This document shows, piece by piece, positions 1 through 26,959 of a DNA stretch of 26,959 nucleotides (positions within the stretch are counted from its first letter, which is position 1; every line of letters begins with the position of its first letter). A program made the position numbers and the translations under genes. Source of the stretch: a virus; the IMG/VR virus record IMGVR_UViG_3300047494_000279, positions 1 to 26,959 of that record; one strand, written 5' to 3'. The notes beneath the pieces are model-generated. The model was not told the DNA's origin, made no database searches, and saw only the letters and a list, made by a program, of their open reading frames with translations.

Positions 1-660
1 ATGACGGAGATGCTCCCCGAACGGCTGACGCGTCTGATGCGGGAGGCCGGGTATAATCCGCGCAGCCTGTCGCTGGCCGCGTCGCTGGGCGCGACCGCGG
101 TGCGCGACATCATCGAGGGCCGGATCGCCAGCCCGCGCTACGCCACGCTGCAGGCGCTGGCGGCGGTTCTGGGCGTGCGGACCGAGGCGCTGGCCGGCGA
201 CGGCGCGCCCGTGGCGGCCGAACCGCCGCCGCCCGTCCCGTCCGCGCCGCGATCCGGCCCGGTTCAGCGCGATCTGCCGGTCTATGGGGCGGCGCAGGGC
301 GGGACCGGCGGCGCGATGCTGATCTCCACCGATACGATGCAATGGCTCGCCCGGCCGGAGCCGTTGCTGACCGTGCGCGGCGGCTATGGCGTCTATGTGG
401 TGGGCGAATCGATGAGCCCGGCCTATGAGCAGGGCGATATCGCGCTGGTCCATCCGGCGTTGCCGCCCCGGCGCGGCGCCGACGTCATCCTGATCCGCCA
501 CGACGCCGACGACGGCCGCCATGTCCTGATCAAGCGCCTGGTCGGCTGGACCGAGGATTCGTGGCGGGTCCGCCAGTACAACCCGCCGCGCGATTTCGAC
601 CTTCCCCGCGCCGAATGGCGCGAGGCCCATGCGATCGTCGGACGCTATAACGGGCGCTAA
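1..660 (+). CDS. S24-family phage repressor (HTH + LexA/CI-like peptidase domain)
   Basis: A 219-residue protein with an N-terminal helix-turn-helix-like segment (about residues 8-62) and a C-terminal S24/LexA-type domain. The peptidase serine sits in the motif GESMSP (Ser137) and the lysine of the Ser-Lys dyad in VLIKRL (Lys178). The linker at residues 70-88 is Pro/Ala-rich. Members of this family hold the lytic promoters off and are inactivated by RecA-stimulated self-cleavage. The hinge reads VYGAAQGG, so I cannot point to a textbook Ala-Gly cleavage site. The start codon is base 1 of the window, so its ribosome binding site and operators are not visible. It is the natural candidate for the prophage CI. 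It could instead be a host S24 regulator next to the prophage. Confidence 0.88.
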   Translation: MTEMLPERLTRLMREAGYNPRSLSLAASLGATAVRDIIEGRIASPRYATLQALAAVLGVRTEALAGDGAPVAAEPPPPVPSAPRSGPVQRDLPVYGAAQGGTGGAMLISTDTMQWLARPEPLLTVRGGYGVYVVGESMSPAYEQGDIALVHPALPPRRGADVILIRHDADDGRHVLIKRLVGWTEDSWRVRQYNPPRDFDLPRAEWREAHAIVGRYNGR

Positions 661-750
661 ATGGGATTTATCACATTGCGGTAACGTCGCGCCGCGTCAT
701 GAGATTGACTGCAGCCTGATAGCTGATTAATTGACCAATGATGCATTTCA

Positions 751-1011
751 ATGGGGGTGCGCGTGGCGATCTTGGTCGAGCCTTTCGTGGTCGAGGCGAT
801 CTGGGACCCGGAAGCCGGCGTTTGGGTTGCGCAGAGCCGCCAGATTATCGGACTCGTCACTGAAGCGCCGACCATGGAGGCGCTGCTTCAAAAACTTGAG
901 GACATCGTTCCGGTTCTGCTGGAGGCAAACGGCCAGGCGGTAGATCTGGACGAGGCTGCCTACGCGGTCACCTGGAAAACCCTGCAAACCGCCAAACTCC
1001 ATGTCCATTGA
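751..1011 (+). CDS. DUF1902 / HicB-like antitoxin
   Basis: An 86-residue protein with the DUF1902 pattern: an aromatic/acidic strand (VEAIWDPEAGVWVA), then S-x-x-I-x-GLVTEAPT, then an amphipathic helix ending in VPVLLEANG. DUF1902 is a small HicB-related fold, and its members are often found beside HicA toxins. The next gene is a HicA, which supports an antitoxin role: neutralising HicA and probably autoregulating the pair. The ATG at 751 has no clear Shine-Dalgarno; GTG at 757 or 763 is possible. A TTGACT hexamer at 705-710 could be a -35 box, but no good -10 accompanies it. I see no separate DNA-binding domain of the kind longer HicB proteins carry. Confidence 0.75.
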   Translation: MGVRVAILVEPFVVEAIWDPEAGVWVAQSRQIIGLVTEAPTMEALLQKLEDIVPVLLEANGQAVDLDEAAYAVTWKTLQTAKLHVH

Positions 1012-1205
1012 TAGCGGATTTTCGTCCGGACGTTGAGCGCAAGCTGAAAGAAAACGGCTGCTATTTTAAGCGCGCAGGCAAAGGCGATCATGCCTTTTGG
1101 TTTAGCCCGGTATCAACTCGATCATTTCCCGTCGATCACAAGATTCTGTCCCGGCGCACCGCAAACGCAATCATGAAGCAGGCGGGGATCGACCACAAAT
1201 TTTGA
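1008..1205 (+). CDS. hicA: HicA-family mRNA interferase toxin
   Basis: A 65-residue protein with the HicA double-stranded-RNA-binding-like pattern: an N-terminal helix, then KENGCYFKRAGKGDHAFW with the conserved histidine (His28), then PVDHKILSRRTANAIMKQAGI. HicA proteins inactivate mRNA, and the histidine in the G-(S/D)-H motif is the expected active residue. The start is a TTG at 1008 that overlaps the TGA stop of the upstream antitoxin gene, so translation is coupled. The antitoxin-first order is the reverse of the common hicA-hicB arrangement but is known. The pair probably stabilises the prophage or acts in phage defence; that role is inference. Confidence 0.8.
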   Translation: MIADFRPDVERKLKENGCYFKRAGKGDHAFWFSPVSTRSFPVDHKILSRRTANAIMKQAGIDHKF

Positions 1206-1242
1206 GGGTCGGGGAAAAATGCCATTCCCGCCAAAAAGCCGC

Positions 1243-1271
1243 TTGACAAATTAGAACAAACAAGGTACACG
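1243..1271 (+). promoter_or_regulatory. Promoter with a LexA-like SOS box ahead of the packaging genes
   Basis: A perfect -35 TTGACA at 1243-1248 is followed 17 bases later by a weak -10 (TACACG, 1266-1271). Between them lies GAAC-N7-GTAC (1254-1268), one mismatch from the alphaproteobacterial LexA operator GAAC-N7-GAAC. An operator between -35 and -10 would block RNA polymerase directly. It lies just upstream of the first packaging gene, so it could induce the structural operon after DNA damage. Whether LexA or the S24 repressor at position 1 binds it cannot be told from sequence. Confidence 0.5.
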
Positions 1272-1358
1272 TATTGCATGGTCGACGAGTTGGCGACGCC
1301 GGTGGGCGCGCTTCGGGCCATAAACATCTATCATCATCGGCGAGAGGGGGAGGCGCGC

Positions 1359-1805
1359 ATGGCGCGATCATCCACGAAGCCGCGTTCGCCCGTCGGCCCG
1401 CTCGCAGCGTCCGACGCCGAGGCGCTTGCGCAGCATCGCGAGATGCTGGCCGCGATGCGCGCGTTGGCGATGACGGTGATCGCCGGGCTGAACCGGATCG
1501 CCGCCGGGCAGGCCGAGCCCAAAGACGCCGCCCTGTTGGGCAAGTCTCGCACACTGGTCGACGGCGTCGCCACCATGTCGCTGGTCGTCACCCGGCTGGT
1601 CGATTGCGAGCGCCGGCTGACCATCTTCGCCGCCGCCGCCAAGGCCGGCCAACCCACCAAGGGGCAGCAGGAAATTGAGCGACGAATCTTCGCCGAGCTC
1701 GATCGCTTCGCTAACGCTCGAGGCGCGGCAGAGCTACATCAACGAGCTCAGCCCGACGGCGGGCAAGGGGCCGTGGAAGCCGTGGCCGCTTCGCGCCCGC
1801 CCTGA
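1359..1805 (+). CDS. Putative small terminase subunit / DNA-packaging protein
   Basis: A 148-residue mostly helical protein directly upstream of the large terminase, where small terminase genes normally sit. It has a disordered N-terminus and a helical core (about 22-100) containing GLNRIAAG, MSLVVTRLVDCERRLT and GQQEIERRIFAELDRFA. I see no confident named domain, so the call rests mainly on position. The ATG at 1359 is preferred because GGGGGAGG lies just before it. An in-frame ATG at 1278 would add 27 residues, and with the TACACG -10 it would make a nearly leaderless mRNA. The 3' end overlaps the large terminase gene by 131 bases in another frame, unusually long. The C-terminal 35 residues look less protein-like than the rest. 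Confidence 0.55.
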   Translation: MARSSTKPRSPVGPLAASDAEALAQHREMLAAMRALAMTVIAGLNRIAAGQAEPKDAALLGKSRTLVDGVATMSLVVTRLVDCERRLTIFAAAAKAGQPTKGQQEIERRIFAELDRFANARGAAELHQRAQPDGGQGAVEAVAASRPP

Positions 1806-3015
1806 GCAATTGCCGCCCGGCGGCGACTGGCTGGTCTGGCTGCTGCTCGCCGGGCGCGGCTTCGGCAAGACCCGCACCGGGGCGGAGACGGTGCGCAAGA
1901 CTTTGGCCCAGCAGGGCGCGTCGCGCGTCGCGCTGGTCGGTCCCACCGCCGCCGACGTCCGCGACGTGATGGTGGAGGGGGAGAGCGGCATCCTCGCCAC
2001 CGCGGCCCCCGATTACCGCCCGGTATGGGAGCCATCGAACCGCAAGCTGACATGGCCAGATGGCCGGCTGGCGATGTGCTATTCCGCCGACGAGCCGGAC
2101 CGGCTGCGCGGGCCGCAGCATGATTTCGCCTGGTGCGACGAGCTCGCGGCCTGGCGCTATCCGGAGGCGTGGGACATGCTGATGCTCGGCCTGCGGCTGG
2201 GCAAGCGGCCCCGTGTCGTGGTCACCACCACACCGCGGCCCAAGGCGCTGATCCGCGATCTGGTCGCCGCCAAGACCACGGTGGTGACGCGCGGATCGAC
2301 CTTCGACAACGCCAAGAATCTCGCCGAGCCTTTTCTGTCGGTGATCACCGCCAGGTATGAAGGCACGCGGCTGGGCCGGCAGGAACTCTACGCCGAGCTG
2401 CTGGAGCAGGCGGACGGCGCGCTGTGGACCCGCGCCATGGTCGAGGCGGCGCGCATTGCGCCGGCGGACAAGCCGTACCAGACCCGGGTGGTGGTCGCGA
2501 TCGACCCGGCGGTGACCGCGGGCGAGCAATCGGATGAGACCGGCATCATCGCCGCGGGCATCGGCGCCGACGGGCTGGTCTATGTCACCGATGACTGGTC
2601 CGGCCGGTTCTCGCCCGATGAATGGGCAAGGCGCGCCATCCGGCTGTTCAAGGAGCGCGAAGCCGACCGCATCGTGGGGGAGGTCAACAACGGCGGCGAC
2701 CTGATCGCGACGACGCTGCGGACCGTCGATCCCAACATCGCGTTCAAGGCGGTCACCGCCAGCCGGGGCAAGCGCACGCGCGCCGAGCCGGTCAGCGCGC
2801 TGTACGAACAGCGGCGGGTGCGCCATGTCGGCGGCTTCCCGCTGCTGGAGGATCAGATGTGCAACTGGGTTCCGGGCGGCCCGGAACGCTCGCCCGACCG
2901 GCTGGACGCGCTGGTCTGGGCGATCACCGAACTGAAACTGGAAACGCAGTCGACCGGCGCGCTGGATTTCCTGCGCGCCGTCGCCGCCGGCGTCGAGGCC
3001 GGCCGGCGAGGCTGA
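1675..3015 (+). CDS. terL: Phage terminase large subunit (TerL)
   Basis: A 446-residue DNA-packaging motor. The N-terminal ATPase has a Walker A, AGRGFGKTRTG (Lys65), and a Walker B, FAWCDEL (Asp155-Glu156), followed by VVTTTPRP, a coupling-type motif. The C-terminal RNase H-like nuclease shows VVAIDPAV (Asp277) and the late acidic residue in RLDALVWA (Asp411), both expected to bind metal. This type cuts concatemeric DNA and pumps it into the prohead through the portal. The only upstream start in this frame is a TTG at 1675 with a weak CAGGA before it, inside the preceding gene. A later start is possible, but it must precede the Walker A motif. The length is normal for alphaproteobacterial prophage and GTA terminases. 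Confidence 0.93.
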   Translation: MSDESSPSSIASLTLEARQSYINELSPTAGKGPWKPWPLRARPEQLPPGGDWLVWLLLAGRGFGKTRTGAETVRKTLAQQGASRVALVGPTAADVRDVMVEGESGILATAAPDYRPVWEPSNRKLTWPDGRLAMCYSADEPDRLRGPQHDFAWCDELAAWRYPEAWDMLMLGLRLGKRPRVVVTTTPRPKALIRDLVAAKTTVVTRGSTFDNAKNLAEPFLSVITARYEGTRLGRQELYAELLEQADGALWTRAMVEAARIAPADKPYQTRVVVAIDPAVTAGEQSDETGIIAAGIGADGLVYVTDDWSGRFSPDEWARRAIRLFKEREADRIVGEVNNGGDLIATTLRTVDPNIAFKAVTASRGKRTRAEPVSALYEQRRVRHVGGFPLLEDQMCNWVPGGPERSPDRLDALVWAITELKLETQSTGALDFLRAVAAGVEAGRRG

Positions 3016-3038
3016 GCCATAGTCACGAAAGGATCGTC

Positions 3039-3728
3039 ATGTCGAAAACCGTTTCTGCATCAGCATCAGCCCCGTCTCCCGCGATGGCGGCCTTGGCCGC
3101 GGCGCGGGGCGCGCTCGCCGCCGCCGAACGCCATGTCCGCGACGCCCGGCGGCCGATCGCCCGGCTGGAGGCTGAGATCGCGGGCGCAGCGGCGGCGGAG
3201 GCTGCGCTGGCCGAACTGGACGCCGCGGACGCGGCCGCGATGGCCGCCTGGGCCGAAACCGGCCAGGGCGCGGCGCCGGCGCCCGCGATCGAACGGCGAC
3301 GGGCGGCGGAGACGGCGCTGGCCGCCGCCCGCGCCCGGGCCGACGCGGCGCGCCGGGCGCTTCCGGCGGCGCAGGACGCCGCCGACGCGGCCGCACGGCG
3401 CCTGGGCGGGGCGCAAGCCGCCATCGCCCCGGCCGTGGCCGCGGTGTTGCGGGCGGAGGGGGCGGCGCTGTGCGACCGCTATTGGCGGGGCGCCGCCGAG
3501 CAGGAGCGTCTGCGCCGCGAGCTGGCGGCGCTGGATCAGGTGCTGATCGCCGCTTTCCCGATCGTCCACGCCGCGACCGGCCGCACGATCGTCGAATACC
3601 TGTCCCCAGACCGCATCGCCGCCCCCGCCGCCATGCGCGCCATCACCGCCGCCTGCGCCACGCTGGACCCGCCCGAAACCTGTCAACGCGCCTGGCGCGA
3701 CCGCGCCGCGACGCTGATGGCGGGGTAG
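3039..3728 (+). CDS. Alanine-rich coiled-coil phage protein of unknown function
   Basis: A 229-residue protein starting at ATG 3039 behind a good AAGGA. Residues 15-145 are extremely rich in Ala, Arg and Glu and read as long amphipathic helices, probably coiled coil. The C-terminal 80 residues are more globular (CDRYWRGAAEQERLRREL, then VEYLSPDRIAAP and a Cys-x10-Cys pair around CATLDPPETC). It follows the terminase by 23 bases in the same direction and is probably co-transcribed. I do not recognise the family. A scaffolding or packaging accessory role would fit position and composition, but that is a guess. Confidence 0.7.
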   Translation: MSKTVSASASAPSPAMAALAAARGALAAAERHVRDARRPIARLEAEIAGAAAAEAALAELDAADAAAMAAWAETGQGAAPAPAIERRRAAETALAAARARADAARRALPAAQDAADAAARRLGGAQAAIAPAVAAVLRAEGAALCDRYWRGAAEQERLRRELAALDQVLIAAFPIVHAATGRTIVEYLSPDRIAAPAAMRAITAACATLDPPETCQRAWRDRAATLMAG

Positions 3729-3918
3729 GGGTATAGGCGCCAGGTTAGTCAAATTTTGCCAAGAAGTCGTCCTCCCGGCGAAGGCCGGGAGCCATCTGTC
3801 CGCTATCTCCGCTGCTGGTCGATGGGTCCCGGCCTTCGCCGGGAGAACGATAGTGGGGTTGAAGCTTTAACATTCACTCCGGAGAAGCTTTATCCTAGCG
3901 CCTATGCGGGGTAGGGGT
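3720..3918. repeat. 13-bp direct repeat flanking the REP unit
   Basis: GCGGGGTAGGGGT occurs at 3720-3732, across the stop codon of the coiled-coil gene, and again at 3906-3918, at the 3' end of the acyltransferase gene. The two copies bracket the inverted repeat. They could mark a duplication made when the REP unit or the acyltransferase island was inserted, or they could be chance in a G-rich context. Confidence 0.55.
3773..3844. repeat. REP-like perfect inverted repeat (18-bp arms)
   Basis: TCCCGGCGAAGGCCGGGA (3773-3790) and its exact reverse complement (3827-3844) are separated by 36 bases. Each arm is itself a short hairpin (CCCGGC...GCCGGG), so the unit can fold several ways. CCCGGCGAAGGCCGGG-type palindromes are, to my knowledge, frequent intergenic repeats in sphingomonad genomes. 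It sits between the convergent ends of the 3039 gene and the acyltransferase, where it may act as a bidirectional transcript end. Confidence 0.8.
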
Positions 3919-4964
3919 TACGCGCGCGCTTCGCGGGCGGGCAGATATCTGACCGCCCGCGCGGTCAGCCAGCGCCGCGCGGGAAGTTCGATGGCGGTGT
4001 AGGTCAGATACGATGTTGCCACGACGGCGACGATCGTCGCCGACCAATAGAGCGCCATCGAATTGTAGCCGAGTTTCTGCAACAGAAACTTGGTCAGCAG
4101 CAAAATCGGGATCTGAGTCAGGTAGATCGAGTAGGAAATCTTGCCAAAGAAATATGGAATCGGCGCCGACATCAATCGCACGATCGGGGCGTCGCTGTAA
4201 ACGCAACCGCCGATGATCAGAATCATCATGGGGATGACGATGATATCCACATGAACAAGATTGGCGAGAATAATACCGCCCCCGACCGTCAGCAGCGCCG
4301 GGTTGGACCCGAACGGGCGGAGCCGGTCCCGCCAGCGATAGATCAGCATCCCGGCGCCGAATTCGGCGAGACAGCGGATCAACGGGAGCGGACTATGGCT
4401 CATGGATATGCCCAGGCTCCATTGATTTTCTTTGATTATGTAGGTTAACGCTAAGACGATCAGAATACACGTCGCGATCGCCCGTTTCGTCCCCCGGAGA
4501 GTGAGCCAGGCGAACCCCGGAAACAGGATGTTCGCCGCCCATTCGGTTGAAATCGACCAATCCGGCGGATTTATGGATGTGCCAGATGACAGGAAGATGT
4601 CCCAACGGTGAACCAAAGCCGCCTCGGTCAATACATAAAACCACCAAGGCAGTTGATATCCGGTGAGGAGCGCAACCGCGATGCTGAAACACAATAAGGC
4701 CCAATGGAGCGGGAAAAGCCGCGAGAACCGTTTTGATATGAACATCGCGTATCTGTACGGCTCGTATCTCCCCGCCATGTCCCTCCCATGCGCCGCGCCA
4801 AGAATGAAGCCGGAGAGTAAGAAAAAGAAATCTACTGCTAGGTAACCGCGATCGATTACAGGTATATTTAAATGGTCAAATCGTGACCATGCATTTAAGT
4901 GAAATAATAACACCCATATGGCGAATGTGCCGCGCAAAGATGTTAGAGATTGAATTTCTTTCAT
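3918..4964 (-). CDS. Membrane acyltransferase (acyltransferase-3 family), probable surface-polysaccharide O-acyltransferase
   Basis: A 348-residue integral membrane protein with about ten hydrophobic segments. Family-3 acyltransferase signatures are present: the N-terminal LTSLRGTFAIWVLLFHL (Arg and the catalytic-type His), then GYLAVDFFFLLSGFILG, then KRFSRLFPLHW. Members transfer acetyl or other acyl groups to sugars of O-antigen or exopolysaccharide at the inner membrane. It points against the phage genes, has its own promoter, and is clearly less GC-rich than its neighbours, the marks of a moron acquired by transfer. The divergent neighbour is a tail fibre with an esterase domain, so both may concern the same surface polymer. 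The substrate cannot be read from sequence. Confidence 0.85.
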   Translation of the reverse strand: MKEIQSLTSLRGTFAIWVLLFHLNAWSRFDHLNIPVIDRGYLAVDFFFLLSGFILGAAHGRDMAGRYEPYRYAMFISKRFSRLFPLHWALLCFSIAVALLTGYQLPWWFYVLTEAALVHRWDIFLSSGTSINPPDWSISTEWAANILFPGFAWLTLRGTKRAIATCILIVLALTYIIKENQWSLGISMSHSPLPLIRCLAEFGAGMLIYRWRDRLRPFGSNPALLTVGGGIILANLVHVDIIVIPMMILIIGGCVYSDAPIVRLMSAPIPYFFGKISYSIYLTQIPILLLTKFLLQKLGYNSMALYWSATIVAVVATSYLTYTAIELPARRWLTARAVRYLPAREARA

Positions 4965-4992
4965 AGGGAAACCTACTCCGCTAACTTATTAT

Positions 4993-5021
4993 ATTATAGA
5001 GCTTTCTTGAATTTTTGTAAA
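4993..5021 (-). promoter_or_regulatory. Strong sigma70-type promoter of the acyltransferase
   Basis: On the minus strand TTTACA (5016-5021), a 17-base spacer and a perfect TATAAT (4993-4998) are followed by the acyltransferase ATG at 4964, giving a leader of about 22 bases containing GGAG. The box quality and spacing suggest expression in the lysogen, independent of the phage lytic programme. Confidence 0.75.
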
Positions 5022-5044
5022 TCGAAATTGCAGGACGCATCGCC

Positions 5045-7345
5045 ATGACAATCGTCTATTCGCAGAATTTCGAATTGACCTCGGTAGGTTCGCTTCCGTC
5101 CGGCTGGACCGATATCGTCGGGTCCGCCTTGGTCACTGCGTCAAACTCCGTCTCAGGCTCGAACGCGCTGACATTGGGCGCTTCGGACGGCAACATCGTT
5201 TTGTGCAAATCGGCGACGGCGCTCGCCGACATGGAGGTGCGCTACGATGTCAATTATCAGGCCTATTTCATCGGCGTCGTTCTGCGCGCAGCGTCCGACA
5301 ACTCGTCCAATTATACGCTGATCCCATCGACAGGTGGTCTTGGCGTCTGGAACGTCTATAAACGCGTCTCCGGGACATACACGCAGATCGGATCGATTTC
5401 TGGAATCACACTGGGAACGGTCGGCGTGGGCGGGCTGTTCAGCGTGCGGGCCAGGATCCAGGGATCGACGATATATTTCAAGTTGTGGTCATACGGGACC
5501 ACCGAGCCGGCCTCGTGGAGCGGGACGATCACTGATTCCGCGGTGACCGCGGCAGGATTCTTTGGATTCTACAACAATTCGAGTGGTGCGGGGAACGCTA
5601 CCATCGACAACGTCACACTAGACAACTTGGTCGTCGGCTCGCTGACCGCCGGAACCTCATCGTTGTCTGGCGTCAGCTCGACCGCGGCGACGATTACGAA
5701 TACCGGCGCATCGGGCGGAACTGCGCCGTATTCTTATCAATGGTACCGTTCGACTTCTTCCGGATTCACCCCGGGATCGGGAACTATCGTTTTCGGTGCA
5801 ACAAGCCTGACGCTGAACGATAGCGGGCTCGCCTCATTGACGACCTATTACTACGTGCTGATCGCGACCGATAGCGCCAGCGCAACAGCGGCGGCGGCGC
5901 AGCTGGCGGTGACGACATCAGCGCCCGCGTCACTTGCCAACGGAGCACTGACCGCCTCCAGCGTCGGATCGACAACCGCGATGGTGATGGTTGCGGGCGC
6001 GTCGGGCGGAACCTCGCCCTACTCGTATCAATGGTATCGATCAACCACGTCCGGGTTCACGCCAAGTTCGGGAAACCTCGTCTCCGGCGGAACGGCGACA
6101 GTCCTAAACGACAGCGGGCTGAACCCATCAACCACCTATTATTACAAGAATGTTGCGACCGATCACGTAGGCGCGACCTCGATCTCTGCGCAGCTTGTGG
6201 TGACGACGTCGGCCAGCCAGACGAACATTACGGTGACAAACGCGGCGCTTTTTTGGTCGCCAGGAAATTGGGACCATCTGATCGCGGGTGCATTCGGCGT
6301 CGTGATCGACACGATGCAGGCTACAGCTCCGGGCGCATATATGAAATTCTGCTGCACTGGAACTGTCAACCTGTCGATCGGGCTAGACACATCGACCTTG
6401 GGTTTGTTCCCATCGGGAGATTTTCCGATCTTGCGCTACTCGATCGACAGCGCATCCTTCGTTGATGTTCAGCTTACCGCCGGACAGACAACACTCTTGC
6501 TGTCTTCGGCGCTGGCCAGCGGCACAACCCATTCGGTCGAAGTTTATTATTTGATGGCCACGCTGACGGAGGGCGATTCCTGGGGATCGAGCGGCGTCAG
6601 TCCGACCAACGTCGTGAGGATCAATGGGATCGCGATCGACAGCGGCGGTTCGGTATCTGCGCCGACCCTGCGGCCCAAGCGGATGCTGGTGTTCAGCGAC
6701 TCGATCGGGGAAGGCGAGCATGTCTTCGTAAGCGGGGCGAACGACTCGACCCAGGCGTTTCCGGCGCTCGTTGCCCTGGCGCTGGCAGCGGAGGTCGGCC
6801 AAATCTGCTACGGTGGCCATGGATGGCGGGCGACGGCGTCAGGCAACGTTCCAGGGCTGACGATTTCCTATCAATATCTCAGTGTCGGCAGGTCGCGCAA
6901 TTTTTCGAGCCTCGATTATGTAATTATCGTTGAAGGCGGCAACGACGCGCGCGCCGGAACGGCAGGCGCAACGATCCAATCCGACTGTCAGACGGTGTTG
7001 ACCGCGTTACGCGCCGCGTGCGGATCGGCGACGAAACTGATCGTCGCTGTCGAATGTATGGGGTCATACTCCGCCAATCTCTCGGCGGCCGTCACCGCCT
7101 ACAAGGCAGCGTCAGGCGATAACGAAGTCTTTTTCACCGATGTCTCCGGCCTGTTTCCTGCCGGAGTCTTCAGCCTAACCTTCGGCGTGTCGACGCAATG
7201 GACTTATGACGGCGTTCACCCGCTCGTCTATGGCCAGGGGCGGTTTTCGGCGGCTTTGGCGTCTGGAATTGAGGCTGCGATCAATTCCGGTTCCGGCCCC
7301 TCAACAATCGCCGGGTATAGCCGGGCGCGGGTTTCGAATGAATGA
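5045..7345 (+). CDS. Tail fibre / receptor-binding protein with C-terminal SGNH (GDSL-like) esterase domain
   Basis: A 766-residue modular protein. Residues 1-195 look like a concanavalin/LamG-type beta sandwich (YSQNFELTSVGSLPSGW start). Residues 199-292 and 297-391 are two tandem FN3/Ig-like repeats, each with GGT(A/S)PYSYQWYRST and a TYYY strand. Residues 395-545 form another beta-rich segment. Residues 548-750 are an SGNH hydrolase with all four blocks: FSDSIGEG (Ser553), the Gly block YGGHGW (590-593), GGNDA (Asn633) and DGVHP (Asp722, His725). Such domains in fibres usually deacylate surface glycans during adsorption. AGGA precedes the ATG. It lies between the terminase and portal genes rather than at the tail-gene end, beside a divergent acyltransferase, and its GC is lower than the phage core. 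Confidence 0.82.
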   Translation: MTIVYSQNFELTSVGSLPSGWTDIVGSALVTASNSVSGSNALTLGASDGNIVLCKSATALADMEVRYDVNYQAYFIGVVLRAASDNSSNYTLIPSTGGLGVWNVYKRVSGTYTQIGSISGITLGTVGVGGLFSVRARIQGSTIYFKLWSYGTTEPASWSGTITDSAVTAAGFFGFYNNSSGAGNATIDNVTLDNLVVGSLTAGTSSLSGVSSTAATITNTGASGGTAPYSYQWYRSTSSGFTPGSGTIVFGATSLTLNDSGLASLTTYYYVLIATDSASATAAAAQLAVTTSAPASLANGALTASSVGSTTAMVMVAGASGGTSPYSYQWYRSTTSGFTPSSGNLVSGGTATVLNDSGLNPSTTYYYKNVATDHVGATSISAQLVVTTSASQTNITVTNAALFWSPGNWDHLIAGAFGVVIDTMQATAPGAYMKFCCTGTVNLSIGLDTSTLGLFPSGDFPILRYSIDSASFVDVQLTAGQTTLLLSSALASGTTHSVEVYYLMATLTEGDSWGSSGVSPTNVVRINGIAIDSGGSVSAPTLRPKRMLVFSDSIGEGEHVFVSGANDSTQAFPALVALALAAEVGQICYGGHGWRATASGNVPGLTISYQYLSVGRSRNFSSLDYVIIVEGGNDARAGTAGATIQSDCQTVLTALRAACGSATKLIVAVECMGSYSANLSAAVTAYKAASGDNEVFFTDVSGLFPAGVFSLTFGVSTQWTYDGVHPLVYGQGRFSAALASGIEAAINSGSGPSTIAGYSRARVSNE

Positions 7346-7355
7346 GGGGGTGGCG

Positions 7356-8024
7356 ATGCAGTTGATAGCGAATGGCGATGTGCGGCCGATCGTGTTTGCG
7401 ATGGTGCAGTCTGGGGATCATGTTTCGGCGTTGACCGGCGCGGCGCCCACGGTCACGGTCTCCCGGAACGGCGGCGCGTTCGCGGCGCCGGCGGGGGCCG
7501 TGTCGGAGATCGGGAGCGGGTGGTACAAGCTGGTCCCCGCCGCCGCCGACGTGTCGACCAACGGCGCGCTGATCCTCCACGCCGCGGCGAGCGGCGGCGA
7601 TCCGGCCGATGTGCGGTGCCAGGTGGTCGCGTTCAACCCGTATGATTCCGGCCGGCTCGGGCTGTCGGCGCTCCCCGCTTCGGCGGCGGGGGCGGCGGGC
7701 GGGCTGCCGCTCGGCGATGCGGCGGGCAGGGTCGCGATCAACAATCCGGGCGATATGCTCGATGTCGCGCTGTCGGCGCATGGAACCGGCGGCACCGCGG
7801 GCGCGGCGTTGGGCGCGCTCACCGGCGCGCTCGCCGAATCCTACGCGCCCGCCGGGCAGCCCGCGACGCTGACGCAGCTGCTCTACGGCATGCTGGCGGT
7901 GCTGACCAATGTCGATCAGTCCGGAACCGCGCTCACCGCCCGCCGGCTGGACGGATCGACGGCGGCGATGAGCTTCACGCTCGACAACGCCGCGGCCCCC
8001 ACGTCCCGGCGCCGGACGGGCTGA
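7356..8024 (+). CDS. Phage structural-type protein of unknown function
   Basis: A 222-residue protein. The ATG at 7356 is chosen because GAGGGGG stands just before it; an ATG at 7338 overlapping the fibre stop is the alternative. Residues 1-90 look like a small beta domain (RPIVFAMVQSGDHVSALTG, then SEIGSGWYKLVPAAADV). The phrase VVAFNPYDSGRLGLSALP is of a type common in hypothetical phage proteins next to tail fibres. The second half is low-complexity Ala/Gly with a C-terminal segment LDGSTAAMSFTLDNAAAPTS. It follows the fibre gene by 10 bases and is probably translated with it. A fibre-attachment or baseplate accessory role is possible, without direct evidence. Confidence 0.65.
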   Translation: MQLIANGDVRPIVFAMVQSGDHVSALTGAAPTVTVSRNGGAFAAPAGAVSEIGSGWYKLVPAAADVSTNGALILHAAASGGDPADVRCQVVAFNPYDSGRLGLSALPASAAGAAGGLPLGDAAGRVAINNPGDMLDVALSAHGTGGTAGAALGALTGALAESYAPAGQPATLTQLLYGMLAVLTNVDQSGTALTARRLDGSTAAMSFTLDNAAAPTSRRRTG

Positions 8025-8078
8025 AGGCCCGGCGGATAACCGGGCGCATCACAGGAATCCACACGCGCGGAGGGGCCG

Positions 8079-8561
8079 ATGTCGGGATGGCAGATTGCGC
8101 TGGGGCTGGGGCTCTACGGGCCGCAATCGCTCCTGCTGGACGGGTTGGGGGCGGCGTCGGGGCAGGTCGCCACGGCGCCGCCGGCGGGGCTGCTCAACCC
8201 GCGCCGGACGCTGACCCCCGTCTTCATCTCCGGCTATGCCGGGCGGGATTTTCCCGCCCTGTCGGTCGCGGCCGACGCCGTGTTCGCAATCGACCTGGCG
8301 CCGGCGCTGGATTCAGGCGACACGCTCGACGCCGGCTCGCTGTCGGTCGATTTCTTTCCGGTCGATGTCCCGGCGCCCGGCTACGCCGCCGCTTTGGACG
8401 GGCCGCCGGTCCTGATCGGCGCGGTCGCCGCGCAGGCGATCGGACAGCCGCCGGCCGCGCGCTATGTGCTCGGCTTCACCTGCGGCACCGCCGCCGGGCG
8501 GCGGGTCGCGCTCTATTCCTTCTTCAACGCGATAGGATTGCCCGATGCCGCCACAGGGTAG
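8079..8561 (+). CDS. Conserved-looking hypothetical phage protein
   Basis: A 160-residue protein starting at ATG 8079 behind GCGGAGGGG. The N-terminus (SGWQIALGLGLYGPQSLLLDG) is hydrophobic and Gly-rich, and the rest alternates short strands (LTPVFISGYAGRDFPALSV, then SLSVDFFPVDVPAPGY). Its last 17 bases overlap the portal gene, so the two are in one transcription unit. I do not recognise a domain. Its place, between the fibre-linked protein and the portal, suggests a virion or assembly protein. Confidence 0.6.
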   Translation: MSGWQIALGLGLYGPQSLLLDGLGAASGQVATAPPAGLLNPRRTLTPVFISGYAGRDFPALSVAADAVFAIDLAPALDSGDTLDAGSLSVDFFPVDVPAPGYAAALDGPPVLIGAVAAQAIGQPPAARYVLGFTCGTAAGRRVALYSFFNAIGLPDAATG

Positions 8562-9891
8562 ACTGACGCCGCTGACCGGGGCCGGGTTCCTGGGGCGCCT
8601 TGCGAGCGGCATGCGCTACGCCATACGCGGCGTCGCGCCGGATGACTGGTTCGGCCCGCTGCAGCCGATCGCGCCCGCCGACCCGGCGCTGACCGAGCCC
8701 AGGCGGTTCGATTATCTGTCCGGCGTCAACATCCAGTACCAGCCGCGCGGCGAGGAGGGCGTGTCCTTCGCGCAGATGCGGGCGCTGGCGGAACGCTATG
8801 ACATCCTGCGGCTGGTGATCGAAACCCGCAAGGATCAGGTCGAACGCCTGCGCTGGAACATCCGGCCGAAAGGCGGGCAGGATGGCCGCGCCGCCGCCGC
8901 CGCCGGGAGCGACCCGCGGGTGGCGACGCTGGAGGCGTTCTTCCGCAAGCCGGACGGCGTCCATAGCTGGGGCGCCTGGCTGCGCATGCTGCTGGAGGAC
9001 CTGCTGGTGATCGACGCCCCCGCGCTGTACAAGGCGCGCAGCGTCGGCGGCGACCTGCTGGCGCTGGAGCCGGTGGACGGGGCCACGATCAAGGTGCTGA
9101 TCGATGCGCAGGGCCGCGCCCCGGCGCCGCCCGATCCCGCCTATCAGCAGGTGCTGCACGGCGCGCCCAAAGGCGATTTCGCGCGCGACGAGTTGATCTA
9201 CCTGCCGCGCAATCCGCGCACCGCGAAAATCTATGGCTTCTCGCCGGTGGAGCAGATCATCACGACTGTGAACATCGCGCTGCGCCGCCAGATGGTGCAG
9301 CTGCAATACTTCACCGAGGGCAACATGCCCGAGGCGCTGATCGGCGTGCCGCAGGGCTGGACGATGGATCAGATCGCGCAGTTCCAGTCCTATTGGGACA
9401 CGATCCTCACCGGCAACATCGCCGAGCGCCGGCATGCCCGCTTCGTGCCGGCCGATTTCCGCTATCAGCCGATGCGCGACCCGCCGCTGAAGGACGATTT
9501 CGACGAGTGGCTGGCGCGGATCGTCTGCTACGCCTTCTCGACCTCGCCCGCGCCCTTCACCCGTCAGATGAACCGCGCCACCGCCGACAACGCCCAGGCG
9601 ATGGCGCTGGAGGAGGGGCTGGCGCCGCTGATGCTGTGGGTCAAGGCGCTGGTCGAACAGGTGATAGAGGAAGATTTCGGCTGGACCGACCTGGAATTCG
9701 AATGGGTCGACGAAAAGGCCGCCGACCTTCTGCAGCAGGCGCAGATCACCGACATGAAGGTCAAATCGGGGCTCAAGACCATCAACGAAGCCCGAGCCGA
9801 AGCCGGCCAGGACCCGATCCCCGGCGGCGACGCCCCCCTCCTCTACACCGCCGCCGGCGCCGTCACCCTGGCGAGCGTCAGCGGCGGATGA
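8545..9891 (+). CDS. Phage portal protein
   Basis: A 448-residue protein with typical portal features: DYLSGVNIQYQPRG near residue 53, RLVIETRKDQVERLRW (about 91-106), LEDLLVIDAPALYKAR in the core, the ELIYLPRNPRTAKIYGFSPVEQ segment, and the C-terminal TISDMK-like region (AQITDMKVKSGLKTINEAR). The portal forms the dodecameric ring at one head vertex, docks the terminase and passes DNA. The ATG overlaps the previous gene by 17 bases. The gene order portal, protease, capsid is the standard HK97-like head module, here broken by inserted PEP-CTERM genes. The length is normal. Confidence 0.9.
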   Translation: MPPQGRLTPLTGAGFLGRLASGMRYAIRGVAPDDWFGPLQPIAPADPALTEPRRFDYLSGVNIQYQPRGEEGVSFAQMRALAERYDILRLVIETRKDQVERLRWNIRPKGGQDGRAAAAAGSDPRVATLEAFFRKPDGVHSWGAWLRMLLEDLLVIDAPALYKARSVGGDLLALEPVDGATIKVLIDAQGRAPAPPDPAYQQVLHGAPKGDFARDELIYLPRNPRTAKIYGFSPVEQIITTVNIALRRQMVQLQYFTEGNMPEALIGVPQGWTMDQIAQFQSYWDTILTGNIAERRHARFVPADFRYQPMRDPPLKDDFDEWLARIVCYAFSTSPAPFTRQMNRATADNAQAMALEEGLAPLMLWVKALVEQVIEEDFGWTDLEFEWVDEKAADLLQQAQITDMKVKSGLKTINEARAEAGQDPIPGGDAPLLYTAAGAVTLASVSGG

Positions 9892-9900
9892 TTTGCGGGT

Positions 9901-9969
9901 TTATCCGCAGATTACGCAGATTAAGCATACGAAATTCTTGGTTATTGTATCTGCATTAATCTGCAGATG
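9901..9969. repeat. AT-rich hairpin repeat, copy 1 (DnaA-box-like end)
   Basis: The unit begins TTATCCGCAGATTACGCAGATTA and ends with the inverted motif TCTGCATTAATCTGCAGAT, so it can fold into an imperfect hairpin. Its first nine bases differ by one base from the DnaA box TTATCCACA. It starts nine bases after the portal stop codon and is far more AT-rich than the genes around it. Confidence 0.75.
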
Positions 9970-9980
9970 ATGATAGGAAT

Positions 9981-10065
9981 TTATTCACAGATTACACAGA
10001 TTAACACAGATTAGAGAATATAATATATTTGTTGTCTTATTTAACCTGTGTTAATCTGTGGATAA
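9981..10065. repeat. AT-rich hairpin repeat, copy 2 (DnaA boxes at both ends)
   Basis: The left end is TTATTCACAGATTACACAG and the right end is the inverse, GTTAATCTGTGGATAA. The outer nonamers are TTATTCACA (9981-9989) and, on the minus strand, TTATCCACA (10057-10065), which match the DnaA consensus TTATNCACA. The centre is an AT-rich stretch (about 10011-10040). It lies next to copy 1, filling most of the portal-protease gap. The protease keeps its own CCGGAG ribosome site beyond the repeat. Confidence 0.8.
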
Positions 10066-10093
10066 GTATTTATTAACTGAACCGGAGAACCCG

Positions 10094-10915
10094 ATGAAGC
10101 TCTATGCGACGATCACGAAGATCGATGAGGACCAGAGGATGGTGTTCGGCTATGCCTCGACCGAGGCGCTGGACAGCCAGGGGGAGATCGTGAAGCGGGA
10201 GGCGCTGGAGGCGGCGCTGCCCGACTATATGCGCTTCGCCAATATCCGCGAGATGCACCAGCCGTCGGCGGTCGGCGTCGCGACCGAGGCGGAGCTGGAT
10301 GAGCGCGGGCTGTACCTGGCCGCGAAGATCGTCGATCCGACGGCGTGGGAGAAGGTCGCGGCCGGCGTCTACAAGGGCTTCTCGATCGGCGGCAAGGTGG
10401 TGTCGCGCGACCAGGCGCAGAAGCATGTCATCACCGGCGTCCGCCTGTCGGAGATCAGCCTGGTCGACCGCCCCGCCAATCCGGAGGCTGTCTTCACCAT
10501 GTTCAAGGCCGATCCGCCGCTCGGTAAGGTGGGCGCGCGCAACTCCGCCGCCGACCTGCAGATCATCCAGGACATCCACGACCGGGCGGTGGCGCTGGGC
10601 GCGGCCTGCGACGGCTGCCCGATGGACGATGATGGCGGCGCCGACGACGACGGGGACGATGCGGACGCGAACGACAAGATCGCCGGCCTCATCGCCGAGC
10701 GCGACGCGCTGAAGAAGGCGCTGTCGCGGCTGCCGGCCCCGCGCCGGGCGGCGCTGAAGGCGATTGCGATCGACAAATCGGCCGACGGCGGAGCAGGCCC
10801 GGACCCGGACGATCAGCTGTGCCGCGATCCGCTCGAACTCGCCAAGCGCGCGCTGCGCCGGCCGATGACGCTGGGCGAGATCGAAAAGCGGGCCAATCGC
10901 GGTGGCCTCGCGTGA
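10094..10915 (+). CDS. Prohead protease of the XkdF / HK97 type
   Basis: A 273-residue protein. The ATG at 10094 follows CCGGAG; earlier in-frame codons lie in the repeat. Residues 1-140 carry the protease fold of the XkdF-like (S78-type) family: FGYASTEALDSQGEIV, the histidine in REMHQP (His55), YKGFSIGGKV, and the serine in SEISLVDRPANP (Ser122). Members cut scaffold and capsid N-termini during head maturation. The C-terminal half is an acidic linker (DDDGGADDDGDDADAND) followed by helices, which could serve as a scaffold. No separate scaffold gene is visible before the capsid gene, so a fused role is plausible. Its stop lies six bases from the end of the convergent PEP-CTERM gene. Confidence 0.85.
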   Translation: MKLYATITKIDEDQRMVFGYASTEALDSQGEIVKREALEAALPDYMRFANIREMHQPSAVGVATEAELDERGLYLAAKIVDPTAWEKVAAGVYKGFSIGGKVVSRDQAQKHVITGVRLSEISLVDRPANPEAVFTMFKADPPLGKVGARNSAADLQIIQDIHDRAVALGAACDGCPMDDDGGADDDGDDADANDKIAGLIAERDALKKALSRLPAPRRAALKAIAIDKSADGGAGPDPDDQLCRDPLELAKRALRRPMTLGEIEKRANRGGLA

Positions 10916-10921
10916 AGAGGC

Positions 10922-11707
10922 TCAGGCCGCGCGGCGGCGGCGCAGCATCAGCATCCCGCCGAGGCCCGTCAGGAACAGGCCGAGCGTCGCCGGCTCCGGA
11001 ACCTGGATGCCGCTTTCGGCGGTGACGTAGCCGACCGTGTGGTTGTCGGACTCATATCCGCCGACGGTCGGGTTCTCGGTGAAATGGATGCTGTCGAAAC
11101 TGCCGGCCAGATCGTAGAAATTGACGAACACGTATTGCTGGCCGCTGTTCTGACCGGCATAGGGCGAATTGGGGTTGCCGCAATAGGCGTTGGAGCTCGA
11201 ACATTTGCCCAGCGCGGCGATGACCTGGGTCGGCGTGAAGTCGAACACGTCGACGCCGTTCTTGTAGAACGACACGTCGTTCCCGGCGTCGAGCGCCGAC
11301 AGCCAGAAGCCAAAGTAATTGACGCCGGTGGCGAGCGTGGTCTTCAGGTTGACCTGGTATCCGGCGGTCGTGAACGTGACGCCGTAATTGCCGGTCCCGC
11401 CAGCCCCGCCAAACTGGCCGGCGGAACTGATCTGGACGTTGTTGTAGGTCCCGGTGATCGTCCCGCCGGTCCCGTAGTTGGTCGTAAACGTTTGGCCGGT
11501 TCCGACCGTGCGGCTGTTGAAGTTCTCGACGCCGACGGTGCAGCTTCCCGCCCCCAGATTGGCGCACAAACCGGAGGTGTTGGCGTTCTGAACGCCCGCG
11601 GCCTCATAGGTGATGTTGAATGCATCCGCCTGCGCCGGGGCGGCGCGACCGATGGCGATGCAGCCGCAAAGGACGGCGAGCGAGCGAACGACGAGAGAGC
11701 GGTTCAT
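10922..11707 (-). CDS. PEP-CTERM sorting-domain surface protein, copy A
   Basis: A 261-residue exported protein. It has a signal peptide (residues 1-28, cut near PAQA-DAF), a beta-rich body, and a C-terminal tripartite tail: VPEPATLG, a hydrophobic helix, then RRRRAA. In PEP-CTERM proteins an exosortase in the inner membrane recognises this tail, and the protein goes to the surface or exopolysaccharide matrix. The body has NYFGFWLSALDAGNDVSFYK, YVFVNFYD and GYESDNHTVGYV, which resemble, from memory, the Npun_F0296-type exosortase-dependent proteins. It is the downstream gene of a tandem pair with a 12-base gap; GAAGGA precedes the ATG. No exosortase lies in the window, so processing must rely on host genes elsewhere. 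It opposes the phage genes. Confidence 0.88.
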   Translation of the reverse strand: MNRSLVVRSLAVLCGCIAIGRAAPAQADAFNITYEAAGVQNANTSGLCANLGAGSCTVGVENFNSRTVGTGQTFTTNYGTGGTITGTYNNVQISSAGQFGGAGGTGNYGVTFTTAGYQVNLKTTLATGVNYFGFWLSALDAGNDVSFYKNGVDVFDFTPTQVIAALGKCSSSNAYCGNPNSPYAGQNSGQQYVFVNFYDLAGSFDSIHFTENPTVGGYESDNHTVGYVTAESGIQVPEPATLGLFLTGLGGMLMLRRRRAA

Positions 11708-11719
11708 GCGGGATATCCT

Positions 11720-12508
11720 TCAGATCGCGCGGCGGCGGAGCATCAGCAGCCCGGCCAGACCGGTCGCGAACAGGGCGAGAGTCGCGGGCTCCGGAACCTG
11801 GATGCCGGACTCGGCGGTGACGTAGCCGACCGTGTGGTTGTCCGATTCATAGCCGCCGCCGTAACCGTTGGCCTCGGAAAAATGGATGCTGTCGAAGCTG
11901 CCGGCCAGATCGTAGAAGTTGACGAAGACGTATTGCTCGTTGCTGTTCTGGCCCGCGAAACCCGGATTGGGGTTGCCGCAATAGGCGTTCGTGCTGGAAC
12001 ACGTCCCCAGCGCGGCGATGACTTGGTTCGGCGTGAAATCATAGACATCGACGCCGTTCTTGTAGAACGACACGTCGTTCCCGGCGTCGAGCGCCGACAG
12101 CCAGAAGCCGAAATAATTGACGCCGCTCGACAGCGTGGATTTGAGGTTGACCTGATAGCCGCCACTGCTGTTGAAGGTCACGCCGTAATTGCCGGTTCCG
12201 CCGGCGCCGCCATACTGGTCCGCCGTATTGATCTGGGCGTTGACATAGGTGCCGGTGATGGTCCCTCCGGTGCCGTAATTGGTCGTAAACGTTTGGCCGG
12301 AGCCGGTCGGACGGCTGTTGAAGCTTTCGGTGCCGACCGTGCAGGTTCCCGCCCCCAGATTGGCGCACAGCGCGGTTGTGTTGGCGCTCTCGGCCTTGGC
12401 CGGCTCATAGGTGATGTTGAACGGATCGGCGTGCGCCGTCCCGGCCAATACGCCGCCGGCCAGAAGGGCGCCGCTGAAGGCGATGGTGTGAGCGAAGCGT
12501 GAGTTCAT
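11720..12508 (-). CDS. PEP-CTERM sorting-domain surface protein, copy B
   Basis: A 262-residue paralogue of the gene just downstream, similar along its whole length, so the pair arose by tandem duplication. It has a signal peptide (MNSRFAHTIAF..., cut near AHA-DPF), the same beta body with paired cysteines (CANLGAGTC and CSSTNAYC), and the tail VPEPATLALFATGLAGLLML then RRRAI. The ATG at 12508 is chosen because it starts the signal peptide and lies 39 bases below a sigma54 promoter; the open frame itself runs further upstream. Differences from copy A cluster in loops (for example NGYGGGYES versus PTVGGYES), suggesting surface diversification. The role in the host is unknown: envelope, matrix or aggregation are the usual inferences for this class. 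Confidence 0.88.
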   Translation of the reverse strand: MNSRFAHTIAFSGALLAGGVLAGTAHADPFNITYEPAKAESANTTALCANLGAGTCTVGTESFNSRPTGSGQTFTTNYGTGGTITGTYVNAQINTADQYGGAGGTGNYGVTFNSSGGYQVNLKSTLSSGVNYFGFWLSALDAGNDVSFYKNGVDVYDFTPNQVIAALGTCSSTNAYCGNPNPGFAGQNSNEQYVFVNFYDLAGSFDSIHFSEANGYGGGYESDNHTVGYVTAESGIQVPEPATLALFATGLAGLLMLRRRAI

Positions 12509-12834
12509 GATCGCGTATCCCGTCTTTAGTCGTACGCCGAAGGAAATGCACGGACCGTGCCAACTTGAAACATATATCCCGATCAAAGAGCTAGCCGAGA
12601 CATACCCCTTAAGGCGGATATTACTGTAAAGTACCGCGACACAAAAGGGCCAGGCCGGCGGGATCGCCCGAGGTCTGACCGCGCCCTGTCGCGCCGCGTC
12701 CCCACCCGAATTATCGCGAACCCTCGACTTCCGGCCGGTGAAGCCCGCCATCCGGAACATTGCAACGCGCCCTTGGGCAAGGCCCTGCGCGGCGGCTGCG
12801 TCCGCCCGCCTCCCTTCGACATGGAGCCTGTCTG
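12509..12834. other. Divergent intergenic region inside the head module
   Basis: These 326 bases separate the leftward PEP-CTERM pair from the rightward capsid gene. The left part holds the sigma54 promoter and an imperfect palindrome, TACTGTAAAGTA (12622-12633), 60-86 bases above it, that could bind an activator. The right part (12640-12820) is GC-rich with no clear sigma70 promoter. GGAG at 12823-12826 serves the capsid ATG. How the capsid and later genes are transcribed across this leftward insert is not evident. Confidence 0.6.
12547..12562 (-). promoter_or_regulatory. Sigma54 (RpoN) promoter of the PEP-CTERM pair
   Basis: The minus strand reads TGGCACGGTCCGTGCA. This matches TGGCACG-N4-TTGCA at all positions but one and has the required GG-N10-GC spacing. 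Initiation about 12 bases downstream would leave a 25-30 base leader to the ATG at 12508. PEP-CTERM genes in several bacteria depend on RpoN with the PrsK/PrsR two-component system, so this site fits known biology. It also reads as the palindrome GCACGG-A-CCGTGC, so a repressor site cannot be ruled out. Confidence 0.75.
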
Positions 12835-14328
12835 ATGAACGGTAACACGACCGCCGAAACCCTGGCGCTGGTCAAGGACGCGCTGGCCAACGGCCGCCAC
12901 GATGCGCTGTCAAAGGCGATCACCACCGCCGCCGGCCTGATCGCCTACGACCTTCAGCCCTCGGCCAAGAATCTCTACCCGGCCGCCACGCCGATCCGCA
13001 ACGTGCTGCCGCGGGTCGGCGGCGGCACGGGCACGGCCACCAACTGGCGGCAGGTCAACGCGATCATCGGCTCCGGCTGGGACGCGATGGGGTGGGTTCC
13101 CGAAGGCCAGCGCTCCGCGCGCATGAGCTACAGCACCTCGACCCGGTCCGCCTCCTACGCCACGGTGGGCGAGGAGGATTCGGTGACCTTCGAAGCGGTC
13201 TCCGCGGCGCAGGGTTTCGAGGATATTCAGGCCACGGCCACGATGCGGCTGCTGCAGAAGATGATGCTGAAGGAGGAAAACGCGTTCCTTGGCGGCAACG
13301 GCTCGCTGCAACTGGGGACCCCGGCCGCCCCGGCGCTGTCGGCCGGCGGATCGGGCGGAACTCTGCCGGCGGCGACGTATTCGGTGGTCGCGGTCGCCCT
13401 GACCTACGAAGGCTTCCGCAATTCCAGCCTGTCGGCCGGCGTCGCCACGTCAAAGGCGATCACCGGCGCGGACGGGGCCAGCTTCACATTGAACGGCGGT
13501 TCGTCCGCCGCCTCCGCCAGCGCCGCGCAGGCGGTCGCCTCTGGCCAGACCCTGTCGGCCTCGGTCACGCCGGTCATCGGCGCGGTCGGCTACGCCTGGT
13601 ATGTCGGCGCGGCCGGGGCGGAGAAGCTGCAGGCGATCACCACGGTCAACAGCGCGGCGTTCTCCGCCCCGCTCGCGACCACGGGCCAGGCGGCGTCGGC
13701 GATCACCGGCGACAGCTCGGCCAATCCCGGCCTCGCCTATGACGGGCTGCTGACGTCCGCGCTCAAATCCGGCTCCGGCGCCTATGTCAACTATCTGGCC
13801 ACAGGGACGGCGGGAACGGGCACGCCGCTGACCGCGTCCGGCCGAGGCTCGGTCAACGAGATCGACCTGATGCTGCAGAAGATGTGGGATTTGTACGAGG
13901 TCAGCCCTACCGTCTTCTACGTCAACAGCCAGGAACAGCGGAACATCACCAACAAGGTGCTGAACAGCGCCTCGGGACCCTTGCTGCGCTATGCGACCGA
14001 CGGCAAGGACCCGTTCGCCATCGTGGCCAACGGCGTGGTCGAATATTACTACAATCCGTTCGCGCTCGACGGCGGCTACAAGATCCCGGTCAAGATCCAC
14101 CCGTTCGTGCCGCCGGGAACCATCGTCGGCTGGTCGGAAAACCTGCCGGCGCAGTACCAGTCCAGCAACGTGCCGAACGTCGCCGAGGTGAAGACGCGGC
14201 GCGATTACTACCGGATGGACTGGCCGCTCAAAACCCGCGCCTACGAATTCGGCGTCTACGCCGAGGAGGTGCTGGCGGTCTATGCGCCCTTCGCGATGGG
14301 CGTCATCGCCAATATCGGCAACGGCTGA
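12835..14328 (+). CDS. Major capsid protein with an inserted Ig/FN3-like domain
   Basis: A 497-residue HK97-fold-type capsid protein, starting at ATG 12835 behind GGAG. The N-terminal part (1-160) has the TAAGLIAYDLQPSAKNLYP and LPRVGGGTGTATNW segments and the helix EDIQATATMRLLQKMMLKEENAFLGG. The C-terminal part (about 300-497) has LMLQKMWDLYEVSPTVFYVN, a loop, and the final strand LKTRAYEFGVYAEEVLAVYAPFAMG. Between them, residues about 162-288, rich in Ala, Gly, Ser and Thr, contain a beta-strand pattern (AATYSVVAVALTYEGFRNSS, then VGYAWYVGAAG) that reads as an Ig/FN3-like insertion, probably displayed on the capsid surface. The N-terminal residues may be removed by the protease. Confidence 0.88.
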   Translation: MNGNTTAETLALVKDALANGRHDALSKAITTAAGLIAYDLQPSAKNLYPAATPIRNVLPRVGGGTGTATNWRQVNAIIGSGWDAMGWVPEGQRSARMSYSTSTRSASYATVGEEDSVTFEAVSAAQGFEDIQATATMRLLQKMMLKEENAFLGGNGSLQLGTPAAPALSAGGSGGTLPAATYSVVAVALTYEGFRNSSLSAGVATSKAITGADGASFTLNGGSSAASASAAQAVASGQTLSASVTPVIGAVGYAWYVGAAGAEKLQAITTVNSAAFSAPLATTGQAASAITGDSSANPGLAYDGLLTSALKSGSGAYVNYLATGTAGTGTPLTASGRGSVNEIDLMLQKMWDLYEVSPTVFYVNSQEQRNITNKVLNSASGPLLRYATDGKDPFAIVANGVVEYYYNPFALDGGYKIPVKIHPFVPPGTIVGWSENLPAQYQSSNVPNVAEVKTRRDYYRMDWPLKTRAYEFGVYAEEVLAVYAPFAMGVIANIGNG

Positions 14329-14341
14329 TCGAATAAACGCC

Positions 14342-14373
14342 TCGCGACCGGACCCGCGCGGGTCCGGTCGCGA
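14342..14373. terminator. Perfect 32-bp palindrome after the capsid gene
   Basis: TCGCGACCGGACCCGC is followed at once by its exact reverse complement, centred between 14357 and 14358. It lies 13 bases after the capsid stop codon. There is no T-run after it, so it is not a standard intrinsic terminator. A stem limiting read-through or protecting the 3' end of the capsid message, giving high capsid yield relative to connectors, is the likely role. Confidence 0.6.
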
Positions 14374-14408
14374 CGGCCGATCTTGATCATGGGTGCAGGA
14401 GGCGCGCG

Positions 14409-14969
14409 ATGAGTCCAGGCGATCTCGTTCTGTTGGCCGATGTGAAGGCGTATCTCGGCGGCGATCTCCAATCCAACGATGACGGCGTCCTGGCGCGCCT
14501 GATCACCGCGGCCAGCCAGTTCTTCACCACCGCCTGCGCCCGCCCGATCCTGCTCCAGACCTATAGCGAGCTTTATGACGGCAAGGGCGCGACCCGGCTC
14601 TATCTGCGCCAGACCCCGGTGGTCGCGGTGGAAACGCTCGCCGTCGATGGCGTGACGATACCGGCGGCGCCGGCGCCGGGGCAGCCGGGCTGGACGCTGA
14701 ACGGCAATGTCGTGTCCCTGACCGGGTTCTGGTTCCGGCGCGGGGCCGCCAATGTCGCGGCTGTCTACAGCGCCGGCTGGGCGACGCCGCCGGCCGATAT
14801 CGCCGAGGCGGTGATCGAGCTGGTCGGGCTGCGCTATCGCGGGCGCGACCGGCTGGGCAAGGTCTCCGAAGGGATGGGCGGTCTGGCGACGACCGCCTAT
14901 TCGCAGAAGGATGTCAGCCCGTTCGTCGCCAGCGTGATCGGGTTCTATGGCCGGGCGAATCTGGCATGA
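14409..14969 (+). CDS. Head-tail connector (gp6-like adaptor)
   Basis: A 186-residue protein with a strong AGGAGG before the ATG. The N-terminal helices (LADVKAYLGG, DGVLARLITAASQFFTTACAR) and the DGKGATRLYLRQTPVVAVETLAVDG strand segment are typical of HK97 gp6-like adaptor proteins, which sit below the portal. The C-terminal helix contains EAVIELVGLRYRGRDRLGK. It overlaps the next gene by ATGA. It opens the connector-tail operon: adaptor, gp10-like, terminator, tube. Confidence 0.83.
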   Translation: MSPGDLVLLADVKAYLGGDLQSNDDGVLARLITAASQFFTTACARPILLQTYSELYDGKGATRLYLRQTPVVAVETLAVDGVTIPAAPAPGQPGWTLNGNVVSLTGFWFRRGAANVAAVYSAGWATPPADIAEAVIELVGLRYRGRDRLGKVSEGMGGLATTAYSQKDVSPFVASVIGFYGRANLA

Positions 14970-15442
14970 TCGCCGCAGGCGTCACCAATGCGGGGGCGGT
15001 CGCGGACCGGCTCGCCGCCCTTGCTCCGGCGGCCGATGACGCGCTCGCCGCCGCCGCGGCCGATCTTACCGCCCGGCTGCGCGACCGGGTCGACGCCAAT
15101 CTGTCCGGCGGCGTGCTGAAGGCGCGGACCGGAACTCTGCGCGCGTCGCTGCGCGGCGCGGTCGATCGGGATGCGCGGATCGCCGGAATCGTCTCCGCCG
15201 CTGCGCCCTATGCGCGGTTCCAGGAATACGGCTTCACCGGAATCGAAAGCGTCCGGGCGACAACGCGCACCGTCACCCGGGCGTTCGGGCGCGCCATCGC
15301 GCCGGTCGCGGTTCCGGTGCGGGCCCATGAACGGCGGGTCGATTATCCCGCACATTCCTATCTGCGCAGCGCGCTGGCCGCGCTGTCGCCCGATATCGCC
15401 AGCGTCCTGCGCGGCGCCGTGGCGGAGGCTTTGGGATCATGA
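14966..15442 (+). CDS. Head-closure / HK97 gp10-like neck protein
   Basis: A 158-residue protein with the gp10-like pattern: an N-terminal helical stretch, VLKARTGTLRASLRG, then APYARFQEYG, and a late PAHSYLRSALAAL. This family occupies the neck of siphovirus-like particles. It starts four bases before the stop of the adaptor gene and ends in an ATGA overlap with the next gene, so the three are translationally coupled. Confidence 0.82.
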   Translation: MIAAGVTNAGAVADRLAALAPAADDALAAAAADLTARLRDRVDANLSGGVLKARTGTLRASLRGAVDRDARIAGIVSAAAPYARFQEYGFTGIESVRATTRTVTRAFGRAIAPVAVPVRAHERRVDYPAHSYLRSALAALSPDIASVLRGAVAEALGS

Positions 15443-15873
15443 GCCGCGAAGCGATCCAGGCGGCCCTGTTCGATCTGCTGACGGTCGGTGGCGCGGCTTT
15501 GCCGGCGATCCGGCTCGCCAGCCGGCGGCTGAAGCCGCCGCAGGAGGTCGGGGCTGGCAATTGCCCGGCCTTGTTCCAGATCTACAAGGGCGAAACCGTG
15601 GAGTGGACCGCGATGCAGCCGCGCAAGCGGGTCATGCATCTCGATCTCGTCCTCTACGCCCATTCGGGCGACAAGAGCTTCCCGCCCTCATCGCTGCTGG
15701 GCCCGCTGCTCGACGCGATCGAACAGGCGCTGTGCGCCGGCGATCCGGTGCGGGTGCAGACGCTGAACGGGCTGGCCCGCCGGGTGACGATCAACGGCAG
15801 GATCGAAACCGACGAAGGGCTGCTGGGCGAATACGCCTACGCGATCGTGCCGATCGATATCTTGACCCCATAG
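15439..15873 (+). CDS. Tail terminator / tail completion protein
   Basis: A 144-residue protein coupled to the previous gene by ATGA. The pattern (REAIQAALFDLL, RKRVMHLDLVLYAHSG, then a helix LLGPLLDAIEQAL and the final GEYAYAIVPIDI) is that of small tail-completion proteins between the neck and the tube gene. Such proteins cap the tube and join it to the head. The call rests on pattern and position rather than a named motif. Confidence 0.7.
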   Translation: MSREAIQAALFDLLTVGGAALPAIRLASRRLKPPQEVGAGNCPALFQIYKGETVEWTAMQPRKRVMHLDLVLYAHSGDKSFPPSSLLGPLLDAIEQALCAGDPVRVQTLNGLARRVTINGRIETDEGLLGEYAYAIVPIDILTP

Positions 15874-15885
15874 GAGACCCCGACG

Positions 15886-16620
15886 ATGACTCAATACGCC
15901 TTTGGCGTCGGCGCGCTGGTCGCGCTGCGCACCGATGTCGCCAATGCGCCGCCGGCCCAGTTCGGCACGCTGCAGGAGGTCCAGCTCGACCTCAGCTATG
16001 GCGTCAAGGAGCTGACCGGCCAGTTCCAGGCCCCGGCCGCGATCGCCCGCGGACCGCTCAAGATCACCGGCAAGGCCAAGGCGGCGCAGATCACCGCCGC
16101 CAATTTCAATACGATCTTCTTCGGCCAGGCCTTGTCCGCAGGCAATACCGTGACGCAGCTGAACGAGCCGGGAACGGTCCCCGCGGCGTCCGCCTATACG
16201 GTGCAGGTGGCAAACCACGCCGCCTTCGTCGCCGATCTCGGCGTCGCCTATGCGGCGACGGGGGCGCTGCTGACCCCCGTGGCCGGCGCGCCCACCGCCG
16301 GCCAGTATGCGGTGGCGTCGGGAGTCTACAGCTTCGCCGCCGGCGATGCGGGCGCCGCGCTGCTGTTCACCTATACCTATACGACGTCGACCGGCATGGG
16401 CGTCGCGCTGACCAACCAGCTGATGGGGTCGGCTCCGACCTTCAAGCTGATCCTGAGCGAGCAGTATCAGGGCAAGCTTCTGAACCTGGAGCTGAACGCG
16501 GTGATCGCGCCCAAGCTTTCGCTGGCGTTCAAGAACGAGGATTTCATGATCCCCGAATTCGACTTCCAGGCCGCGGCCGATTCCGCGGGCAACATCGGCA
16601 ATTTCTGGTTCAGCGAGTGA
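15886..16620 (+). CDS. Major tail (tube) protein
   Basis: A 244-residue beta-rich protein just after the terminator gene and just before the tail chaperone, the standard place for the tube protein. Typical features are the N-terminal FGVGALVALRTDVANAPPAQFG, the ITGKAKAAQITAANFNTIFFG strand-helix segment, and the end LSLAFKNEDFMIPEFDFQAAADSAGNIG. Residues 110-165 (AATGALLTPVAGAPTAGQYAV onward) look like an extra small beta insert. It polymerises on the tape measure to form the tail tube. Confidence 0.85.
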   Translation: MTQYAFGVGALVALRTDVANAPPAQFGTLQEVQLDLSYGVKELTGQFQAPAAIARGPLKITGKAKAAQITAANFNTIFFGQALSAGNTVTQLNEPGTVPAASAYTVQVANHAAFVADLGVAYAATGALLTPVAGAPTAGQYAVASGVYSFAAGDAGAALLFTYTYTTSTGMGVALTNQLMGSAPTFKLILSEQYQGKLLNLELNAVIAPKLSLAFKNEDFMIPEFDFQAAADSAGNIGNFWFSE

Positions 16621-16622
16621 CC

Positions 16623-16955
16623 ATGACACAATCGATCACGCTGGGCGGCCGCCTTTATCCGGTGGCGGCGCTCAAGTTCAAGGATTTGAAGCGCATCCTG
16701 CCGCTGTTCCTGCAACTCGGCATCGACAGCGAGGCCAAGATCGACGCCCAGGGCGAGATCATCGCCGCCGCGATCCGGACGGCCGACGGCGCCTTCACCC
16801 GCGCCGCCTTCGACGATCTGTCGCCGACCCTGCCAGAGCTTCAGGCCGCGATCTCGACCATCGCCGCTCTGTCTGGGCTGGAGCGGCGGGGAGACGAACG
16901 ACCGGGGGAAGCGCCGGCGGCGAGTCCATCGCTTGGGGCGACATATACGGGCTGA
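16623..16955 (+). CDS. Tail assembly chaperone, short (G-like) form
   Basis: A 110-residue protein beginning MTQSITLGGRLYPVAALKFK, a typical start for gpG-like chaperones, followed by a helical body (KRILPLFLQLG, ELQAAISTIAALSGLE). These proteins coat the tape measure during tail assembly. GTG at 16617, overlapping the tube-gene stop, is an alternative start. The last residues (EAPAASPSLGATYTG) look like a non-conserved tail, as expected for the zero-frame product when a longer frameshift product also exists. Confidence 0.8.
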   Translation: MTQSITLGGRLYPVAALKFKDLKRILPLFLQLGIDSEAKIDAQGEIIAAAIRTADGAFTRAAFDDLSPTLPELQAAISTIAALSGLERRGDERPGEAPAASPSLGATYTG

Positions 16956-17146
16956 TCGCGACGGCCTGCGGCTATCGCTGGGCCGATATCGACGAGATGA
17001 CGCTGCCACAATACCGGGACCTCGCCGCCTATTGGCGCAAATGCCCGCCCGCGCATCTGATCCTGCGCGCGCTGACCGCAACCGACGCGCCGGCGGCCGC
17101 CGGGGCCGATCTGGGCTCCCTGCTGGCCGCGCTCGGCAGGACATGA
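16623..17146 (+). CDS. Tail assembly chaperone, long (GT-like) form made by -1 frameshift
   Basis: The proposed product joins 16623-16907 to 16907-17146, 174 residues. Frame +2 from about 16919 to the TGA at 17144-17146 encodes ESIAWGDIYGLIATACGYRW, then DIDEMTLPQYRDLAAYWRKC and PPAHLILRAL, clearly protein-like, but it has no start codon upstream of that stretch. The zero-frame gene runs into it at CCG-GGG-GAA-GCG (16902-16913). Slipping back one base at the G run gives ERPG-GSAGGESIAWGD. Lambda makes gpGT by -1 slippage at a G/A-rich site in the same gene position. The T part binds the tape measure and tube. The exact slip codon is inference; GGG-GAA is not a perfect heptamer. Confidence 0.75.
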
Positions 17147-17155
17147 GGAGACGTC

Positions 17156-18322
17156 ATGCCGAACGATCTGATCGAGATCGGGTTCCAGGTCGATAACGAC
17201 GATCTGAAATCCGGCCTGACCCTGGCGTCGCAAAACGTCGCCGAGACCTGCGGGGCGATCGACGCGCAGCTCGCCTCGATCTCCGCGGCGGCCTCGGGCG
17301 CCGCGCAGGCGCTGCAGAGCTTCGCCGAACGGCCGCAGAGCGCCAAGGCCATCGAGGACAGCTTCGCCGAGCAATCGGCGCAGATCGACATCCTGAAAAC
17401 GCTCTACCGCATCTCCGCCGACGATGCGATCGCCGAGCAGATGCGGATCGAGGATGCGCGCTACGCCAGCCTGCGCCGGCAGCTCGAGGCCCAGGCTGAG
17501 GAAGCGGCGGATGAGGACGATGTTCGCCAAAGGCTTCAGGACAAGGCCGACGCCGAGGAATTGAAGCACGACGCCAAGATGCGCGCCCTGCAGAAGGAGG
17601 CGGTGAAGGAATCCGAGGCGTCGTGGAATGCGATCGTCGCGCCGATCAGCGGGGCGTTCCAATCGTCGCTCGACGGCATGATCCGCGGCCAGGAGACCTT
17701 CAAGCAGGCGCTCGCCAATATGGGGCAGTCGATCGTCGTTCAGTTCGCCAATCTGGCGGTCAAGCGGGCGACCGACTGGATCGTCTCGGAACTGACCATG
17801 ACCGACGCGACCGAGGCCGGGGTCGCGGCGCGCGGCGCTGCGGAGGCGCAGGGACAGGGAACCTCGCTGGCGCTGCATTTCGACACCGCCATCAAGAAGA
17901 TCGGCTCGGCCGCGGCGGAGACCTATGCCGGGGTCTTCGCCTGGGCGTCGCCCGAACTCGGCCCTTTCGCCGCCATCCCAGCCACCGCCGCCGCGGCGTT
18001 GGTGGTGGCGAAGGAGGCGCTGATCCCCTCGGCGGCGGGCGGATGGGACATTCCGGCCGGGCTCAACCCGGTGACGCAGCTTCATGCCCGCGAGATGGTC
18101 CTGCCGGCGCAATACGCCGACGTCATCCGCGGCCTTGGCCAGGCCGGCGCGCAGCTGGGCGGCGGCAAGCAGGGCGGCGGCCAGCAGGGGGGCGGCGATG
18201 TGCATCTGCATGTCCACGCCGTGGATTCGCAAAGCGTCGCGCGGCTGTTCGCCGACAACAAGGGCGCGATCGCCAAGGCGCTGCGCGCCGCCTGGCGCGG
18301 CTTCGATCCGGCGCTGTCATGA
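17156..18322 (+). CDS. Tail tape measure protein (short)
   Basis: A 388-residue protein after the chaperone, with GAGGAG before the ATG. The N-terminal 60 residues resemble tape-measure starts (NDLIEIGFQVDNDDLKSGL). Residues 60-165 are charged coiled coil (AEQMRIEDARYASLRRQLEA, then DKADAEELKHDAKMRALQKE). The central helices (SLDGMIRGQETFKQALANMG) and a hydrophobic Ala-rich stretch (about 250-285) follow. The end has a Gln/Gly linker (GGGKQGGGQQGGGD) and a short helical tail. At roughly 0.15 nm per residue the tail would be near 58 nm, rather short. It overlaps the next gene by ATGA. Confidence 0.82.
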   Translation: MPNDLIEIGFQVDNDDLKSGLTLASQNVAETCGAIDAQLASISAAASGAAQALQSFAERPQSAKAIEDSFAEQSAQIDILKTLYRISADDAIAEQMRIEDARYASLRRQLEAQAEEAADEDDVRQRLQDKADAEELKHDAKMRALQKEAVKESEASWNAIVAPISGAFQSSLDGMIRGQETFKQALANMGQSIVVQFANLAVKRATDWIVSELTMTDATEAGVAARGAAEAQGQGTSLALHFDTAIKKIGSAAAETYAGVFAWASPELGPFAAIPATAAAALVVAKEALIPSAAGGWDIPAGLNPVTQLHAREMVLPAQYADVIRGLGQAGAQLGGGKQGGGQQGGGDVHLHVHAVDSQSVARLFADNKGAIAKALRAAWRGFDPALS

Positions 18323-18921
18323 GCAACGCGATCTTTCCATCGCTCGCCGGGCTGGAATACCCGGTGACGCGCACGTCGGTCGCCGGCAAGACGCTGATCC
18401 AGACGTCGGTCTCGGGCCTGGAAAACCGGGTCGCGCTGTGGTCGGTGCCGCGTTGGCGATGGACGCTGTCGTTCAATTTCCTGCGCGATGACGCCAACGA
18501 CGAATTCCGCACCCTGCTCGCCTTCTTCCTGGCGCGGCAGGGGTCGTACGATTCCTTCCTGTTCGACGACCCCGATGACAACGCGGTTGCGGGGCAGGCG
18601 CTTGGGGTGGGCGACGGCGCGACGACGGCGTTCCAGCTCGTTCGCAGCCTCGGCGGCTACGCCGAACCGGTGCTGGCGCCCCATGCGGTGACCGCGGTCA
18701 GCGTCGGCGGCGCGTCGGTCGGCTCGGCCTTTGCGGTCAATCCGAACGGCGGCGTCCTGACGCTCGCCGCCGCCCCCGCCGCCGGGGCCATCGTTGCGGC
18801 GGATTTCACCTATTACTGGCCGGTGCGCTTCATGACCGATGAGGTCGATTTCGCCAAATTCATGAACCGCCTGTGGGAACAGAAAAAGCTGGACTTCATC
18901 AGCCTGAAAAATTGGCCGTAG
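18319..18921 (+). CDS. DUF2460 distal-tail-type protein
   Basis: A 200-residue protein with the DUF2460 pattern: FPSLAGLEYPVTRT, SGLENRVALWSVPRWRWTLSFNFLRDD, FFLARQGSYDSFLFDDPDDN, and the C-terminal VRFMTDEVDFAKFMNRLWEQ. DUF2460 proteins are distal tail proteins of alphaproteobacterial prophages and GTAs and form the ring between tube and hub. The ATG overlaps the tape measure stop. The gene is followed at once by hairpin repeat copy 3. Confidence 0.88.
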   Translation: MSNAIFPSLAGLEYPVTRTSVAGKTLIQTSVSGLENRVALWSVPRWRWTLSFNFLRDDANDEFRTLLAFFLARQGSYDSFLFDDPDDNAVAGQALGVGDGATTAFQLVRSLGGYAEPVLAPHAVTAVSVGGASVGSAFAVNPNGGVLTLAAAPAAGAIVAADFTYYWPVRFMTDEVDFAKFMNRLWEQKKLDFISLKNWP

Positions 18922-18930
18922 TATATGAAT

Positions 18931-19021
18931 TTCGCCCCAGATACACAGATGGAAAACAGATTTTAAATCAATGCATTATTTTTTCTGTAATCTGGCTTCC
19001 ATCTGCGAAATCTGTGGATAA
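18931..19021. repeat. AT-rich hairpin repeat, copy 3 (DnaA box at right end)
   Basis: The left arm (18931 onward, CCCCAGATACACAGATGGAA) is matched by the inverted right arm ending TCTGCGAAATCTGTGGATAA; the two arms share CAGAT-spaced blocks including CAGATGGAA. The right end is a perfect DnaA box, TTATCCACA, on the minus strand (19013-19021). The unit fills the gap between the DUF2460 and DUF2163 genes and ends six bases before the DUF2163 ATG, which has no recognisable ribosome binding site. Confidence 0.8.
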
Positions 19022-19027
19022 ACACTC

Positions 19028-20539
19028 ATGAAAACCGCCTCCGCTTTTGTACGAAATCTGCTCGGCTCATCCCAATTTCGGATGGCCGATTGCTATACGT
19101 TCACACTGCAGGACGGGACCCAGCTGCGGTACACGTCGGCGGATCGGGATGTCGCGGTGCAGGAGGATTGGTTGGTCGTCTCGGCCGACAATTTCTTGCG
19201 CGCGGACAGCGCCCCCGGCGCGGTGGGCGATGGCTGGATCGACGTCCATGGCGGCGTCTGGCGCATCGCGTCTGACCGGTTGCAATCGACCGCCGACGGC
19301 ATCGACGGCGACACCTGGAAACGCGATTTCCTGCTGCGGCCGAGCACGGAAAACCAGCGCGATCAGCGCATCGTGGCGACGCTGGGCGGGGGGAACAATT
19401 ATTACTGGCCGAACTACGCCGCGTTCTGGACCGTCCACCGCTACAATCCGGTTGCGGGCGGCGGCGCGGCCTACGCGATCCTGTTCTATCCCGGCGATGC
19501 GATCGTGCAGGCCTTCGCGATCTCGGGTGCGACCGGCGCGCAGATCGGCCCGACCGTCACGCTGTCCGCCCCCTTCGATCCCACCCATGCCTATTCGCTG
19601 GACAGCCGCGTCACCGGGGCAAGCCCGACCGCGATCCAGGCGACCGTGACCGATACGACCGCCGGCGCGGTCGTCGCCGAACTCACGGTCAACGATTCTT
19701 CGGTCGGATTGCAGGGCGCCGGGCAATACGGCCTGACCGCCAACTCGCCCGGCAGCCACAGCGTCCAGACGCTGTACGGCGCGATCGCCACCTATCGCCC
19801 CGGACCGCCGACGGTGTTTTCATCGGCGGGACCGTATTTCGAGCGGTCGAAGGTGAAGTTTCAGCTGGGGGTCCAGGTCGACGAGCTCGACCTGGTGGTC
19901 ACCGCGAAGCCGACCGACCTGCTCGACGGCGCGCCCTGGTTTTCGGCCCTGCGCGCCGGAATCCTGGACGGGGCGGAGCTGCAACTCGACCGCGCCTTCC
20001 TGCCTGCCTTCGGCTCCGATCCGGGCGATGGTTCGGCGGGGCTGGTGACGCTGTTCGCCGGCCGGGTGGCGGAGGTCGATGTCGGGCGCAGCCAGGCGAC
20101 GATCAAGGTCAACACACATCTGGAGCTGCTAAGCCTGCAATGGCCCTGGCGCCTGTTTCAACCCGGCTGCGCGCGGACGCTGTACGACGCCGGATGCGGC
20201 GTGAACAAGGCGGATCATGCGGTTTCCGCAATCGTCGGGTCGGGTTCGACCACGCGCGACATCGTCACAAATCTGGCGCAAGGCGCCGGCTGGGCCTCGC
20301 TCGGCATGATGGTCTTCACATCGGGCGCGCTGGCCGGGAAGACCTATGGCGTCCGCCTTGACGACGGCGCCGGCAATTTGCAGCCAAGCGTCCCCGTCCC
20401 GATCCCGCCCGCACCCGGCGACGCGGTCACGATCTATCCCGGCTGCGACCGCCAGCAGGCCACCTGCAAGAACAAATTCGCCAATCTGCAACGATTCGAA
20501 GGCTTTCCCTACGTCCCGGTTCCGGAAACCGCGGTGTGA
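19028..20539 (+). CDS. DUF2163 tail hub protein with inserted lectin-like domain
   Basis: A 503-residue protein. Residues 1-47 have the DUF2163 start (DCYTFTLQDGTQLRYTSADRDV). The family resumes at about 264 with FERSKVKFQLGVQVDELDLVV and continues to the Cys-rich C-terminal BR0599-like domain: CARTLYDAGCGV, GKTYGVRLDD, YPGCDRQQATCKNKFANLQ, FEGFPYVP. Between these, residues about 48-263 are foreign to the family and read as a LamG/concanavalin-like beta sandwich (NFLRADSAPGAVGDGWIDVH, then a WKRDFLLRP strand and NNYYWPNYAAFW). The insert may bind cell-surface glycan. Family members form the baseplate hub with DUF2460 and NlpC partners. The ATG follows a hairpin repeat and has no clear Shine-Dalgarno. 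Confidence 0.85.
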   Translation: MKTASAFVRNLLGSSQFRMADCYTFTLQDGTQLRYTSADRDVAVQEDWLVVSADNFLRADSAPGAVGDGWIDVHGGVWRIASDRLQSTADGIDGDTWKRDFLLRPSTENQRDQRIVATLGGGNNYYWPNYAAFWTVHRYNPVAGGGAAYAILFYPGDAIVQAFAISGATGAQIGPTVTLSAPFDPTHAYSLDSRVTGASPTAIQATVTDTTAGAVVAELTVNDSSVGLQGAGQYGLTANSPGSHSVQTLYGAIATYRPGPPTVFSSAGPYFERSKVKFQLGVQVDELDLVVTAKPTDLLDGAPWFSALRAGILDGAELQLDRAFLPAFGSDPGDGSAGLVTLFAGRVAEVDVGRSQATIKVNTHLELLSLQWPWRLFQPGCARTLYDAGCGVNKADHAVSAIVGSGSTTRDIVTNLAQGAGWASLGMMVFTSGALAGKTYGVRLDDGAGNLQPSVPVPIPPAPGDAVTIYPGCDRQQATCKNKFANLQRFEGFPYVPVPETAV

Positions 20540-20834
20540 AGGCGGCGATCGCACCTGAAGATTTATGCGCGGGAGTTGGATGGTCTCAGATGTGCGCGCT
20601 GACGGCCCCTAGGTCCACCGGGTAGATCGAACGCAGAGGACGCTGAGCTTTACGGAGTGCCCCAGAGATCAGGTTTTCCTCAGCGCGGTCGACGCTTAAA
20701 TGGGAATATCGGCCGGTTTGGCGGACAACTTTATGCGCCTATGCCAATTGCGAATGCCATCGCCCTGGCGGTTGGATAGCAGTGTCTTCCTAATTTGTGC
20801 TAGAATGCTTCATGGCTATAAACTGGGTGGAGCT
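20540..20834. other. Intergenic region with a degenerate hairpin and the cassette promoter
   Basis: These 295 bases hold no convincing gene. At 20629-20690 the phrase GAACGCAGAGGACGCTGAG is followed by the inverted CTCAGCG (20679-20685), a partial hairpin whose CGCAGAGGACGC core resembles another kind of intergenic repeat. Base composition falls towards AT after 20700. The extended -10 promoter at 20798-20806 is the only clear signal. Confidence 0.5.
20798..20806 (+). promoter_or_regulatory. Extended -10 promoter of the small-protein cassette
   Basis: TGCTAGAAT is an extended -10 (TGn plus TAGAAT, five of six matches to TATAAT). No good -35 is seen, as is usual for this class. A start near 20813 gives a leader of about 22 bases before the GTG at 20835. 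The cassette ends at an intrinsic terminator at 21351-21373. Confidence 0.5.
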
Positions 20835-21032
20835 GTGAACGAGCCAACGCAAAGAGAGCTTCAGCTTTTTCAATTGATTCTGACCGTTGTTCAGATCACT
20901 CTTGATCTGAGAGGGGCCATTATCGCGTTGGGGCCTCTTCCAGAGGACGCGTTAAACGCCATCAACGATTCCCGCGAAAAAATAGAAGAGGTTATTGAAA
21001 GAATCAAAGGATGGAATGAAGCTGATGGTTGA
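20835..21032 (+). CDS. Small helical protein of unknown function
   Basis: A 65-residue protein read from GTG 20835 (VNEPTQRELQLFQLILTVVQ...), with GGTGGAG just upstream. An ATG at 20805 in frame overlaps the -10 box and is less likely. The protein is two or three helices: a hydrophobic one (LFQLILTVVQITLDLRGAII) and a charged one (DSREKIEEVIERIKGW). I do not recognise it. It overlaps the next gene, which encodes an XhlA-like membrane protein, and shares its promoter and terminator. A lysis accessory role is possible. Codon use is more AT-rich than in the phage core. Confidence 0.6.
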   Translation: MNEPTQRELQLFQLILTVVQITLDLRGAIIALGPLPEDALNAINDSREKIEEVIERIKGWNEADG

Positions 21033-21324
21033 TCCAGTCGATATCAGAACGAGACAAGCCATCGAACAGGCGAAGCAGGCGTCGGAACGGCCTCCATCAC
21101 GTCTTGCCGGGGGCGGCGGCGGTGACCATACTGGGGGTATGGACATCGTACGTCGCGTTGAAAAACTTGAAGATGCCGTGGTCGCCATTCGAATTGATCT
21201 GGCGGAGATCAAGGGCAAGCTGAGCCACATGCCCACGACGTGGAGCCTGGTTGTGATCGTCATCGGAATTGTGTTCACGGTCATGGGCGGCACGCTCGGC
21301 ATTGTGCGGCTGCTTCGTCCATGA
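21016..21324 (+). CDS. XhlA-like coiled-coil protein with C-terminal membrane segment
   Basis: A 102-residue protein from ATG 21016 (AAGGA upstream; ATG 21025 is an alternative), overlapping the previous gene by 17 bases. It has a Gly-rich linker (LAGGGGGDHTGG), a short coiled coil (MDIVRRVEKLEDAVVAIRID, then LAEIKGKL), and one transmembrane helix at the C-terminus (WSLVVIVIGIVFTVMGGTLG). This plan, coiled coil then membrane anchor, is that of XhlA-type phage haemolysin/holin accessory proteins. It lies between the tail hub and NlpC genes, away from the holin and endolysin at the right end, so a separate moron role is also possible. An intrinsic terminator follows 26 bases after the stop codon. 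Confidence 0.65.
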   Translation: MKLMVDPVDIRTRQAIEQAKQASERPPSRLAGGGGGDHTGGMDIVRRVEKLEDAVVAIRIDLAEIKGKLSHMPTTWSLVVIVIGIVFTVMGGTLGIVRLLRP

Positions 21325-21350
21325 TCGGCCAAATTCGTTCGTAATCGCCC

Positions 21351-21373
21351 AACCCCGCTTCGGCGGGGTTTTT
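21351..21373 (+). terminator. Intrinsic terminator of the small-protein cassette
   Basis: AACCCCGC-TTCG-GCGGGGTTTTT: a six-base GC stem (extended by A-T pairs), a stable TTCG loop and a five-T run. It closes the cassette that starts at the promoter near 20800 and stands 22 bases before the NlpC gene, so that gene may depend on read-through or on its own promoter. Confidence 0.88.
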
Positions 21374-21394
21374 GTTGTCCGGACGGAGGGGCTG

Positions 21395-21829
21395 ATGGAG
21401 GAGCGGGTTCAGCGCGCCGCCGTGATCGCCGAGGCGCGGCGGTGGCTGGGGACGCCGTATCATCATGCAGCGCGGGTGCGCGGCGCGGGGGCGGATTGCG
21501 CGACCTTCCCGGCGGAGGTCTACGCCGCTGCGGGCATGATCGCGCCGATCATGATTCCGCATTACCCGCCGGATTGGCACCTGCACCGGTCGGTCGAACG
21601 CTACCGCGATCATGTGCTGGCCGATGCGCGCGAGGTTGCGGGACCCACGGGCGCGGGCGATTTCGTGCTCTATCGCTGGGGCCGGGCGTTCGCGCATGGC
21701 GCGATCGTGGTCGACTGGCCGGTCATCATCCACGCGATGATCAATGTCGGAATCATCCTCGACCGCGGCGACGACGGCCGCCTGAAGGGCCGGGAACGCA
21801 CGTTCTTCACGTTGTGGCGGGAAAAATAG
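21395..21829 (+). CDS. NlpC/P60-family tail peptidoglycan hydrolase
   Basis: A 144-residue protein starting at ATG 21395 behind GGAGGG. It has the NlpC/P60 core: RRWLGTPYHH, the catalytic cysteine in GADCATF (Cys35) and the histidine in AFAHGAIVV (His101). This GTA/prophage type lies between DUF2163 and the tail-tip gene and is thought to cut cell wall peptide during DNA entry. The usual GxDCSG/GVDC motif reads GADCAT here, a tolerable variation. It is short, a single catalytic domain, normal for the tail-bound form. Two hairpin repeats follow its stop codon directly. Confidence 0.87.
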   Translation: MEERVQRAAVIAEARRWLGTPYHHAARVRGAGADCATFPAEVYAAAGMIAPIMIPHYPPDWHLHRSVERYRDHVLADAREVAGPTGAGDFVLYRWGRAFAHGAIVVDWPVIIHAMINVGIILDRGDDGRLKGRERTFFTLWREK

Positions 21830-21915
21830 TTAGCCACAGATTGCACAGATTACAAGGCGGATTGAAGACAATAAAAATCATATTATCTGGGATAATTTGT
21901 GTAATCTGTGGTTAA
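21830..21915. repeat. AT-rich hairpin repeat, copy 4
   Basis: The left end TTAGCCACAGATTGCACAGATTACA and the right end TTGTGTAATCTGTGGTTAA are inverted copies, and the outer nonamers TTAGCCACA and TTAACCACA each differ from the DnaA box TTATCCACA by one base, at the same position. The unit begins immediately after the NlpC stop codon. Confidence 0.8.
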
Positions 21916-21977
21916 ATTCTAAAAAACGCTCAACCGTGATGGCATGTTAGTTCTTCGCGCTTTGGCAGGAAGAATAT

Positions 21978-22064
21978 TTATCCACAGATTACGCAGATTA
22001 TAAGGCAGATTTAAGAAAAAGAATTATTCTTCATCTGCGTAAATCTGCGTAAATCTGCAAATAA
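21978..22064. repeat. AT-rich hairpin repeat, copy 5 (perfect DnaA box)
   Basis: The left arm starts with a perfect DnaA box TTATCCACA (21978-21986) and continues GATTACGCAGATTA; the right arm is CATCTGCGTAAATCTGC repeated and ends TGCAAATAA. The centre, GAAAAAGAATTATTCTTC, is itself a hairpin. It precedes the tail-tip gene, which has AGAAGG beyond the repeat. Between copies 4 and 5 lie 62 bases without features. Confidence 0.8.
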
Positions 22065-22085
22065 ATTCAAAAAGAAGGCGCTGAC

Positions 22086-25028
22086 ATGTCCTTATTCGGC
22101 AGTCCCACGCAGGCGTCAACCAATACCGTGGCGTCGGGGGTGGCGATTCAGACGTCGATCTATGGCTCGGTCGTGCCGGTGGTCTATGGCCAGACGCGCA
22201 TGGTCGGCAATCTGATCTGGTACGGCGATTTCCAGGCCATCGCCAAGGGATCGAGTGGCTCGGGCAAGGGCGGCGGCGGGAGCGGGGGAAAGGATGGCGG
22301 CGCCGGGGCGCATGATTACAAAGCCTCGTTCGCCTTCGCGCTTGCGGAGGGAACGCTGGCGGAAATCGTCACCGTCTACGAATCCAAATCGGTCAAGGCG
22401 TGGTCCGCCGCCGGCCTGGCCTGGGCCAACGGCGCGCTGACCCAGGCGCCATGGGGCTATCTCACGACCAAATATCCGGGGCAGGATCTGTCCTACGCCG
22501 GGACGGGCTATATCTTCGCGCTGAATTACGATCTGGGCGATTCCGCGGAAATGCCCAACCTGTCGTATGAGGTCACGGGGCTGTTCGCCGGCGCCATCTC
22601 CGGCCTGCCCGACGCAGACCCCGCGGCCGTGGTCGCCGATATCCTGACCAATCCGCGCTACGGCGTCGGATTCCCGTCGGCCAGGCTTGGCGATTTGTCG
22701 TTGTTTTCCAACTATTGCCGCGCCGCCGGGCTGGTGGTTTCGCCACTATTCGACACGCAAAGCGACGCGGCTTCGCTGCTGAACGCAATCGTGAAGGATT
22801 GCAACGCGGAGTTCGTGTGGTCGGGCGCGGCGCTGACCGTCGTTCCCTATGGCGATCAGGATCTGTCGGCGAACGGCGCATCCTATGCTGCGCCATCGGC
22901 CGCGCTGTTCAGCCTGACCGACGACGATTTCCTCGATACCGGCTCGGGGGACCCGGTGGCGTGTTCGCGGACCCGGCCGTCGGACCAGATGAACTCGGTC
23001 AAGCTCGAATGGCTCAACCGCGCCAATCATTATAATGTGGAGGTGGTGGAGGCGAAGGACCTCGCCGCGATCCAGGTCTATGGTCTGCGCACGGCGCAGC
23101 CCCGACAGTCGCATTATTTCTGCAACCTTCCCGCCGCGACCTTGTCGGCGACGCTGCAGCTTCAGCGCCAGTCCGTGCGCAATCAATACAGTTTCACGCT
23201 CGGCTGGCGCTATTGCCTGCTCGATCCGATGGACATCGTCGAGATCACCGACCACGCCTTGGGCCTGGCGCAGCAATGGGTGCGCATCGTCGGGATCGAG
23301 GAGGACGATAACGGCGATCTGCAGGTGACTGCGCAGGAGGTTCTGGGTGGGACCGGCGGCGCGCCGGTCTATAGTTTCCAGACCGCCACCCGCTACGCCG
23401 CGGATTACAACACGGCGCCGGGCAGCGTGAACCCGCCGCTGATCTTCGAGCCGCCGCCGTCGCTGACCGGCGGGGTTCCGCAGGTCTGGATCGGCGCGTC
23501 GGGCGGCGCGAACTGGGGCGGCGCCGATATATGGCTGTCCACCGACGACGCGACCTACGCCCATGCCGGGCGCATCACCGCGCCGGCGCGTCAGGGCGTG
23601 CTGAGCGCGGCGCTGCCCGCCGGCTCCGATCCCGATACGGCCGACACGCTGGCGATCGACCTGTCGGAAAGCGGCGGCCAGCTTCTGTCGGGAACCGAGG
23701 CCGACGTCGATTCCTTCCAGATGCTCTGCTACATCGGCGGTGATTCGGGCGGCGGCGAGCTGATCGCCTATCGCACCGCGACGCTGACCGGATCCAACGC
23801 CTACAGCCTGACTTATCTCAGGCGCGGCGCCTATGGATCGGCGATCGGCGCCCATCCTGCCGGAAGCCGGTTCTGCCGGCTGGATCAGGCGGTCGTCGCG
23901 ATCGACCTGCCGGTGTCGCCGGTGTCGTATGTCGGGCGGACGCTCTATCTGAAGCTCACCAGCTTTAATTTATGGGGCGGCGGCGCCGAGTTGCTGGCCG
24001 ATGTCGATCCCTACAGCTACAGCCCCGCCGGAACCGGGGCGGAGGTCGCGCCGCCGACGGGGGTGACGATCGCCGCGGGATATGTCCAGCAGGGCGACGG
24101 CACCATCCAGCCGACGATGGACATCGCCTGGACCGCCAGCCCCGATCCGCTATTCGATTCCTACGAGGTCGAATGGTCGGTTCACGGCCTGAATATCTGG
24201 TCCAGCGCGACCGTCAGCGCCAATACGCTGGCCTATCGGGTGGTCCCGGTCGCGACCGGGGTCGCGTTCGATGCGCGGGTGCGCGCCGTGCGCGGCCAGG
24301 GCGGCCCGTTCTTCTCCGCCTGGGACGCGGCGTTCGACGTCGCGACCGCGGGCAAGACCACAGCCTCCGCCGATCCCTCCGGGCTCGTCGCCACCGCCGC
24401 CTATCAGCATGTCCGACTGTCCTGGACCGGCGCGGCGGCGACCGACATCGCCTGGTATGAGATCTGGGAGGGGCCGGATGCGGATATCGCGCATGCGGCG
24501 GCGATCGGCGTCGCGCAATCGACCAATTTCACCGCCGGCGGGCTGGGCAACGGCGTGGCGTATTATTTCTGGATACGGTCGGTGAATACCTCCGGCAACG
24601 TCGGCGATTTCGTCGGCCCAGCCGGCGCGACCACGCTGCTGGTCGATACTGGCGGCCTTGGGCTCAACGCCGCAACCGCGACCGCCGTCGCCACGCTGGG
24701 GCGGAGCTTCGGCGGGGCGGGCATTTCGACCTACCAGACGGTGATCCCGGCGTTCGACATCGTGCTGTCCGCCGCCGGCATGGTGCAGGTGGTGGCCGGT
24801 TTCATCCAGAACTACAGCGGCGGAACCGCGCCGATCTGGCATCTGCGGCTGCTGGTCGACGGCGCAGCGGTGGCCGCGATCGGCGGCGGCAGTTTCAGCG
24901 TCAGCCCGACGATCGTCTGGGCGTCCTACATGACCGAAGGCGTCCACAGCTTCGAGATCCAGTGGGAATCCGAAAGCCAGGGCAGCCTGGATGGGGGCAC
25001 CTGCAGCGCGCAGGCGCTGTTCCGATGA
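22086..25028 (+). CDS. Tail-tip / host-specificity protein (J-like) with FN3 repeats
   Basis: A 980-residue protein. Residues 1-50 have the start typical of this group (ASGVAIQTSIYGSVVPVVYG), followed by a Gly/Lys-rich linker (about 55-77). Residues 80-500 form the hub-like core (ADILTNPRYGVGFPSARLG; LLNAIVKDCNAEFVWSG; LEWLNRANHYNVEVVEAKDL; LGWRYCLLDPMDIVEITDH). Residues about 655-755 and 760-855 are two FN3-type domains (VEWSVHGLNIW; WYEIWEGPDADIA). The final 120 residues are a separate beta domain (STYQTVIPAFDIVLSAAGMV) with a likely receptor-facing role. J-like proteins sit at the tail end and decide host contact. The gene is followed by a coupled small gene and a terminator. Confidence 0.85.
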   Translation: MSLFGSPTQASTNTVASGVAIQTSIYGSVVPVVYGQTRMVGNLIWYGDFQAIAKGSSGSGKGGGGSGGKDGGAGAHDYKASFAFALAEGTLAEIVTVYESKSVKAWSAAGLAWANGALTQAPWGYLTTKYPGQDLSYAGTGYIFALNYDLGDSAEMPNLSYEVTGLFAGAISGLPDADPAAVVADILTNPRYGVGFPSARLGDLSLFSNYCRAAGLVVSPLFDTQSDAASLLNAIVKDCNAEFVWSGAALTVVPYGDQDLSANGASYAAPSAALFSLTDDDFLDTGSGDPVACSRTRPSDQMNSVKLEWLNRANHYNVEVVEAKDLAAIQVYGLRTAQPRQSHYFCNLPAATLSATLQLQRQSVRNQYSFTLGWRYCLLDPMDIVEITDHALGLAQQWVRIVGIEEDDNGDLQVTAQEVLGGTGGAPVYSFQTATRYAADYNTAPGSVNPPLIFEPPPSLTGGVPQVWIGASGGANWGGADIWLSTDDATYAHAGRITAPARQGVLSAALPAGSDPDTADTLAIDLSESGGQLLSGTEADVDSFQMLCYIGGDSGGGELIAYRTATLTGSNAYSLTYLRRGAYGSAIGAHPAGSRFCRLDQAVVAIDLPVSPVSYVGRTLYLKLTSFNLWGGGAELLADVDPYSYSPAGTGAEVAPPTGVTIAAGYVQQGDGTIQPTMDIAWTASPDPLFDSYEVEWSVHGLNIWSSATVSANTLAYRVVPVATGVAFDARVRAVRGQGGPFFSAWDAAFDVATAGKTTASADPSGLVATAAYQHVRLSWTGAAATDIAWYEIWEGPDADIAHAAAIGVAQSTNFTAGGLGNGVAYYFWIRSVNTSGNVGDFVGPAGATTLLVDTGGLGLNAATATAVATLGRSFGGAGISTYQTVIPAFDIVLSAAGMVQVVAGFIQNYSGGTAPIWHLRLLVDGAAVAAIGGGSFSVSPTIVWASYMTEGVHSFEIQWESESQGSLDGGTCSAQALFR

Positions 25029-25222
25029 GCAGTCCCCGCTGCTTCGCGGTGTATGAGCGCGCCACCGGGCTTGTCGTCAACTTCCTGTGGGCCGATCGGC
25101 CGCCCGCGCTGCGCGACCATCCTGAGCTCGATTCCCGTCCGGTCCCGGCCCCGCCGCCCTGGCGCGCCGCCGGCTACAGGCTGGATGCGGCCGGCGCGCT
25201 AGCCCCGCCGTCCGATCCCTGA
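25025..25222 (+). CDS. Small hypothetical protein coupled to the tail-tip gene
   Basis: A 65-residue protein whose ATG overlaps the tail-tip stop codon (ATGA). The sequence reads CFAVYERATGLVVNFLWADR, then a Pro/Arg-rich tail with PPWRAAGYRLDAAGAL. I know no function. Position and coupling suggest a tail or fibre-associated protein. It is the last gene of the tail operon, before an intrinsic terminator. Confidence 0.6.
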   Translation: MSSPRCFAVYERATGLVVNFLWADRPPALRDHPELDSRPVPAPPPWRAAGYRLDAAGALAPPSDP

Positions 25223-25247
25223 TCGCCGCCTTCTCTTTTCCGCCGCC

Positions 25248-25272
25248 AAGCCGCCTTCGGGCGGCTTTTTTT
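25248..25272 (+). terminator. Intrinsic terminator at the end of the tail operon
   Basis: AAGCCGCC-TTCG-GGCGGCTT followed by a T run (seven T in total). The stem is perfect and GC-rich. It separates the tail genes from the glycosyltransferase-like gene, so that gene needs read-through or its own start. Confidence 0.88.
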
Positions 25273-25288
25273 ATCCGAGGAAGCCCCC

Positions 25289-26203
25289 ATGTCCCGCGAC
25301 CTTCATGTCGTCACCGCGATCTTCAACCCGTTCCGCTACAAGGCGCATTACGAGAATTACCGCCGATTCGCCCGCCATATGGCCGAAAGCGGCGTGCAGC
25401 TGCTGACCGTCGAGATGGCGTTCGGCGACCGGCCCTTCGTCGTCACCGAGGCGGGCGATCCGAACCATCTGCAGGTGCGCGGCAATTCGGAAATCTGGCT
25501 GAAGGAAAACCTGCTCAACCTCGCGGTGCAGCGCCTGCCGGCCGATTGGAAATACGTCGCCTGGATCGACAGCGACATCGAATTCGCGCGCGCCGACTGG
25601 GCGGCCGAGACGGTGGAGCATCTGCAGCATTTCGCGGTCGTTCAGCCCTGGTCCGACGCCTATGATCAAGGGCCGCAGCATCAGCATATCGGCCATTACC
25701 GCAGCTTCTGCCGGCAATATCTGACCCGCCAGCCCTGGGGCGCGGAGTACGAATACTGGCATTCGGGCTATGCCTGGGCCTGCACGCGCCAGGCGTGGGA
25801 TTGGCTGGGCGGGCTGCTCGACGCCTGCGTCGTTGGTTCGGCCGATTACCACATGGCCTGGGCGCTGATCGGCCAGGTCGACCGCACCTACCGCATCAAT
25901 CCGGTGGCGGGTCTCGATTCCTACGCCAAGCGGCTGACCCGCTGGCAGGATTCGGCCGAGCATCATATCCGCCGCAACATCGGCTATGTCGAGGGCGCGA
26001 TCCGCCATTTCTGGCACGGGCCCAAGAGCGGCCGGCGCTACAACGAGCGCTGGGAGATCATCACCCGCAACGGTTTCGATCCCGATCTCGACCTGAAGCG
26101 CAACGCCTTCGGCGTCTATGAGCTGACCGGCCGCTCGCTCGCCCTGCGCGACGACCTGCGCGCCTATTTCCGCGCCCGCAACGACGATTCGAACACGCTG
26201 TAG
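25289..26203 (+). CDS. GT-A-type glycosyltransferase-like phage protein
   Basis: A 304-residue soluble protein. The N-terminal half looks like a GT-A fold: a first strand LHVVTAIFNPF, a strand VQLLTVEMAFGD, and the metal-binding DxD in YVAWIDSDIEFA (Asp94-Ser-Asp96). Later come EYWHSGYAWACTRQAWDWLG (acceptor-side loop), GSADYHMAWAL and a C-terminal HFWHGPKSGRRYNERWEIIT, a pattern I associate with glycosyltransferase-like proteins in phages. A GT-A enzyme would transfer a sugar from a nucleotide-sugar; the acceptor could be a virion protein or host surface polymer. It sits alone between two terminator-like structures, after the tail genes and before lysis, which suggests accessory cargo. The catalytic activity is inference. 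Confidence 0.72.
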   Translation: MSRDLHVVTAIFNPFRYKAHYENYRRFARHMAESGVQLLTVEMAFGDRPFVVTEAGDPNHLQVRGNSEIWLKENLLNLAVQRLPADWKYVAWIDSDIEFARADWAAETVEHLQHFAVVQPWSDAYDQGPQHQHIGHYRSFCRQYLTRQPWGAEYEYWHSGYAWACTRQAWDWLGGLLDACVVGSADYHMAWALIGQVDRTYRINPVAGLDSYAKRLTRWQDSAEHHIRRNIGYVEGAIRHFWHGPKSGRRYNERWEIITRNGFDPDLDLKRNAFGVYELTGRSLALRDDLRAYFRARNDDSNTL

Positions 26204-26238
26204 GCGCCGGCGCGCCATCCCGTTCCCTGCCGCCCGCC

Positions 26239-26268
26239 GCCTTCGCGAAGGCTGGAGGCTGTTTTTTT
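26239..26268 (+). terminator. Terminator-like stem with T run after the glycosyltransferase gene
   Basis: GCCTTCGCGAAGGC is a 14-base perfect palindrome followed nine bases later by seven T residues. The gap between stem and T run makes it weaker than the two other terminators in the window. Confidence 0.45.
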
Positions 26269-26291
26269 GCCCGAACTTCAAGGAGTAAGCC

Positions 26292-26498
26292 ATGCCCGAA
26301 CCGGTCTTCATCGCCGATTCGATCGGCGCCGCCTCTGTCCGGACCGCCACCGGCGCCGTTCTTCTGACGACGCCGTTCTGGGCGGAGATCCTCTATACGG
26401 TGAACGTCGTCGCCGCCACGATCGCGTCGGTCTGCGGCGCGATTATCGGCGTCACCGGGGTCTGGCGCCTCGTCATGCGCCGTGGGCGGCGGTCGTGA
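26292..26498 (+). CDS. Small holin-like membrane protein
   Basis: A 68-residue protein with a short polar N-terminus and a hydrophobic region (about residues 20-60) that can form one long or two short membrane helices (VLLTTPFWAEILYTVNVVAA and IASVCGAIIGVTGVWRLVM), ending in RRGRRS. Size, the positively charged end and direct coupling (GTGA overlap) to an endolysin gene make it the best holin candidate. Holins have little sequence signature, so the call rests on context and topology. Confidence 0.7.
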   Translation: MPEPVFIADSIGAASVRTATGAVLLTTPFWAEILYTVNVVAATIASVCGAIIGVTGVWRLVMRRGRRS

Positions 26499-26959
26499 GC
26501 GCGCGCTCGTCCACCGGCCAGGCGCATGCCGTAGATTCGCTCGCGGCCGACACGCTGGCGCGGACCGTGTGGGGGGAGGCGCGCGGGGAGGGCGCGGAGG
26601 GCATGATCGCGGTGGCCGCGGTCGTGCTGAACCGAATCCGGATCAGCCGGGATCTGGGCGGCCGCCATTGGTGGGGCCGCGACGCGGTCAGCGTCTGCCG
26701 CGCCCGCGCCCAGTTCTCCTGCTGGAATCCGGGCGATCCCAACCGCGCCAAGCTGCTGGCGGTCGATGAGTCCGACCCGCAATTCCGTCTGGCGCAGGAC
26801 ATCGCCGCCGACGCGCTGTCCGGCGCCTTGCCCGACCCGACCTTCGGCGCCACCAGCTACAAGGTCGCCGACCGCCCCTGGCCCTATAGCTGGGGCCGCC
26901 TCCGCCTCCCCCTGGTCGTGATCGGCCGGCACGCATTCTACCGGCTGGATGGGGATTGA
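26495..26959 (+). CDS. Cell wall hydrolase, SleB-type endolysin
   Basis: A 154-residue protein read from GTG 26495, which overlaps the holin stop (GTGA). It has the Hydrolase_2/SleB pattern: ARTVWGEARGEGAEGMIAVAAVVLNRI with the catalytic glutamate (Glu28), RAQFSCWN, ATSYKV and a final VIGRHAFYRL. Enzymes of this family cut the glycan strand. No signal peptide is seen, so it needs the holin to reach the wall. It is complete; its TGA is the last codon of the window. Confidence 0.85.
   Translation: MSARSSTGQAHAVDSLAADTLARTVWGEARGEGAEGMIAVAAVVLNRIRISRDLGGRHWWGRDAVSVCRARAQFSCWNPGDPNRAKLLAVDESDPQFRLAQDIAADALSGALPDPTFGATSYKVADRPWPYSWGRLRLPLVVIGRHAFYRLDGD

Follow-up and report, generated by a model that had tools for sequence, protein, structure and literature searches.

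Two genes for exported PEP-CTERM proteins lie inside the head module of a phage in the stretch of DNA analysed here (the window, 26,959 bases, an IMG/VR virus record without an attached host genome), and the question is how they came to stand there and what they might do for the phage or its host. Proteins sorted by exosortases have so far been treated as host envelope or matrix proteins. The open reading frames and family models bore out the earlier note's description of two complete, paralogous PEP-CTERM genes between the protease and the capsid gene, on the opposite strand (Table 1). The start of pepB was taken as the ATG at 12508, and a longer mechanical ORF reaching 12760 was not taken as a gene. 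The start of pepA lies 12 bp past the stop of pepB in the same direction, so the two have the look of a two-gene operon with pepB first, and the stops of pepA and of the protease gene face each other tail to tail 6 bp apart. The name "major capsid protein" rests on gene order, size and place between the protease and connector genes, because PHROG 13692 itself is labelled "unknown function". The CI/S24-type repressor at the contig head suggests that the phage is temperate. Between the terminase and portal genes the phage carries a second antisense surface-modifying cargo, the OafA-like O-acyltransferase gene, which stands in low-GC DNA beside a large SprB-repeat/GDSL-lipase gene, and this interval forms a second cargo spot. 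ORFs resembling the O-acyltransferase were seen by eye in two other contigs (L201 and L207), and small overlapping genes like HicB/HicA toxin–antitoxin genes adjoin the repressor. The Rfam search of the window gave no match.

Table 1. Predicted genes and regulatory elements of the window and the evidence for each.
Feature	Position	Strand	Evidence or remark
CI/S24-type repressor	1-660	+	phrog_4 transcriptional repressor, E 1e-21
HicB/HicA-like small overlapping genes	751-1205	+	by eye
OafA-like O-acyltransferase	3918-4964	-	Acyl_transf_3, E 2e-25; phrog_6705 O-antigen acetylase, E 1e-11
SprB-repeat/GDSL-lipase protein	5045-7345	+	
Portal protein	8545-9891	+	Phage_portal, E 3e-19; phrog_2662, E 1e-82
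Prohead protease	10058/10091-10915	+	Peptidase_S78, E 4e-8; PHROG head maturation protease
pepA	10922-11707	-	261 aa, complete; NF050191, E 7.7e-45; TIGR02595, E 1.8e-7
pepB	11720-12508	-	262 aa, complete; NF050191, E 8.6e-44; PF07589, E 1.8e-7
Predicted sigma-54 -24/-12 promoter	12547-12563	-	TTGGCACGGTCCGTGCA; 38 nt ahead of pepB ATG
Predicted PrsR enhancer box (Haft motif 1)	12625-12641	-	TGTCGCGGTACTTTACA; published motif, TTTACA
Structured leader of capsid gene	12728-12834	+	alignment with relatives (about 24 sequences, A3), consensus fold
Major capsid protein	12835-14328	+	phrog_13692, E 7e-103

The PepA and PepB proteins are 75% identical. They had been said to differ mainly in loops, which is partly right, the greatest divergence being in the signal peptide and the first third of the protein. 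Both have an N-terminal signal peptide by eye, with a hydrophobic segment and an AxA site (GTAHA|D and APAQA|D), and both end in a PEP motif, a hydrophobic helix (predicted at 241–261) and a basic tail. These tails exceed the cut-offs of TIGR02595 and PF07589. The NCBIfam model NF050191 for Npun_F0296 exosortase-dependent surface proteins, whose curated cut-off is 29 bits, was matched end to end with 153 bits by PepA and 149.6 bits by PepB. By these family models, both proteins are members of the PEP-CTERM and Npun_F0296 families. The Npun_F0296 homologues that were found elsewhere are chromosomal and 41–50% identical, whereas the phage copies carry an extra CANLGxGxCTVG segment. The modelled fold was of moderate quality (pLDDT 74) and had no match in the PDB with E < 0.001, and the single BFVD match was a giant-virus collagen-like fragment with a TM score of 0.30; the fold was rejected as a clue to function.

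The comparison of the protease–capsid junction with and without the pair, which the earlier note had proposed, was run across relatives, and pep, empty and ferritin-like versions were all seen. In other metagenomes, too, IMG/VR contigs carry pep genes at this junction, two copies in L008, one each in L014 and L096, and further ones in the partial contigs L009, L010 and L089. The three partial contigs are of the L008 phage type and L096 is of the L014 type, so these carriers, six of roughly 40 contigs in the close clade, make up three lineages together with the window. PepB of the window pairs best with PepB of L008 (80% amino acid identity). PepA shows 73.5% identity to the L008 protein in the corresponding position, close to its 76% identity to L008 PepB, and because this resemblance is about equal, some conversion between copies is likely. 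In L014, the silent divergence of the pep copy (dS about 1) is about twice that of the phage backbone (dS about 0.5–0.7), which suggests a separate acquisition or exchange of the cargo in that lineage. The dN/dS ratios, calculated by the Nei–Gojobori method with our own script, were 0.21–0.45 for the pep copies, 0.10–0.13 for the capsid gene and 0.22–0.31 for the protease gene. These values show purifying selection on the pep copies and on the head genes beside them.

Relatives with capsids 84–91% identical hold other things at this place. A gap of 124–160 bp without a predicted gene was found in L017, L034 and L042, an antisense ferritin-like gene occupies the junction at 15 loci, and other small genes are present in some relatives. 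More distant phages (capsid about 68–70% identical) have a longer protease at the junction and no such cargo. The protease–capsid junction is thus a cargo site, as sister phages are either empty there or carry the ferritin-like gene, and its empty, ferritin-like and pep versions show what marks a moron, namely a dispensable gene at a variable site that sister phages lack. The ferritin-like protein has about 220 aa (EETRHAFFFKRH...EESGHL) and is encoded on the minus strand in L012, L015, L016, L019, L023, L030, L033, L036, L039 and others; in IMG/VR it was found in the window's phage clade, as judged from the records whose context was examined. On the capsid side, the structured leader of the capsid gene is kept in almost all cargo-bearing relatives, with the cargo on its 5′ side. 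Hairpins are predicted in this leader, one stem having compensatory changes (GC in 10 and AU in 7 sequences), and the pairing covers the GGAGCC Shine–Dalgarno region; Rfam has no match for it. RNA control of capsid synthesis by the leader is possible.

The upstream of pepB contains a predicted regulatory site of a published type. In proteobacteria, the sigma-54 motif upstream of PEP-CTERM genes is itself preceded, across a spacer of 62.8 ± 10.6 nt, by a 17-nt motif with TTTACA at its end (PMC1569441), an arrangement that correlates with the response regulator PrsR and the kinase PrsK (Haft et al, 2006; PMC1569441). These motifs 1 and 2 are defined there by a 17-nt box ending in TTTACA, a spacer of 32–92 nt, a GG-N10-GC promoter and a distance of 23–221 nt from promoter to start codon (PMC1569441), and the window has all of these with a 61-nt spacer and the ATG at 38 nt. 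The element TTGGCACGGTCCGTGCA agrees with the sigma-54 consensus at 11 of 12 positions and is the only one scoring at least 10 on either strand of the whole window; scores of at least 11 are expected 0.0014 times per 300-bp upstream region. When the upstream DNA of the three lineages was aligned, two boxes were conserved, the sigma-54 element and the enhancer, and the spacer from TGTCGCGGTACTTTACA to the promoter was exactly 61 nt in all three. The sigma-54 element is also present in L008 and L014, and the enhancer box of L014 keeps only its TTTACA half well. Looser scans gave scattered weak matches in the sister phages L015, L022 and L038 (both motifs scoring 9) against a background of 0.15 matches per simulated window, and only strong matches were therefore trusted. 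A sigma-70 promoter was also sought and rejected, the scan having given one weak match inside pepB that was no better than shuffles. A sigma-54 score of at least 10 was found upstream of 8 of the 15 resolved chromosomal PEP-CTERM genes in the bacterial order that hosts sister prophages. The complete published PEP-CTERM regulatory site, here predicted upstream of a phage gene, is new in this study, and given its enhancer, spacer and promoter, the pepB-pepA operon appears to be plugged into the host PrsK/PrsR–RpoN regulon. The likeness to the chromosomal system (PMC1569441) extends to the signal peptide, to a C-terminal PEP-CTERM domain that passes the TIGR02595 cut-off, to the TTTACA box, to the spacer of about 61 nt and to the -24(GG)/-12(GC) promoter, but the window genes lie on a phage, inside its head module, and the phage records carry no exosortase. 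A comparable case is PepA of Aquincola tertiaricarbonis, the product of a chromosomal PEP-CTERM gene with a -24/-12 promoter (TGGCAC/CTGCTT), shown by experiment to be RpoN dependent, and the protein promotes flocculation (PMC9850573); the role of the phage proteins is, by contrast, a predicted one.

The earlier note had supposed a sphingomonad host, and this was not supported. Across 401 Sphingomonadales genomes, no match to the capsid exceeded 65% identity, and the sorting tails differ: all nine sampled sphingomonad PEP-CTERM tails are of the PEPxxW type (PEPxxWAM/L) as against PEPATL(A/G)LF in the phage, and the phage copies have PEPATL, PEPASL or PEPSSI. Tails of these latter types also occur in a small alphaproteobacterial order (43 genomes) that hosts sister prophages and whose MAGs carry capsids 67–69% identical to that of the window. 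The closest capsid among one genome for each of 84,980 species is 69% identical. Because the best capsid match in Sphingomonadales is 65% and the tails resemble those of the other order, a non-sphingomonad alphaproteobacterium seems the likelier host. The sorting signals look like dialects, PEPxxWAM/L in Sphingomonadales versus PEPxxLALLG in the order of G001–G005 and G018. Clear Npun_F0296 homologues were found by tblastn in 7 of 351 Sphingomonadales genomes at 41–50% identity, where they are chromosomal and adjoin housekeeping genes; unlike these, the phage copies have a non-sphingomonad sorting tail. No pepB homologue at E < 0.001 was found in the sister-prophage order (43 genomes) or in 180 genomes of the order of a Caulobacteraceae MAG. 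The exosortase has to be supplied by the host, as a search for it on the phage records (TIGR02602) found none. Among ten sphingomonad genomes in which pepB has a PEP-CTERM match (seven of which hold clear homologues), nine have an exosortase, as do 16 of the 43 genomes of the sister-prophage order, including four with such prophages.

PEP-CTERM genes were also found on other phages. A motif-based scan for PEP-CTERM tails in 2.9 million viral contigs gave 45 further contigs, of which 41 (31 distinct) encode a protein that begins with a signal peptide that can be recognised and ends in the tail, and all ten proteins tested from these contigs passed TIGR02595. Several of these genes adjoin terminase, portal, virion or endolysin genes and are therefore phage genes and not contamination. 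The unrelated contigs include L246, L251, L252, L263, L270, L272, L282, L286 and about 33 more; many of their PEP-CTERM proteins form one family (ILTFGQTSGSNTITAT...), and L246 and L251 have two such genes in tandem. At looser thresholds, the enhancer and sigma-54 site was present in 4 of the 31 distinct contigs, compared with 13 of the 1,635 ORFs in a control set that also contained pep genes. In the unrelated contig L256, an enhancer, 61 nt and a sigma-54 element precede the PEP-CTERM gene (TGTCGGCCCTTCTTACA ... GTGGCACGCCTCATGCT). The ten tested proteins had no PHROG match, the INPHARED search gave no match for pepB or two other phage PEP-CTERM proteins, and pepB is absent from 50,697 GenBank phage records. 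No description of phage-borne PEP-CTERM proteins was found in the papers searched, a set whose scope leaves out most subscription papers. As PEP-CTERM genes sit on many unrelated phage contigs, phage-borne exosortase substrates appear to be a cargo type that recurs.

The pepB-pepA operon is best read, with a probability of roughly 0.72, as lysogenic-conversion cargo (a moron) that uses the host PEP-CTERM/exosortase system and PrsR/sigma-54 control. The variable junction, its occupation by pep genes in three lineages, the selection on them and the regulatory site support what the earlier note had proposed of conversion through the exosortase pathway, except for its sphingomonad host, and the repressor and O-acyltransferase on the same contig were also counted for this reading. 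An unlikely alternative is that the pair is passenger host DNA, chromosomal PEP-CTERM genes taken up with their promoter by illegitimate recombination at a tolerant junction with no benefit to the phage. The chromosomal place of the family between housekeeping genes in sphingomonads, the host type of the promoter and the small share of pep carriers in the close clade would fit such an origin, but the genes occupy the same spot in three diverged lineages, under purifying selection and with a regulatory site of identical spacer, and other whole genes recurrently occupy the junction.

It is quite improbable that the proteins serve the lytic side, either as virion decoration or by binding exopolysaccharide during infection, where they might act as a decoy or help adsorption. 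Their genes do lie inside the head module, and the fold matches, very weak and non-significant, include carbohydrate-binding modules; the strand opposite to the late genes, the own sigma-54 promoter, the signal peptide, the exosortase tail and the lack of pep genes in most sister phages all speak against this role. We give equally little credence to a decayed or domesticated prophage, or a gene-transfer-agent-like locus, that gained host genes after losing its function. A search of 24 related records, none of them complete, found no phage integrase, and the tail protein has a C-terminal domain of the Rcc01698 type, known from a gene transfer agent, but the head genes have open reading frames and are subject to strong purifying selection, the cargo varies between contigs, and a closest capsid of only 69% identity does not look like vertical inheritance of a locus. 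The other reading that the earlier note had offered, an insertion that broke the phage, is likewise at odds with intact flanking genes having dN/dS of 0.10–0.31. The window is a metagenomic contig only, and an assembly artefact or host contamination could in principle have joined a chromosomal locus to phage genes. This is refuted by several separate contigs, from other metagenomes and with pep genes 68–80% identical, in which portal, protease, pep and capsid genes are likewise contiguous, and which leave a negligible chance for an artefact; a fixed chromosomal locus is not supported either, given the same junction in these contigs.

If the operon is conversion cargo, host RNA polymerase with sigma-54, activated by host PrsR bound at the TTTACA box, is predicted to transcribe it, so that its expression would keep step with the programme by which the host makes its extracellular matrix. 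The products would be exported by the Sec pathway, held by the C-terminal PEP-CTERM helix and cut by the host exosortase, after which they would either be released into the outer surface and exopolysaccharide layer or stay anchored there. We infer the dependence on PrsR and sigma-54 and the exosortase processing of PepA and PepB by analogy with the chromosomal systems. The lysogen would change in adhesion, polymer retention or phage access, and upon induction, late transcription of the head genes, antisense to the pep operon, would shut it down; both of these effects we infer. Like morons such as the O-antigen acetylases of temperate phages, the operon is an independent transcription unit that sits at a variable junction, has the opposite polarity and encodes a surface-related product. 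Unlike them, it needs a host exosortase and a predicted host two-component/sigma-54 regulon, where those morons have a simple constitutive promoter.

These findings suggest that infection probably leads to a remodelling of the host surface by way of a pathway that belongs to the host. We lean slightly towards the broader view that environmental phages have taken up exosortase substrates on repeated occasions as a class of surface-remodelling cargo, some, the window's clade among them, with a host PrsR/sigma-54 site, and the wider set of phage PEP-CTERM genes would then represent many independent cases. The lineage dialects of the PEP-CTERM tail might help to predict the hosts of phage-borne copies. 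PEP-CTERM proteins as phage cargo link prophages with flocculation and the biofilm matrix, and if the reading is true, a prophage would add surface proteins precisely when its host builds the extracellular matrix.
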